Source: Acidobacteria bacterium RIFCSPLOWO2_12_FULL_66_21
Lineage (GTDB): Bacteria; Acidobacteriota; Vicinamibacteria; Vicinamibacterales; 2-12-FULL-66-21
Reading direction: 5' to 3'
Assembly (NCBI GenBank): GCA_001767455.1
Contig: MELC01000036.1
Span: 1 to 53,706, forward strand
Length of the DNA: 53,706 nt
Below, one piece after another: positions 1-53,706 of the stretch (the stretch's first letter is position 1; every line of letters begins with the position of its first letter). A model generated the notes under the pieces. It saw only the letters and a program-made list of their open reading frames with translations, had not been told where the DNA came from and did not search any database. The position numbers were made by a program, and so were the translations under genes.

Positions 1-87
1 CCAACACCGGACATCACACAGATTGGAGACGCAGCCGGTAGGATAGGTCAACGCAGCCAACACAATTAACCTGTCCACCGAATCGGA

Positions 88-465
88 TCAGGGCCAGAGG
101 GCCTGAAGGAAGGCGGGCGAATGAGCGCCAATGTTCGCGAAGCTTGTGCTCGAGAAATCGGGGGCGGGTTTGTTATCGATCAACATCACCGCGGTATGGC
201 GCACGCCCGACGGAATGGGTTGAATCGGATACACGCCCGCATCACGTCGCCCAGTTGCCGAGGCAATCAGCGCATACCGCTGCCCGGCATCCGCAGGCGC
301 CCCACTCAGCATGACTGACGTGGCCTTGACGGGTGTGCGATGGTCCACGACCACCTTTCGGTCTGGCGCAAAGGGATCGAGCAACAGGATGTGAACTCGC
401 CCGCCTTGCCACAACTTGCGGTCGCCGCGGTAGATGGTGACGTTGATGTCGCCGGTTATTGCCAT
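88..465 (-). CDS. Hypothetical protein, 125 aa
   Basis: An intact frame from ATG at 465 to TGA at 88 encodes a 125-residue protein I do not recognise. It has no clear signal peptide or membrane segment. The sequence alternates short hydrophobic strands (for example DINVTIYRG, RVHILLLDPF, RHTAVMLID) with turns, which suggests a small all-beta fold such as a carboxypeptidase-regulatory-like or fibronectin-like module. It has a single Cys-free chain and no catalytic motif that I can see. It lies in the accessory left end, transcribed away from the ATPase pair at 1242-3889, so it need not belong to the same unit. Codon use looks less GC-biased at third positions than in the genes to the right. 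Existence of the gene is likely; function is unknown. Confidence 0.55.
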   Translation of the reverse strand: MAITGDINVTIYRGDRKLWQGGRVHILLLDPFAPDRKVVVDHRTPVKATSVMLSGAPADAGQRYALIASATGRRDAGVYPIQPIPSGVRHTAVMLIDNKPAPDFSSTSFANIGAHSPAFLQALWP

Positions 466-886
466 CTTGAAGTTCCAGGAACGATGTGACGGTCTGGCTC
501 ATCTCGCGCTGCCGAACTTCCCTTCGCTCTCCGGCCCCGCGCTGTGCGAAGGGGCTCGAGCATGTCTTCCAGGTGTTGTCACGTGCCCTCTCCGGGCACC
601 TGCATCCTGCCGATGCGACTTCGCGTTGTCAAGCGTGTGCGGCTGCAGCACACGCTTCTCTAAGAGCACGTCGAGCTTTAGCTCGATGGGCGTCCAGATG
701 CGGGCCCGCTAGGTTGCTTCGGTGCTGCTCGAAGAACAGGCTCGCGATCGTCGCCGTGAAAGGTGCCGGTCACACAGATGCCCCGTTAGCATCAGCACGA
801 CAGCGATCACGTGGCCCTCGACGACGGGGCGGTGTGCTACACTCCCGCCGCTGCAAGCCACACCGGAGGACGAAAGGCGGAGACCC
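466..886. other. Gene-poor stretch, no convincing gene
   Basis: Several overlapping frames are open on both strands here, but none has a convincing start, ribosome site or protein-like composition; all are rich in Arg, Ser and Cys, as expected of out-of-frame reading. The sequence between about 640 and 760 has short direct and inverted segments but no clear terminator. It may be the debris of an older integration, or a control region for the genes to the right. Confidence 0.4.
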
Positions 887-1192
887 GTGGGGCGTACCGT
901 CGCTGCTGCGTTGGCCGTAGGTGTGCTCGGTCTCGTTAGTGTGACGCTCCCCCTTAAGCCGGTGCACGCGGGCGGTACACCGAAATCGACGCCTCCCTCC
1001 CAGGATGCGTTCGTACCCGACTGTGCGCTGCCGTTCGCCCCGCTGGCGGTCACGGCGCAACCCGTATCGCTCATCCACCGGCAGTACGCCTGCGCGGAAA
1101 AGAGGGGATCACGTCATCGTGAACCGGGCGGGTCGCCGGGTAAGGTTCTGCACTTTACAGCCGCGGCGCTTTCGATGTGCGGCTGCGGGTAA
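887..1192 (+). CDS. Possible small secreted protein or gene remnant
   Basis: A GTG at 887 is preceded by the purine-rich stretch GGCGGAGACCC. It opens a frame whose first 30 residues resemble a signal peptide: GRT, then a hydrophobic run AAALAVGVLGLVSVTL, then a likely cleavage after VHA. The mature part has Cys in PDCALPF and again in QYACAE, which might form a disulfide. From about 1100 the frame turns Arg/Gly-rich and ends in a Cys-Gly tail, so the 3' end may be truncated or recombined. I do not recognise a family. It could be a small exported protein, a broken one, or a chance frame; the signal-like N terminus is the only real support. Confidence 0.3.
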   Translation: MGRTVAAALAVGVLGLVSVTLPLKPVHAGGTPKSTPPSQDAFVPDCALPFAPLAVTAQPVSLIHRQYACAEKRGSRHREPGGSPGKVLHFTAAALSMCGCG

Positions 1193-1241
1193 GCGCCAAA
1201 TCGTTCGGCACAGGAAATCACATGAACCGGAAGCAAGCCCA

Positions 1242-1436
1242 ATGACTCCACCACCCACAGTCGAGGGAACACCTGACGTCCCGGCGCAGGTCTTTGAGAA
1301 GTTCCTTCGGGCCCTTGCGGGCGTCGGCGTGTCGGCCGAGTTGGTTGTCCGGCTTCGCAAGACCCTCCTTGAGGAGCAGACCTTCACCGAGCGCGCGCTC
1401 ACGGCGGCCATCCTCGGGGAGGAGCCGTTGCCGTGA
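1242..1436 (+). CDS. Small protein coupled to the SMC-like ATPase, 64 aa
   Basis: This short frame starts at ATG 1242 and ends TGA 1434-1436, sharing the four bases GTGA with the GTG start of the ATPase at 1433, a classic sign of translational coupling. The product begins with a Pro/Thr-rich segment and continues as two likely amphipathic helices (VFEKFLRALAGVGVS and AELVVRLRKTLLEEQ), ending in LGEEPLP. It has no signal peptide, membrane segment or Cys. Size and coupling suggest a partner or regulatory subunit of the ATPase. Longer frames upstream are open but become Arg-rich, so I chose the ATG nearest the helical core. I cannot assign a family. Confidence 0.6.
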   Translation: MTPPPTVEGTPDVPAQVFEKFLRALAGVGVSAELVVRLRKTLLEEQTFTERALTAAILGEEPLP

Positions 1437-3889
1437 TCCGGGTCGATTCCATAACGATCAAGGAATTTCGCGGCATCCGCGATTTGACCTTGGATCTCAA
1501 GGGGAAGAACTTCGCCATCTGTGGTCCCAACGGCACGGGAAAGAGCGGCGTGGTTGACGCCCTGGAGTTCGCGCTCACCGGGAACGTGTCCCGTCTCTCT
1601 GGAGAGGGAAGAGGCGACGTTTCTCTCAGACAGCACGGGCCCCACGTGGACAGCCGAAATGACCCGGACAAGGCGCGTGTGACAGTCAAGGTCACGATCC
1701 CCAGCCTTCGCAAGACCGTCACCATCGAGCGAAGTCTGAAGATCCCGGCGGCCGCCTACGTAACGCCGAGCGATCCCGCGGTGCTCGAAGTACTCGGGCA
1801 AGTGAAGGCGCATCCTGAGATCGTGCTCTCGCGTCGGGAATTGATCCGGTATGTGCTCGCGACGCCCGGCAAGCGCGCTGAGGAGATCCAAACGCTGCTC
1901 CATCTCGATCAAGTGGAGAAGGTCCGGGGCGGTTTGCAGAAGATCGCAAACACCTGCGAGAGGCAGTTGGTTCCGCTCCGCACGGCGGCTACACAGACCC
2001 GCGACAACCTCCTGCGTGTGCTGGAGATGACCGCACTGACAACCAAGAATGTGCTCGCCGCGGCGAACGCCCACCGCGCGATTCTCGGTCTACCGGCACT
2101 CGGAGAACTGACTCAGACAACATCTCTCAAGGACGGGATGGTGACACCTGGGCCGGTGCAGCCCCAGCGCATTCCCAAGGCCCAGGCCCTTGCGGACATC
2201 CGAGCCGCCCGCGAGGCGCTCGTGGAGATCACCAGCGTCCCAACGACCGCGCGTGTTGCCGAAGTGACAGCCGACCTAACCGCCCTCGCTAACGATCCGG
2301 CGGTTTCGGCAGGTGTAGTGCGAGAGACCTTCTATGCGACTGGGTTGGAACTCATCGAAGCCGGAACGTGTCCGCTCTGCGATACCAGCTGGGACTTGGA
2401 TGGACTCAAGAGGTACGTTCAGGCCAAGATTGACCACTTGAAGGAGGTATCGCTCAGGCGCAGAACGGTAGAAACAAAGATCGCTCCGTTGATCACGGCC
2501 CTCCGCACCGTGCGGGCCGCGATCGAGATCTTGCTCCGCCACGCTGCACACGCGAGGCCCCCTGTAGTCATGCACGTGGCCAGCGCCTACAGCGCCACTC
2601 GCGGAGCTGCGACCGAAAGGCTGTCCGCCCTTCTGCCGCTCGCCGAAACGATCACGGTTCTCGCTAACGTGCCGATCGTACCGCAGGGCGTCCTCGATGC
2701 TATCGGCGAGCTTGAGAGGGCGGTCGCCGCCCTCCCTGAGCCAACAAAGCAGGATGCAGCCCGGGAGTGGCTGACGATCGCGCAGGAGCGGCTTGAGGTC
2801 TGGCGCGACGCGATGCGGAAGCAAACGGCTGCCAACGAGCAGGCTCAGAGGGCACGGCAGGTATCCGACATCTATGCTGCCACCAGCGACACGGTCCTCA
2901 CAGGGATTTACGCCGACGTCCAGACAGACTTCGCGTCACTCTACGGGTTTGTCAACCGCGACGACGAAGACAAGTTCAAGGCTCAACTCGTCCCGTCTAT
3001 GGGGAAACTCGGCTTGGACGTCGACTTCTACGGACGCGGCTTCTTCCCCCCCGGTGCTTATCACAGCGAGGGCCACCAGGACGGCATGGGCTTATGCTTG
3101 TACCTCGCACTGATGAGGCATCTCCAGGGCGCCGGCTTCACTCTCGCGGTGCTCGACGACGTCCTCATGTCCGTGGACTCGGGTCACCGCCGCGAGGTCT
3201 GCGCCCTTCTGAAAAGGGAGTTCCCGAATACACAGTTCATCATGACCACGCATGATCCCATCTGGCTGCGCCACATGAGGACTGAGGGTCTCCTCGCGGG
3301 ACGATCCTCTGCAGATTTCAGGACATGGAGCGTTGACCTAGGGCCAACTCGATGGGATGACCGAGACGTGTGGACAGAGATCAATGACCACCTTGAGGAA
3401 AACGACGTGCGAGCCGCGGCCGGCCTTCTCCGCCACTACCTTGAATACGCATCGACGGAGCTGTGCCACAGGTTGAGAGCGCCGGTGGAGTTTCGTGGAG
3501 ACGCCCGGTATCAGCTCGGGGAGCTTATGCCCGCGGCGATTGCGCGTATGCAGAAGCTCCACAAGAGGGCGAAGGACGCCGCGAGTTCATGGAACCAAGG
3601 GGAGACCGTCGACCAGGTTGCTGCTCGCACGTCCGCGTTCACTCTGCTTGCCGAAGCCTCGAAAGCTGAGCAGTGGCAAGTAAACATCGCGGTGCACTAC
3701 AACAACTGGGACAACTTGACCAAAGAGGACTTCGCGCCCGTCGCAAAGGCGTTCCGGGATCTCCTCGGCGGATTCGCTTGCTCAGATTGCAACGAGTACC
3801 TCCGCGTGTCGCCAGACCGGGAAACCCCCGAGACGCTCCGCTGTGAGTGCGGCAAGACGAACATCAATGTCCGCAGGAAGAGCGCCTAG
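1433..3889 (+). CDS. SMC/Rad50-like AAA ATPase with CxxC hook-like motif and C-terminal zinc ribbon
   Basis: This 818-residue protein starts at GTG 1433 within the stop of the small upstream gene. It opens with the RecF/Rad50-type strand ITIKEFRGIRDLTL and a Walker A GPNGTGKS at residues 31-38. A CPLC motif lies near 313-316, in the place where Rad50-type proteins carry a hook or mid-chain Cys pair. The C-terminal ATPase half has SEGHQDGMGL in place of a canonical LSGGQ signature, Walker B LAVLDDV with acidic residues near 575-576, and the H-loop TTHD near 605-608. About 200 further residues follow and end in a Cys-pair ribbon, C783/C786 and C804/C806. Proteins of this build act on DNA ends or serve as sensors in phage-defence modules (Septu and Lamassu types, ABC three-component systems). 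No nuclease or other effector is visible beside it, so its role here is inferred only. Confidence 0.85.
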   Translation: MIRVDSITIKEFRGIRDLTLDLKGKNFAICGPNGTGKSGVVDALEFALTGNVSRLSGEGRGDVSLRQHGPHVDSRNDPDKARVTVKVTIPSLRKTVTIERSLKIPAAAYVTPSDPAVLEVLGQVKAHPEIVLSRRELIRYVLATPGKRAEEIQTLLHLDQVEKVRGGLQKIANTCERQLVPLRTAATQTRDNLLRVLEMTALTTKNVLAAANAHRAILGLPALGELTQTTSLKDGMVTPGPVQPQRIPKAQALADIRAAREALVEITSVPTTARVAEVTADLTALANDPAVSAGVVRETFYATGLELIEAGTCPLCDTSWDLDGLKRYVQAKIDHLKEVSLRRRTVETKIAPLITALRTVRAAIEILLRHAAHARPPVVMHVASAYSATRGAATERLSALLPLAETITVLANVPIVPQGVLDAIGELERAVAALPEPTKQDAAREWLTIAQERLEVWRDAMRKQTAANEQAQRARQVSDIYAATSDTVLTGIYADVQTDFASLYGFVNRDDEDKFKAQLVPSMGKLGLDVDFYGRGFFPPGAYHSEGHQDGMGLCLYLALMRHLQGAGFTLAVLDDVLMSVDSGHRREVCALLKREFPNTQFIMTTHDPIWLRHMRTEGLLAGRSSADFRTWSVDLGPTRWDDRDVWTEINDHLEENDVRAAAGLLRHYLEYASTELCHRLRAPVEFRGDARYQLGELMPAAIARMQKLHKRAKDAASSWNQGETVDQVAARTSAFTLLAEASKAEQWQVNIAVHYNNWDNLTKEDFAPVAKAFRDLLGGFACSDCNEYLRVSPDRETPETLRCECGKTNINVRRKSA

Positions 3890-4205
3890 CCTACCCGAGT
3901 TGGTTGGCCGGCAAATCCACCACAAATCCCGATGTTCTACGAGCGCCTTGACGGGGGTTCATCAGGAACGGTGAAGCTCAGAGATCTCAGTCAGCCGGCA
4001 GCCGGTGGCCTTGCAGCGATACGGCACCGATGGGCGCACTCTCCGGACGAAATGGTCCGAAACGCGATTTGAGACCTGAAAAGAAAGCGTACTCTGCCGA
4101 GATGTGCTTGAGCGCACATGAGCTGTGGCGCCAGCACGCCCCCGCGCTATGCGTCGTCCCCGTCGAACCGTGAGGCACGAAGCCAGCTCAATGAGGCCGC
4201 AGGCA
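3890..4205. other. Gap between the ATPase and typA, nothing recognised
   Basis: This gap of 316 bases separates two convergent genes. I see no open frame with protein-like composition, no tRNA fold and no strong terminator. It may hold the junction between the less GC-biased accessory segment to the left and the housekeeping chromosome to the right, but no attachment-site duplication is visible inside the window. Confidence 0.4.
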
Positions 4206-6152
4206 CTACTCGGCGGATCGCCGCGGCCGCATGTTCGCGGCGAGCACCTTCTTGCGGATCCGGATGTTCTTCGGCGTGACCTCGACGAGCTCGTCGTCGT
4301 TGATCCACTCGATGGCCTGCTCGAGGCCGAGAATGCGCGGCGGAATCAGCCGCACCGCCTCGTCGGCGGTTGACGCGCGCATGTTCGTCTGCTTCTTTTC
4401 CTTGGTAACGTTGACGTCCATGTCGCTCGCGCGCGCGTTCTCGCCGACGATCATGCCCTCGAAGACCGGCGCTCCCGGCTCGATGAAGATCACCCCGCGC
4501 TCCTGGAGGTTCCAGATCGCGTAGGCCGTGGCCGCGCCGCTTCGATCCGCCACGAGCGCGCCGGTCGTCCTCGCGGGAATCGACCCGTGCCACGGCTCCC
4601 AGTCCGCGAAGAGGTGGTTCATGATGCCGGTGCCCTTGGTCTCGGTCAGGAACTGCGACCTGAACCCGATCAGTCCGCGCGCCGGAATCCGGAACTCCAG
4701 CCGCACCCGGCCGCTTCCATGATTCACCATCTTCGTCATCGTCCCGCGCCGGATGCCGGTCTGCGCGATCACGACACCCTGGAACTCTTCGGCGACGTCG
4801 ATGACGAGCTCCTCGACAGGTTCCATCAATTGACCGGGGGGCTTCGCCCCGCCGGACCGCCCGGCACGGTCGCTCGCGGGGACCCCCTCGGCCCCCACTC
4901 CGCTCCCGTGGCTCACTCGCTCCGGCTCGTTCGCGGCGTCAGTGACGTATCTCGTGACGATGTCCGGCCGCGACACCTGGAGCTCGAACCCCTCGCGGCG
5001 CATCATCTCGATCAGGATCGACAGTTGCAGCTCGCCCCTGCCGAGCACCTTCATCTGCTCCGGCGTGTCGGTCGGCTCCACCCTGATCGACACGTTCCCG
5101 AGCAGCTCGCGGTCCAGGCGATCCTTGATCTGCCTCGAAGTGACGAACTGGCCGTCGCGGCCCGACATCGGCGACGTGTTCACGCCGAAGATCATCGACA
5201 CGGTGGGCTCGTCGATCGCGATCGGGGGGATCGCCTCCCGGTGCTCGATGTCCGCGATGGTCTCGCCGATGGTGATGTCCTCGATCCCCGCGAGGCAGAC
5301 GATGTCCCCCGCGGCCGCTTCGGTGATGTCCACGCGCTTCAGCCCCTCGAACGAGAAGAGCTTCGTGACCTTCGTCTCCTCCACGCGTCCATCGAGCTTG
5401 CAGACCGCGACCTGATCGCCAATCTTCACGCGCCCGTTGACCACGCGGCCGATGGCGATGCGCCCGAGGTAATCGCTGGAATCGAGGTTCGCGACCAGCA
5501 TCTGCAGCGGCGCCCCGGCATCGCCCCGCGGCGCCGGCACGGCCGTGAGGATGGCGTCGAACAGCGGCCGCAGATCCTGACCGGCGACGTCGGCGGACGT
5601 GCTGGCCGTGCCCGCGCGCGCGCTCGTGTACAGGACCGGGAAATCGAGCTGTTCGACGGCGGCGTCGAGATCGATGAACAGGTCGTAAATCTCGTTGAGC
5701 ACCTCCTGGATGCGCGCATCCGGCCTGTCTATCTTGTTGATGACCACGATCGGGGTGAGCCGCCGCTCCAGGGCCTTGCGGAGGACGAACCGGGTCTGGG
5801 GGAGCGGCCCCTCGGACGCGTCCACGAGCAGCAGCACGCCGTCCACCATCGCCAGCACGCGCTCGACCTCGCCGCCGAAATCGGCGTGGCCGGGGGTGTC
5901 CACGATATTGATGAGCACATCGCCATAGTGGACGGCGGTGTTCTTGGCGAGAATCGTGATCCCGCGCTCCCGCTCGAGATCGGTGTTGTCCATGGCGCGT
6001 TCGACGAGCCGCTCGTTGGCGCGGAAAATGCCGCTCTGCTGCATCATCTTGTCGACAAGCGTGGTCTTGCCGTGATCGACGTGTGCGATGATGGCGATAT
6101 TCCGCCTGAGCGCGTTGGCGATGGCAGGCGCGGTCTTCTGCTGCGTAGGCAT
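4206..6152 (-). CDS. typA: Ribosome-associated GTPase TypA/BipA with an internal insertion
   Basis: TypA is a translation-factor GTPase of the EF-G type that binds the 70S ribosome and helps growth under stress. The start is ATG 6152 (MPTQQK). G1 AHVDHGKTT lies at residues 23-31, followed by the switch RGITI, G3 DTPGHADF and G4 NKID; EF-G-like beta-barrel and C-terminal domains follow. At 648 residues it is about 35-40 longer than usual. The extra length is a Gly/Pro/Arg-rich block of roughly 37 residues between VTRYV and [11 protein letters not shown], encoded at about 4832-4944, where other TypA proteins have a short linker. The DNA of that block resembles a GC-rich repeat found elsewhere in the window. 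The hexamer TATACT ends six bases before the start codon, which suggests a leaderless or nearly leaderless transcript. Confidence 0.95.
4832..4944. repeat. GC-rich dispersed repeat inserted in frame in typA
   Basis: This block codes for the extra residues of TypA. It shares the 20-base string CGGTCGCTCGCGGGGACCCC (4867-4886) with the reverse strand at 53599-53618, and it resembles the repeat at 28480-28640. It keeps the reading frame open, much as Rickettsia palindromic elements do. The exact ends are approximate because I set them from protein alignment by memory. Confidence 0.6.
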
Positions 6153-6158
6153 CAGATC

Positions 6159-6164
6159 AGTATA
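6159..6164 (-). promoter_or_regulatory. Putative -10 hexamer of typA (TATACT)
   Basis: TATACT read on the reverse strand ends six bases before the typA ATG at 6152, which would put the transcription start at or next to the start codon. No good -35 hexamer is visible. Confidence 0.4.
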
Positions 6165-6181
6165 ACGGGTGGAGTCGGCGG

Positions 6182-6267
6182 GTTGGTGAATTGGGTGAAT
6201 TCGTGAATTCACCACCTCACCACCTCACCAATTCACCAATTCTCCAATTCTCCAATTCTCCAATCAA
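6182..6267. repeat. Short tandem repeats (period 7-9) with a palindrome
   Basis: The gap between divergent typA and the sigma-factor gene contains runs of CACCTCAC, CCAATTCA and CCAATTCT, next to the palindrome GGTGAATTCGTGAATTCACC. It is far more AT-rich than the surrounding genes. Such simple repeats recur in other gaps of this window. Confidence 0.75.
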
Positions 6268-6357
6268 CCCCCTGCCACGCCCCTGCGTCATATGTATGAC
6301 ACGCCCGGATACGGCAGAGACTGGAGACTTCCAGGTCCACCACGGACTGACAACGCG

Positions 6358-6927
6358 ATGGCTGATTCGGACCTGATCTCCCGGGCGGCAGGGGGCGACG
6401 CGCCCGCCTTCCAGACGCTCGTCGAGCGGCATCGTTCGATGGTGTACCGCGTCGCCTACCAGTTTTCCGGCAACCATCACGACGCAGAGGACATCTCGCA
6501 GGAAGTCTTCATCAAGGTTTATCGATCGCTGGATCGTTTTCGACACGACTCGCAGTTGAGCTCGTGGATGTACCGGATCGTCATGAACGCCTGTATCGAC
6601 CATCGCCGCCGCCAGTCCTCCGCCAACGCCGCGTCGTTCGAGGAGGCCGAGACCGCCATGCTGAACGCCCCGGAAGAGAGTCCCGGTCCCGAGGACAGGG
6701 CGTATGCGGGGGAGATCGGCGAGGTGCTCGAGGCCGAGATCGGCCGGTTGCCTCCGGGGCAGCGGATCGTCTTCGTCATGCGCCACCATCAGGGATTGAA
6801 GCTCTCGGAGATCGCCGAAGGGCTCGGCCTCGCGGAAGGCACCGTCAAACGTCAATTGCATGCGGCGGTGCACCGGCTGCGCCGCGCGTTGAGCCGTTCG
6901 AGAGTCACCGTCGGAGGCGGCGCATGA
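6358..6927 (+). CDS. ECF RNA polymerase sigma factor
   Basis: This is a two-domain extracytoplasmic-function sigma factor of about 189 residues. Region 2 is clear: FQTLVERHRSMVYRVAYQF, then DAEDISQEVFIKVYRSLDRF and SWMYRIVMNACIDHRRR. Region 4 follows with LPPGQRIVFVMRHHQGLKLSEIAE and the helix-turn-helix GLAEGTVKRQLHAAVHRLRR. I chose ATG 6358 (MADSDLISRAAGG) because family members usually begin there; an in-frame ATG at 6292 would add 22 unlikely residues. The stop shares ATGA with the start of the anti-sigma gene at 6924, so the two are co-translated. It probably directs transcription of an envelope-stress or similar regulon, including its own operon. Confidence 0.92.
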   Translation: MADSDLISRAAGGDAPAFQTLVERHRSMVYRVAYQFSGNHHDAEDISQEVFIKVYRSLDRFRHDSQLSSWMYRIVMNACIDHRRRQSSANAASFEEAETAMLNAPEESPGPEDRAYAGEIGEVLEAEIGRLPPGQRIVFVMRHHQGLKLSEIAEGLGLAEGTVKRQLHAAVHRLRRALSRSRVTVGGGA

Positions 6928-7694
6928 GCTGCGATCTCCACGCCTCCGGCGCGATCAACCTGTTTTTCTACGGCGAGCTCGATCCGGCGGAGCACGCCTC
7001 CATCGAGCGTCATCTTCGCGACTGCGTCGAATGCCGCGGGGCGCTCGAGGAACTGTCGTTCATTCGGACCGCGCTGGCCTCGCGCCCCGTGGTCGACGCG
7101 CCGCCCGAGGGCTGGGCGGGTTTCATGGCGCGGCTCGACTCCACCCTCGGGCAGGTTCCAGCGCCCGCCCGCCCGGCGCGGTTCCAACGGGCGCGATTCC
7201 ATTCGTACGTGGCGCCGCTCGCGATGGCCGCGCTCCTCGTGCTGGCGACGCTGAGCGTGTGGTTCACCGCGGGCGCGCGGCGGGCCGCGCCGTCCGGCGG
7301 CACTGACGTGGTCGGCGTGCCGCCTCCGGCGCCTGGCGAAACCCACGCCGCACGGCCGGGATTGACGGCCGTCACCGAAGAACACTTCGAGCGATCGAAA
7401 CTGGTCGTGCTCGGTCTGACGACGAAGGACCCGCGGCACACCGCTCCGGCTGACTGGACGTACGAGCGCCAGCTGGCGTCGGATCTGCTGAGCGACACGC
7501 GCATGTACCGCCTCGCCGCGGAGCGCCGCGGGATGGACGATCTGGCGGCGGTGATGCGCGATCTCGAGCTGGTGCTGTTGCAGGCGTCGGTCACGTCCGA
7601 GCCGGATTCTGAAGCGCTCGGGCAGATCCAGCGGCTCATTCGCAAGCGCGACCTCCTCCAGAAGATCAACGTCGTCACCTCTCGTGGGATTTGA
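6924..7694 (+). CDS. Zinc-finger anti-sigma factor, membrane-anchored
   Basis: The start ATG at 6924 overlaps the sigma-factor stop. The N-terminal domain carries the anti-sigma zinc motif HxxxCxxC at H30, C34 and C37, in the segment SIERHLRDCVECRGAL. One hydrophobic segment near residues 94-116 (YVAPLAMAALLVLATLSVW) anchors the protein in the inner membrane. The rest, about 140 residues, would face outward and ends in a helical region rich in charged residues. By family knowledge it holds the sigma factor of 6358-6927 inactive until a signal arrives. The protein is 256 residues long. Confidence 0.88.
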   Translation: MSCDLHASGAINLFFYGELDPAEHASIERHLRDCVECRGALEELSFIRTALASRPVVDAPPEGWAGFMARLDSTLGQVPAPARPARFQRARFHSYVAPLAMAALLVLATLSVWFTAGARRAAPSGGTDVVGVPPPAPGETHAARPGLTAVTEEHFERSKLVVLGLTTKDPRHTAPADWTYERQLASDLLSDTRMYRLAAERRGMDDLAAVMRDLELVLLQASVTSEPDSEALGQIQRLIRKRDLLQKINVVTSRGI

Positions 7695-7701
7695 GGCAGT
7701 C

Positions 7702-8940
7702 ATGTTCGATAACCGGTCTTGCGTTGTGCGTTTTCGGTGTTCCGGTTCGCCCCGGCGGCATCTCGCGCGGGTCACGTTCGCCTGGATGATCGCCGCACTG
7801 ACGGCTGCGACGCTCGCGGCCGCGCCAGGCGAGTCCAAGCGGCTCGACCGCGCGAAAGACCTCATAGCCGACGAGCAGTGGGCGAGCGCCATCGCCGAGC
7901 TCAAGGCCGCAGCCGCCGACCCGAAGGAGCCGAAGAAGGACGAGGTGTTGTTCTGGCTGGCGCACAGTCAGAACCAGGCGCACGATTCCGCGTCGGCCAT
8001 CGAAACGATCGGCCGCCTGGAACGCGAGCACCCGCGCAGTCCCTGGATTAAACCGGCCGGATATCTGAGGCTCGAGCTCGCGCAGCGCCTGCGGCGCAAT
8101 GACGTCCTGTGGTACACGGCGGCGCCGCGTCCGCCTGTACCTCCGGTCCCGCCGACAGCCGTCGCGCCGCCACCGCCGCCCCGGAGGCCGCCCCCCAGGG
8201 TGCCCCGGACGCCCCCCCAGGTGCCGGTGGCCGCGTCGACCGCCGTGCCGCCGGCGCCGCCGACCTTGCCGGTGCCCCAGGACTGGCTGCCGCCCGGCTA
8301 CCTGCCCGACACGGACCTGCGCATCGAGGCGCTGGGCAGGCTGATTCAGACCGACGCTCCGCGCGTCATTCCGATGCTGAAGGAGATTGCGCTCGAGAGC
8401 AACAACACGGGTGAAGCGCGCCGGGCGTTGTTCGTGCTCGCGCAGTCAGGCCGCCCGGAGGCGCGGTTGACGGTGATCGACGTGGCGAAGACCGGTCCAG
8501 AGCCCGTCCGCGTGGCCGCGGTGAGGGAGCTCGGCCGTCTCGAGGGCAGCGGGATTGCCGGCGAGTTGATGCAGGTGTACGTCACGTCGAACGTGCGCGT
8601 GAAGAACCAGGTGGTGAACGCCCTGGGGGAGCGGGCCGCGACGACGACGCTGATGCGAATCGCGCAGACCGAACGTGACTTCCGGCTGCGCGACCTCGCG
8701 ATTTTCAATCTCGGCGAGGCCGGCGGCCGCCAGCAGCTGCGCTCGCTGTACGCTGCCGCGCGGCTGGACTCGAAGCGCGCGATTATCAACGGGCTCTTCA
8801 ACGCGAAGGCCGACGCCGATCTGATTGAAATCGCGCAGCACGAGCGCAACGTGACGCTCCGCATCGAGATCCGCAACCGCTTGCGGCTGCTCGGCACGGC
8901 TGCCGCCCGTGAATACCTGGAGAAGACCGCGGAGAAGTGA
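7702..8940 (+). CDS. Exported HEAT-repeat protein with proline-rich linker
   Basis: This third gene of the sigma/anti-sigma operon encodes about 412 residues. The N terminus is basic, then hydrophobic (FAWMIAALTAATLAAA), ending in APGE, which fits a signal peptide. A helical region with TPR-like character follows (ASAIAELKAAAADPKEP, SASAIETIGRLEREHP). A linker very rich in Pro comes next, near residues 130-190, and then a HEAT-repeat solenoid of short paired helices to the end. I chose ATG 7702, seven bases after the anti-sigma stop; a GTG at 7684 is also in frame. Its place in the operon suggests an envelope sensor or effector under the sigma factor, but no enzymatic motif is present. Confidence 0.75.
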   Translation: MFDNRSCVVRFRCSGSPRRHLARVTFAWMIAALTAATLAAAPGESKRLDRAKDLIADEQWASAIAELKAAAADPKEPKKDEVLFWLAHSQNQAHDSASAIETIGRLEREHPRSPWIKPAGYLRLELAQRLRRNDVLWYTAAPRPPVPPVPPTAVAPPPPPRRPPPRVPRTPPQVPVAASTAVPPAPPTLPVPQDWLPPGYLPDTDLRIEALGRLIQTDAPRVIPMLKEIALESNNTGEARRALFVLAQSGRPEARLTVIDVAKTGPEPVRVAAVRELGRLEGSGIAGELMQVYVTSNVRVKNQVVNALGERAATTTLMRIAQTERDFRLRDLAIFNLGEAGGRQQLRSLYAAARLDSKRAIINGLFNAKADADLIEIAQHERNVTLRIEIRNRLRLLGTAAAREYLEKTAEK

Positions 8941-9084
8941 CACCGCCGCGATCGTCAGCGCGAAAGCTCTTACGAAATCCGGAACCGCCAGGCCCGGGTC
9001 GAGCGTCCAGAACTTCCGGTCCTGCCGTCGTTTAGCCTGTCCGGCATGTCTGGCCCGCTCTTCGCACAGGAGGGCGGGTGGACC

Positions 9085-9573
9085 ATGCCGCCTTCATCCA
9101 GTCCCTTACCGTCTCCAGGCCGCCGGCGCGCGCTCGCTGCATTCGTCAACACGGCCGCCGCGCTCGTCGGCGGCGGCTTGTCCGCGCTGGTCGGCGCCTT
9201 CGCGCTTCGCCCCGCCACCGCGTCGGCCCGTGAGCGCTGGGTTCGCGCCGCCGCGACTTCCGATTTGAAAGCGGGCGTTCCGGTCGCACGCCTGATCGTC
9301 GTGCCGCTCGTGGATGGGTGGTACCGCGACCATGCGAGACGCACCGTCTTCCTGGTGTGGGACGGCGAGAAGTCCGTGCGCGCGCTGTCTGGAACGTGCA
9401 CGCACCTCGGCTGCCAGGTCGGTTGGGACGGCGCCACGAACACATTCCGGTGCCCGTGCCACGGCGGCGTGTACGAGGCGGACGGGCGGGTCGCCTCGGG
9501 CCCGCCGCCGCGTCCGCTCGACACGCTGGCGGCCGACATTCTCGACAACGGCGACGTCATGGTCAGGTTGTGA
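9085..9573 (+). CDS. Rieske [2Fe-2S] protein of a cytochrome bc complex
   Basis: This 162-residue protein carries both cluster-binding loops, CTHLGC (C105, H107, C110) and CPCHGG (C123, C125, H126), so all four iron ligands and the disulfide Cys pair are present. The N terminus has the twin-arginine-like stretch GRRRALAAF before a hydrophobic anchor, as in other Rieske proteins that are exported folded. The start ATG 9085 has AGGAGG at 9068-9073 upstream; an in-frame ATG at 9046 is less likely. It passes electrons from quinol at the Qo site of the cytochrome b encoded next to the c-type haem. Its stop shares GTGA with that gene. Confidence 0.95.
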   Translation: MPPSSSPLPSPGRRRALAAFVNTAAALVGGGLSALVGAFALRPATASARERWVRAAATSDLKAGVPVARLIVVPLVDGWYRDHARRTVFLVWDGEKSVRALSGTCTHLGCQVGWDGATNTFRCPCHGGVYEADGRVASGPPPRPLDTLAADILDNGDVMVRL

Positions 9574-11060
9574 GCCCGTGGTCCCGCGCCGGGTGGCTCG
9601 CGACTCCCGGCGCAGTCCTGATCGCGTTTGCCGTCGTGCAGGCCGTGACCGGCGCGTTCCTGATGCTGTACTACGTGCCGTCGCCGGATCACGCGTACGA
9701 CAGCGTGCGATTCATCATCTCGTCGCCGGCGGGTGGATGGCTGGTTCACGGGGTTCATCATTACGGCGCGAGCTTCGTGGTGGTGCTCACGGCACTCCAT
9801 CTGCTGGTGTCGGCCGCCTCAGGCGCCTTCAAGCGCGCGGATCGCCGTGCGTGGCTCACGGGCGTCGTCCTCCTGCTGATCGTGCTCGGCCTCGCGTTGA
9901 CCGGATATCTGCTGCCGTGGGATCAGCGCGCCTACTGGGCGACGGTCGTCACGATTAACCTCTCGCAGCTCGCGCCCGGCGCCGGACGCCTGGCGGCCGC
10001 GGCACTCAGGGGCGGCGAGACGATCGGGGCGTTGACGCTCACGCGCTGGTACGCGCTGCACGTGATCTTTCTTCCCGCGGCGCTGGTCGCGATGGTCATC
10101 GCGCACACGATCCTCGCGCGGCGCCGCGCCGCCACTGTGGAAGAGCCGCCCGTCCCCTTCTATCCCGAGCAGGCGGCGCGCACGGCCGTCATCGGTCTGC
10201 TGGCGGGCGCGTTCCTCCTGGCGCTTGCGCGGCACGGCGCACCGCCGCTCGGACCGCCCGCGGATTCGTCCGACACCTCGTACGTGCCCCGCCCCGAGTG
10301 GTACTTCCTCGGTCTCTTCCAGTTGCTGAAGTACTTTCCGGGCCGTTACGAAGTGCTCGGCGCGATCGTCATTCCCGCGCTCGCCGTCCTCGCGCTGGCG
10401 GCGCTGCCGTGGATCGATCGCCGTCCCGAGCGGGATCTGAGGCGGCGGCCGCTGGTGGCGGCAGGACTCGCCGCTGTCCTCCTCGCGGTGTCGGCATTGA
10501 CGGTGCTGGGATGGCGCGATCGGCCGCCCGCCGCGCCGGCCGCGGAATCGTGGACCGTGCGGGCCATCGGCGGGCGGGTCTTCGTCGAGAGACACACCTG
10601 CGCGCGATGCCACGTCGAAACCGGAGTGGCCGACCCGCTCGAGGCCCTGCGATTGTCGCGCGGGCCCGAGTGGACTGCCGCGCACACGTCCGATCCCGAA
10701 ATGATCGCGCCGGGCCTTCGCGAGCCTCCGGCGCCCGTCAACGAGCGCGAGATCGCCGCGATGGTTGCCTACATGCGGCGCCTCTCGGGCGAACCGTACC
10801 CGGGATTTCCGCTGCGGACCGAAACGGCGGCGGCGGTGTTCTCGCGCTACTGCATCGGCTGCCATACGCTCGACGGCGACGGTGGCAAGGACGGACCGGA
10901 TCTCTCGCGCATCGGCCGCAAGCACGACGCCGCGGCGCTCAGCCGCAGGATCGCGGATCCCGAGTCGGTCGACCCGAAGGCGGAGATGCCGTCCTTCGGC
11001 AGCCGCCTGAGCGCCGACGAGCTCGCCGCCATTGCGGCATACCTCGCCGCCCGCCGGTGA
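9570..11060 (+). CDS. Cytochrome b fused to a diheme cytochrome c
   Basis: The GTG start at 9570 overlaps the Rieske stop. The first 330 residues or so form a cytochrome b with paired haem ligands H-x13-H in the segment starting HHYGAS, and H-x14-H in the segment starting HVIFLPAA; the Qo motif PEWY is present before LLKYF. The C-terminal third is a cytochrome c with two haem sites, CARCH near residue 344 and CIGCH near 428. The two-gene operon thus encodes a compact quinol:cytochrome c oxidoreductase with no separate cytochrome c1 gene. Fused b-c subunits are known in other lineages, but the two-haem version with a single membrane anchor is less usual. Protein length is 496. Confidence 0.92.
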   Translation: MSPWSRAGWLATPGAVLIAFAVVQAVTGAFLMLYYVPSPDHAYDSVRFIISSPAGGWLVHGVHHYGASFVVVLTALHLLVSAASGAFKRADRRAWLTGVVLLLIVLGLALTGYLLPWDQRAYWATVVTINLSQLAPGAGRLAAAALRGGETIGALTLTRWYALHVIFLPAALVAMVIAHTILARRRAATVEEPPVPFYPEQAARTAVIGLLAGAFLLALARHGAPPLGPPADSSDTSYVPRPEWYFLGLFQLLKYFPGRYEVLGAIVIPALAVLALAALPWIDRRPERDLRRRPLVAAGLAAVLLAVSALTVLGWRDRPPAAPAAESWTVRAIGGRVFVERHTCARCHVETGVADPLEALRLSRGPEWTAAHTSDPEMIAPGLREPPAPVNEREIAAMVAYMRRLSGEPYPGFPLRTETAAAVFSRYCIGCHTLDGDGGKDGPDLSRIGRKHDAAALSRRIADPESVDPKAEMPSFGSRLSADELAAIAAYLAARR

Positions 11061-11081
11061 TCGCCGAGCGCCGCTTGACGG

Positions 11082-11087
11082 TATGAT
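11082..11087 (+). promoter_or_regulatory. Putative -10 hexamer of zwf (TATGAT)
   Basis: TATGAT ends nine bases before the zwf ATG at 11097, which implies a very short or absent leader. A TTGACG lies directly upstream but is too close to serve as a -35. Confidence 0.35.
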
Positions 11088-11096
11088 GCGTGTTCG

Positions 11097-12608
11097 ATGG
11101 CCGGGAACCCCCTCAACGACGGCCTGCGGATAGAGCCCACACCGGGCAACGCCACGCTGGTCATCTTCGGCGCTTCCGGCGACCTCACCCGCCGCAAGCT
11201 GCTCCCCGCGCTGTACCGCCTCTCCCGCGGACACCGGCTCCCCGCGCGCTTTTCGGCGATTGGCATCGCGCGCACGAACATGGACGACGAGGGCTTCCGC
11301 AAGCAGTTCCGCGACAGTCTTCGCGAGTTCGCCGGCGTGGAGCCCGGCGACGACATCGCGCGATCGCTCGCGGCCCACCTCTATTACCTGTCCGGCGAGC
11401 TGGACGACCCTGCCGTCTACCAACGGCTCACCGCACGGCTTCAGGAGATCGACGGCGCGGACGGCGTGCTCTTCTACCTGGCGATCCCCCCTTCCGTGTA
11501 CGGCACGGTCATTCGGCAGCTCGGCGCGGCCGGGCTCGGCGGACGCACCTCCGAGGGATGGCGCCGCATCATCGTCGAGAAGCCGTTCGGGACCGATTTG
11601 ACGACGGCGCGCGCGCTGAACGCGGAAGTGCATCGTCACTTCGAAGAAGAGCAGGTCTTCCGGATCGACCACTTCCTCGGGAAGGAAACCGTGCAGAACC
11701 TGCTCGTGTTTCGCTTCGCGAACGGCATGTTCGAGCCGATCTGGAACCGCCGCTACATCGACCACGTGCAGATCACCGGCGCCGAAACCGTCGGCGTCGA
11801 ACGGCGCGCCGCGTATTACGAAGGGGCGGGCGCGCTGCGTGACATGGTCCAGAACCATCTCATGCAGCTCATGACGCTCGTGGCGATGGAGCCGCCGATT
11901 GCCTTCACCGCCGAGAGCGTCCGCGACCGGAAGATCGACGTGTTGCTCTCCGCGCAGCCGCTCGTCAACAACGGCAGGCCGAACGTCGTCCGCGCGCAAT
12001 ATGCGGCCGGATGGGTCGCCGGCAGCGAAGTGCCCGGGTATTGCCGCGAGCCGGGCGTGAACGGATCCTCGACGACGGAAACCTACGTCGCCCTGCGGAT
12101 GCAGCTCGACAGCTGGCGGTGGGCGGGCGTGCCGTTCTACCTGCGGACCGGAAAACGGCTGCCCAAGCGCACAACTGAGATCGCCATCCAGTTCAAGCAG
12201 CCGCCGCTCCAGGTCTTCAAGGCCGCCAGCCCGTCGTCGGTCTCACCGAACCTGCTGGTGATCAACGTGCAACCGGACGAAGGGATCTCGCTCCGCTTCG
12301 AAGCGAAGGTGCCCGCGACCCGGATGCAGCTCGCGCCCGTCATGATGAATTTCCGCTATGGCACCGCGTTCGGCGGCCCCGTGCCCGAGGCGTACGAGAC
12401 ACTGCTGCTCGACGCGATGCTCGGCGACCCCACGCTGTTTGCGCGCCACGATTTCGTGGAAGCGTCATGGACACTCATCACGCCGGTGCACGAGGCGTGG
12501 CGTGCGGAGGCGGCCGCGGCGCTGCCGCAGTACGAGGCGGGGGAGTGGGGACCGAAGGAGGCCGACGCGCCGATGGCGGCGGACGGACGGAGATGGAGAA
12601 CGCTGTGA
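11097..12608 (+). CDS. zwf: Glucose-6-phosphate 1-dehydrogenase
   Basis: This enzyme oxidises glucose 6-phosphate to 6-phosphogluconolactone with NAD(P) and opens the oxidative pentose phosphate pathway in the cytoplasm. The dinucleotide site GASGDL is at residues 25-30, followed by TRRKLLPALY. The active-site signature RIDHFLGKE is at 189-197, with the catalytic His within it. The full length of 503 residues fits the family. It overlaps the start of the OpcA-like gene, so the two are made together. A TATGAT hexamer sits nine bases upstream of the ATG. Confidence 0.97.
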   Translation: MAGNPLNDGLRIEPTPGNATLVIFGASGDLTRRKLLPALYRLSRGHRLPARFSAIGIARTNMDDEGFRKQFRDSLREFAGVEPGDDIARSLAAHLYYLSGELDDPAVYQRLTARLQEIDGADGVLFYLAIPPSVYGTVIRQLGAAGLGGRTSEGWRRIIVEKPFGTDLTTARALNAEVHRHFEEEQVFRIDHFLGKETVQNLLVFRFANGMFEPIWNRRYIDHVQITGAETVGVERRAAYYEGAGALRDMVQNHLMQLMTLVAMEPPIAFTAESVRDRKIDVLLSAQPLVNNGRPNVVRAQYAAGWVAGSEVPGYCREPGVNGSSTTETYVALRMQLDSWRWAGVPFYLRTGKRLPKRTTEIAIQFKQPPLQVFKAASPSSVSPNLLVINVQPDEGISLRFEAKVPATRMQLAPVMMNFRYGTAFGGPVPEAYETLLLDAMLGDPTLFARHDFVEASWTLITPVHEAWRAEAAAALPQYEAGEWGPKEADAPMAADGRRWRTL

Positions 12609-13453
12609 ACGACGCCGGCGCGGGCGCGCAGGCCCTGACCGCGACCGTGATCGCCGTCGGTCCGCCCGGCCGGCTCGACGATCCGGCCGCGACGCTCGGG
12701 CAGCTCACGTCCACGGCGGCCATCCGCGGCATCCTGATTCGGTACGGCACGCATGCGGAGCCGCCCACGCGGACGAGCGAGCGTTTCGTCACACTTGACG
12801 GGCTGCGCCCGGAATACATCAACAACGCGGTCGCCGCGCTGCGCCTGTCGAGCCTTCCGTCAATCGTCTGGTGGCGCGGGGGCGACGAGGCGGACCTCGA
12901 GGGGCTCGCGGCGCTGGCCGATCGCATCATCCTCGACGTGGAGGAGCCTCTGCCGGTGTGGCGCGCGGCCGTGCCGCTCGTCGAGCGTACGTCGCTCGGC
13001 GACCTGCGATGGACGCGGTTGACGCGCTGGCGGGCGCTGATGGCCCACTTCTTCGACATCGCCGAGGTCCGCGCGGCAGCGCCGCTGTTCCACCGCCTCG
13101 ACATCACGGGCGCCGATCTGCCCGCGGCGGGCCTGTTCGCCGCGTGGCTGACCGGCGCGCTGCAGACGAGCGAGCGGATGCACGTGGACCTCCAGCGGAC
13201 CACGGGGGCACCCATTCAGCGCATCAGGGTCGGCAACGGCCGGGAGGAGCTGATGCTGGAGCTCGCGCCAAACGGTACGTGCGTGCACACGGCGGCGCAC
13301 GTGGAAGGGCACGCCCGCGCCCATCGGACGGTGTCGCTCGGCGATCAAAGCACGACCGCGCTGCTCGCGGAAGAACTGAGGATCCGCTCGCGCGATGCCG
13401 CCTTCGAGGCGGCGCTTCGCCGCGTCGTGGAGGCGCGCAGCGATGAAACGTAG
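12593..13453 (+). CDS. opcA: Glucose-6-phosphate dehydrogenase assembly protein OpcA-like
   Basis: This 286-residue protein follows zwf and overlaps it. OpcA proteins allosterically activate or assemble glucose-6-phosphate dehydrogenase in cyanobacteria and actinobacteria. Family-like features include LPSIVWWRGGDEADLEGLAALADRI with its W-W pair, the patch DLRWTRLTRWRALMAHFFD, and a C-terminal beta-rich domain. The ATG at 12593 is one start; GTG at 12605, which shares GTGA with the zwf stop and has GGAG six bases upstream, is equally good and would give a protein four residues shorter. Position next to zwf strongly supports the call. Confidence 0.85.
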   Translation: MENAVNDAGAGAQALTATVIAVGPPGRLDDPAATLGQLTSTAAIRGILIRYGTHAEPPTRTSERFVTLDGLRPEYINNAVAALRLSSLPSIVWWRGGDEADLEGLAALADRIILDVEEPLPVWRAAVPLVERTSLGDLRWTRLTRWRALMAHFFDIAEVRAAAPLFHRLDITGADLPAAGLFAAWLTGALQTSERMHVDLQRTTGAPIQRIRVGNGREELMLELAPNGTCVHTAAHVEGHARAHRTVSLGDQSTTALLAEELRIRSRDAAFEAALRRVVEARSDET

Positions 13454-13486
13454 AACGCGGAATGTAGAATGCGGGTCTTTGTTGAG

Positions 13487-13765
13487 CGCGTCGCGATATC
13501 CGGCGGGTCGTGTCCTGTCCCGCCGCACGCGCCGACGGCGTGCATGGCAGGAAGACCACGAAGGTCACGAAGGTCACGAAGACACCACGAAAGAAGAGCG
13601 CACGCTGCGGGCGCGAGTCCGGATACGGCTGAACCGTCGAGCGCCGGCCGCGTCGTGCCCGAGGCCGCGCTCTGCGCGGCTCGACGGTTCAGCCCGGTAC
13701 GCGACGGTCTTCGTGTCCTTCGTGTCCTTCGTGATCTTCGTGAACAGCCGTGGCCCGTCTCAGCG
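13487..13765 (+). repeat. Dispersed intergenic element, copy 1
   Basis: This gap between opcA and the acyl-CoA ligase holds a complete copy of a repeat that also lies at 24438-24662 (reverse) and 29266-29470. It starts with a segment like GCGATATCCGGCGGGTC, continues with nine-base CACGAAGGT repeats, then a conserved core at 13611-13651 (starts GCGCGAGTCCGGATACGGCT), and ends with the inverse repeats CTTCGTGTC. The core and the following inverse (CGTCGAGC / GCTCGACG) can form a long hairpin. No transposase is encoded. Confidence 0.75.
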
Positions 13766-13804
13766 TGCGGCTTCTGCGTTCTCCATTTCGAGGATTCACA
13801 CCCC

Positions 13805-15382
13805 ATGCATCATGCGACGTCCTTGAATCTCGCAAGCGTGCTCGAGCACCAGGCGCGGCTCACGCCCGAGCGCATCGCGATCACGTTCGCCGACTCGCAC
13901 ATGACGTACTCGGAGGTGGACGCGCGGGCGTCGCAGATCGCCAACGGCCTGGCGGCGCTCGGCATCGGCCCCGGGGATCACGTCGCCCTGTCGTGTCCGA
14001 ACGTGCCGTGGTTCCCCCTCGCGTACTTCGGCATCCTCAAGGCGGGCGGCGTGGTCGTGCCGCTCAACGTGCTGCTGAAACCGCGCGAGATCGCGTACCA
14101 CTTGAAGGACAGCGACGCGAAGGCCATGCTGGCGTTCGAGGGGTCGGCGGAGCTGCCGCTGGCATCGATGGCTCGCGCCGGCTGCGACCAGGCGGGCTGC
14201 GCCCATCTCGTCATCCTGACGGCGGACCCCGCGGCTCCCTCACCCGTTCCCTCGGCGCTGTCGATCGCGCAGGTGACGGCGTCGCAGCCGCGCGCGATCG
14301 AGTCGCGGCGCCGGCGGCCGGACGACACGGCCGTGATCCTGTACACGTCCGGCACGACAGGGCATCCCAAGGGAGCCGAGCTCACGCATGACAACATGCT
14401 GCTGAACGCCGTGAGCACGTGCGACATGCTGCTGCCGGGCCTCGCCGGGGGCGGCGAGCAGAACGTCACGTTGATTACGCTGCCGCTCTTTCACTCGACC
14501 GCGCAGACCTGCCAGATGAACGCCGGCTTCTATGGCGGATTCCGGACGGTGCTGCTCCCGCGCTTCGAGCCTGCGGTGGTCCTCGAAACCATCCGGCGTG
14601 AAAAGGTCGGCTTCTGGCTGGGTGTGCCGACGATGTACTGGGCGCTGATGCAGTACGTGTCGGCATCGGGAATGGATCCGGCACCCGTCGCCGAGCACCT
14701 TCGCATCTGCGCGTCCGGGGGGGCACCGCTGCCCGTGGAGCTCCTGCGGCGGTTCGAGGGCACGTTCGGAGTCCGCGTGCTCGAAGGGTACGGCCTCTCG
14801 GAGACGTCGCCGGTCGTGTGCTTCAACCAGCTGCAACGGCCGTCGAAGCCGGGCACGGTCGGTCCGCCGATCTTCGGCGTCGACGTGCGGTCGGTCGACG
14901 AGGAGGCGATGCCGGTCGCGCGCGGGCAACGCGGGGAAATCGTCGTGCGCGGCCCGAACGTCATGAAGGGCTACTACAACAGGCCTGAGGCCACGCTCGA
15001 GGTCATGCGCAACGGATGGTTCCACACGGGCGACATCGGCATCATCGACGAGGACGGCTACGTCTCGATCGTGGATCGCAAGAAGGACATGATCCTGCGG
15101 GGCGGCTTCAACGTGTATCCGCGCGAGCTCGAGGAAGTGTTGATGACCCACCCGGCCATTTCGCTGGTCGCGGTCGTGGGCGTTCCCGACGAGCGGCTGG
15201 GCGAGGAAGTGAAGGCGTTCGTCGTCCGCAAGCCCGGGGCCACGCTGACCGAATCCGAACTGCTCGACTGGTGCCGCGAACAGTTTGCGGCTTACAAATA
15301 CCCACGCAGCGTTGAATTTCGCGACGCCCTTCCGGTCAACGCGACCGGCAAGGTCCTGAAGCGGGAGCTGCGCGGGAATTGA
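13805..15382 (+). CDS. Long-chain-type acyl-CoA ligase (AMP-binding)
   Basis: This 525-residue enzyme activates a carboxylic acid, probably a fatty acid, to its CoA thioester through an acyl-adenylate. The AMP-binding P-loop YTSGTTGHPKG is at about residues 180-190. The motif GYGLSETSPV and the hinge region with DRKKDMILRGGFNVYPRE follow, and the C-terminal catalytic Lys lies in NATGKVLKREL. The start is ATG 13805 (MHHATSLNL); the frame stays open upstream, but that part is dispersed repeat and not protein-like. The gene stands alone between the repeat and the CBS gene. Substrate is not determinable from sequence alone. Confidence 0.92.
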   Translation: MHHATSLNLASVLEHQARLTPERIAITFADSHMTYSEVDARASQIANGLAALGIGPGDHVALSCPNVPWFPLAYFGILKAGGVVVPLNVLLKPREIAYHLKDSDAKAMLAFEGSAELPLASMARAGCDQAGCAHLVILTADPAAPSPVPSALSIAQVTASQPRAIESRRRRPDDTAVILYTSGTTGHPKGAELTHDNMLLNAVSTCDMLLPGLAGGGEQNVTLITLPLFHSTAQTCQMNAGFYGGFRTVLLPRFEPAVVLETIRREKVGFWLGVPTMYWALMQYVSASGMDPAPVAEHLRICASGGAPLPVELLRRFEGTFGVRVLEGYGLSETSPVVCFNQLQRPSKPGTVGPPIFGVDVRSVDEEAMPVARGQRGEIVVRGPNVMKGYYNRPEATLEVMRNGWFHTGDIGIIDEDGYVSIVDRKKDMILRGGFNVYPRELEEVLMTHPAISLVAVVGVPDERLGEEVKAFVVRKPGATLTESELLDWCREQFAAYKYPRSVEFRDALPVNATGKVLKRELRGN

Positions 15383-15519
15383 GACGGCTGTCGCCGCCTC
15401 TGCATTAACTCCATGCAACGGCACGGGGCGGCCGCGCGCGCACGGGGGCGGCTGAGGCCGCGGGCCGTGGCGGGTCTCTTGCACCTCTCGTCAATTACCG
15501 TTGAACACGGAGGGGTGCG

Positions 15520-15960
15520 ATGCCGAAATGCCGTGACGTGATGACCCGCGAACCGGTGTGCTGTGAGCCTGGCGATCCGATCGTGCGGGTGGCCGAAGTG
15601 ATGAAGCGGGAAGACGTGGGCGCGGTGCCGGTGGTGGACTCGAAGAGCTCGCGGCGCCTCGTAGGAATGGTGACGGACCGCGACATCGTGATGAAGGTGG
15701 TGGCCGAAGGCCGCAGCGTGCAGGCGGCCTCCGTGCGGGACGCCATGACGGGCCAACCTGTGTCGTGCCGTGAAGATCAGGACATCGACCACGCCGTGGC
15801 GCATATGGCCGAGCGGCAGGTGCGGCGCATGCCTGTGGTGGACGGCGAGGGGCGGCTGTGCGGCATCATCGCGCAGGCCGACATCGCGACCCGGGTGCAC
15901 CGCGACCAGACGACAGGGGAGCTGGTCGAGAGGATCTCCGAACCGGTCGTCAGGAAGTAG
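15520..15960 (+). CDS. Tandem CBS-domain protein
   Basis: This 146-residue soluble protein consists of two CBS domains. The first has DVMTREPVCCEPGD and GMVTDRDIVMKVV, the second has DAMTGQPVSCREDQ and GIIAQADIATRV. Such pairs bind adenine nucleotides and regulate partners or serve as energy sensors. An ACGGAGGGG stretch lies just upstream of ATG 15520, giving a good ribosome site. It is encoded immediately before the gas-vesicle cluster in the same direction, so it might tune buoyancy to energy state; this is inference from position only. Stand-alone CBS proteins of this length are common stress proteins. Confidence 0.88.
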   Translation: MPKCRDVMTREPVCCEPGDPIVRVAEVMKREDVGAVPVVDSKSSRRLVGMVTDRDIVMKVVAEGRSVQAASVRDAMTGQPVSCREDQDIDHAVAHMAERQVRRMPVVDGEGRLCGIIAQADIATRVHRDQTTGELVERISEPVVRK

Positions 15961-16057
15961 GCGGCAGCGGTCCGGGCGGGCGATTGGGGCCGAAGCTCAG
16001 CCGTGGGTTTTTGCGGCGCCGCCGCCGACCGGACCGTGTCCCATCCGTCAGGTACGA

Positions 16058-16063
16058 TATATT
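16058..16063 (+). promoter_or_regulatory. Putative -10 hexamer of the gas-vesicle cluster (TATATT)
   Basis: TATATT ends eight bases before the ATG at 16072. An overlapping TACGAT at 16053-16058 is an alternative. Both lie in otherwise GC-rich DNA and suggest a nearly leaderless transcript. I see no clear -35. Confidence 0.35.
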
Positions 16064-16071
16064 CGCTCGGC

Positions 16072-16404
16072 ATGGCATTCGAGCTCCCTCCGTCTGGGCA
16101 CCGCGCAACCGGGCTTGTCGACGTTCTCGATCGTGTGCTCGACAAGGGGTTGGTGATCGCGGGCGACATCAAAGTGTCGCTGGCGGAAGTCGAACTGCTG
16201 ACGATACGGATTCGGCTTCTCGTGTGCTCGCTCGACAAGGCGCAGGAAATCGGACTGGACTGGTGGCGGTACGACCGCGACCTGTCCCCCGGCGCGCAAC
16301 GCGCCGCGCTTGCCGAGCACGACGCGATGCGCGCGCAGATCGAGCGGCTCGAACGAAAGGTGAACGCGTTGACCCCGGCGGCGCCGGCCCGCCGGCGGCG
16401 ATGA
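16072..16404 (+). CDS. gvpJ: Gas vesicle shell-family protein, GvpJ/GvpM type
   Basis: This 110-residue protein has the GvpA-family core [19 protein letters not shown], then VSLAEVELLTIRIRLLVCS and DKAQEIGLDWW. The AGDI and the DWW ending fit the minor shell proteins GvpJ and GvpM better than GvpA. A charged helical tail (AALAEHDAMRAQIERLERKV) and a terminal RRRR follow the core. By family knowledge it is a minor, hydrophobic component that helps nucleate or shape the vesicle. It is the first gene of the cluster, 27 bases before gvpA. The start ATG 16072 is chosen because the frame upstream is not protein-like. Confidence 0.88.
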   Translation: MAFELPPSGHRATGLVDVLDRVLDKGLVIAGDIKVSLAEVELLTIRIRLLVCSLDKAQEIGLDWWRYDRDLSPGAQRAALAEHDAMRAQIERLERKVNALTPAAPARRRR

Positions 16405-16431
16405 GCGGCTTCCCCCCAGCAGGAGCAGAGC

Positions 16432-16791
16432 ATGGCAGTTGAACGGGCAGCAGGCGGCACCAGTCTCATCGACGTTCTCGACCGCGTGCTCGACAAGGGC
16501 ATCGTGATCGACGCGTGGGTGCGGGTGTCGCTGGTCGGCATCGACCTGATCACCGTTGAGGCGCGGGTCGTGGTGGCGTCGATCGACACGTATCTGAAGT
16601 ACTCGGAAGCCGTCGGGCAGGTTTCCCCGGTGTCGCGGCCTCAGGCCGAGCTGGCGGCGCATCAGAGCGTGATTGCGGAGAACGCTGCGCTGCGGGCGGA
16701 GCTAGCCGCCATGCGCGCGCCACAACTGGCCGCAACCCGCGCGCCACGCAAGAGACGGACCGGGGCGCGGAGGCGCACCGTCGAGGGATAA
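16432..16791 (+). CDS. gvpA: Major gas vesicle structural protein GvpA with extended tail
   Basis: The core is a nearly classical Gvp[20 protein letters not shown], then [20 protein letters not shown] and [13 protein letters not shown]. GvpA monomers polymerise into the gas-permeable, water-excluding shell ribs. Known GvpA proteins are about 70-75 residues. This one is 119, because after residue 65 or so it adds a helical stretch ([19 protein letters not shown]) and a basic end with [15 protein letters not shown] at 16421-16425, six bases before ATG 16432, is the best ribosome site in the cluster, which fits a highly made protein. The histidine kinase begins four bases after its stop. Confidence 0.93.
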
Positions 16792-16794
16792 CCC

Positions 16795-18924
16795 GTGCAC
16801 CGGTCCGCAGTGACGGCCGTGCAGCATCCCGGCGTCGACATGGAGGCGAAACTCGCGTTCGCGGAGTTTCTGCTGACCGACACGGATCTGCAGGCCTCCA
16901 GCCGCCGTGGAATCGACTGGCTCGCCGCGCACTCGACCGTGCAGCAGGCGGTGGTGGCCGTGTCGGAGCCTGGCGCGGGGCCGCTCCTTCTCGTCGCTGA
17001 GCACGGCGTGTCCTCGTCGGCCATCGCCGACTTCTCCCTGAGCCGCGAGGAAGACGGCCATCCCCTCATCCGCGCGCTGCAGCAGCCAGGCGCCACCTAC
17101 TTCGAGGCCGGCCAGATTCCCTTCCGATCGCCGATCGAAGGAGCCTCGTTCCACGCGATTCCGCTGCGCGCCGATGAGGATCCCGTCGCCCACGGCCTGC
17201 TGCTCGCCAGCGCGACCGGTCCCGAGCTGCATCCCGATGTCGCGTGGATGGCTCGGATGCTCGGGCGCCAGGTGTCGCGGCTGCTGAGCCGGCAGACGCT
17301 GGCCGAGACCCGCTTCGGCCAGGAGCGGATGCTGCTCTACAGCATCATCAACGCGGTCACCGACCCGATTCTTCTCACGGACACCGAAGGCAAGCTGATC
17401 ATCGCGAACACCCACGCGGAGAAGCTCTTCGCCGCGCCCGAGGACGCGAGCGAAGGCTGGCGCCGCGCCGTCGCCTTGAACAACATGCTCTTCTCGGCGG
17501 CGCTCTCGACGAGCGCCGTCACGCACATCGAGCTGGCACGGCGCGAGCTGCTGCTGGTCGATCCGCTGGAAGGATCCGACCTGCTCTTCGAGCTGCTGAG
17601 CTCGCGCGCCAAGGACGAGCGGCAGGGCACCTACGTCGTCTCGATCCTGCGCAACGTCACGGACCTCGCCCGCGCCAAGGAGGAGATCGAGGAGAGCTAC
17701 CGGACGCTGCGGCTCGCGCAGGCCGAAGTGCGCGATGAGCGGCACCGCCTCGATCTGATCATCGACTCGGTGGCCGATCCGATCCTGGTGACCAACCAGG
17801 AAGGGGACATCGTGCTGATGAACGAGCCGGCCGAGCGGCTCTTCAACGTGCCGCCGTCGGCCGAGGAAGTGTCGCTGCGGCGCGTGCGGGCGAACGGCGC
17901 GAACCTCACGTCGTTCGTGTCGAACGTGCTGACCCGCAGCGGCGAGCAGCGGTACCGCGGCGAGATCCAGTTGAGCGACCCGATGAGCGGCCGGCCGCTG
18001 CCGGTCGAGGGGCTGGCCGGCCAGATCCTGTCCGAGCAGGGCGAGTTGATGTGGGTCGTGACGATCCTGCACGACCTCACCGAAGCGCTCGAAAAGGCGC
18101 GGCTGTACGAGCAGTTGAAGCAGGGGTCGGCGGATCTCGAGCGCAAGGTGCAGGAGGCGACCGCGGAGCTCGCCGAGCAGAACGAGCTGCTGCGGCGGCA
18201 GCACATCGCCCTCGAGCAGGCGTCGGCGTTGAAGTCGCAGTTCCTCGCCAACATGTCGCACGAGTTCCGGACGCCGCTCAACGCGATCCTGGGCTACACG
18301 CACATGCTGCTCAACGGCGTGACCGGTCCCATCCAGGAGTCGCAGCGCAAGAGCCTGTCGCGGATCGATTCCAACTCACGGCACCTGCTGGCGCTCATCA
18401 ACGACATCCTCGACATCACGAGGATCGAAGCGGGCCGGATGCCGCTGAACCTCTCGACGTTCCAGATTCCGGAACTCGTTTACGAGGTGATGGCGGAGCT
18501 GGAGCCGATCATCAAGCGCTCGAACCTGACGGTGTCCGCCAGCGTGCGCGGCGGGCTCCCGTCGCTCAAGAGCGATCGGCAGAAGGTCAAGCAGATCGTG
18601 CTGAACCTGCTCAGCAACGCGCTGAAGTTCACCACGGCGGGCTCGGTGACGATCGGCGCCACCTACGACGTGAAGGGGCGCACGGTCGGCATCGCCGTGC
18701 GGGACACCGGCGTCGGGATTGCGCTCGAGGATCAAATCAAGGTCTTCGAGGACTTCCGTCAGCTCGACAGCTCTCCCGCCCGCGGCTACGGCGGAACGGG
18801 CCTCGGCCTCTCGATCTGCCGGCGGCTGGCGCAGATGCTCGGCGGCACCATCGAGTTGAAGAGCCAGCCGGGCCACGGCTCGACCTTCACCTTGCGGCTG
18901 CCCGCGCGCCTGAGACGCCGATGA
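16795..18924 (+). CDS. Soluble PAS-domain sensor histidine kinase
   Basis: This 709-residue kinase begins at GTG 16795, four bases after gvpA; an ATG at 16840 is an alternative start. The first 170 residues look like a GAF-type sensor domain. Two PAS domains follow, each introduced by a similar phrase (INAVTDPILLTDTEGKLIIA and IDSVADPILVTNQEGDIVLM), then a coiled coil near residues 430-475. The HisKA box has the phospho-acceptor H489 in MSHEFRTPLNAILGY. The ATPase domain shows NLLSNALKF, DTGVGIA and GYGGTGLGLSI. No membrane segment is present, so it senses a cytoplasmic signal. It shares ATGA with the next gene, its likely receiver partner. Its location inside a gas-vesicle operon suggests it controls vesicle formation. 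Confidence 0.92.
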   Translation: MHRSAVTAVQHPGVDMEAKLAFAEFLLTDTDLQASSRRGIDWLAAHSTVQQAVVAVSEPGAGPLLLVAEHGVSSSAIADFSLSREEDGHPLIRALQQPGATYFEAGQIPFRSPIEGASFHAIPLRADEDPVAHGLLLASATGPELHPDVAWMARMLGRQVSRLLSRQTLAETRFGQERMLLYSIINAVTDPILLTDTEGKLIIANTHAEKLFAAPEDASEGWRRAVALNNMLFSAALSTSAVTHIELARRELLLVDPLEGSDLLFELLSSRAKDERQGTYVVSILRNVTDLARAKEEIEESYRTLRLAQAEVRDERHRLDLIIDSVADPILVTNQEGDIVLMNEPAERLFNVPPSAEEVSLRRVRANGANLTSFVSNVLTRSGEQRYRGEIQLSDPMSGRPLPVEGLAGQILSEQGELMWVVTILHDLTEALEKARLYEQLKQGSADLERKVQEATAELAEQNELLRRQHIALEQASALKSQFLANMSHEFRTPLNAILGYTHMLLNGVTGPIQESQRKSLSRIDSNSRHLLALINDILDITRIEAGRMPLNLSTFQIPELVYEVMAELEPIIKRSNLTVSASVRGGLPSLKSDRQKVKQIVLNLLSNALKFTTAGSVTIGATYDVKGRTVGIAVRDTGVGIALEDQIKVFEDFRQLDSSPARGYGGTGLGLSICRRLAQMLGGTIELKSQPGHGSTFTLRLPARLRRR

Positions 18925-19364
18925 CCGACAGGACCAACGGCCGGGCGCTCGTGCTTGTCGTGGAGGACTACCAGGATGCGCGGGAGATGTACGCCGCGTA
19001 CCTCCAGTTCTCCGGGTACCGCGTCGCGGAGGCGGCCAACGGCATCGAGGCGATCGAGAAGACGCTCGAGCTGCTGCCGGATATCATCCTCATGGATCTG
19101 GCGCTGCCGAAGATGGACGGCTGGGAGGCCACACGGCGGCTGAAGATGGACGATCGGACCCGGCACATTCCGATCGTCGCCCTGACGGGCCATGCGCTCG
19201 CGGGGTACAGGGAAGGCGCGCGGCAGGCGGGCTGCGATTCGTTCGTCACGAAGCCGTGCCTGCCCGACGCGCTGGTCGCTGAAATCGAGCGGATGCTCGC
19301 CTCCGGCGGCGGACCCGACAAGAGGCGCAAGCGGCCGCCCCGTCCCGCAGGACGTGGCCGCTGA
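18921..19364 (+). CDS. Single-domain response regulator
   Basis: This 147-residue receiver starts at ATG 18921 inside the kinase stop. It has the acidic pair in VVEDYQDA, the phospho-acceptor D59 in LMDLALPKMDGWE, the Thr in ALTGHA and the Lys in FVTKPCLP, so all active residues are present. There is no DNA-binding output domain; the chain ends in a basic tail (KRRKRPPRPAGRGR). It may pass phosphate onward or act by binding a partner protein. It is flanked by gvpA/kinase and gvpF/L genes in one direction, which ties it to the gas-vesicle locus. Confidence 0.92.
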   Translation: MTDRTNGRALVLVVEDYQDAREMYAAYLQFSGYRVAEAANGIEAIEKTLELLPDIILMDLALPKMDGWEATRRLKMDDRTRHIPIVALTGHALAGYREGARQAGCDSFVTKPCLPDALVAEIERMLASGGGPDKRRKRPPRPAGRGR

Positions 19365-19398
19365 CCCCGGACTCGACTGGAACCTGGACAGGACACAG

Positions 19399-20325
19399 AT
19401 GGCAAAGACGACGAAGAGGGCGACGGCAGCTTCCGCGAGACGCAAGGCGTCAACTCCGGCCCGGCGGGCCGCCAGGGCCGCGCCGGCCGTCCCCGCGCGC
19501 GGCAAGCTGGAGCGCGTGCGCATGCCGGCACACGCGGCCCGGCACCGCGGCGAGGGACAGGCGGCCGAAGACTCGAACGCCGGACGCTACGTGTACTGCA
19601 TCATCAAGTCCGAGCGGCCGCTCAGCTTCGGTCCGCTCGGCATCGGGTCCGAGCCGACCGACGTGCACACGGTGCACTTTCGCGACATTGCCGCCGTCGT
19701 GTCGAATACGCCCATGGTCGTCCAGGATCCGACGCGCGACAACGTCCTGGCGCACCAGCGCGTCAACGAGACGGTCATGCAGCAGCACACCGTCATCCCG
19801 ATGTCGTTCGGCACCGTGTTCAAGACCGACGACGACATCATCGAGCTGCTGCGATCGGCGTACGACGCCTTCACCGACGTCCTGAACAAGATGCAGGACA
19901 AGTTCGAGTTCGGGTTGAAGGTCCTCTGGGATCGCGACCAGATCATCCGCGAGATCGAGGAGGACGACGAGGACATCCGGCGCCTCAAGGGGGAGATCTC
20001 GTCGCAGAAGGGTTCGACCTACTTCGCGCGGATGCAGTACGGGCGCTTGATCGACGCCGCGCTGCAGGCCCGGTCGGAGCGGTACGTGGCCGAGATCTTC
20101 GAGGCGCTCCGCGACGTGTCGGTCGCCTCCCGATCGAACAAGCCGATCGGCGACCGCATGATCATGAACGCCGCGTTCCTCGTGGCGCGGAGCCTCGAGC
20201 AGGCGTTCGACGCGCGCGTCAAGGGCATCGGGCAGCGCTACGACAAGCTCACGTTCAAATACACCGGCCCGTGGCCGCCGTACAACTTCGTGAACATCCG
20301 GCTCAAGCTCGAAAGGGCGCATTAG
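19399..20325 (+). CDS. gvpL: Gas vesicle accessory protein GvpF/GvpL (first copy)
   Basis: GvpF/L proteins are essential accessory factors that bind GvpA and assist its assembly. The family part starts with GRYVYCIIKSE, shows the typical HTVIPMSFGTVFK segment, a long helical middle (RQ..DEDIRRLKGEI) and the signature ending YTGPWPPYNFVNIRLK. ATG 19399 has AGGACA upstream. The chain is 308 residues because an N-terminal extension of about 65 residues, rich in Lys, Arg, Ala and Pro, precedes the domain. It is the best-conserved of three F/L copies here. The gvpG gene follows after 18 bases. Confidence 0.92.
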   Translation: MAKTTKRATAASARRKASTPARRAARAAPAVPARGKLERVRMPAHAARHRGEGQAAEDSNAGRYVYCIIKSERPLSFGPLGIGSEPTDVHTVHFRDIAAVVSNTPMVVQDPTRDNVLAHQRVNETVMQQHTVIPMSFGTVFKTDDDIIELLRSAYDAFTDVLNKMQDKFEFGLKVLWDRDQIIREIEEDDEDIRRLKGEISSQKGSTYFARMQYGRLIDAALQARSERYVAEIFEALRDVSVASRSNKPIGDRMIMNAAFLVARSLEQAFDARVKGIGQRYDKLTFKYTGPWPPYNFVNIRLKLERAH

Positions 20326-20343
20326 CGGCGGCGCCGCCCCGTC

Positions 20344-20646
20344 ATGTTCATTCTCGACTCCGTCCTCATCGGCGGCCTCCGGTTCGTGTTCGACAAGATC
20401 GCGGCCGCCGTGGATACCGAACTGAACGACGACACGGCGCTCCGCGAGCAGCTCCTGGCCGCGCAGATGCGGCTCGAGCTGGACGAAATCAGCCGCCAGG
20501 AGTTCGAGGAAATCGAAGCAGACGCCCTCGCGCGCCTGCGGGAGATCCGCGAGCGGCGGCAGGGCGGCGAGGCGTCGGCGCTCTCGCCGAAGGATTACAA
20601 GATTACCGGCATTGAGGCCTCGTTCGAAGGCGAAGAGCACGACTGA
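20344..20646 (+). CDS. gvpG: Gas vesicle protein GvpG
   Basis: This 100-residue protein has the short hydrophobic GvpG start MFILDSVLIGGLRFVFDKIA, followed by a charged helical body (LREQLLAAQMRLELDEIS and EIEADALARLREIRERR). GvpG is an accessory protein that interacts with GvpF/L and GvpA during assembly. It directly follows a GvpF/L gene, its usual neighbour, and its 3' end overlaps the ATPase gene by 35 bases. Ribosome site upstream is weak. Confidence 0.87.
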   Translation: MFILDSVLIGGLRFVFDKIAAAVDTELNDDTALREQLLAAQMRLELDEISRQEFEEIEADALARLREIRERRQGGEASALSPKDYKITGIEASFEGEEHD

Positions 20647-22624
20647 GCCCGGCGACCGCGGCGCCGCGCGTTTCGAGTTCGTCGGCGGCAAAGGCGGCGT
20701 CGGGAAGACGACCTGCGCCGCGGCGCTCGCTGTCGCCGCCGCCCGGAGCGGGCGGCGCACGCTCATCATCTCCACCGATCCCGCCCCTTCGCTGGGTGAC
20801 GCGCTGGGCCGCAGGCTGGGCCCCGCGCCGCGTTCCGTCGCCGTCCGCCGCGGCGCCCTGCACGCCGTCGAGATCGATTCCACACGCGCGCTCGATCGCT
20901 GGATCGGCGAACGCCGCGAGGCACTCGAGCGCATCGCGCTGCGCGGCACGTGGCTCGACAGCGAAGACGTCGCGCGGCTGCTTCGCCTCTCGCTGCCGGG
21001 CATCGATGAGATCGCCGCGTTGTTCGAGATCGCGCGCTGGGGCCGCTCGCCTCGCTTCGATCGCATCGTCGTCGACACCGCGCCGACCGGGCACACGCTG
21101 AGGATGCTCGCGATGCCGGCGGCGTTGAGCGCGATGGCGCGCGTGTTCGATCACATGCAGGCGAAGCACCGGGCGATGGTGGCCGCGCTTCGCGGCGGAT
21201 GGACGCCCGATGCGGAGGACGCGCTCATCGAGGAGCTGGACCGCGACGGCCGCGAGCTCGCGGCGCTGCTGCGCGATCCGGCCCGCGTGCGGATGTCGTG
21301 GGTGACGATCGCGGAGCCGATGGCCGTCGAGGAAACGGCCGATGCCGCGCGCGCCCTGGCCGGGCTCGATATCCCAGTCGCGCGGGTGATCGTCAACCGC
21401 TTGACGCCGCCGCCTCCCGCCCGGTGCGGCTGGTGCGACGCGAGGCGGACGTTCGAACGGGCCGCCATGCGGCGCCTCGCCGCGTTGTTGCCGGGCGCGG
21501 CGACCATCACGGTGGCCGAGCGCGACCGGGAGCCACGCGGCGTCACGGCGCTCGCCGCGATCGGCGCTGCGCTCTCGGGCGCATCCCGGCCATCACGGAT
21601 CGCGGGCCCGGCCGGCCGCGGATCGCGCACCTGGCGATCGGCTTCCACCGGGCGGGACGCGATCGCCGCCGGACTCGCCGGGCCTGAGACGCGGCTGCTG
21701 CTGTTCGGAGGCAAGGGCGGGGTCGGAAAGACGACGTGCGCCGCCGCCGCGGCCATCCTTGTCGCGCGGCGCTCGCCGGCACGGCGCGTGCTCGCGATCT
21801 CCACGGACCCGGCGCACTCGCTCGGTGATGCGCTCGCCGTCGCGCTCTCCGACCGACCGCGCCACGTGCCGGGAACGCCCCTGAACCTGCGGGCGCGGGA
21901 GCTCGATGCCGCTCGCGCGTTTCGCCAGGTACGGAACCGCTACGCCGGCGCCATCGATGCGCTCTTCGATCGGATCGGGCGCGGTGCGTCGCTGGATCTC
22001 ACGCACGACCGCCAGGTCATGCAGGACCTGATCGAACTGGCACCGCCCGGGATTGACGAGCTCGCGGCGATCATCGCGGCCCTGCCGCGAGCGCACGCGG
22101 CCTCGGCTGACGATCTCGTCGTGATGGACACGGCACCGACCGGCCACGCGCTGCGGCTGCTCGAGATGCCGGAAATCGTGCAGGACTGGGTCAAGGCGTT
22201 GATGTCGATCCTGTTGAAGTACCAGCCAATCGCCGGCATCGGCGCGTTCGGCGAGGTGCTGCTGAAGCTGTCCCAGGACCTCGGACGCCTGCGCGCGCTG
22301 CTCGCCGACCCTCAGCGGGCGGCATTCATCGTGGTTACACGGCCGGCCGCGCTGCCACGGGCGGAAACGACGCGGCTGCTCGGCCGGCTTCGCTCGATGC
22401 ATATCCACGTGCCGGCCGTCATCGTCAACGCCACGGGTCGCGGAACGTGCCGCCGCTGCCGCCGCGCCGGAGCCGCCGAGCGCCGGGAGATTGCCGCGCT
22501 GAAGGCGGGACTGGCAAAAGGCGCCGCGCGACCCCTGCTCGCGACCGCGCCGGCGGAGATACCTCCGCCAGGGGGAGCCTCGTCTCTGACGCGCTGGGCG
22601 CGGACGTGGAGGAGGGGCACGTAG
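20612..22624 (+). CDS. Tandem ArsA/Get3-type ATPase in the gas-vesicle cluster
   Basis: This 670-residue protein is a fused pair of ArsA/Get3 domains. Each half has the deviant P-loop GGKGGVGKTT (residues 25-34 and about 366-375), a switch I (TDPAPSLGDA, TDPAHSLGDA), a switch II (DTAPTGHTLRML, DTAPTGHALRLL) and a late CxxC pair (CGWC; CRRC) like the zinc clasp of Get3. The only usable start is TTG 20612, inside gvpG. ArsA pumps need arsB/arsD/arsR neighbours, and none is here. Get3 proteins carry hydrophobic membrane proteins. As the cluster lacks a GvpN-type AAA protein, this ATPase may supply the energy-driven chaperone step for GvpA-family subunits. The family call is firm; the role is inference. 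Confidence 0.9.
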   Translation: MRPRSKAKSTTEPGDRGAARFEFVGGKGGVGKTTCAAALAVAAARSGRRTLIISTDPAPSLGDALGRRLGPAPRSVAVRRGALHAVEIDSTRALDRWIGERREALERIALRGTWLDSEDVARLLRLSLPGIDEIAALFEIARWGRSPRFDRIVVDTAPTGHTLRMLAMPAALSAMARVFDHMQAKHRAMVAALRGGWTPDAEDALIEELDRDGRELAALLRDPARVRMSWVTIAEPMAVEETADAARALAGLDIPVARVIVNRLTPPPPARCGWCDARRTFERAAMRRLAALLPGAATITVAERDREPRGVTALAAIGAALSGASRPSRIAGPAGRGSRTWRSASTGRDAIAAGLAGPETRLLLFGGKGGVGKTTCAAAAAILVARRSPARRVLAISTDPAHSLGDALAVALSDRPRHVPGTPLNLRARELDAARAFRQVRNRYAGAIDALFDRIGRGASLDLTHDRQVMQDLIELAPPGIDELAAIIAALPRAHAASADDLVVMDTAPTGHALRLLEMPEIVQDWVKALMSILLKYQPIAGIGAFGEVLLKLSQDLGRLRALLADPQRAAFIVVTRPAALPRAETTRLLGRLRSMHIHVPAVIVNATGRGTCRRCRRAGAAERREIAALKAGLAKGAARPLLATAPAEIPPPGGASSLTRWARTWRRGT

Positions 22625-22655
22625 GAGGTAGGAGACAGGAGGTAGGAGGTAGGAG
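22621..22655 (+). repeat. Tandem heptamer array GTAGGAG before the second gvpF/L
   Basis: Four to five imperfect copies of a seven-base unit (GTAGGAG, AGGAGGT) lie directly after the ATPase stop. Each copy resembles a Shine-Dalgarno sequence, though the array is about 33 bases from the next start at 22688. A TAGAAT hexamer at 22673-22678 ends nine bases before that start. Confidence 0.7.
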
Positions 22656-22687
22656 CGCCCGAACGGAGCACGTAGAATAGAAGAGCG

Positions 22688-23470
22688 ATGGCCGAAGGAA
22701 CCGCGAGTTATCTGTACTGCATCGTGCGTTCGGCGTCGAAGCCGCGAACGACGCGTGTGCCGGACGGGATACCGGGGGCCGGGCCGGTGTCGCTCGTACT
22801 TGTGGGTCGGAACGTGTGGATCGTGGCGGCGAGCGTGCCTTTGAGCACATATGGGCCGGAGCCGCTCGAGCGCGGACTCGCTGATATGCAATGGGTTGGT
22901 GAAGTCGCCGTCGCGCACGAGGCAGTCGTCGAGCATTTTGCCCGGACGCGCGGCGCTACCGTCATCCCCATGAAGCTGTTCACCATGTTCTCCAGCGAGA
23001 GGCGCGCCTCGGAGGACGTCAAGGCACGGCTCGATGAGGTACGGGCCGTGTTGAAGCGGATAAACGGCTGCGAGGAGTGGGGAATTCGCGTCACGAGGGC
23101 GTCCGTTTCACCCGCCGCCGGGCGACCGGGGACGTCCGCGTCATCCGGTGCGGCCTTTCTCGCGGCGAAGAAGCAGGCCCGCGACGATGCCCGGCGGCAG
23201 ATCGAGGCTGCGGCCGAAGCGGCGGCGGAGGCATTCGCGGTCTTGAGCCGCGTCGCGCGCGACGTGCGCCGGCGCGACGATGCGCCGGCGGGGGCCGAGG
23301 CGCCCCCGCTGCTCGACGCGGCCTTTCTGGTGCCCGTTCGCCGCCTGCCGCGCTTCAAAGCCGTGGCGCGGAAAGCCGCGGCCCGCTGCAACACGGCCGG
23401 CACGCACATGATCCTTACGGGGCCGTGGCCCGCGTACAACTTCGCCCAACCGCCCGGGACGATCCCATGA
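22688..23470 (+). CDS. Gas vesicle accessory protein GvpF/GvpL (second copy)
   Basis: This 260-residue protein has the GvpF/L opening ASYLYCIVRS, the middle segment TRGATVIPMKLFTMF, a helical insert rich in Ala and Arg, and the signature ending LTGPWPAYNFAQP. It is shorter and more divergent than the first copy, with an Ala-rich helix (AAAEAAAEAFAVLSR). Its stop shares ATGA with the small GvpA-family gene at 23467. Several F/L paralogues in one cluster are usual in gas-vesicle loci, where they act at different assembly steps. Confidence 0.88.
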   Translation: MAEGTASYLYCIVRSASKPRTTRVPDGIPGAGPVSLVLVGRNVWIVAASVPLSTYGPEPLERGLADMQWVGEVAVAHEAVVEHFARTRGATVIPMKLFTMFSSERRASEDVKARLDEVRAVLKRINGCEEWGIRVTRASVSPAAGRPGTSASSGAAFLAAKKQARDDARRQIEAAAEAAAEAFAVLSRVARDVRRRDDAPAGAEAPPLLDAAFLVPVRRLPRFKAVARKAAARCNTAGTHMILTGPWPAYNFAQPPGTIP

Positions 23471-23772
23471 AACCGCGCCGGACGAGACATACGACCGTCA
23501 CCACGGCGCATCCGCCCAGGACGGTGCTGCCGCGTCGTCCTGCGCACCCGGCTCCGCCGCGCCGCGGCCCGGCGCCCCCGCCACCGAAACGCGAGGTCGC
23601 GCGGATCATCGACCAGTCGCAGGCGTCGCTCGTCGACGTGATTGACAACCTGCTCAACCGCGGCGTCGTGCTCAACGCCGATCTGATCCTGGCGCTTGCG
23701 GACGTGGATCTCGTCTACGTCCGGCTGTCGGCGCTGCTTTGTGCCGCAGACCGCGTGTCGCCGCGCCGATGA
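23467..23772 (+). CDS. GvpA-family minor protein (GvpS/GvpJ-like) with basic N-terminal tail
   Basis: This 101-residue protein has a GvpA-family core, SLVDVIDNLLNRGVVLNAD, then LILALADVDLVYVRLSALL. The LALADVDLVY stretch resembles GvpS and short GvpJ proteins of actinobacteria. The core is preceded by about 50 residues that are almost entirely Arg, Pro, Thr and His, an unusual disordered extension. It starts in the stop of the second gvpF/L and ends in the start of the third, so three products are translated as a chain. Confidence 0.82.
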   Translation: MKPRRTRHTTVTTAHPPRTVLPRRPAHPAPPRRGPAPPPPKREVARIIDQSQASLVDVIDNLLNRGVVLNADLILALADVDLVYVRLSALLCAADRVSPRR

Positions 23773-24425
23773 CCGGCTGGTACGTCTATGCCCTGACGGG
23801 CGCCGCGGCTCCCCCATTCCGGGCGGGCCATCGGCAGATTGAGTTCGTCCGGATCGGCCAGTTTCACGCGGCGATTGCCCGAATGGCGGAGGCGCCGGCG
23901 CTCTCCGAGGCGGCGCTCCAGGACCAGCACGCGATTGTGTCCGCGATCGCCGGGAAAGTGGACGCGCTGCTGCCCGCGCGGTTCGGCGCGTTCGTGGACG
24001 AGGCGGAGCTGGCGGCGATCGTGGAGTGGCGCGCCGGCGCGATCGCGGAGGCGCTCGCGCTCGTGCGCGGGCGCGAGCAGATGACCGTACGCATCACCGG
24101 CGAGCCGGAATCCGCTCCCGTCCACGCGATCGATTCGCCGAGCGGCACGGACTACCTGCAACAGCGCCGGGCGGCCGCCTCGCCGCCGTTTCCGCACGTC
24201 GTCGCCGCGATCGAGAAGGCGGTCCGCTCGATCGCCGGCGCGACCCGCGTCGAACCAGGTCGGGACCGCGCACGGACGTCCGTGTATCACCTGATCGAGC
24301 GCGGCACGTCGGACGTCTATCGCGATGCGCTTCGGTCCATGCCGCAAACGGTGACCGCGTCCCTGGAGATCGTCGTCAGCGGTCCGTGGCCTCCTTTCGC
24401 GTTTGCGCCAGAACTGCTGGCGTAG
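23769..24425 (+). CDS. Gas vesicle accessory protein GvpF/GvpL (third copy)
   Basis: This 218-residue protein starts at ATG 23769, overlapping the previous stop by ATGA. It opens with GWYVYALTGA, has the segment ALLPARFGAFVDE in the place of the usual 'VIPMRFG' phrase, and ends with SGPWPPFAFAPELLA, the GvpF/L signature. It is the shortest and most divergent of the three F/L proteins. Partial divergence of the middle segment suggests specialisation. A dispersed repeat separates it from gvpK. Confidence 0.85.
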   Translation: MTGWYVYALTGAAAPPFRAGHRQIEFVRIGQFHAAIARMAEAPALSEAALQDQHAIVSAIAGKVDALLPARFGAFVDEAELAAIVEWRAGAIAEALALVRGREQMTVRITGEPESAPVHAIDSPSGTDYLQQRRAAASPPFPHVVAAIEKAVRSIAGATRVEPGRDRARTSVYHLIERGTSDVYRDALRSMPQTVTASLEIVVSGPWPPFAFAPELLA

Positions 24426-24437
24426 GAACGCTGCGAC

Positions 24438-24662
24438 GTGAGGACACGAAGACCCCTCGCGCAGCGGCTGTCCTGCACCGCCGGCCTCGGACACGATGCG
24501 GCCGGCGCTCGACGGTCCAGCCGGATCAGGACTCGCGCCTGCTGCGTGCTGTTCTTCTTTCTTGATGTCTTCGTGAACTTCGCGACCTTCGAGGTCTTCG
24601 TGCAACGACAGCCGTCGGTGAGTGCAGCGGGACATGACCCGCCGGACATCGCGACACGCTAA
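24438..24662 (-). repeat. Dispersed intergenic element, copy 2
   Basis: Read on the reverse strand this segment matches the elements at 13487-13765 and 29266-29470, with the core at 24498-24538. It lies inside the gas-vesicle cluster between the third gvpF/L and gvpK, so it entered or spread after the cluster formed, or acts as an operon divider. Confidence 0.75.
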
Positions 24663-24712
24663 ACAGAGACGAAAGTAGCACGTTAGAATGTAGAAGGCTT
24701 CCACGCTGTCGT

Positions 24713-25126
24713 ATGAAAAAGACTCGCTCCCCTGCACGCCCCGCCAGAACGCGCAAACGAGCGCGGCGGCCCGTCACGACCGCGCCGGCGGAGGCCAGCC
24801 TCGAGGTCCACGAAGTCGAGTCGCTGCGCGCCGAGCTGAACCGCCTGAAGATGCACGGAACCACGCCCAGGTGGAACGCCGATCCCGACGACGTGCGACG
24901 GTCGGTAGCGAAGCTCGTGCTGACGCTGGTGGAGTTCATCCGGCAGGTTCTGGAACGGCAGGCGATCCGGCGCATGGACGACGAGACGCTGACCGCGGAG
25001 GAGACGGAGTCGATCGGCCTCGCGCTCATGCGCCTCGAGGAAACGCTTCGCGATCTTTGCGCTCAGTTTGGACTCGAGCCCGAAGATCTGAACATCGACC
25101 TCGGACCCATCGGGAAACTGGTGTAA
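24713..25126 (+). CDS. gvpK: Gas vesicle protein GvpK
   Basis: GvpK is a conserved accessory protein needed for vesicle assembly. The family core is clear: RWNADPDDVRRSVAKLVLTL, then VEFIRQVLERQAIRRMDD and a C-terminal ETLRDLCAQFGLEPEDLN ending GPIGKL. The 137-residue chain has a basic start (KKTRSPARPARTRKRARRP) not needed for the family fold. It is the last gene of the cluster. A TAGAAT hexamer lies 22 bases upstream of ATG 24713, so it may have its own promoter after the repeat. Confidence 0.93.
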   Translation: MKKTRSPARPARTRKRARRPVTTAPAEASLEVHEVESLRAELNRLKMHGTTPRWNADPDDVRRSVAKLVLTLVEFIRQVLERQAIRRMDDETLTAEETESIGLALMRLEETLRDLCAQFGLEPEDLNIDLGPIGKLV

Positions 25127-25153
25127 CTTCCACGGACGGAAACCGACTAATCA

Positions 25154-25269
25154 ACCACGGAAGAACACGGAAACACACAGAGTTGGAACCACGGAAGAAC
25201 ACGACCCACGGAAGGACACGGAAGCACACAGAAGGAATAATCCATGTTGTTCCGTGTTTTTCCGTGGTA
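25154..25269. repeat. Nine-base CACGGAAGA repeats with an inverted end
   Basis: Units such as CCACGGAAGAACACGGAAA occur about four times and are followed by the inverse TTCCGTGTTTTTCCGTGG, so the segment can fold into a long hairpin. It lies between convergent gvpK and the beta-propeller gene and may work as a terminator. Related repeats occur at 38041-38222. Confidence 0.75.
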
Positions 25270-25295
25270 AGAAGAACGTGTCCTTCCTTGTTGCC

Positions 25296-26306
25296 TCAGC
25301 GGGCGAACTGGTAGCAGCCGGGCGCGACGAGCACGCGCCTGTCGGCCGTGAAGAAGAAATTGGTTGGCATGAGCGTGCCGGCCGCCGTGAAGCGGATCGT
25401 GCGCCGCTTGTTCCCGGCGGCGTCGTACACGTAGGTGAACGGCGCCGTGAGCGAGATCCACAGGTTCCCGTCAGGATCGGCCGCGGCGGTCCGGATGGCG
25501 GGCGACACGAGCGGCATCTCCTGGCCACCCTCGGGCCGTTTTGGCCAGACCGTCGGGACGGACCGGACGTAATCATCCATCTCGGTCCCCTCCACGTGAC
25601 GCTCGAACACGAGCTTCCCAGCGGCGTCGTACTTCCGGAACAGCGGCACGCCGGACACGAACAGGAAGTAATACCCCCCCGCGGGATTGACGATCGGAAT
25701 TCCGGCGTTCAGCGCCAGGTGGACGGCGCGATCGCGCTCCTGGCCCGTCGCGCGCACATTCCCGAAGGTTCGAATGACGTGGCCGTCGGTCCCGTACTCC
25801 GTCACGAGCGTGCCCGATTCCGGCTGGTTCAGGAGAATGCTGCGGCCGGTGTACTCGATCGACGCGATGCCGCCCAGCACGAGATCGCCGATTGTGACCT
25901 GCGGCCCGGGACGGCCGGCCAGGAAGAACCCTCCCACCGACTGGCCCATATAGAAGAAGAACTGGATGCGGGCTCGGCCGCTGGGAATGTCCGCGACGAC
26001 GAACGTGCCGTTGTTGACGGCTGAGTCGAAGGCGCTCGGCTGGAGGATGCGGCCGGGCTCGCCGCCGATCTGGACGATTTTCCGCGGCGCGCCTCCGCCA
26101 CGCGGCACCGTGTACACGCTGTGGGCGCGCCGGTCGAACACCAGGTAGTCGCCTTCGGGAGAAAGATGGCAGGCCGTGATTTCGTCGAACACGCCGGCGA
26201 CGGATGCGGGGAGGCTGCGGACCGACCGCAACTCCTCGACGTCGAGCGCGCCCGGTGCGGCGGCGATGGCCGCGGCCGACAGTAGTGCCAGGATGCGGGC
26301 GATCAG
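25296..26306 (-). CDS. Exported beta-propeller-like protein
   Basis: The frame is open up to ATG 26486, but its first 60 residues are Arg-rich and merely shadow the upstream dehydrogenase gene. A signal peptide ([19 protein letters not shown]) begins right after a CTG at 26306 that overlaps the dehydrogenase stop as CTGA, in the style of the ATGA and GTGA overlaps elsewhere here; I prefer it, though CTG starts are rare. The mature protein of about 315 residues has repeated strands like [30 protein letters not shown] and DGNLWISL, which suggest a six-bladed NHL- or SMP-30-like propeller. No catalytic motif is recognised. Function is unknown. Confidence 0.65.
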
Positions 26307-28444
26307 TAGCGGGCGATATCCTGAATCGCCTTCAACACGTCGGCCGACTGCGGGAGGATGGCCTCCTCGAGGTCGGGACAGTACGCCACGGGCGTATCCA
26401 GCGCCGCGACGCGGCGCACGGGCGCGTCCAGGTATTCGAACAGCTCGTCGGCGATACGCGCGGCGAGCTCGGCGCCGAATCCGCACGTCAACTGGTCCTC
26501 GTGCGCGATCACGACGCGGTTGGTGGCTTGCACGGCGTCGGCGATGCCGGCCCAGTCGAACGGCGCGATCGTGCGCAGATCGACCACCATCACGCTGATG
26601 CCGTCCTTCTCGGCCTGCTGCGCCGCAAGGAGCGAGCGCTGGACGAGCGCGCCCCAGGTAATCACCACGACGTCGGAGCCCTCGCGGCGGACCGCCGACT
26701 TCCCAAAGGGCACCATGTAGTCGGCCCCTGGGTACTCGCCCTTGTTATAGGTCTGCCGGTACAGGTGCTTGTGTTCGAGGTAGAGCACGGGGTCGTCGCA
26801 GCGGATGGCCGTGCGGAGCAGACCCGCCGCATCCTGCGCGTTCGACGGGAACACGACGCGGATGCCGGGACAATGCGCGAAAATGCTCTCGCCGGACTGG
26901 CTGTGGTAAGGCGCGCCGCCGCGCAGATACCCGCCGGTGGCCACCCGAATCACGATCGGGCACGAGAACGCGTTGTTCGATCGGTAGCGCATCATCGAGA
27001 GCTCGTCGCGGAGCTGCATCATCGCCGGCCAGATATAGTCGAAGAACTGGATCTCGACGACGGGCTTGATTCCGCGCGTGGCCATCCCGATGGCGCGCCC
27101 GATGATGTTGGCCTCGGCGAGGGGCGAGTTGAACACCCGCGTTGTCCCGAACGCCCGCTGCAGGCCGTGGGTGACCTTGAAGACGCCCCCTTTGCCCGGC
27201 ACGCACTGCAGCGCGTCCTCGCGGCTGCAATCCGCCACGTCCTCGCCGAATACGACGATGCGCGGGTTCCGCGCCATTTCGTCCTTCAGCGTGCGGTTGA
27301 TGGCCGACACCATCGTGTCCGGCTTCCCTTCGGGGGCCGCCGCGGTGGCGAACGCGTCCGAGGCCGGATCCGTGTCCGGCGAGTACACGAACCAGCTCAC
27401 CGTGTCGGTGGACGGCTTGGGCGCCTTCACGGCGGTCTCGGCCGCCGCGTTCACTTCCTTGTCGACCTCCCGCGTCACGGCCTCGAGCTCCGCCGCGGTC
27501 GCGAGGCCTTCCGATTCGAGGAAGCCGGCGAACCTCACGATCGGATCGCGTTTCGCTTCGGCCGTCCGCTCATCAGGCGTCTTGTACAGCTTCTCGTCGT
27601 CGGACAGCGAATGCGAGTACGGGCGAACCACTTTCGCGTGAAGGAGCGCCGGGCCCGTGCGTGCGCGCGCGTACGCGACGGCGTCGCATGCCGCCTTGTA
27701 GCTGGCGAGGAAATCCGTTCCGTCGACGCTCCGGACGAACAGGCCCGGAAACGACGCCACGAGCTTCGACAGGTCGCCGCCGGCGGTCTGGACTTCGACG
27801 GGGACCGAGATGGCGTACCCGTTGTCCTCGACCAGGTACACGACGGGAAGCCGGCCCAGGCAGGCGGAGTTGAGCGATTCCCAGAACTCGCCCTCGCTCG
27901 ACGTTCCTTCGCCGATTGAGACGTAGGCGACTTCGTCCTTCCGAAAGCGCTCCTCGCGCCCGGGAATGTCGGCGATCTGCTCGTAGAGCCGTCCCGCCTC
28001 GGCGCACCCGATCGCCTGGAGGCACTGGGTGCCGGTCGGACTGGACTGCGAGACGATGTTGAGGCGCTTGTGTCCCCAGTGCGACGGCATCTGGCGCCCG
28101 CCTGAACTAGGGTCGTCCTTCGAGGCGACGGCGCTGAGGAACATCTCGAGCGGGGTCATGCCGAGCGTCAGACAGAGCGCGCGATCGCGATAGTACGGAT
28201 AGAACCAGTCGTGGGCAGGCCTGAGCGTCATGCCGGCCGCGACAAGGACGGCCTCGTGCCCGGCGCCGCTGATCTGGAAGAAGATCAGGCTCTGGTTCTT
28301 GAGCTGGATCTCCTTGTCGTCGATGCGGCGCGACAGCACCATCGTGCGGTACACGCGCATCAGATCGTCGCGCGACAATCCGTGGTACTGCGCCGTCGGC
28401 GCCGTCTTCGTCGTTCCGCCGTTACCGACAGCCGTAGCTTTCAC
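26303..28444 (-). CDS. 2-oxoacid dehydrogenase E1, fused alpha and beta subunits
   Basis: This protein of about 713 residues joins both E1 chains of a branched-chain-type 2-oxoacid dehydrogenase. The alpha half has the entry [14 protein letters not shown], the HWGHKRLN region and the TPP-binding stretch [17 protein letters not shown] ending EDNGYAIS. The beta half begins near [20 protein letters not shown] and has [12 protein letters not shown] and a C-terminal transketolase-like domain. It decarboxylates a 2-oxoacid, probably a branched-chain one, onto thiamine diphosphate and passes the acyl group to lipoyl E2, which is not in the window. The GTG at 28444 has GGAGGA upstream and is the likely start; ATG 28468 or 28498 would add a basic tail. 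Confidence 0.92.
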
Positions 28445-28479
28445 CGCGCGATGTCTCCTCCCGGGCATCTTTTTTTGGG

Positions 28480-28640
28480 TCGTCGGGGACCCCTGCACCC
28501 CGACTGGCGGCCTTCACTCCGCCAGCGCTTCATCTACTGAATGGCGGGGCCCCCTGCACCCCGCCGGGCTCGTCGCTCGCGGGGGCCCTTCGCCCCGCTC
28601 CGCTCCGCGCGCGGCGGCTCCGTTCCGGCCGCGGGGCTCG
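28480..28640. repeat. GC-rich dispersed repeat, gap copy
   Basis: Upstream of the dehydrogenase lies a GC-rich stretch with the palindromic pieces CGGGGACCCCTGCACCCCG and GCGGGGCCCCCTGCACCCCG, then GTCGCTCGCGGGGGCCC and CGCTCCGCTCCGCG. Its middle resembles the block inserted in typA and the repeat at the right end of the window. The gap 28445-28876 otherwise holds a short tandem repeat and a -10-like hexamer. Confidence 0.6.
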
Positions 28641-28721
28641 AGTCATCGGAATCCCTGTGACAAATCCTGAAAGTATATCATCCGGGTTCGCAGGAGCCCG
28701 CGGGCGCCGTCGCGCTCCGGG

Positions 28722-28727
28722 TATAAT
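28722..28727 (+). promoter_or_regulatory. -10-like hexamer TATAAT upstream of the cupin gene
   Basis: A perfect TATAAT preceded by G (GTATAAT, an extended-type -10 context) lies about 150 bases upstream of the cupin start. No TTGACA-like -35 is found at the right distance. Confidence 0.35.
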
Positions 28728-28753
28728 CGGCCTCTTTGGCCGTGGATACTTGT

Positions 28754-28863
28754 AAGTAGGCAGTAAGCAGCAGGCAGTAAGCAGCAGGCAGTAAGCAGTG
28801 AGTTCAGCTGTCGAGTCGTTTCAGCGTGACAGTGTGATCCACTGCCTACTGCCTACTGCTTGC
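28754..28863. repeat. Heptamer-type repeats GCAGTAA with inverted partner
   Basis: AGGCAGTAAGCAGC units repeat three times at 28758-28800; the inverse CACTGCCTACTGCCTACTGC follows at about 28839-28858, with about 40 bases between. The arrangement can form a long stem just upstream of the cupin gene start at 28877. Confidence 0.75.
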
Positions 28864-28876
28864 TGAAGGTGACGTT

Positions 28877-29242
28877 GTGAGCACACAGACCGTCCGCCTG
28901 CACCGCTGGGACGAAATCGCCCTCGAGAAGGTGACCGAGATGATTTCGCGCAAGATCGTCACGGGCGAACGCGAGATGCTGGCGCAGATCTATCTCAAGA
29001 AGGGCGCGCTCGTGCCGATGCACTCCCACGAGAGCGAGCAGATGACCTACGTGCTCCAGGGCGCGCTGAAGTTCCTCATCGGCGGCGAGGAGATCACCGT
29101 CCGCGAGGGAGAAGTGCTGCACATCCCTTCCTGGGTGGATCACCAGGCCGAGGCGCTCGACGACACGTTCGAGCTCGACGTCTTCAGCCCGATCCGGCAG
29201 GACTGGCTGGATCACACGGATCTGTATTTTCATGCGAAGTGA
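28877..29242 (+). CDS. Cupin-domain protein
   Basis: This 121-residue protein is a single cupin barrel. The first cupin motif has the metal ligands HSHESEQMTYVLQG (two His and a Glu), the second has GEVLHIPSWVDHQAEAL with a third His. Small cupins of this type bind a divalent metal and may be isomerases, dioxygenases or sensors; substrate cannot be told. Start GTG 28877 follows the repeat-filled gap. A dispersed element lies directly downstream. Confidence 0.88.
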   Translation: MSTQTVRLHRWDEIALEKVTEMISRKIVTGEREMLAQIYLKKGALVPMHSHESEQMTYVLQGALKFLIGGEEITVREGEVLHIPSWVDHQAEALDDTFELDVFSPIRQDWLDHTDLYFHAK

Positions 29243-29265
29243 GACATAGCCGACAGCATGCAGGT

Positions 29266-29470
29266 CTTCGTGGCGTGGCGGAACGTCCCGCCGGTCATGT
29301 CCCGCTGCACGCGCCGACGGCTTGCAACGCACGAAGACCCCGAAGGGCACGAAGGTCACGAAGACTGCCACGATAGAAGAGCAGCACGCAGCAGGCGCGA
29401 GTCCGGCTACGGCTGGACCGTCGAGCGCCGGCCGCATCACATCTGATCTTTGTGAAAGGCCGTGGCCTGT
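29266..29470 (+). repeat. Dispersed intergenic element, copy 3
   Basis: This copy has the CCGCCGGTCATGTCCCGCTG start, nine-base CACGAAGGT units and the conserved core at 29395-29435, and ends with a segment also seen at the end of copy 1 (GCCGTGGCC, GTCTCAG). It sits between the cupin and SDR genes. Confidence 0.75.
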
Positions 29471-29529
29471 CTCAGTGGCTCCGGTGCTCTTGGCAGTAGG
29501 AATGCAGACCGTAGAATGTGGACCGTCGA

Positions 29530-30321
29530 ATGCAGACAAATCTCCACGATAGGTGTGCCATCGTGTGCGCGGCCAGCAAGGGGCTGGGGCGGGCGACGGC
29601 GATGGCGCTGGCACGTGAAGGGGCGCGCGTCGTGGTGTGCGCTCGAACGGCCGCGACACTCGACGCCGCGGCCGCGGAAATCCGGAACGCCACGGGTGCG
29701 CTGGTCGTCCCGATCGTCGCGGATGTGTCGCGCGCGGAAGACGTCGGCGCGCTCATCGCGCGCGCGGCGTCCGAGCTTGGCGGCATCGACATCCTCGTCA
29801 CCAACACGGGCGGGCCGACGTCGGCTCCATTCGAGGCGCTCACCGACGAGGACTGGCATGGCGCGATCGACTCACTCGTCATGAGCGCGGTGCGGCTCTG
29901 CCGCGGCGTGATTCCACACATGCGCCGCCGCGGCGGCGGCCGGATCATCCACATCACGTCGGTGTCGGTGAAGCAGCCAATCGAAGGGCTGGTGCTGTCG
30001 AACGCCCTCCGCGCGGCGGTCACCGGGCTGTCGCGCACGCTCGCGAACGAGCTCGCGCTGGACCGCATCCTCGTGAACTGCGTGGCGCCCGGCTATACGC
30101 GCACGGATCGGGTGCTCGAACTGGCCGAAGCCGCCGCTGCCCGGGAGGGACTCACCGCCGAGACCGTTCAGCGCCGCATCGAGGAGAAGATCCCGCTCAG
30201 GCGGCTGGCGACACCCGAGGAGTTCGCCGACGTCGTGACCTTTCTAGCCTCGGACCGCGCGTCATACGTCACCGGAACCACGATCCAGGTGGACGGCGGC
30301 TTCGTTCGCAGCCTCCTCTAA
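29530..30321 (+). CDS. SDR-family protein lacking the usual catalytic Tyr-Lys
   Basis: The protein of about 263 residues has the dinucleotide-binding start CAIVCAASKGLGRATAM and the motif LVTNTGGP in place of NNAG. The catalytic region reads ITSVSVKQPIEGLVLSNALR, where the Tyr-x-x-x-Lys pair expected from FabG-type reductases is replaced by Ser and Arg. The C-terminal TGTTIQVDGGF is typical of 3-oxoacyl-ACP-reductase-like SDRs. A subfamily with SNALR at this place is known to me as FabG-like but catalytically atypical. ATG 29530 is chosen over GTG 29518. Its 3' end overlaps the convergent glycosyltransferase gene by 60 bases. Confidence 0.88.
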   Translation: MQTNLHDRCAIVCAASKGLGRATAMALAREGARVVVCARTAATLDAAAAEIRNATGALVVPIVADVSRAEDVGALIARAASELGGIDILVTNTGGPTSAPFEALTDEDWHGAIDSLVMSAVRLCRGVIPHMRRRGGGRIIHITSVSVKQPIEGLVLSNALRAAVTGLSRTLANELALDRILVNCVAPGYTRTDRVLELAEAAAAREGLTAETVQRRIEEKIPLRRLATPEEFADVVTFLASDRASYVTGTTIQVDGGFVRSLL

Positions 30322-31656
30322 ACGGCCCGCGACACTGTATCGCCTGGCGTGCCAGGCGAGCAGCGCAACGTTGGCGACCGAGAGAAGGACCGTCGCGTCG
30401 ACGATGGTGAAATTGCGCGGCGGCAGCGGGAACCCGCGCCCGAGCCCGAAGAAGAGGTACAGATTCAGCGCGAACACGGCGCTCGTCGCGACGAGCACGG
30501 GACCAAGCGACGGCCGCGCCGCGGCGGCGGCGGCCAGGAGCGGAACGGCGAGATAGAGGTGATTCTCGTGCACCTGCACGCCGAGGACGAAGTAGGCGTG
30601 CACGATGAACGCCGCGGACGCGAGCAGGACCGAGAGGTCGGTGGCGCGCCGCGCCCGCCACAGCGCCCACGCGGCGGCGGCGAGCACCATCGACGTGGCG
30701 ATCGGGCGCGCGTTGGGATACCCCAGCTTCATGATCTGGGTGATTCCCAGGATTCGCACCTTCATCGTCCAGGCGCCCCACGTGCCGAGGTCACCCACCG
30801 CGTAAATCGCGCGCAGCGCGTACGTGACGATCCACCACAGGTTGGCGGCGTCAGCCGAGAGCATGTCGTGTCGCAGGAGCGAGCCCACGCCCTGAACGAG
30901 GTTGCGCCACGCGCCGATGGCGACAAACGGCAAGACGAGCACCGCCGAAGTCAGCGCCGTGGCGATCGCGGCAACGGTGGCATTGACGGCGCGGCGTCCC
31001 GCCGGCGCATTCCACACGGCGAGGGCGACGACTGGGGTGATGAAGACCGCCTGCGCCTTTGTCAGGCAGGCGATGGCGAGCAGCGCCCCGGCGACGATCG
31101 GCCGTCCTTCGACCGCCGCGACGATGGCGCCGATCGCGGGCAGCGCCATCAGTGGATCGAGGTACCCGAGGATGGAGCCGGCGAGGATCATCGCCGGATT
31201 CGCCCAGAACGCACTCGCCGCGAACCGTCCCGCGCGTTCGCCGTGACGTCGCCGCACGACGCGCCACAGGAGCAGCGCAAGCAGCCCTTCGGCGAGGACC
31301 GCCGGCAGTTTCATGGCCACCGTCAGCCAGCGCGAGTCCTGGAACTCGGGGGAGAACCAGCGGTACACCGTGCCCGCCAGCGTGAGCTCGTAGAGCGCCA
31401 CCGGCGGGTAATCGACCGTGGTGTGTCTCGTGCCCCACGTCACGACGCCGCGCTCCGGAGGGATGCCGCCGACGCCGTAAAGATGCGTGGGACCGATCGA
31501 CACCGCCCCGTAGCTCCAGGTCTTCCAGACGAGCACGTCCTCCGTGCCGGCCAGCGGCAGGGCGAGCAGCCGGACGACCAGGCCGGCGAGCAGCAGGGCG
31601 CGGAATCGGGTGGATGAGATGTCAGTGCACCTTGCGGTCCCAGTCAGAACGGCCAC
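30262..31656 (-). CDS. GT-C type membrane glycosyltransferase (GT87-like)
   Basis: This 464-residue protein has about ten hydrophobic segments. An acidic motif lies in the first loop after TM1 (GTEDVLVWKTWSYGA), followed by YGVGGIPPERG and DYPPVALYE. This layout is that of GT-C enzymes such as GT87, which use polyprenyl-phosphate sugars on the outer side of the membrane. Later loops hold GYLDPLMALPA and VHENHLYLAVPLL. Donor and acceptor are unknown. It starts at GTG 31656 and overlaps the rhomboid gene's end by 35 bases, so the two are probably co-transcribed. Confidence 0.82.
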   Translation of the reverse strand: MAVLTGTARCTDISSTRFRALLLAGLVVRLLALPLAGTEDVLVWKTWSYGAVSIGPTHLYGVGGIPPERGVVTWGTRHTTVDYPPVALYELTLAGTVYRWFSPEFQDSRWLTVAMKLPAVLAEGLLALLLWRVVRRRHGERAGRFAASAFWANPAMILAGSILGYLDPLMALPAIGAIVAAVEGRPIVAGALLAIACLTKAQAVFITPVVALAVWNAPAGRRAVNATVAAIATALTSAVLVLPFVAIGAWRNLVQGVGSLLRHDMLSADAANLWWIVTYALRAIYAVGDLGTWGAWTMKVRILGITQIMKLGYPNARPIATSMVLAAAAWALWRARRATDLSVLLASAAFIVHAYFVLGVQVHENHLYLAVPLLAAAAAARPSLGPVLVATSAVFALNLYLFFGLGRGFPLPPRNFTIVDATVLLSVANVALLAWHARRYSVAGRLEEAANEAAVHLDRGSGDV

Positions 31657-32362
31657 CCGAGTACACGTCGAATTTCCTGCGGAGCCGGTTCATCTTCCAC
31701 TTGAGGTATCGATACTTGATCTCGGCCGTGAGGCCCCCACGACCGTTGTGCAGGTACAGGTAGCCGAAGATCAGACCGCCTAAATGGGCCGCATGCGCGA
31801 CTCTGGGCCCGCCGCTTGCCGCCAGCAAAAACGAGATCCCGCCATAGATCATGACGACGTACTTCGCCGGCACGGGGAAGAGGAGGAAGAGGAGAATCGG
31901 CCGATCCGGAAAGTACATCCCGTAAGCGAGCAGGAGACCGTAGAACGCTCCCGACGCGCCGATGGTCAACGCGAAGTAGGTGGGGGCGGTCACGGCAAAG
32001 GGCAGCAGCCCGACCACAATCGTCGTCACCGCGGCGCCCACGCCGGTAATCGCGTAGTAGCGCAGGAAGAACTTCGTCCCCCACATGCGCTCCAGCTCGA
32101 CGCCGAACATCCAGATGCCGAGCATGTTGAAGAGGATGTGCGAGATCCCCGCGTGGAAGAACATGTAGGTGACCGGCTGCCACAACCAGCCGCGCTCGAT
32201 GACCGATTCCGGCATCAAACCGAGGTACTCCACGATGACCGGGAAGAATACGCTGGCGACATAGGCCGCAACATTGGCCCAGACGATCCATTTCACGGCG
32301 GGCGTGATCGGACCTGGGCCAAAAGACAAGGTGGAGGCGGCGAAACGGCCAGGACGGGGCAT
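31622..32362 (-). CDS. Rhomboid-family intramembrane serine protease
   Basis: Rhomboids cleave membrane proteins within the lipid layer. This 246-residue protein has six or more membrane segments, the catalytic Ser137 in TIGASGAFYG and the catalytic His193 in AHLGGLIFGYLY, with the HAGISHILFNMLGIWMFG segment typical of the family. The C-terminal cytoplasmic part is basic (KYRYLKWKMNRLRRK). Start ATG 32362 (MPRPGRF) is preferred because the frame upstream is not protein-like. Substrates are unknown. Confidence 0.93.
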   Translation of the reverse strand: MPRPGRFAASTLSFGPGPITPAVKWIVWANVAAYVASVFFPVIVEYLGLMPESVIERGWLWQPVTYMFFHAGISHILFNMLGIWMFGVELERMWGTKFFLRYYAITGVGAAVTTIVVGLLPFAVTAPTYFALTIGASGAFYGLLLAYGMYFPDRPILLFLLFPVPAKYVVMIYGGISFLLAASGGPRVAHAAHLGGLIFGYLYLHNGRGGLTAEIKYRYLKWKMNRLRRKFDVYSGGRSDWDRKVH

Positions 32363-32408
32363 GCTGGACAGTGTGAAAGAAACTATCGTACCACAGCGGT
32401 GTGAGCCA

Positions 32409-33647
32409 TCACGGCCGTGCTTCGAAAGGGATTGCCTCGGCGCCACGCATCCCCAGGCGCGCGCGTTTCGGCAGCGGCAGCGCGCACGCCGCAGCCAGCA
32501 GCGGCACGAGGCCCAGCCCCATCAACGTCGGCGCGATTCCGACATGGTCGGCAATGAGACCAACAACCGGCACGCTGAACCCGCCGGTGCCCCAGGCGAA
32601 GCCCATCATCAGCGACGAGACCGTGGCGGCGCTGACCGGCGCGAGCGACTGGCCGAACGTCACGTTGACGGGCAGCGTCGACTGGAGGAAGAACCCTCCC
32701 ACCGCCAGCGCGGCGATGAACGTCCACCCTGTCAGCAGCGGCGCGACGACCAGGAACGGGCTCGCCGCCAGAAGCGACAGCACGATGACTTTGCGCGGGC
32801 CGAAGCGGTCGGCGGCCGGACCGCCCAGGAACCCGCCGACGCCGCTCGCGAAGAGATAGACAAAGACGGCGATGCCCGCATGCGTGACGCTGAGGCCACG
32901 TCTCGTCAGCATGACCGGCACGAACGTGGCGATCGCGAGCGACGACAACGTCCGCAGCACGACGATCAAATACAAGAGCGTCAGCGGCTTCATGTAGGGC
33001 TTCAGCGCCGCGAAGCCGCCGCGCGAAGACTCGTGGCGCGGCATCGGAGGGACGCGAGCCAGGAAAACGGCGACCACCACCAGTCCGGGGACAGCAAGCA
33101 ACGGCGTCCACTGCATGCCGAACCATTCAGCGAATGGTGCGAAGAGCAGCGGCCCGAACGCGAAGCCGAGCGATCCGCCGGAGATATAAACCGACATCGC
33201 GAGGCCCTGGCGGCCTTCACCAAGCCTGTGCGCCAGTGCCGCCGCGGGCGGATGGAACGCCGCACTGCCCAGGCCCCCCCCGATCAGCACCATCGCCAGC
33301 ATGGCCGTCGACGTGGACAATCCGATCAGGCTGAGCAGCACGACACAGACAACGGGCCCGGCCATGATGAACACGCGCGGCCGCCAGCGATCCGCGACGT
33401 GCCCGAACCCGACTTGTGCCACGGAGGCCGCCAGCTGGAACAGCATCGTCAGGATGCCCGCGGTCGCGAGACTCATGCCGAGCTTCGGGATCAACAGCGG
33501 CAGGAGTGGAGGATAGATGTTGCCGTACCCATCCACCATCAGATGGGCCCAGGCCATCAGGACGATGGTCGGATGCAGCCGCAAACGTGAGGCGATCACA
33601 GAATGTAGTCGTTCAGTCGATAGTCGATAGACGACAGGCGTCTTCAC
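32409..33647 (-). CDS. MFS transporter (fosmidomycin-resistance-like)
   Basis: This 412-residue protein has twelve predicted membrane segments and the early motif WAHLMVDGYGNIYPPLLPLL, which resembles the Fsr group of the major facilitator superfamily (drug or metabolite efflux). The loop GHVADRWRPRV matches the MFS motif between segments 2 and 3. GTG 33647 shares GTGA with the murJ stop, but the first 16 residues are encoded by a heptamer repeat, so GTG 33599 (IASRLRLHP) may be the older start. Substrate is unknown. Confidence 0.87.
   Translation of the reverse strand: MKTPVVYRLSTERLHSVIASRLRLHPTIVLMAWAHLMVDGYGNIYPPLLPLLIPKLGMSLATAGILTMLFQLAASVAQVGFGHVADRWRPRVFIMAGPVVCVVLLSLIGLSTSTAMLAMVLIGGGLGSAAFHPPAAALAHRLGEGRQGLAMSVYISGGSLGFAFGPLLFAPFAEWFGMQWTPLLAVPGLVVVAVFLARVPPMPRHESSRGGFAALKPYMKPLTLLYLIVVLRTLSSLAIATFVPVMLTRRGLSVTHAGIAVFVYLFASGVGGFLGGPAADRFGPRKVIVLSLLAASPFLVVAPLLTGWTFIAALAVGGFFLQSTLPVNVTFGQSLAPVSAATVSSLMMGFAWGTGGFSVPVVGLIADHVGIAPTLMGLGLVPLLAAACALPLPKRARLGMRGAEAIPFEARP
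33605..33638. repeat. Heptamer repeat at the murJ/MFS junction
   Basis: Units AGTCGAT and AGTCGTT repeat here (GTCGATAGTCGATAGACGAC) and code for the first residues of the MFS protein. The same heptamers recur at 35796-35920. Confidence 0.65.
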
Positions 33648-35221
33648 CGGGCGAACAGCCGGCCGAACACGCGCCTGTACGCGTCATCGAATTCGGCGAT
33701 CCTGAGTGCGCGCGCGGAGGCGACGAGCGCCATGATGCCGGCACCAATCGCAAGGAACACTCTGACGGCCCTGCCGAGCGTCCGCTCGCCGGGCAGCAGC
33801 GACTCGGTCCAAAACGATGTGTAGGCAGCGGCCAGTCCCATTATCACCGTGGCCGCGCCGATCTTGGCGAACGTCACGACAATTCGACGCCGCTCGAGGC
33901 CGCCGAGCCGCCGATCGAGCATCCACAACAGGGTGCCCGCGTTGAACATCGCCGCAAGCGAGGTGCCGAGCGCCAGGCCGCGGAAACCCATGACGCGGAC
34001 GAGCGCGAGGTTCACCGCGAGATTGCCCAGGACCGCCGCCACGCTGACGATCACGGGCGTGCGGCTGTCGCGCAGCGAATAGAACGCCGGCGAGGCAATC
34101 TTCACGGTCGAATAACCGAGCAGCCCGGGCGCATAGAACACCAGCGCCGCCGCCGTCGCAGCGGTGTCCGCCGCGCCGAATGCATGGCGCTGGAGGAGAA
34201 GAGCCACGATCGGCCGGGCGAGTACCATCAATCCCACCGTCGCCGGGACGTTCAACACGAGCATCAGGCGAATCGCGCCCGAGACGGTGCGCCGCAGCGC
34301 GGGAAGGTCGTCGACGGCGGCGTGCCGCGAAATATCCGGAAGCACCGCGGTCGCAATCGATACGCCGAACAAACCGATCGGGAGGTACATCAGCCGGAAT
34401 GCGTAACTCAGCCATGACACGGCACCCTGTTCCTGGCTGGTGGCCAGATACGTGTTCACGAACACGTTGATCTGCACGGCCGCCAGGCCCACCGTCGCCG
34501 GCACCATCAGCCGCAGCACGTGGCCAAGCTCCGGGTCGCCGAAATCGAACAGCGGCCGGTACCGGAAGCCTTCCTTCCTCAACACGGGCCACTGCAGCAG
34601 GACTTGCCCGGCGCCGCCAGCCAGGGCTCCGATGGCGACGGCCAGAACCGCCGGCTGTCCAACCGATGGCATCACCGGCGCCAGCCCGACGATGCAGGCG
34701 ATGGCGGCCACGTTGAACATCGCGGGTGAGAGCGCAGGGATGAAGAACCGGTGCAGCGAGTTCAACATGCCCATCATGCCGGCCGCGACCGCCACCATCG
34801 TCAGGAACGGCAGCATGACGCGAGTCAGAAGGGCCGTCAGCTCGAGCTTGCCGGGAACGGACGCGAAGTCAGGCGCGATCAGCGAGGTGATGGGATAGGC
34901 GACGGCGATGCCGAGCAACACGAGGACCAGCGTCACGACCAGCAGCGCGTTGAGCACAAGGTTCCCGAGGCGGAAAGCTGCCTCCCGCCCGGCGACCGTC
35001 AGCCTCCGCGTGAACGCGGGGACGAAAGCGGCGGTCATGGCCCCCTCGGCGAAGAGATCGCGTAGCAGATTGGGGACGCGGAACGCGACGTTGAACGCAT
35101 CCATCTGCATGCCGGCGCCGAAAATTGCGGCCAGAACGCTCTCCCGCACCAGCCCGAGCACGCGGCTCGCCATGGTCGCGACGCCGATGAGCCCGGCGGA
35201 TCGGGCGAGTCGGGAGTTCAT
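33644..35221 (-). CDS. murJ: Lipid II flippase MurJ
   Basis: MurJ moves lipid II across the inner membrane for peptidoglycan synthesis. The 525-residue protein has the family start GVATMASRVLGLVRE, the loops FNVAFRVPNLLRDLFAEGA and FVPAFTRR, and about 14 membrane segments, with the typical LPDISRHAA segment in the middle. It lacks only minor parts, if any. A hairpin with a T-run ends nine bases upstream of the ATG, so it may have its own promoter or be attenuated. It precedes the MFS gene in a coupled pair. Confidence 0.95.
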   Translation of the reverse strand: MNSRLARSAGLIGVATMASRVLGLVRESVLAAIFGAGMQMDAFNVAFRVPNLLRDLFAEGAMTAAFVPAFTRRLTVAGREAAFRLGNLVLNALLVVTLVLVLLGIAVAYPITSLIAPDFASVPGKLELTALLTRVMLPFLTMVAVAAGMMGMLNSLHRFFIPALSPAMFNVAAIACIVGLAPVMPSVGQPAVLAVAIGALAGGAGQVLLQWPVLRKEGFRYRPLFDFGDPELGHVLRLMVPATVGLAAVQINVFVNTYLATSQEQGAVSWLSYAFRLMYLPIGLFGVSIATAVLPDISRHAAVDDLPALRRTVSGAIRLMLVLNVPATVGLMVLARPIVALLLQRHAFGAADTAATAAALVFYAPGLLGYSTVKIASPAFYSLRDSRTPVIVSVAAVLGNLAVNLALVRVMGFRGLALGTSLAAMFNAGTLLWMLDRRLGGLERRRIVVTFAKIGAATVIMGLAAAYTSFWTESLLPGERTLGRAVRVFLAIGAGIMALVASARALRIAEFDDAYRRVFGRLFAR

Positions 35222-35229
35222 CTGGACAG

Positions 35230-35259
35230 AAAAAAGGCTCCTGCTGAGTCACAGGAGCC
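35230..35259 (-). terminator. Rho-independent terminator after yqeY, just before murJ
   Basis: On the reverse strand GGCTCCTG, an eight-base loop and CAGGAGCC form a perfect eight-base-pair stem followed by six T. It ends eight bases before the murJ start. It should stop transcripts from the YqeY gene, and could act as an attenuator of murJ. Confidence 0.8.
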
Positions 35260-35334
35260 ACGGAGGATGGATGAGAGGTGCGACGGCCCCCTCGCTGAAT
35301 TAGACGGCAGTCGCGCCCGAACAGTTTGTGACAT

Positions 35335-35781
35335 TTATGCAAGCCGCCGGCGCACCACGTCGTTCACCGCCTTGCCGTCGGCTCCTCGGCCCGCGAGCCG
35401 TGCCATCGCCGCTTTCATGACACGCCCCATGTCCTTGACGGTCGTGGCCCCCGTCTCCCGAATCGCCTCGTCGACCGCCGCGTCGATTTCGGCGTGATCG
35501 AGCGCCGGCGGCGCGTATGCCTCGAGCACGGCAATCTCGGCGGTCTCTTTCGATGCGAGGTCCTCGCGCCCCCCGTTGCGAAACTGCTCGATCGAATCGC
35601 GCCGTTGCTTGATGAGCGACGCGATCACCTGCTGTGATTCCGTTTCGTCGAGTGCGCGGCCTCTTTCGACCTCGCGGTTCATCAGCGCCGCTTTGGCCAT
35701 CCGCAGGGGCCCGAGCCGCGCCTGGTCGCGGCTGCGCATGGCCGCCGCGATGTCTTCGGTGATCTTGTCGATGAGCGCCAT
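35335..35781 (-). CDS. GatB/YqeY-domain protein
   Basis: This 148-residue protein has the YqeY start ITEDIAAAMRSRDQARLGPL and the pattern QQVIASLIKQRRDSIEQFRNGGRED. Its C-terminal half (AETTVKDMGRVMKAAMARLAG) matches the helical GatB/YqeY tail that binds tRNA in GatB. Stand-alone YqeY proteins are widespread and of uncertain role, possibly in tRNA amidation or quality control. It is a single gene followed by a strong terminator. Confidence 0.92.
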   Translation of the reverse strand: MALIDKITEDIAAAMRSRDQARLGPLRMAKAALMNREVERGRALDETESQQVIASLIKQRRDSIEQFRNGGREDLASKETAEIAVLEAYAPPALDHAEIDAAVDEAIRETGATTVKDMGRVMKAAMARLAGRGADGKAVNDVVRRRLA

Positions 35782-35795
35782 TTCGGACTCCGGTC

Positions 35796-35920
35796 TAGTC
35801 GTTAGTCGATAGTCGTTAGTCCTTGGTCGTTAGTCAAGGTCACAGTCAGTGTCGCCACTTTGACCCGGACTTTGACTTCTTGACTGTGACTGTGACTATC
35901 GACTATCGACTATCGACTGA
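35796..35920. repeat. Heptamer repeats GTTAGTC / GACTATC
   Basis: GTCGTTAGTCGATAGTCGTT at one side and CTATCGACTATCGACTATCG at the other flank a spacer with inverted AGTCAAGGTCACAGTCA and TTGACTGTGACTGTGAC. The right arm encodes the last residues and the stop of the GT4 protein. Same heptamers as at 33605. Confidence 0.75.
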
Positions 35921-37062
35921 CGAATATCGCCCGTTATCACGCGATAGATCTCCTTGTACTGCTCGGCGACCGCGGTCGGACGGAATGTGCGTTCGATGGT
36001 GTCCTGAGTGCCGTGAAACGTGCGCCGCGGATGCTGCAGGAAATCGGCGATGGCACGAGCGAGGGGGAGCGGCTGCCGGCTCGGTACGATCGCCACGTCC
36101 GGCCCGAACATCTCGTGCAGCTCGAGTCCGCCGGGGTTGTCGCTCGACACGACGGGCGTGCCGCTCGCCAGGGCTTCGACCGCCACGGTCGGCAGCGCCT
36201 CGAGGAGCGACGGCAGCACGAACAGATCGGCGGCGGCGCAGTAGCGCGCGACCGTCGCGTTGTCGACCAGTCCCGTGAAGGTGACATGCCGCTCCACACC
36301 GGCGGCGCGCGCGACCTCCTTCAGCTCGTCGAGCAGCGGTCCCGTCCCGCAGATGACGAGCCGGGTGTCCGGATGCGTCCTGATGATCTCGTTCATCGCC
36401 TCGATCAGAAACCGTTGGCCGGCCAGCGGATGGAGGCGCTTGACGTTCAGCAGCACGTGCCGGCTGGTGATTCCAAGTGTCTGGCGCGCGGCCATTTGCG
36501 CGTTGGCGTCCCGCGGCGAGAACTCCGCGCCGACCGGCGGATACACGACACCCGAGTTGCGGCGCTGCAGGCCGACATCCTGCGCACGGGCCATCAGACG
36601 GCCGCTGTAGAACGTGACGTAGGTGGCGGCGCCATACGCGCGTGTGAAGAGATCCGGGACGAATCGTCTTGGCGCGTAGTGCCAGATCTCCGTGCCATAC
36701 AGCGTGAGCGCCACCGGCTTGGAGCGCCGCCGCGCGAGAAGAACGGCAAGCTCGGCGAGGAGGCCGTTGCTGTGAACGTGCACGAGGTCGGCCCGGGCGA
36801 TGCATGGCGCCAGGGCCCGGCGAATCGTGAGCAAGGCCGGCAGCAGGCCGAGCCGCAGGCGCCGGCCGATGAACCCGCGCGCACGCCGTGGCACCCACGT
36901 GACGGGGCCCGCGAGCGACGAACGGCCGCGCGCGAGCGGAGGATGCGCGACGTACTCGATTTCGTGGCCCTGTTCCGCGAACCACGTGCCGAGCTGCCAG
37001 GGCAGAAGCGCGTTCGCCGCCTGGTCCGGAGGCAGGTGCGGCGTGACGTGAAGGATGCGCAT
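35896..37062 (-). CDS. Glycosyltransferase family 4
   Basis: This GT-B enzyme of about 388 residues starts at ATG 37062 (MRILHVTPHLPP), within the stop of the deacetylase gene. It shows the nucleotide-sugar fold: the N-terminal Rossmann-like part with LVHVHSNGLLAELA, the Arg/Lys pair near LLNVKRLHPLAGQ, and the E-x7-E motif EALPTVAVE followed by ALASGTPVVSSDNPGG. It transfers a sugar with retention, probably to a lipid-linked glycan. Donor is unknown. The last residues come from a heptamer repeat. Confidence 0.92.
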   Translation of the reverse strand: MRILHVTPHLPPDQAANALLPWQLGTWFAEQGHEIEYVAHPPLARGRSSLAGPVTWVPRRARGFIGRRLRLGLLPALLTIRRALAPCIARADLVHVHSNGLLAELAVLLARRRSKPVALTLYGTEIWHYAPRRFVPDLFTRAYGAATYVTFYSGRLMARAQDVGLQRRNSGVVYPPVGAEFSPRDANAQMAARQTLGITSRHVLLNVKRLHPLAGQRFLIEAMNEIIRTHPDTRLVICGTGPLLDELKEVARAAGVERHVTFTGLVDNATVARYCAAADLFVLPSLLEALPTVAVEALASGTPVVSSDNPGGLELHEMFGPDVAIVPSRQPLPLARAIADFLQHPRRTFHGTQDTIERTFRPTAVAEQYKEIYRVITGDIRQSIVDSR

Positions 37063-38033
37063 CAGTCGAACGCCCGTGCCGCTCCCGCGTACGCCGCGTG
37101 GAATTCCGCGAAGGTAGCGGGCACGGCCGCGAGTTCCCGGGTCGCTGTCGCGAGAAAACGATCGAGCCGGTCGCAAAAGGCGTCGAGCTCGGTCTGGGTG
37201 CGGTTGTACGGGCTTCCGCCCACGATGGCTTCGCTCGAGTGAAAGAGCAGATTCAGGATCGGTTCGCCCGCTGCCGCGAGATGGCGGGCGAGCCCGACCA
37301 TGTCCTCGAGCGAGGAGTACGACGGCCGCAGCCACCGCGTGCGCAGCAGCCGCAGCGCACGCAGCATGCGTTTGGTCGCGTACGGCCGCGGAGCTCTCGC
37401 GTACAGGTATTGAAGCCGCCTCGGAAGGCGGCGGTTCAAACCGACCGACAACGGCAACTCCAGCACGTCGCTGCTCCCCGGCCGCGTCGCGCTGTCGTAG
37501 GAGAGGAAGTAGGGCGTGAGCGGCGCCTCGACGAACTCCGGCCCGCCTTTGTGGGTTTCATAGAACAACGGCGCCACGCTCGACTCGACCTGATAGCCAA
37601 GTCGCTCGAGGCTCGCCACGTGGGCGGCCGCGAAGCCGAACCGCCCGGAGCGGTACGACGCCGGCCGCCGGCCGATGGCGGTCTCGATCGCCCCCGTGAG
37701 CGACTCGAGCTGCCTGTCGAACTGCGCGCGCGGCAACGACAGCGCGTACGGATGGCGGCGGATGTCCTCGGCGGTGCAGGGAGGCGTCTCCCACGCATGA
37801 TGGTGCGCGCCGACCTCACAGTCGCCGCCGCCGACGAGCGCCCTGAGGACATCCGCGGACCGCGGATCGGCCGCCACCGGATACGTAATCAGGTAGGTAG
37901 GCCGGACACCGTGCCGCGCGAACAGCGCGTGCAGACGGGGCAGCGCGTAAATGTTCTCGAACGTCTGGCTCGCGCGCGCGGCCGCGTCCCACTGGTTGTC
38001 GCCTTCGGTATCTATGCCGACCAGCAGATGCAT
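37062..38033 (-). CDS. Polysaccharide deacetylase (NodB-like)
   Basis: This 323-residue protein has the NodB-type motif 1 VGIDTEGDNQW with the catalytic and metal Asp, the metal-binding GAHHHAWETPP and the later RSGRFGF. It probably removes an acetyl group from an amino sugar of a surface glycan. There is no signal peptide, so it acts on an inner-face precursor. ATG 38033 (MHLLVGI) is chosen because the upstream frame lies in repeat DNA. It is coupled to the GT4 gene by an ATGA overlap. Confidence 0.88.
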   Translation of the reverse strand: MHLLVGIDTEGDNQWDAAARASQTFENIYALPRLHALFARHGVRPTYLITYPVAADPRSADVLRALVGGGDCEVGAHHHAWETPPCTAEDIRRHPYALSLPRAQFDRQLESLTGAIETAIGRRPASYRSGRFGFAAAHVASLERLGYQVESSVAPLFYETHKGGPEFVEAPLTPYFLSYDSATRPGSSDVLELPLSVGLNRRLPRRLQYLYARAPRPYATKRMLRALRLLRTRWLRPSYSSLEDMVGLARHLAAAGEPILNLLFHSSEAIVGGSPYNRTQTELDAFCDRLDRFLATATRELAAVPATFAEFHAAYAGAARAFD

Positions 38034-38040
38034 GTCTTGT

Positions 38041-38222
38041 CCACGGAAGGTCACGGAAAACATGACCACTGAAAGACACCGAACCACACGGAATTCGTCT
38101 TCAGTGTACTTCCGTGTTCTTCCGTGGTTGTGCTGACCGTGTGTTTCCGTGTTCTTCCGTGGTTGTGTGAACCGTGTGTTTCTGTGTTCTTCCGTGGCTA
38201 CCGCCCGTGTTTCCGTGGTTAC
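38041..38222. repeat. Nine-base CACGGAAGG / TTCCGTGTT repeats
   Basis: CCACGGAAGGTCACGGAAAA at the left and multiple TTCCGTGTTCTTCCGTGG units at the right form a long imperfect hairpin between the deacetylase and the GNAT gene. Same family of repeats as at 25154-25269. Confidence 0.75.
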
Positions 38223-39262
38223 CGGTCCTGATCCGAATCGCCCAGCGTCACGTGCCAGCGCTCCGGGGACTGGTAGAAGGCGGGATCCACTTCGACCGCG
38301 TTCACCTTGGCCACCATCTCCATGGTGGACTTGACCTGGAAGTACCCCGAGCGCCGGAGCACGCGGCGGAACCCGCTGTGCATCGCGAAGGTGCGGATCT
38401 TGTCCGAGTCGGCGTGGCGCGCCTCGCGATCGATCCAGTTGAGCAACGTGCTCAGCCCGCTCTCATCGTCGGGGTCCGTCAGGAAGTCCACGACGAGCGT
38501 CACGCGCCCGCGTGGCTCGTACACGTGGCGGTAGACGGCGTAGCCGACGTTGCGGTCGTCGCGGCGCAGGGCGGCGATCGAGTACCGGACGTGCGGCGCC
38601 GAGACGTACTTCCAGTTCAAGTACGCGGCGTCGCGGCGCACCGCGAAATCGAATTTCGGGGCCAGCTCCTCCCACAACCGCGTGAAGCTGTCGTCGAACC
38701 GCTGGATGGTCCGCACCTCGGCGCGCAACGGACGCGTGCGGGCCACGATCAACACGATGGGCAGCGTGAGCGCGGATACCAGGCGGTTGAGCGGAACGGG
38801 CCACGACGGGCGGCGCAGCGCCCGGCGGGTCAGCGGCTTGACGAAGCACGGCACCGGTCCGACATCGGGCCACCGGAGCTTCTGGAACAGGCGGTACGAG
38901 GCCTCCGACAGCCCCAGCCCGAGCGACGCGCCGACGTTGCGGTCCCAGGTACGGAACAGCACCTCGCCGAGCCCCTGCCGCTGTCGCTCGGGGGCCACCA
39001 TGACGTCCATGCCCCAGGATCCCTGTACTTCCGTGCCGCGCACCGTCAGCTTCACGGGCATGGTGGCATACTGCCCGACAATGGCCGGGCCTTCGCGCGC
39101 GATCCAGATCTCCGGCTCGTGGCCGGGATTGTTCGGGTTGCGGTGATACTGCCATTCCCAGCGCAGCCGGCTCGCGTCGGCCGCGTCGATGCCGAACACG
39201 CGTCTGTACAACGCCTCGACGGCGCGCTTGTCTTCCGGCCGGTACTTGTCGACCTCCGCCAC
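38219..39262 (-). CDS. GNAT-family acetyltransferase-like protein
   Basis: This 347-residue protein contains an N-terminal GNAT fold: start YRPEDKRAVEALYRRVFG, the acyl-CoA loop APERQRQGLGEVLFRTW (Q/RxxGxG) and a second GNAT-like half. The length suggests a double-GNAT or FemAB-like enzyme. It lies in the glycan region and may add an acyl or amino-acid group to a sugar. The methyltransferase gene ends four bases before its ATG. Confidence 0.8.
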   Translation of the reverse strand: MAEVDKYRPEDKRAVEALYRRVFGIDAADASRLRWEWQYHRNPNNPGHEPEIWIAREGPAIVGQYATMPVKLTVRGTEVQGSWGMDVMVAPERQRQGLGEVLFRTWDRNVGASLGLGLSEASYRLFQKLRWPDVGPVPCFVKPLTRRALRRPSWPVPLNRLVSALTLPIVLIVARTRPLRAEVRTIQRFDDSFTRLWEELAPKFDFAVRRDAAYLNWKYVSAPHVRYSIAALRRDDRNVGYAVYRHVYEPRGRVTLVVDFLTDPDDESGLSTLLNWIDREARHADSDKIRTFAMHSGFRRVLRRSGYFQVKSTMEMVAKVNAVEVDPAFYQSPERWHVTLGDSDQDR

Positions 39263-39266
39263 CTGC

Positions 39267-40103
39267 TCAGGCCCTCGTCAGCACGTATTCCATGTTACTA
39301 ATCAGCGTGTCCTGCGTCAGCGCGCTGTCGCGCACCCATCGGGCGAGCGCGCGCGGCAGGCGGCGCACGGTCCCGGTCTCGTGCAGCTCCTCCCGCACGA
39401 TGCGCAGGCCGGCGGCCGCGATCTGCCCGCGCAGCCGCCGCACCCGAACCTTCTCGAGCAGATCGTCGTGTTTGATCTCGCCGCGCCGCGCCGCCTTGAT
39501 GAACGAGTTCTCGTCGGCCGGCTCCTTCAACGTCCACGGCGCGTGGCGGGCCAGGAACCGGAACGTCGCGAACGCGGCCCCGCGCCCCACCATGAGGTGC
39601 AGCGGCACCCGCAGCTTCAGCCGCGGCAGGTGCGCGCCCGCGAACGACAAGTACGGCGACGTCGACAGGTACACATGTCCGCCGCCGGCGAGCACCCGCG
39701 CGCATTCGCGCAGATACAGCGGAGCGTCGGCGACGTGCTCGATCACGGCATGGGAGAGCACCAGGTCGAAGGTCCCGCCGCGGAACGGCAGCGCCATCCC
39801 GTCCGCCATCGCGAAGTGGAGGTTGCGCAGGCCGCGCTCGCTGCCGAGCCGCACGCCCGCGCCGACAAACCGCGGACACGGGTCGATGCCGACGACCGAC
39901 GCCGCGTGCTCCGCGAGCGATAGCGGCATGCCTCCGCCGCCGCACCCCGCGTCGAGCACCCGGCCCGCCACGGGCACGCCGGCGCGCTCCAGAAACGCGA
40001 ACACCTTGGCGCTCCGGTAGTACTCGAACAACGCGTAATCGTACTCCGAGCGGAAGCGAAGATCCGCGTGCGCCTTGATGGCGCGTTCGTCAATCGTGCG
40101 CAC
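39267..40103 (-). CDS. Class I SAM-dependent methyltransferase
   Basis: This enzyme of about 278 residues has SAM motif I RVLDAGCGGGGMPLSLAEHA, the acidic strand VVGIDPCPRF, motif IV-like FDLVLSHAVIEHV and the LAGGGHVYLSTSPY strand. It starts most credibly at GTG 40103, because the frame farther upstream is entirely repeat-coded (HTATRQHGRTRK units). This start overlaps the GT39-like gene by 14 bases. It probably methylates a sugar or a lipid in glycan assembly. Confidence 0.87.
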   Translation of the reverse strand: MRTIDERAIKAHADLRFRSEYDYALFEYYRSAKVFAFLERAGVPVAGRVLDAGCGGGGMPLSLAEHAASVVGIDPCPRFVGAGVRLGSERGLRNLHFAMADGMALPFRGGTFDLVLSHAVIEHVADAPLYLRECARVLAGGGHVYLSTSPYLSFAGAHLPRLKLRVPLHLMVGRGAAFATFRFLARHAPWTLKEPADENSFIKAARRGEIKHDDLLEKVRVRRLRGQIAAAGLRIVREELHETGTVRRLPRALARWVRDSALTQDTLISNMEYVLTRA

Positions 40104-42084
40104 GCCCGCCCACGTTCCGTGTGTTTCCGTGTGTTTCCGTGTGCGTCCGTGTTGCCGTGTTGCCGTGTGCTTCCGTGTGCGTCCGTGTTGCCGCGTTGCC
40201 GTGTGTTTCCGTGTGCGTCCGTGTTGCCGCGTTGCCGTGTGCTTCCGTGTGCGTCCGTGTTGCCGTGTTGCCGTGTGTTTCCGTGTGCGTCCGTGTTGCC
40301 GTGTTCTTCTTTGTGTTGCCGTGTTGCCGTGTTGCCGTGTTGCCGTGTGCTTCCTTGTTGCCGAATTTGTCGATGAGCGCCGCCCGGTCGTGCCCCGACG
40401 GCGTCTCCGCGACCGCGAATGTCCTGACAATCGTGCGCTGCGGATATGCCTCGAGCACGTTCCTGATGACCCGTCCTTCGTATCCGATATACGGGTCAGT
40501 GTAGGTCAAAACGTACCGGACGTCGTCACGGCCCTTCCGGTCGGCGTAGTTCCCGAATCCCTGGCCGACGAAAATCGGGCGAATTCGATTCTCGAGCGAA
40601 AGACCGTTGGCGAGCTTGCCGTGCACCAATGTCCCTTGCGGCAGAATCTGTCCGACTTCGATGGACGCGCGATAGTTGAGGTCGGTCCGGTGACGCGTCC
40701 ATTGGGCGTACTGCGCCAGATCTCCCGCGATCACGAGGAGCGTGACAAGGACAGCCGAGCGCGCCGTGACGCTCTGGCGCGACAACCACTCCGACGTCTG
40801 CCGCCACCGCCAGATCACGAGCGTGCCTGCCGCGCCGGCAAGCACGGCCGAGAGCCGCACGACGCTGCTGAACTCGCCGGCGCGCACTTCGCCCAGGAAT
40901 GCGACCCGCAGCAGGCTGCCGATCACGACATACGCGCCGAACACCGCGAAGGGCAGCAGCAGCCAGCGCCAGCGGCTGTCCGTCCCGCGAATCACGATGG
41001 CGGGCGATCCGAGAACGAGCGCCGCCAGGCCGACCAGCGCCGGGATGAACATGACGTAGCGCCGCTCGTTGCCGGCGTCGTGCACGATCAGCTCAACCAG
41101 GCCCACCGCCATCCACAGCGCGAGCAGCCGTTCGGCGGGCGCCGCGGTTCGCCAGCGCGCCACGATGCCCACGACGGCCAGCGACGCGACAACGAGCGCA
41201 AGCCACATGCGCGTGAAGAAGTCCTGCACGATCGGCAGCCAGGAGGCGCGGTTGAGCAGCGCGGCGGCGGTGTAGGACGGCTTCCGCATCACCGGCATCT
41301 GCCAGTTATAGAACCGGTATTCGGTCCAGTGTGGGACGACCAACGCGGCGACGATAATCAGCGCGCTCACCGCAAGACCGACGAGTGTCGCGCCCGCCGC
41401 GCGCCGGGCCACGGGGCCGGGCGGATCGATCCCGAGCATCCGCCGGATCCCGCCGATACGCGCGAGCACGAGCGTGCACACGGAGTCGGCGACGATGGCG
41501 GCGATGAAGAACGCGGCCGCCGCTTTCGAGAACCAGGCCAGCGTTGCCGCGACGCCAGCCACATAGCCCCACGCCGGCCTTCGGTGCGCAGCCGCGTACG
41601 CCCCCCACGAGAGCACGATAAAGGCGGTCATCGTCGATTCCATCAAGGCCGCCCGGTTCCACATCACGAAGACGTAGTTGGTCGACAGCAGCCAGGCGCC
41701 GATGAGGGCGGCGCGCCGGCCGGCGGCGGCGCCCAGCCCCGCGGCGAGCGCGGCAATGGCGAGCAGCCCCGACGCCACCGGCACCGTTCGCGCCTGCCAC
41801 GTGCCCACGCCAAAGAGCCGGAACGCCGCGTATTCGATGCCCGTGAACACGGGCGCGACAAAAACCGGGTTCCAGTTGTCGGTGCGCCACGCGCCCCACA
41901 GCGCCTTGTTGCGCGCGTTGTGCAGCCACGCGCCTTCGTCGTGCCAGACGATGCCGATGGGGGCAGAGCTCGGAGGATCGGCGGTGAGCCAGACACCGCG
42001 AAGAAGGAGACCGAGCGCCAGCGCCGCCAGCACCCCGGCCGCCGCGCGCCGAAACGCGTGGGATATCGTAATTCGCACTCGCAC
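40090..42084 (-). CDS. GT39-like membrane glycosyltransferase with a repeat-coded tail
   Basis: This 664-residue protein has the GT-C build: an acidic motif in the first loop (GIVWHDEGAWLHNARN), then 12 or so membrane segments and a soluble C-terminal part. It resembles the protein O-mannosyl and ArnT-type (GT39/GT83) enzymes, which use polyprenyl-phosphate sugar outside the membrane. After about residue 580 the chain is made only of 12-residue repeats (THTETHGNTATR), encoded by the 36-bp minisatellite at 40138. Start GTG 42084 is 28 bases from the divergent GT2 start. The tail is probably not part of the ancestral enzyme. Confidence 0.85.
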   Translation of the reverse strand: MRVRITISHAFRRAAAGVLAALALGLLLRGVWLTADPPSSAPIGIVWHDEGAWLHNARNKALWGAWRTDNWNPVFVAPVFTGIEYAAFRLFGVGTWQARTVPVASGLLAIAALAAGLGAAAGRRAALIGAWLLSTNYVFVMWNRAALMESTMTAFIVLSWGAYAAAHRRPAWGYVAGVAATLAWFSKAAAAFFIAAIVADSVCTLVLARIGGIRRMLGIDPPGPVARRAAGATLVGLAVSALIIVAALVVPHWTEYRFYNWQMPVMRKPSYTAAALLNRASWLPIVQDFFTRMWLALVVASLAVVGIVARWRTAAPAERLLALWMAVGLVELIVHDAGNERRYVMFIPALVGLAALVLGSPAIVIRGTDSRWRWLLLPFAVFGAYVVIGSLLRVAFLGEVRAGEFSSVVRLSAVLAGAAGTLVIWRWRQTSEWLSRQSVTARSAVLVTLLVIAGDLAQYAQWTRHRTDLNYRASIEVGQILPQGTLVHGKLANGLSLENRIRPIFVGQGFGNYADRKGRDDVRYVLTYTDPYIGYEGRVIRNVLEAYPQRTIVRTFAVAETPSGHDRAALIDKFGNKEAHGNTATRQHGNTKKNTATRTHTETHGNTATRTHTEAHGNAATRTHTETHGNAATRTHTEAHGNTATRTHTETHGNTRNVGGRAHD
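40114..40362. repeat. 36-bp minisatellite with nine-base sub-repeats
   Basis: Four exact-length 36-bp units start at 40138, 40174, 40210 and 40246, with a partial fifth at 40282; each is built of GTGTTGCC- and CGTGTGCGT-like pieces. Because 36 is a multiple of three, the reading frame stays open and gives a 12-residue peptide repeat in the reverse-strand gene. There are no unique spacers, so it is not a CRISPR array. Confidence 0.9.
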
Positions 42085-42100
42085 CTGGAGCCGACCGAAT

Positions 42101-42106
42101 TATAGT
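42101..42106 (+). promoter_or_regulatory. Putative -10 hexamer of the GT2 gene (TATAGT)
   Basis: TATAGT ends six bases before the GTG at 42113, which would make the transcript leaderless. The divergent GT39-like gene starts 28 bases from it. Confidence 0.35.
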
Positions 42107-42112
42107 ACGGCC

Positions 42113-42895
42113 GTGCATTCCGCGCCCGCCGACGCGCTGAGACCCGACCTCACGATGGTCGTCCCGACCTACAACGAGCGCGAGCGCATCGCCGAGCTCA
42201 CGGCCGCCTTGTTCCGGGTGTGCACCTCCGCCGGCGTGCGGCTGGAGCTCGTCATCGTCGACGACAACTCGCCTGACGGCACCGGCGAGGTGGCGGATGG
42301 CCTGGCGCGCGAGTATCCCGTGCGCGTAATCCATCGGTCGGGCAAGCTCGGGCTTGGGACGGCCGTCGTCGAAGGCTTCGGGGTGGCAGCCGCCGGGGTG
42401 GTCGGCGTGATGGACGCGGATTTCAGCCACCCACCCGCGCTGGTGCCGCGCATGCTCGCAATCTTCCGGAAGACGCGGGCCGACGTCGTCGTCGCGAGCC
42501 GCTACGTGCGGGGCGGATCCACGCCCGACTGGCCGTTGAAACGGCGGGTTCTTTCGCGCGCCGCCTGCCTGCTTGCGCGGCCGCTGTCGCCGATCAGGGA
42601 TGCGGCTTCCGGCTTCTTCCTGATCCGCCGGGAGATCGCGCGCGCCACGATCATCAGGGCCGGAGGCTTCAAGATCTGCCTGGAGTTGATCGTGCGCAGC
42701 GGAGCATCGCGGCTTGTGGAGTTACCGTACCGGTTCGACGACCGGGAGCTTGGGGCCAGCAAGATGAGTCTGCGCGAGGCGGCGGGCTACCTCGTGCAGC
42801 TCCGCGATCTGTATCGGCTGCGCCTGACTGTCGGGCGCCAGAAGCCAGCCGAGTACCTGCGGATCGATCCCGAACCGGCCAGCTCCGCGATATGA
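42113..42895 (+). CDS. Family 2 glycosyltransferase, polyprenyl-phosphate mannosyl type
   Basis: This 260-residue enzyme matches dolichol-phosphate mannose synthase-type GT2 proteins: VVPTYNERERIAELTAALF, then VDDNSPDGT and the metal motif DADFSHPP, and later RYVRGG and DAASGFFLIRRE. It makes a polyprenyl-phosphate sugar from a nucleotide sugar at the inner face. It has no C-terminal membrane domain, so it belongs to the soluble, type III-like group. The product would serve GT-C enzymes such as the divergent GT39-like neighbour. GTG 42113 is the likely start; ATG 42155 is too late. Confidence 0.92.
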   Translation: MHSAPADALRPDLTMVVPTYNERERIAELTAALFRVCTSAGVRLELVIVDDNSPDGTGEVADGLAREYPVRVIHRSGKLGLGTAVVEGFGVAAAGVVGVMDADFSHPPALVPRMLAIFRKTRADVVVASRYVRGGSTPDWPLKRRVLSRAACLLARPLSPIRDAASGFFLIRREIARATIIRAGGFKICLELIVRSGASRLVELPYRFDDRELGASKMSLREAAGYLVQLRDLYRLRLTVGRQKPAEYLRIDPEPASSAI

Positions 42896-42949
42896 GTTGA
42901 AAACCCGACCGCCGCCCGCTCCGGCCAGTCTTACAGCAATGGGGCTTCG

Positions 42950-44125
42950 ATGTCGCAGGACGTGAACTACATGCATATTCCCACCCGAGCAGTTGTGGCC
43001 GGCGCTTTCATCCTTGTCATGAGCGGCTCGGTTATGAGCGGCTCGTTGGGCGCCCAGTCCGCGACCCTTCCGCCGCCGGCGGTTTCAAGTGAAGAAGCCG
43101 CCGCGATGGCGCAGTATTGGACCTTGCTCGCGCAGGGGCGGTTCGACGAATCGGCGCGGACCGTGGCTACACTGATCAGTCGCTATCCCAGGAACACTTC
43201 GGCGCTCGCGCTCCTCGTCGAAACGAGCATCGCACATGGCGGGCCCGTCAAGGCGCTCGATGCGTATGAGGTGTGGCTGGGCGGGCGCACCATCGAGGAA
43301 CCGGGCGTACTGCGCCGAATTGCCCGCGCCTACCTGTATGAGTCTGGACGCCAGACCCAGGATTCGGCCGCGCGTACAGAGGCGTTGCTCGCCCTGGTGA
43401 GAGACGGAGACGTGGCGGCCGCCGCCGCGCTTGGCGGCGACCCGACGGACGGGAGGGGCCAGTCAGGACCGGCCGGCGCCGCGGCGGTCGATCGTCTCGG
43501 AGCGCAGATGAAAGCCGCAAGCGGCATGAAGCTCAGGGAGATTCAGAGGCTCGCCGACACCGGGAATCCCCGCGCCGCGGCGGCGCTCGTCGAGGTGCTG
43601 CGCGACGAATGGCCGGAGAACCGCGCTGCCGCTGCGACCGCCCTGGGCAAGCTTGGCCGGGCCGAAGACATCGTCGTGTTGCGACCTCTGCTCCAGGATC
43701 CACACGGCGCCGTGCGCGTGCAGGCTGCCGGCGCGCTCTATCGCCTGGGCGACACGAGCGGGGCGCCAGTGCTGCTCGAACTTGCGGCGAGCGAGCACGC
43801 CTCGATGCGTCTGACCGCAGCCACGTTTCTCGCGAGTCAGCCCGACGAGAATTGGAAATCGCTCGTGCGCGCATTGGCGTCGGACCCTGATCCGTCCATT
43901 CGCCTGGACGCTGCACGGCTCATCGCGCCGCACGATCCCGATCTTGCCCGATCCGTCCTCGACAATCTCTCGCGAGACGCGAACGCGGCGATTCGAGAGG
44001 AGGCGGCCCTGGGCCTGGTGGAAACGTCCCGGTCCGATTTCGGCGTCCTGCGTCGAACGCTGCGCACGGGCAACAGCATCGCGAGGGTGCGCGCGGCCGA
44101 TCGCGTCCTCGCCCTGACCCGCTAA
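42950..44125 (+). CDS. Exported HEAT-repeat protein
   Basis: This 391-residue protein has a signal-like N terminus (AVVAGAFILVMSGS with cleavage near LGAQS). A TPR-like helical segment follows (LAQGRFDESARTVATLISRY), and then HEAT-type repeats such as RAAAATALGKLGRAEDIVVL, VQAAGALYRLGDTSGAPVLL and LDAARLIAPHDPDLARSVL. No catalytic residues are visible. It could scaffold envelope or glycan proteins. It ends with a four-base overlap with the convergent GT-C-like gene. Confidence 0.82.
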   Translation: MSQDVNYMHIPTRAVVAGAFILVMSGSVMSGSLGAQSATLPPPAVSSEEAAAMAQYWTLLAQGRFDESARTVATLISRYPRNTSALALLVETSIAHGGPVKALDAYEVWLGGRTIEEPGVLRRIARAYLYESGRQTQDSAARTEALLALVRDGDVAAAAALGGDPTDGRGQSGPAGAAAVDRLGAQMKAASGMKLREIQRLADTGNPRAAAALVEVLRDEWPENRAAAATALGKLGRAEDIVVLRPLLQDPHGAVRVQAAGALYRLGDTSGAPVLLELAASEHASMRLTAATFLASQPDENWKSLVRALASDPDPSIRLDAARLIAPHDPDLARSVLDNLSRDANAAIREEAALGLVETSRSDFGVLRRTLRTGNSIARVRAADRVLALTR

Positions 44126-46053
44126 CGCAGCCAGTCGAGCCAGGACTGCAGCCCCGCAGCGCAGGCCAGCGCTGCCAGCGCCATCGCCGGCAGGCGCGAC
44201 ACCCACCCGCGCCGCAGCGCCGTGGCGGCGCCCACCGAGGCGAGCACCACGACGGCGGGATAGGTCGCGAGCGTGACTCGCGTGATGAATTCGGCGGCGT
44301 AACGCAGGAACGATGTTCCCACCGGCGCGACGACGACGCTTGCGACGAACACGACATAAACGGCGATCCATGCCGCGACCGCGAGACTGAGCCGGTCGCG
44401 CCGCCCGCGGCGCCACCACGGAACCGCACCGACGGCCGCCAGCAGCAACATCGGCCAACCAACCGCAGCCACGCTCAGCCTGGCAGCTTCGATCACCTTG
44501 CCCGAGAGTCCCATCGCTGTCTGCGGCAGCGCAACTGACGCGGCCGCCGGTGCCGATGATGCGCGAACATTGACCGCGGAGCGGAACGCGTCGGCGAAGT
44601 GTCCGTAATACACCGCGACCGAGAACAGAACGGCGATGGCCAGCGCCACCATGATCGTGAGTGCCGTTACCCGCAATTCCGGTCGGCCCCGCCACCAGTA
44701 CAGACCGGCAAGCGCAGCGAGAGTGGCGCTGAGCAGCGCGAGCGTGCTGACGTGGCAGAGCAGCGCAAAGGCCGTGAGCGACCAGAACGCGGCAACCTGC
44801 CACCAGGCGCGCCGGTCCAACCGCCAGAGCACGGCCGCGGCCACCGTGGCGAGCGCGATGGCCTGTCCGAAGGCGTTGGTCATGTTGGCGTTGCCGACGA
44901 TCTCGAACGCGCGTGGAACCACGCTGAAAAACACCGCGGCGATGGCGCCGGCGAGCCGATCGCCCCACACGCGGGAGACGAGCAGGTAGAGCAGCAGGCC
45001 CCCCGTCGCCTCGGCGGCGCTGACGACGATGCGGAGCAGGAGGACGTAGTCGTGAGTCAGGAGCGACCACGGCGCGGCGAAGATGTACAGGCCGATCGCA
45101 TAAGGGAACTGGACCCCGCTCGGCATCGCCTGCGTAAAGAAGAACCGCCCGTCGAGCACCCACATCAGGCGATGGGCGTGGAAGACGGCGTCAATCGGAG
45201 TTTTCGACGGGTGCAGGAGCGCCAGCAGCTTGAGGTACAGCATCGCCGCGGTGAAGATCCCGACAAACCGCGCCTCGGTATGGAGACGACGGCTGCTGAA
45301 CCACTCGAACGCGCGGATGCTGGCGACGAGGATCGCGGCAATCCAGAACGCCAACTGCGGAACCCGCGCGACGTAGGGCGTGAACATCCCAACGCCCCAG
45401 GCGACCGGCATCGCCTGCCCGCAGCCAATCGCGACGCCGGCGGCTGCGGCCGCCGGCAAGCTCAGCCCGACGAGAACGAGCGCCGCGCCGAATGCCGCGC
45501 CACCCTCTGCCGCCGCCACGAGCGCCCGTCGCGGCGGGCGGACGAGGCCCTGATCCGCGGGCGCGCACGTCCAGCGGTCCACCATCACACCGAGGACGCG
45601 CGGATCGGCGGGACCCGGCTGAAAAGTTTTCGAGGAGGTCAGCGTCACCGTCGTCCTGGACGTCACCGACGCACCCGGTTTCGGCGGCAGGCGGACCGTG
45701 ATGTCCTGGTAGTCGTTCGTCGTGCGGACACTCGAGGCGATCACCCCATCGACCGTGAGAAGGACGTCGGGGAGCGTATCGGGATCCGCCCGGCCGCCGC
45801 GAAGTCGAACCGTGCAGGACCAGGCCAGTCGCCGGTCGAGTCCCGGCAGGTTGAGGTCCGCCTCTCGGCCCGTCCACGCGTAGGTCTCCTGGCCGGCGCG
45901 TTCGGCGTCGTACAGCCCGGAGATGGCTGCCGTCCCGCGGTCCATCTCCATGGTGATGGCCGGGTCGTACGCGTAGACGGCGGCCAGGGCGCCCATTCCG
46001 GAGCACGCGCCGACGAGGAATCCGAGGAGGCTGCGGGAGAGTAGGCGAGTCAC
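44122..46053 (-). CDS. Large membrane protein, GT-C glycosyltransferase-like
   Basis: This 643-residue protein begins with a short hydrophobic segment and a periplasmic beta-rich domain of about 150 residues (RLAWSCTVRLRGG, VLLTVDGVIASSV). About eleven membrane segments follow, with a loop VFHAHRLMWVLDGRFFFTQ and the motif GLYIFAAPWSLLTHDYVLLL. The build resembles GT-C enzymes or mannosyltransferase-like membrane proteins, but I do not see a certain catalytic Asp. Its place next to GT2 and GT39-like genes supports a role in glycan assembly. Function remains a guess. Confidence 0.7.
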   Translation of the reverse strand: MTRLLSRSLLGFLVGACSGMGALAAVYAYDPAITMEMDRGTAAISGLYDAERAGQETYAWTGREADLNLPGLDRRLAWSCTVRLRGGRADPDTLPDVLLTVDGVIASSVRTTNDYQDITVRLPPKPGASVTSRTTVTLTSSKTFQPGPADPRVLGVMVDRWTCAPADQGLVRPPRRALVAAAEGGAAFGAALVLVGLSLPAAAAAGVAIGCGQAMPVAWGVGMFTPYVARVPQLAFWIAAILVASIRAFEWFSSRRLHTEARFVGIFTAAMLYLKLLALLHPSKTPIDAVFHAHRLMWVLDGRFFFTQAMPSGVQFPYAIGLYIFAAPWSLLTHDYVLLLRIVVSAAEATGGLLLYLLVSRVWGDRLAGAIAAVFFSVVPRAFEIVGNANMTNAFGQAIALATVAAAVLWRLDRRAWWQVAAFWSLTAFALLCHVSTLALLSATLAALAGLYWWRGRPELRVTALTIMVALAIAVLFSVAVYYGHFADAFRSAVNVRASSAPAAASVALPQTAMGLSGKVIEAARLSVAAVGWPMLLLAAVGAVPWWRRGRRDRLSLAVAAWIAVYVVFVASVVVAPVGTSFLRYAAEFITRVTLATYPAVVVLASVGAATALRRGWVSRLPAMALAALACAAGLQSWLDWLR

Positions 46054-46136
46054 CGGGAAAGTCCGCCGTTCAGCCTACCCCAGGTCCCGGGCGCGCGCCG
46101 AGCAAATGCCGCTTCCGATTGGCGGCTCTTCTCCGC

Positions 46137-46142
46137 TATAAT
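46137..46142 (+). promoter_or_regulatory. -10-like TATAAT with hairpin leader
   Basis: TATAAT with TTCCGA 18 bases upstream lies 105 bases before the secreted-protein start at 46248. The leader contains the inverted repeat GGCCGGTTGGACCGGCC at about 46163-46179. Confidence 0.4.
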
Positions 46143-46247
46143 GTCTTCCGTTCCCCACTAATGGGCCGGTTGGACCGGCCGATATTCCTTACAGGCGTTG
46201 TCCATCGCGGCATAGATCCGTAGACTCCGGACCGATCCAAGGACGTC

Positions 46248-48215
46248 ATGAAGAACCGTTCGAACGACATGATCGCCCGCCGGCTCTGTTGGTGGGTGCT
46301 GGTGGCGCTGGTGTGCGTGCTCGCAGACGCGCGCGGGGCGGCCGCCCAGCTCAGCCGCGCCGGGAACGTCAGCATGATCGGGACGGCAACGCAGATCGGC
46401 GCGCCCGCCATCAAGGGGACCGACACGGCGTACGACCCGGTCAACAAGGTGTACCTGATCATCAACGCGTACTTTCCATCAGTAGCGTGGTTCGTGAATT
46501 CTAGCGGTGCGCCGGTGACTCAGTTCTTCGACATCGCACGCGGTGGCGGCGGCTTTCACTTTCCACGCGCACGTTACAGCCCGCAGCTCAACGACGGCCG
46601 GGGGGCCTTCCTGGTCACCTACCTGGAGGAAGGTCCCGCGGGCAACAACGTCGTGCACACGCGCGTCGTTGCGTATCCCGGTGTTCTCATCGGTAACGAC
46701 AACATCATTTCCGATGGGGGCAGCCCCGCATGGATCGAAAGCGCCGCCGCTATCGCGTACTCGCCCGACAGCCGGCGGTTCCTGGTCGCGTGGCGGACCT
46801 ACCCGAGCAAGACCTCGTCTCCGCATGTCGCGGCACGACTTGTGGACATCACCGGCGCGGGCGTTGGCTCGGTGCTGACGTTGTCGAGCGGGTTCGGGCG
46901 CGATCCTGGCGTGGCGTGGAACTCCAAGACCAACGAATTCGGCGTGTCGTTCGGCGCCGAGAACGCCGCGGGTTCCGCCGGCTTCTCCGGCTTCGCGGTT
47001 GTGTCGCCCGCCACCGGGTCCTTCGTCAGGAATTCGTTCAACTTCATTTCTGGATTCACGTTCATAACGGATGTCGACTACAACCCCGACACCGAACGCT
47101 ACGTGATGACGTGGCATCAGCAGCCGGGTGGCGTGCCCGAGGTTCGCAGCGCGGAATTCGACGCCGCCGGCACCCTGCTGAGCTCGAACTTGATTTCGCG
47201 CGAGCTCCCCGGGTACGACGCTCTCGCCCTGGCGTTCAATCCGATTAGCCGGACGTTCGGGATCGCGAGCATCCGCGCCAGTGGAGCCTCTGACGAGATC
47301 GTCGCGGCGGAACTGGACGCGCACGGCGTTCGGTCGAGCCCCGTCACGTCGATCGTTCCGTCTTCACTCATTCCGGGGATCCTGGGCCGCTATCCACGGA
47401 TCTCGACCAGCACTGCTTCGGCGACGTGGAACATCTCGTACAGCAACCGTCTGGCGACCGTGAACAGCGTCATGGTGGCCACGACGACAGTCGGGCAGCC
47501 GCGGGCCCCCGTCCCGAATCCGGTGATGGCGATTGGCGTGCCGGTCGCCGGCCTCGTGCGGCAGCCATTCGTGCTGGCCGGGTGGGGCCTCGATCTTGGG
47601 GCGAGCACGGGCACGGGCGTAGACACGCTGCACGTCTGGGCGTGGCCGGTTGGCGGCGGCGCTCCGATCTTTGTCGGCGTTCCCGGCTACGGATGGGTGC
47701 GTCCCGACGTCGGAGCCCTGTTCGGATCGCAGTTCACCAACTCGGGGTTCGGGCTTGTGGTGAACAACCTGCCCGCCGGGAAGTACTACTTGGTGACCTA
47801 CCTCCACAGCACGGTCGCCGGCACGTTCAACCTGTCGCGCGCGGTCACCATCACGATCAGCGATCCGCTGATGGCCCTCGACAGGCCCGTTTCCGGCGCG
47901 ACCGTGCCGGCGTCCGGATTCCACGTGAGCGGATGGGCCATCGATCGCGGCGCCACCTTCGGCCCTGGCGTGGACACCCTGCACCTGTGGGCGTTCCCCA
48001 CAGACGGCAGCGCGCCGAGGTTCGTCGGCGTCGCCGCATACGGCGGTGCGCGCGCGGACGTCGGCGCGATCTTCGGTGCCCAATACGGGGCTTCGGCATT
48101 CGACATCGTCGTCAACAATCTGCCTCCCGGCGCATACGACATCGTGGTGTTCAGTCACAGCGCGGTGACCCACACGTTCAACGCGGCGCGCGTCGTGCGC
48201 GTCACGGTGCAGTGA
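46248..48215 (+). CDS. Large secreted protein with two C-terminal tandem domains
   Basis: This 655-residue protein has a signal peptide (MIARRLCWWVLVALVCVLAD, cleavage after AAA near residue 35). The next 380 residues contain strands such as GAFLVTYLEE, RRFLVAWRTY, NEFGVSFGAE and ERYVMTWHQQ, which suggests a beta-propeller. The C-terminal 215 residues are two copies of a roughly 105-residue domain, each with VDTLH(V/L)WA, VG(V)xxYG, (R/G)ADVGA(I/L)FG and a final strand before VVNNLPxG. The domains are unnamed to me. It may bind surface glycans. A hairpin at 48235 follows. Confidence 0.82.
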   Translation: MKNRSNDMIARRLCWWVLVALVCVLADARGAAAQLSRAGNVSMIGTATQIGAPAIKGTDTAYDPVNKVYLIINAYFPSVAWFVNSSGAPVTQFFDIARGGGGFHFPRARYSPQLNDGRGAFLVTYLEEGPAGNNVVHTRVVAYPGVLIGNDNIISDGGSPAWIESAAAIAYSPDSRRFLVAWRTYPSKTSSPHVAARLVDITGAGVGSVLTLSSGFGRDPGVAWNSKTNEFGVSFGAENAAGSAGFSGFAVVSPATGSFVRNSFNFISGFTFITDVDYNPDTERYVMTWHQQPGGVPEVRSAEFDAAGTLLSSNLISRELPGYDALALAFNPISRTFGIASIRASGASDEIVAAELDAHGVRSSPVTSIVPSSLIPGILGRYPRISTSTASATWNISYSNRLATVNSVMVATTTVGQPRAPVPNPVMAIGVPVAGLVRQPFVLAGWGLDLGASTGTGVDTLHVWAWPVGGGAPIFVGVPGYGWVRPDVGALFGSQFTNSGFGLVVNNLPAGKYYLVTYLHSTVAGTFNLSRAVTITISDPLMALDRPVSGATVPASGFHVSGWAIDRGATFGPGVDTLHLWAFPTDGSAPRFVGVAAYGGARADVGAIFGAQYGASAFDIVVNNLPPGAYDIVVFSHSAVTHTFNAARVVRVTVQ

Positions 48216-48222
48216 CGGGGCG

Positions 48223-48942
48223 TCAGCCGACCTCCGAAGGGCCGCCTCGTGGCGGCCCTTCGCACGTACGGACGCGGCGCGGCTTTTCGCAGAAGACATG
48301 GTAACCGCTCGTCATGATCCCGGGTTCCAGGACCTGGCGGCGGCTGTCGCCGTATTCGCGCGTGATGAGGAACGACAAGCGCCGCACGATCTGCGCGGCG
48401 ACGAGCCAGACACCGCGCAGCGGCGTCCGGCCGAGCGTCTCGGCCTGCATGCCGAGCCGTTGAATCAGGACGGCTAGCGCCCCGATGCTGGTGGTTTCCT
48501 CCTGCAGCTCCCGTATCTCAAACCGGCGCAGCAGATGCCGCAGCCCGTACTTCGTGAAGCGGAAGTAATCATGGGGCGCGTCGTGGATCGGAAACAGGAA
48601 CCGTGTCGTCAGGATCAACGTTCCGCCGGGCTTGAGCACCCGGAACATCTCGTCGACGGCCCGCTGCGGTTCCGGCAGATGTTCGAGAACCTCGGTGCAG
48701 AGGACGACGTCGAAGACGCCGTCGATCAGTCCGAGGGCCTGGGCGTCGCCGAGCACCTGCACGCCCGTGCCCCGGCGGAGGTCGACCGCAATCCGGCGAG
48801 GGAAGGCGGCGGCGTAGGGGCCGTTCTGCGCGCCGATGTCCAGAGTGAGTCCGCGGCTGGCGTGCGCCGCGATGAAGCGGTCAAGCGTGACGCGCGTCAG
48901 TTTGGCCGAGAGCGCGTGGCTGGTCCTCTTGAGGAGCGGCAC
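48223..48942 (-). CDS. Class I SAM-dependent methyltransferase
   Basis: This 239-residue protein has SAM motif I LTLDIGAQNGPYAA, the acidic strand RRIAVDLRRG, and FDVVLCTEVLEHLPEPQRAV with LKPGGTLILTTRF, so it is a complete small methyltransferase. The middle part HDYFRFTKYGLRHLL is typical of glycan-region enzymes. Its last 10 residues are encoded by a transcription-terminator hairpin. The radical SAM gene ends five bases before its start, suggesting one operon running leftwards. Confidence 0.9.
   Translation of the reverse strand: MPLLKRTSHALSAKLTRVTLDRFIAAHASRGLTLDIGAQNGPYAAAFPRRIAVDLRRGTGVQVLGDAQALGLIDGVFDVVLCTEVLEHLPEPQRAVDEMFRVLKPGGTLILTTRFLFPIHDAPHDYFRFTKYGLRHLLRRFEIRELQEETTSIGALAVLIQRLGMQAETLGRTPLRGVWLVAAQIVRRLSFLITREYGDSRRQVLEPGIMTSGYHVFCEKPRRVRTCEGPPRGGPSEVG
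48235..48262. terminator. Bidirectional hairpin between convergent genes
   Basis: CGAAGGGCCGCC, a four-base loop TCGT and GGCGGCCCTTCG form a perfect 12-base-pair stem. It lies in the end of the methyltransferase gene and 20 bases after the secreted-protein stop. There is no T-run, but its place between convergent genes supports a terminator role. Confidence 0.65.
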
Positions 48943-48946
48943 GGCC

Positions 48947-50401
48947 TTACTTTACGGCGTCTACGACCTTCGCGCCGAGGAGCATCCGGGAACCGATGTG
49001 CCAGGCGACCCCCCACTTGCTGGTGGCCAGCTTCGCGAGATCGCCGGCGTGCCGCGCGATGTAACCAGGCCGAAGGAAGAACCGGCGTTTTGCGCGGTTG
49101 ATGGCCTCCATGACCACCTGCTCGTTGAGCCCGTTGCCCTCCATCACGTAGTAGGAATACTCCATCCGGGTCCAGTCCTCGCTCACCAGCAACCCGTCGC
49201 GCTTGGCTTTGGCGTAGAGCTCGGTTCCGGGGTACGGCACAGCCGGGTAGAAGTTGGCAAAATCCGGGTCGAGCTCGATCGCGTAGCTCGTGGTCCGTTC
49301 GAGCGCCGCGGGCGTCTCGCCGGGATAGCCGAAGATGAAGAAGCCGAACGACTTGATCCCCGAGGCGCGCATGTTCTGCAGCGCCTTGCGGATCTTGAGG
49401 CTCTCGAGGCGCTTCATCATGTCCTTGCGGGTCTGGTCCGATTCGGTTTCGATCCCGAGCGCGAGCATCCAGCAGCCCGATCGCTTCAGCCGATCCACGA
49501 AGGCGGGGTCCTGGAGGTTGTCGGCGCGCGCATTGCCGAACCACCGGACGTCCAGTCTTCTGGCGATGAGCTCCTCGCAGATCGCGCTGAACGATTTCAC
49601 ATTGAGCGTGACCGTGTCGCCCCACAGATAGAAGAACTTCACGCCGTGCTCGCGTACGACGCGCTCCATTTCGTCGACCAGCGCCGTGGCGCTCCGCTCG
49701 CGGAACTTGTAGCCCTGATGGAGCGGCGCGACGCAGAAGTCGCACGTATACGGACATCCGCGCGAGGTTTCGACGATGAGGTACGGTCGACCGACGAGCG
49801 GAAGGCGGTACCTGGTCAGGTCGAGCAGATCCCATGCCGGCATCGGCGCCGTCAGAAACCCGCCGAATGACCCGTGTGCGCGGTGCGGAATGATGTCGCC
49901 GCCGCGCCGGTACGTAAGGCTCGCGATGCTGCCGAGCTCGTCAAGTGACCCGAGCGCCGCCAGGGCGACGGCCCCATCCTCCGGCTCGCCGACGAACATC
50001 CCGTCCACTGCCGCCGCGCGCTCCATCGAGGCCACGGGCGTCGTGGAAGCATGCGGTCCGAAACAGAAGAGCGGCGCGTCGTAGCGCGCCTTCAGGCACG
50101 CCATCGCGGCGACATCCGCGGCAAGCGTCGGTGTGGTGCTCGGAAACAGGATGAGCGTCGGCAGGAACCCTTCCGCATCGAGGGCACGGATGAGGTCGTC
50201 GATCTCCTGGCGCGTCGCGGTCAGGTCCGCGAGCCGGACGGCGTGCCCGCGTTCGCGCAGGAGCGAGGCCAGCAGCGCCAGCGTGAGCGGCGGCTTTGTC
50301 GTACCCAGCACTTCCTCGCGCTCCTGGCACCGTCCCTGGCGCGTGAACGCAATGCCGCCGACAAGCGGCGGATTCACCAAGAGTGTCCGCTCCCCGATCA
50401 T
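48947..50401 (-). CDS. B12-binding-domain radical SAM protein
   Basis: This protein of about 484 residues begins with a cobalamin-type Rossmann domain (LLVNPPLVGG, LTLALLASLLRERGHAVRLA). The radical SAM core has the iron-sulfur ligands C216, C220 and C223 in CPYTCDFC, preceded by VETSRG, and later motifs RADNLQDPAFVDRLKRSG and FFIFGYPGETPAA. A variable C-terminal tail follows. The family includes many methylases and other radical enzymes of lipids and glycans; substrate unknown. AGGGAGAGG six bases before ATG 50401 is a good ribosome site. Confidence 0.92.
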   Translation of the reverse strand: MIGERTLLVNPPLVGGIAFTRQGRCQEREEVLGTTKPPLTLALLASLLRERGHAVRLADLTATRQEIDDLIRALDAEGFLPTLILFPSTTPTLAADVAAMACLKARYDAPLFCFGPHASTTPVASMERAAAVDGMFVGEPEDGAVALAALGSLDELGSIASLTYRRGGDIIPHRAHGSFGGFLTAPMPAWDLLDLTRYRLPLVGRPYLIVETSRGCPYTCDFCVAPLHQGYKFRERSATALVDEMERVVREHGVKFFYLWGDTVTLNVKSFSAICEELIARRLDVRWFGNARADNLQDPAFVDRLKRSGCWMLALGIETESDQTRKDMMKRLESLKIRKALQNMRASGIKSFGFFIFGYPGETPAALERTTSYAIELDPDFANFYPAVPYPGTELYAKAKRDGLLVSEDWTRMEYSYYVMEGNGLNEQVVMEAINRAKRRFFLRPGYIARHAGDLAKLATSKWGVAWHIGSRMLLGAKVVDAVK

Positions 50402-50502
50402 CAAGCCTCTCCCTGGAGCCCGCCCGGCCGGCACCGGTCATGATTTCTGTGGAACACGCAGATCCTGACATTCTAACGCGCCGAGGCCACTCCCGCTCGA
50501 GT

Positions 50503-51966
50503 TCAGCGCCTGACGCGCTCGGCCCGCGCCCACAGTCCCCACAGGAACGCACGCTCGGTCGGCCGCATGAAGCCGCCCGACCACAGCAGCGCCGCGAACA
50601 CGAGCACGGTCACCGAGCCCCGCACGAGGAAGCCCGCGAGCGGCGGGAGCGCCGGCAGGGCCGCCGCGATCGCCGCCGCGATGATGGCGGCGATCACGAC
50701 CCGGACGATGCGCCCCTTTTCGTACGTCATCCGATAGTGACGCTGCGCGAAGAAGCCGGCGACCGCGGCGAGCGTGACGTACGAGATCAGGAAGGAAACC
50801 GCGGCGCCGGTGACGCCGAATGCCGGCATCAGCACCGCGCCGCTCCCGAGACCTGCCGCGGCGGCCGCGAAGGTGGACACCGGGTAGTACTTGGTCCGGC
50901 CCGTGAGATTCAGGCCGATCGAGGTGAGCAGATACACGCCCTGGAAGGCGATGCCGAGAGCGATGAGGGGCACCACGACCGCCGCTCCCTCGTAGCTGCG
51001 GTTCGCGAACAGCAGCACGAGATCCGGCGCGATGGCGGTGATGCCCGCGACGAGCAGCGCGAGGATCGCGATGCCGTATGTCGCGATCTTGCCGAAGACC
51101 ACTTCCGCGCCCGGCTGTCGCGCCGTCTCGTAGTAGAACGGCGCCCACCCCGTCTCGAACGCCGAAAGAAAGAACTTGAGCGACTGGCCGAGCGTCGTGC
51201 CGATCTGATAGACGCCCAGCGCCGACAGAGGAATGTACAGGCTCAGGAGGAACTTGTTGCCGGCGTCCAGCGCCTGCTGGGCCAGACCGTGCGGCAGCCG
51301 CGGCAGCCCGAAGCGCAGGCACGTCCGCAACTCCGCGGTCGAGAACGTCCGACCCAGCATCGGACGGCACCAAGGCCAGAGCAGCGGAAGCAGCGCCAGC
51401 GTGACCATCAGGTCGGCCGCCATCAGGCCGGTCAGGCCCCAGCCCAGGCCGACGACGAGCGCCAGGCGAAGGACGAGCGTGGAGGCCGAGCGAGCGACCG
51501 CAAACGTGCTGAACGCGACGGCCTGGCCGCTCATGCGCATCGCGTGAAACGGCAGGAACGTGAAGGTGAGGAGGAAGGTGTTGACGAGGACGAGACGCAG
51601 GGGCAGCAGGTACCGCAGATTGCCGAACAGCGCATGCGCAATCAGCGGCGACGCGACGAGCGCCGCGGCGGCGACGAGGCCGCTCGCGCCCAGGAGAAAC
51701 AGGAACAGCGTGCTCGCCAGCCGCCGCAGGGTCGATGACTCGGCGCGCTCGAGGTAATACCGCATGAACGCGCCGTCGAGGCCCCAGCGGAACGCGATCT
51801 TCGCGAGCGCCTCCACGCCGCCGATCAGGGCGAGGGCGCCGTAATCGTCCTTGGTGAGATGCCGGATGTAGATCGGAAGCAGCAGCAGGCTGATCGCCGA
51901 GACAGCCACATCCCCTGCGCCGTAGATCGCAACGTTCTTCGAAAGAGCGCCCAGCGTCTTGCGCAC
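50503..51966 (-). CDS. Wzx-like polysaccharide flippase
   Basis: This 487-residue MATE/MOP-superfamily protein has 12-14 membrane segments, opening with NVAIYGAGDVAVSAISLLLL and IYIRHLTKDDYG, the conserved start of O-antigen and capsule flippases. The loop FRWGLDGAFMRYYLE follows. It likely moves an undecaprenyl-linked glycan across the inner membrane. It lies between a radical SAM enzyme and a methyltransferase of the glycan region, all on the reverse strand. The presence of a flippase suggests a Wzy-dependent or similar surface polymer. Confidence 0.9.
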   Translation of the reverse strand: MRKTLGALSKNVAIYGAGDVAVSAISLLLLPIYIRHLTKDDYGALALIGGVEALAKIAFRWGLDGAFMRYYLERAESSTLRRLASTLFLFLLGASGLVAAAALVASPLIAHALFGNLRYLLPLRLVLVNTFLLTFTFLPFHAMRMSGQAVAFSTFAVARSASTLVLRLALVVGLGWGLTGLMAADLMVTLALLPLLWPWCRPMLGRTFSTAELRTCLRFGLPRLPHGLAQQALDAGNKFLLSLYIPLSALGVYQIGTTLGQSLKFFLSAFETGWAPFYYETARQPGAEVVFGKIATYGIAILALLVAGITAIAPDLVLLFANRSYEGAAVVVPLIALGIAFQGVYLLTSIGLNLTGRTKYYPVSTFAAAAAGLGSGAVLMPAFGVTGAAVSFLISYVTLAAVAGFFAQRHYRMTYEKGRIVRVVIAAIIAAAIAAALPALPPLAGFLVRGSVTVLVFAALLWSGGFMRPTERAFLWGLWARAERVRR

Positions 51967-51977
51967 GGGTCAGTCGA

Positions 51978-52688
51978 TCACGATCGCGCGAAGCGCAGGA
52001 TGTTGAGAAAGCACCAGCCCGGCACCGGCAGCAGCCGGGTCAGCGCGCGATGGAGCGGCCGCAGGCGCGCGGGAGACTTGCGGATGAGATGCGTCAGAAC
52101 GGGGATGGTCGGGAAGATCCCCTGTCGGGCCACGAGCGTGAGACCCGCGCGGCGCGCGAGGTCGATGTAATCCGCGACCGGACGATCGCCGGGGTGCTTC
52201 AGCTCCGAGGCGGTGCGAATGAGCCGGCCGCGCAGCAGGAAATGCACGCGCGACTGGAGATGCGCGAGGTTGGGCACCGATACGAGCAGCTCCCCGCCGG
52301 GCCGCAGCACCCGCCGCAACTCGGCGAGCGCGCGAGGCTGCTCCTCGAACGTCAGATGCTCCAGCACGTCGAGACATAGCGCGCGATCGAACGTGGCGTC
52401 AGGATAGGGGAGCGCGGTCAACGAGCCCGCCTTCACGCGCTCGGACGAGTAGTTCGCGTCGATGCCTTCGATCCGGAGGCGATCCGCATACTCCTCGACC
52501 AGCACGCCCTCGCCGCAGCCGGCATCCAGCACGCGTGCCGCGCCGGGCAGGGCCTCCAGCCAGCGCCGGACAATCTCGAGCTTCGCGACGTAGGTCGGAT
52601 AGAACTCCCAGTCCGGATCCGGAGAACGGTGATAGTCGCCGCGCGCGGCGTATTCGCCGCGGCGTACCACCGGTCGACTTACACTCAT
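51978..52688 (-). CDS. Class I SAM-dependent methyltransferase
   Basis: This protein of about 236 residues has motif I ARVLDAGCGEGVLVEEYAD, the acidic strand IEGIDANYSSE, then FDRALCLDVLEHLTFEEQPR and VLRPGGELLVSVPN. It is a complete small methyltransferase, likely acting on a glycan. ATG 52688 is chosen because TACAAT ends ten bases before it and the upstream frame is not protein-like. It is the first gene of the leftward glycan operon and lies 11 bases before the flippase gene. Confidence 0.9.
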   Translation of the reverse strand: MSVSRPVVRRGEYAARGDYHRSPDPDWEFYPTYVAKLEIVRRWLEALPGAARVLDAGCGEGVLVEEYADRLRIEGIDANYSSERVKAGSLTALPYPDATFDRALCLDVLEHLTFEEQPRALAELRRVLRPGGELLVSVPNLAHLQSRVHFLLRGRLIRTASELKHPGDRPVADYIDLARRAGLTLVARQGIFPTIPVLTHLIRKSPARLRPLHRALTRLLPVPGWCFLNILRFARS

Positions 52689-52698
52689 TGTGCTGGAG

Positions 52699-52704
52699 AT
52701 TGTA
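52699..52704 (-). promoter_or_regulatory. Putative -10 hexamer (TACAAT) of the methyltransferase operon
   Basis: TACAAT on the reverse strand ends ten bases before ATG 52688, again giving a leader of only a few bases. The hairpin at 52707-52730 lies directly upstream. Confidence 0.35.
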
Positions 52705-52706
52705 AC

Positions 52707-52730
52707 AGGCCCGGCGCAGGCGCCGGGCCT
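52707..52730 (-). terminator. Hairpin after the secreted proline-rich protein gene
   Basis: AGGCCCGGCG, a four-base loop and CGCCGGGCCT form a perfect ten-base-pair stem 20 bases after the stop of the gene at 52750. There is no T-run on the reverse strand, so it may be a weak or Rho-assisted terminator; it could also be a regulator of the next operon. Confidence 0.55.
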
Positions 52731-52749
52731 CAGGAGAGCAGGAGACTGC

Positions 52750-53439
52750 CTATCGTTCGCCGCCGGGTCCACCGCCACGCCCGCCGGGTCCGCCAGGCGG
52801 CCGAATGATCGGAGGCGCGGTGGTGTATGGATTCGGCTGGCCGGCCGGGGGAGGGGGCAGCATGCCCGGTCGAGGCGCCGTCAGCGGCTGCGCGCCCGTC
52901 GGCATGCCCGGAGTCTGCGCCGGGACGGCCGTCGCTGCCGGCTGCATGCCGTTCGGCGTCATGTTGGGCGGCATCATCGGCGGTTGCATCGGCTCGTCGT
53001 CGTCAACCGGCTGCGGCATCATCGTCCGGTTGTTGTTGGTGAACGGCGGCGGCGTTGCGCTGGCCGAGACGACAGGCGCCCTGCTCGTCGGCAGAATCAT
53101 GATCCGATCGAACACGGAGGCGGCCGGGTCGAACGCGGCGCGCTGGGCGGCCACGTAGCCGCTCGCCGATCGGAGCACGGTATCGAGTGCCTGTTGCTCC
53201 GGCACGTCGATGAGCTGCAGGGTGAGCGGCGGCCCGCCCAGTTTCTCGCCGTTGACAATCGTCGCCTTGCCGACTCGCGCCCACTCGGTGAGGATCTGCC
53301 GGACGGGGACGTCGGTGGCAATCAGCGTGACGCGGCCGCGGGCAATCGTCAGCTTCAGGTCGCCGGCGCCGGCCGCGCTCGCGGTCGCCGCGAGAACCCC
53401 GCCCACTATCAGGCAGCGAAAGAGCTTCTGCATATTCAT
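52750..53439 (-). CDS. Secreted protein with STN/secretin-like N domain and Pro/Met-rich tail
   Basis: This protein of about 229 residues begins with a signal peptide (MQKLFRCLIVGGVLAATASA). The following 90 residues (VTLIATDVPVRQILTEWARV, LTLQLIDVPEQQALDTVLRS) resemble the STN or secretin N-domain found in TonB-type receptors and type II/IV pilus secretins. The second half is a low-complexity tail of Pro, Met, Asn and Gly, ending in GGxGGRGG. There is no secretin pore domain, so it may act as an isolated periplasmic domain. ATG 53439 (MNMQKL) or 53433 is the likely start. Confidence 0.78.
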   Translation of the reverse strand: MNMQKLFRCLIVGGVLAATASAAGAGDLKLTIARGRVTLIATDVPVRQILTEWARVGKATIVNGEKLGGPPLTLQLIDVPEQQALDTVLRSASGYVAAQRAAFDPAASVFDRIMILPTSRAPVVSASATPPPFTNNNRTMMPQPVDDDEPMQPPMMPPNMTPNGMQPAATAVPAQTPGMPTGAQPLTAPRPGMLPPPPAGQPNPYTTAPPIIRPPGGPGGRGGGPGGER

Positions 53440-53527
53440 CACTCGTCCCGCCACGAAGTAGTATACGCCCCTTGAGACGGTCCCGCGAGCTCGGCGGACG
53501 GAAGAAATCCGCTTCGGGCGCGCACGG

Positions 53528-53706
53528 CCGGGGTCCGGGGCAGGGGCTGCGACCGGAGGCGCGCACGGCGCGCCTGGGAGGGAGCGGCGCGGGGCGCAGG
53601 GGTCCCCGCGAGCGACCGAGCCGGGGTCCGGGGCGGGCTGCGACCGGAGGCGCGCACGGCGCGCCTGGGAGGGAGCGGCGCGGGGCGCAGGGGTCCCCGC
53701 GAGCGA
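53528..53706. repeat. 91-93 bp GC-rich tandem repeat at the window end
   Basis: Two nearly identical units start at 53528 and 53621 (CCGGGGTCCGGGG, then CTGCGACCGGAGGCGCGC) and differ by a two-base indel. Each contains CAGGGGTCCCCGCGAGCGA, whose reverse complement matches the block inserted in typA for 20 bases. More units may follow beyond the window. No gene is visible in 53440-53706. Confidence 0.8.

What the first reader, a model, noticed from the sequence alone, without database searches (positions are those of the whole stretch)
20612..22624. Tandem Get3/ArsA-like ATPase inside a gas-vesicle operon without GvpN
The cluster has GvpA/J, F/L, G and K but no recognisable AAA-type GvpN, which most gas-vesicle systems need. 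In its place sits a fused double ArsA/Get3 ATPase with two intact P-loops, matching switch motifs and a CxxC pair in each half, translationally coupled to gvpG. Get3 carries hydrophobic tail-anchored proteins; GvpA-family subunits are among the most hydrophobic soluble-made proteins. A shell-subunit chaperone would be a new role for the family. I do not know whether this pairing has been described.
Basis: partly seen in the sequence, partly recalled or inferred. Interest (0 to 1): 0.85.

Follow-up and report, generated by a model that had tools for sequence, protein, structure and literature searches.

The report
Get3-type ATPase of gas-vesicle operons
A gas-vesicle gene cluster in a probably acidobacterial genome carries a double Get3/ArsA ATPase next to gvpG; the pairing was first reported in 2010, but here it belongs to a distinct gas-vesicle lineage that lacks the usual GvpN motor and makes its shell protein with an extra tail.

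Summary
ORF 20612-22624 is a tandem Get3/ArsA ATPase that overlaps gvpG by 35 bases, in a gvp cluster whose genome has no GvpN. The pairing is not new: Castillo & Saier (2010, PMC2963123) described two-domain ArsA homologues in gvp operons, including an acidobacterial cluster whose gene list omits gvpN.

What I add: (1) gvp-linked ATPases form one clade, apart from arsenite-pump ArsA and archaeal Get3, with their own tandem duplication. They have a Get3-length client domain, mostly Get3-type CxxC pairs, and no arsenite cysteine motif. (2) The window lies in a 31-row GvpF clade (support 99/97) with no GvpN in any of the 31 genomes. (3) The ATPase does not simply replace GvpN: it also occurs with GvpN, and 4 of the 31 clusters lack both. 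(4) This lineage has a C-terminally extended GvpA in all 29 loci measured, with or without the ATPase.

Most likely it is an ATP-driven Get3-like carrier for hydrophobic Gvp subunits, working with GvpF/GvpG. The client is inferred, not shown.

The parts
20612..22624 (+). tandem Get3/ArsA-family ATPase (P-loops near residues 25-34 and 366-375; DTAPTGH near 155 and 506; CxxC in each half)
   Evidence: TTG start overlapping gvpG by 35 bases
20344..20646 (+). gvpG, directly upstream of and overlapping the ATPase
   Evidence: Pfam PF05120 E 1.2e-13
19279..20325 (+). gvpF (GvpL/GvpF family; exact start uncertain)
   Evidence: Pfam PF06386 E 2.8e-76
22688..23470 (+). gvpL-type (GvpL/GvpF family)
   Evidence: PF06386 E 2.4e-39
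23467..23772 (+). gvpJ/M-type small GvpA-family protein (start uncertain)
   Evidence: PF00741 E 4.6e-12; NCBIfam GvpM/GvpJ hits below their cut-offs
23739..24425 (+). third GvpL/GvpF-family protein (start uncertain)
   Evidence: PF06386 E 2.6e-21
24713..25126 (+). gvpK
   Evidence: PF05121 E 4.1e-33
16432..16791 (+). gvpA shell protein with a C-terminal extension (119 aa)
   Evidence: NCBIfam PRK09371 113 bits over cut-off 100; tail compared
16003..16404 (+). second GvpA-family protein (GvpJ/A-like, extended)
   Evidence: PF00741 E 6.1e-17; NCBIfam hits below cut-offs
16795..18924 (+). PAS/PAS histidine kinase, conserved between gvpA and gvpF in much of this lineage
18921..19364 (+). response-regulator receiver protein paired with the kinase
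   Evidence: PF00072 E 5e-25

Best explanation
The ORF is a gas-vesicle-operon ATPase of the Get3/ArsA family: two Get3-like halves fused into one pseudodimer. It most likely works as Get3 does. ATP closes the two halves into a clamp whose helical domains form a hydrophobic groove; hydrolysis opens it and releases the client. The likely clients are hydrophobic segments of GvpA-family proteins (GvpA, GvpJ), probably received from GvpF/GvpG, with which the gene is co-encoded, and delivered to the nascent vesicle. Shown by comparison: family, predicted fold, intact motifs, gvp-linked clade, own tandem duplication, usual place after gvpG. Inferred: client, handover from GvpF/GvpG, delivery. It is an accessory factor that occurs with or without GvpN, not a strict replacement for it.
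For: Gvp-linked single and double ATPases form one clade (92 rows, SH-aLRT 100), apart from arsenite ArsA (24 rows, 100) and archaeal Get3; N-halves (98) and C-halves (99) point to one duplication within it. 45 of 53 tandem ATPases in gvp loci directly follow gvpG, and in two genomes whose cluster is split (G067, G254) the ATPase stays with gvpF-gvpG while L-J-L-K and the gvpA genes lie on other contigs. The stretch from DTAPTGH to the conserved Asn is Get3-long (medians 101/94 in gvp halves, 106 in archaeal Get3, 87/76 in non-gvp tandem ArsA; some ranges overlap, as the end was set by a simple pattern); the SCxGP motif is in 30 of 42 non-gvp N-halves and in 0 of 29 and 0 of 13 gvp N-halves. 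CxxC in both halves: 24 of 29 (GvpN-less) and 16 of 17 (GvpN-positive) tandem proteins, against 0 of 43 non-gvp tandem ones. AlphaFold2 model pLDDT 84.8, pTM 0.85 matches ArsA and Get3, including client-bound Get3. By profile search the top solved chain is Chlamydomonas ArsA1, a Get3-like pseudodimer that carries tail-anchored proteins (PMC11170914, abstract and passages). GvpF, and possibly GvpG, are proposed chaperones of GvpA (PMC11445434, PMC7688916, passages).
Against: No experiment links the ATPase to any client. GvpF, and perhaps GvpG, may suffice as chaperones. Cyanobacterial vesicles form in mammalian cells from gvpA plus gvpNJKFGWV, with no ArsA gene in that list (PMC10344784, passages). 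The ATPase is missing from 4 of 31 clusters of its own lineage and from 16 of 30 GvpN-positive survey rows. By whole-model structure comparison closed arsenite ArsA ranks first (Z 32.8 over 539 residues) above Get3 chains (Z up to 26.6, one half only). CxxC is reduced or lost in family f34 and G067 of the window's phylum and absent in 8 of 8 cyanobacterial tandem relatives. Relatives exist with no gvp genes in the DNA held (L128; cyanobacterial L127, L129, L131-L133).
Confidence: 0.55

Rival explanations
1. Functional replacement of GvpN: the ATPase supplies the energy for bicone-to-cylinder elongation in clusters that lost GvpN.
For: GvpN was not found in the window's genome or in any of the 31 genomes of its GvpF clade; 22 of 26 survey members of that clade carry the ATPase, against 14 of 30 GvpN-positive survey rows in the tree.
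Against: Four clusters of the clade lack both proteins, at least three losses if the ATPase is ancestral, without GvpN returning; the same ATPase clade occurs with GvpN; only 2 GvpN changes on the tree, so no independent replication; a Streptomyces cluster has neither in 18.7 kb.
Confidence: 0.12
2. GvpN-less clusters are a separate gvp class whose tailed GvpA changes assembly so that GvpN is not needed; the ATPase is an older accessory unrelated to the loss of GvpN.
For: GvpA core-to-stop length 83-115 residues in 29 loci of the GvpN-less type against 59-76 in 39 loci of the GvpN-positive set, no overlap; the tail is kept where the ATPase is lost (L082, L083, L222) and is seen in Streptomyces and Rhodococcus. 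This can hold together with the best explanation.
Against: Only two lineages, so the link may be inherited coincidence; tails of one family are short and not basic; one genome, G1102, has a tailed-GvpA cluster and also GvpN in another gvp cluster; no gas vesicles have been seen in S. coelicolor, whose cluster lacks gvpN (PMC4982088, passage), so such clusters may make something else or nothing.
Confidence: 0.35
3. An arsenite-pump ArsA that happens to sit in the gvp cluster.
For: Same superfamily; two-domain closed ArsA structures rank first in the fold searches.
Against: Separate clade, no SCxGP cysteine motif, 184 bits against a cut-off of 650 for the arsenite-pump model TIGR04291, conserved gvpG adjacency in several phyla.
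Confidence: 0.02
4. A SIMIBI ATPase that positions or partitions vesicles or the Gvp nucleation complex, in the manner of ParA/MinD, rather than carrying subunits.
For: ArsA/Get3 belongs to the same NTPase class (recalled); weak ParA and MinD hits.
Against: Closer to Get3/ArsA by far (358 bits against 60.5 for ParA); Get3-like helical region. The literature on vesicle partitioning was not searched; the one paper asked has no mention of ParA or partition.
Confidence: 0.08

Closest known systems
Two-domain ArsA homologues of gvp operons (Castillo & Saier 2010, clusters 4 and 6; PMC2963123)
   Same: Same kind of protein in the same kind of operon, including an acidobacterial cluster listed with two L/F genes and J, K, M but no N (section 3.3 read).
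   Different: Few genomes there; in the parts I read it does not test GvpN absence, single-domain gvp relatives, gvpG adjacency or the GvpA tail. The window protein has Get3-type CxxC pairs.
Get3/TRC40 (archaeal and eukaryotic tail-anchored protein carriers)
   Same: P-loop and switch motifs, CxxC in each half, client-domain length, fold.
   Different: Fused pseudodimer; encoded in a gvp operon; Get1/2, Get4/5 and Sgt2 partners not looked for; clients unknown.
Chlamydomonas ArsA1 (5zme/5zmf)
   Same: Tandem Get3-like pseudodimer; top hit by profile.
   Different: Lacks CxxC (PMC11170914); serves chloroplast tail-anchored proteins.
Bacterial arsenite-pump ArsA (1f48, 9nbw)
   Same: Tandem architecture and fold.
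   Different: Separate clade with its own halves; shorter helical region and SCxGP motif.

Membership tests
gvp-linked ArsA/Get3 ATPases (Castillo & Saier 2010) | two ArsA domains, about 640 aa, inside a gvp operon | tested here: met
   670 aa, two ArsA_ATPase stretches, gvpG upstream and gvpL downstream
gvp-linked ArsA/Get3 ATPases (Castillo & Saier 2010) | groups with other gvp-linked ATPases in a tree | tested here: met
   both halves inside the 92-row gvp clade, SH-aLRT 100; the 2010 proteins themselves were not in the tree
Get3/TRC40 | intact P-loop, DTAPTGHT switch motif and CxxC per half | tested here: met
   (the C-half reads DTAPTGHA)
Get3/TRC40 | binds hydrophobic transmembrane segments and delivers them to a receptor | not testable with these tools
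   no binding data; fold and client-domain length only
Get3/TRC40 | branches with archaeal/eukaryotic Get3 | tested here: inconclusive
   gvp clade lies on the archaeal-Get3 side of the arsenite ArsA branch (100), but as a separate group; unrooted, no eukaryotic rows
Arsenite-pump ArsA (TIGR04291) | score over the curated cut-off (650 bits) | tested here: not met
   184.2 bits
Arsenite-pump ArsA (TIGR04291) | arsenite-binding cysteine motif in the N-half (read here as SCxGP, a pattern of my own) | tested here: not met
   0 of 29 GvpN-less gvp N-halves, the window included; 30 of 42 non-gvp N-halves
GvpN (TIGR02640) | AAA-type GvpN model over the cut-off anywhere in the genome | tested here: not met
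   best 32.6 bits against 266.8; protein query none

The most novel reading that the evidence does not exclude
A second class of gas-vesicle system, found here in genomes of Acidobacteriota, Myxococcota, Planctomycetota and the Rokubacteria phylum, builds its shell without GvpN: a tailed GvpA, fed by a relay GvpF to GvpG to a gvp-specific pseudodimeric Get3, replaces the AAA+ elongation step, so that a Get3-type ATPase serves as a chaperone for a soluble-made organelle shell rather than for membrane proteins.
Probability: 0.2. Interest if true: 0.8.

Novelty: new variant of a known kind. Interest (0 to 1): 0.5.

Why it matters
How very hydrophobic GvpA is kept soluble and added to a growing vesicle is open. 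A Get3-type carrier encoded beside the proposed GvpA chaperones gives a concrete, testable component, in both GvpN-positive and GvpN-less clusters. The GvpN-less lineage with tailed GvpA asks directly whether GvpN is needed for elongation everywhere, or whether these clusters make bicones, cylinders or something else. It could also supply a new module for engineered vesicles.

Tried and rejected
Rejected: arsenite ArsA (tree, cysteine motif, model score); chance adjacency (conserved after gvpG); a hidden gvpN elsewhere in the genome (two searches).

GvpN/ATPase swap: the raw 2x2 table of 57 survey rows in the tree (GvpN-less 23 with and 4 without the ATPase; GvpN-positive 14 with and 16 without; Fisher p 0.0048) looked favourable, but independent pairs gave only 2 comparisons, sign-test p at least 0.5. 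One of the 23, L096 (G170), lies in the GvpN-positive part of the tree on a 9.6 kb contig, so its GvpN may be unassembled. Three of the 14 are single-domain (L238, L239, L252), and that of L239's genome is on another contig with a gvpF/L match.

Against a clean split: G1102 has a cluster of the GvpN-less type (L233, L236) and a second one with GvpN (L234, L275); its first GvpF was not in the tree because no gvpG was found in the stretch held. G946, G376, G399 and G402 are GvpN-less too but have no row in the tree. G325 has a second tandem ATPase far from gvp, of arsenite type (L113).

Rows dropped: the tree leaves out 11 long or odd rows of the 86. Named loci were left out of the 2x2 because they were found through the ATPase. 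Rows with unknown states were not counted. Of 43 genomes with a GvpF/L match in the Rokubacteria phylum, 26 were carried on; the other 17 had one weak match each. The GvpK model drifted into GvpA; that annotation was discarded and redone. (GET3/ArsA family at E 1e-30) missed ATPases that the local profile finds in G1078 and G1079 (L224, L225), so its negatives are not used; absence from clusters rests on the local profile. In one search two rows labelled N-half (L102, L207) sit among C-halves because my script found only one P-loop; I read them as C-halves. In one search the N-half of L087 was missed by my position threshold, and L128, with CxxC twice, was counted among one-domain proteins. 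The Met and hydrophobic-moment comparison was suggestive only and is not used.

GvpA comparison: 29 of 30 loci given as GvpN-less type had a GvpA over 45 bits (L150 had none; L233 is from G1102, above), and 39 of 52 given as GvpN-positive; of those 39, L270 is from a genome where GvpN was not found, and two are plasmids. The query was the window's own GvpA core, so very different GvpA could be missed. L150 and L232 are the same place, so one tandem ATPase is counted twice in the 53.

Not in print, as far as searched: no paper holds both 'gas vesicle' and 'Get3'; none 'gas vesicle' with 'Rokubacteria'; one paper, on a thermophilic cyanobacterium (listing only), holds 'gas vesicle', 'GvpA' and 'C-terminal extension'. 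Open-access papers only. An NCBIfam GvpA model of 143 positions (PRK09368) suggests that long GvpA is known as such.

Full report
Observation. The ORF at 20612-22624 encodes a tandem Get3/ArsA-family ATPase with two intact P-loops, two DTAPTGH motifs and a CxxC in each half. Its only usable in-frame start ahead of the P-loop, TTG 20612, lies inside gvpG. It stands in the order GvpA-family, GvpA, histidine kinase, response regulator, GvpF, GvpG, ATPase, GvpL, GvpJ/M, GvpF/L, GvpK. GvpN was not found in the genome (6.48 Mb, 100% complete by the tool's figure).

Prior work. Castillo & Saier 2010 (PMC2963123; abstract, sections 3.3 and 3.12 and passages read) already report two-domain ArsA homologues in gvp operons of four phyla, propose that they energise a step of vesicle biogenesis, and note that the E. 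coli ArsA cysteines are not conserved in them. Their acidobacterial cluster is listed without gvpN; the parts I read do not remark on it. No held paper has both 'gas vesicle' and 'Get3'.

What the protein is. A tree of 124 halves and single-domain proteins puts gvp-linked ATPases in one group of 92 rows (SH-aLRT 100). Ten single-domain ones, from Chlorobiota, Nitrospinota and others, lie outside the tandem halves, which form an N-half group (98) and a C-half group (99): most simply one duplication. Arsenite-pump ArsA is a separate group (100) with its own pair of halves. The gvp halves have a Get3-length client region and no SCxGP motif; 40 of 46 gvp tandem proteins have CxxC in both halves, none of 43 non-gvp tandem ones. 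The predicted structure (pLDDT 84.8, pTM 0.85, 19 sequences) matches closed ArsA (Z 32.8) and Get3 (Z up to 26.6), including client-bound Get3. The best solved relative by profile is the tandem ArsA1 of Chlamydomonas, which carries tail-anchored proteins (PMC11170914, abstract and passages).

Neighbourhood. Of 53 tandem ATPases in gvp loci (one counted twice), 45 directly follow gvpG. In G067 and G254, where the cluster is in two or three places, the ATPase stays with gvpF and gvpG (L089, L101) while the L-J-L-K genes and the gvpA genes are elsewhere (L088; L099, L100). GvpF is the one partner of GvpA found in Halobacterium (PMC7688916, abstract and passages), and GvpF and possibly GvpG are proposed chaperones of GvpA2 (PMC11445434, passages). 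This is why I place the ATPase in the subunit-handling step.

GvpN. In the window's phylum 24 of 396 sampled genomes have GvpA-family genes; 9 of 24 have GvpN. The ATPase is with gvp genes in 11 of the 15 without GvpN and in 4 of the 9 with it. GvpN is in 15 of those 23 genomes; it is absent from all 7 of the closest relatives (Acidobacteria, a deltaproteobacterial genome, two Labilithrix, two Planctomycetota, Rokubacteria) and from one more (L125, a 3.1 kb contig). Surveys by GvpF/L: 14 of 329 genomes in the Labilithrix phylum, 17 of 294 in the Planctomycetota, 43 of 95 in the Rokubacteria phylum; GvpN in 29 of 56 of those checked (27 over the cut-off).

The GvpF tree shows one 31-row clade holding the window, none of whose genomes has GvpN (SH-aLRT 95 in the 86-row tree; bootstrap/SH-aLRT 99/97 in the 75-row tree; GvpN). 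A GvpN protein query finds none in 37 GvpN-less genomes, the 31 among them (one weak 30%-identity hit in G595), and finds it in 6 of 6 controls. Within the clade 27 rows have the ATPase and 4 do not (L081, L082, L083, L222). So GvpN was most simply lost once, and the ATPase, if ancestral, was lost at least three times afterwards; a simple replacement is unlikely. One genome, G1102, holds both a cluster of this type and a GvpN-positive one; its GvpF had no row in the tree.

Shell protein. In 29 loci of the GvpN-less type GvpA runs 83-115 residues from core start to stop; in 39 loci of the GvpN-positive set it runs 59-76 (exceptions to the labels under Tried and rejected). The tail often has a conserved AENxALRAxL-like stretch and a basic end, but is short and not basic in one family of the window's phylum. 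It is present where the ATPase is missing (L082, L083, L222), and in Streptomyces and Rhodococcus plasmid loci where no GvpN is annotated or found within 9 kb. The tail, not the ATPase, is thus the more constant companion of GvpN absence. Two lineages are too few for a causal claim.

Function. GvpN mutants still form small bicones in Serratia and elsewhere (PMC4982088 and PMC11445434, passages), so GvpN-less clusters could make small vesicles, cylinders by another route, or, as in S. coelicolor, none that anyone has seen (PMC4982088, passage). I judge the ATPase most likely a Get3-like carrier for GvpA-family subunits (0.55), with the client inferred.

Verdict. Real, conserved and gvp-linked; pairing known since 2010; part of a distinct GvpN-less lineage with a tailed GvpA, in which this protein is common but not obligatory.

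Noticed in passing
window 16795-19364; L079-L083, L119-L121, L135, L138, L150, L199, L220-L229, L233, L235, L256: A PAS histidine kinase like the window's, mostly with a response regulator, lies by gvpA/gvpF in 26 of 35 loci of the GvpN-less type looked at, across phyla, suggesting a dedicated two-component control.
   Followed up: partly
window 16432-16791 and GvpN-less loci: GvpA carries a C-terminal extension, often with a conserved AENxALRAxL-like stretch and a basic end; it tracks the GvpN-less type without overlap in the loci measured.
   Followed up: partly
L128 9920-11923: Citreicoccus inhibens has a tandem ATPase of the gvp clade with CxxC twice but no gvp genes within 10 kb; neighbours include a sigma-54 activator and acetyl-CoA carboxylase.
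   Followed up: partly
L127, L129, L131, L132, L133: Cyanobacterial tandem ATPases without CxxC and with no gvp genes in the DNA held, unlike L126, L130 and L148; L127 and L131 place in the gvp clade, the others were not in the tree.
   Followed up: no
genomes: 43 of 95 genomes of the Rokubacteria phylum have a GvpF/L match, 26 of them strong, though no held paper joins gas vesicles and Rokubacteria.
   Followed up: partly
L221, L223, L228, L229, L235: A second histidine kinase is inserted between gvpF and gvpG in these clusters.
   Followed up: no
L081 (G293): This genome has GvpF, G, L, J, K but only one GvpA-family match in the whole genome, so its cluster may be decaying or incompletely assembled.
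   Followed up: no
L233, L236, L234, L275 (G1102): One genome seems to hold two gvp systems, one of the GvpN-less type and one with GvpN.
   Followed up: no
L124 (G405): GvpN copies here are split or carry an in-frame TGA on a contig labelled Dehalococcoides mccartyi.
   Followed up: no
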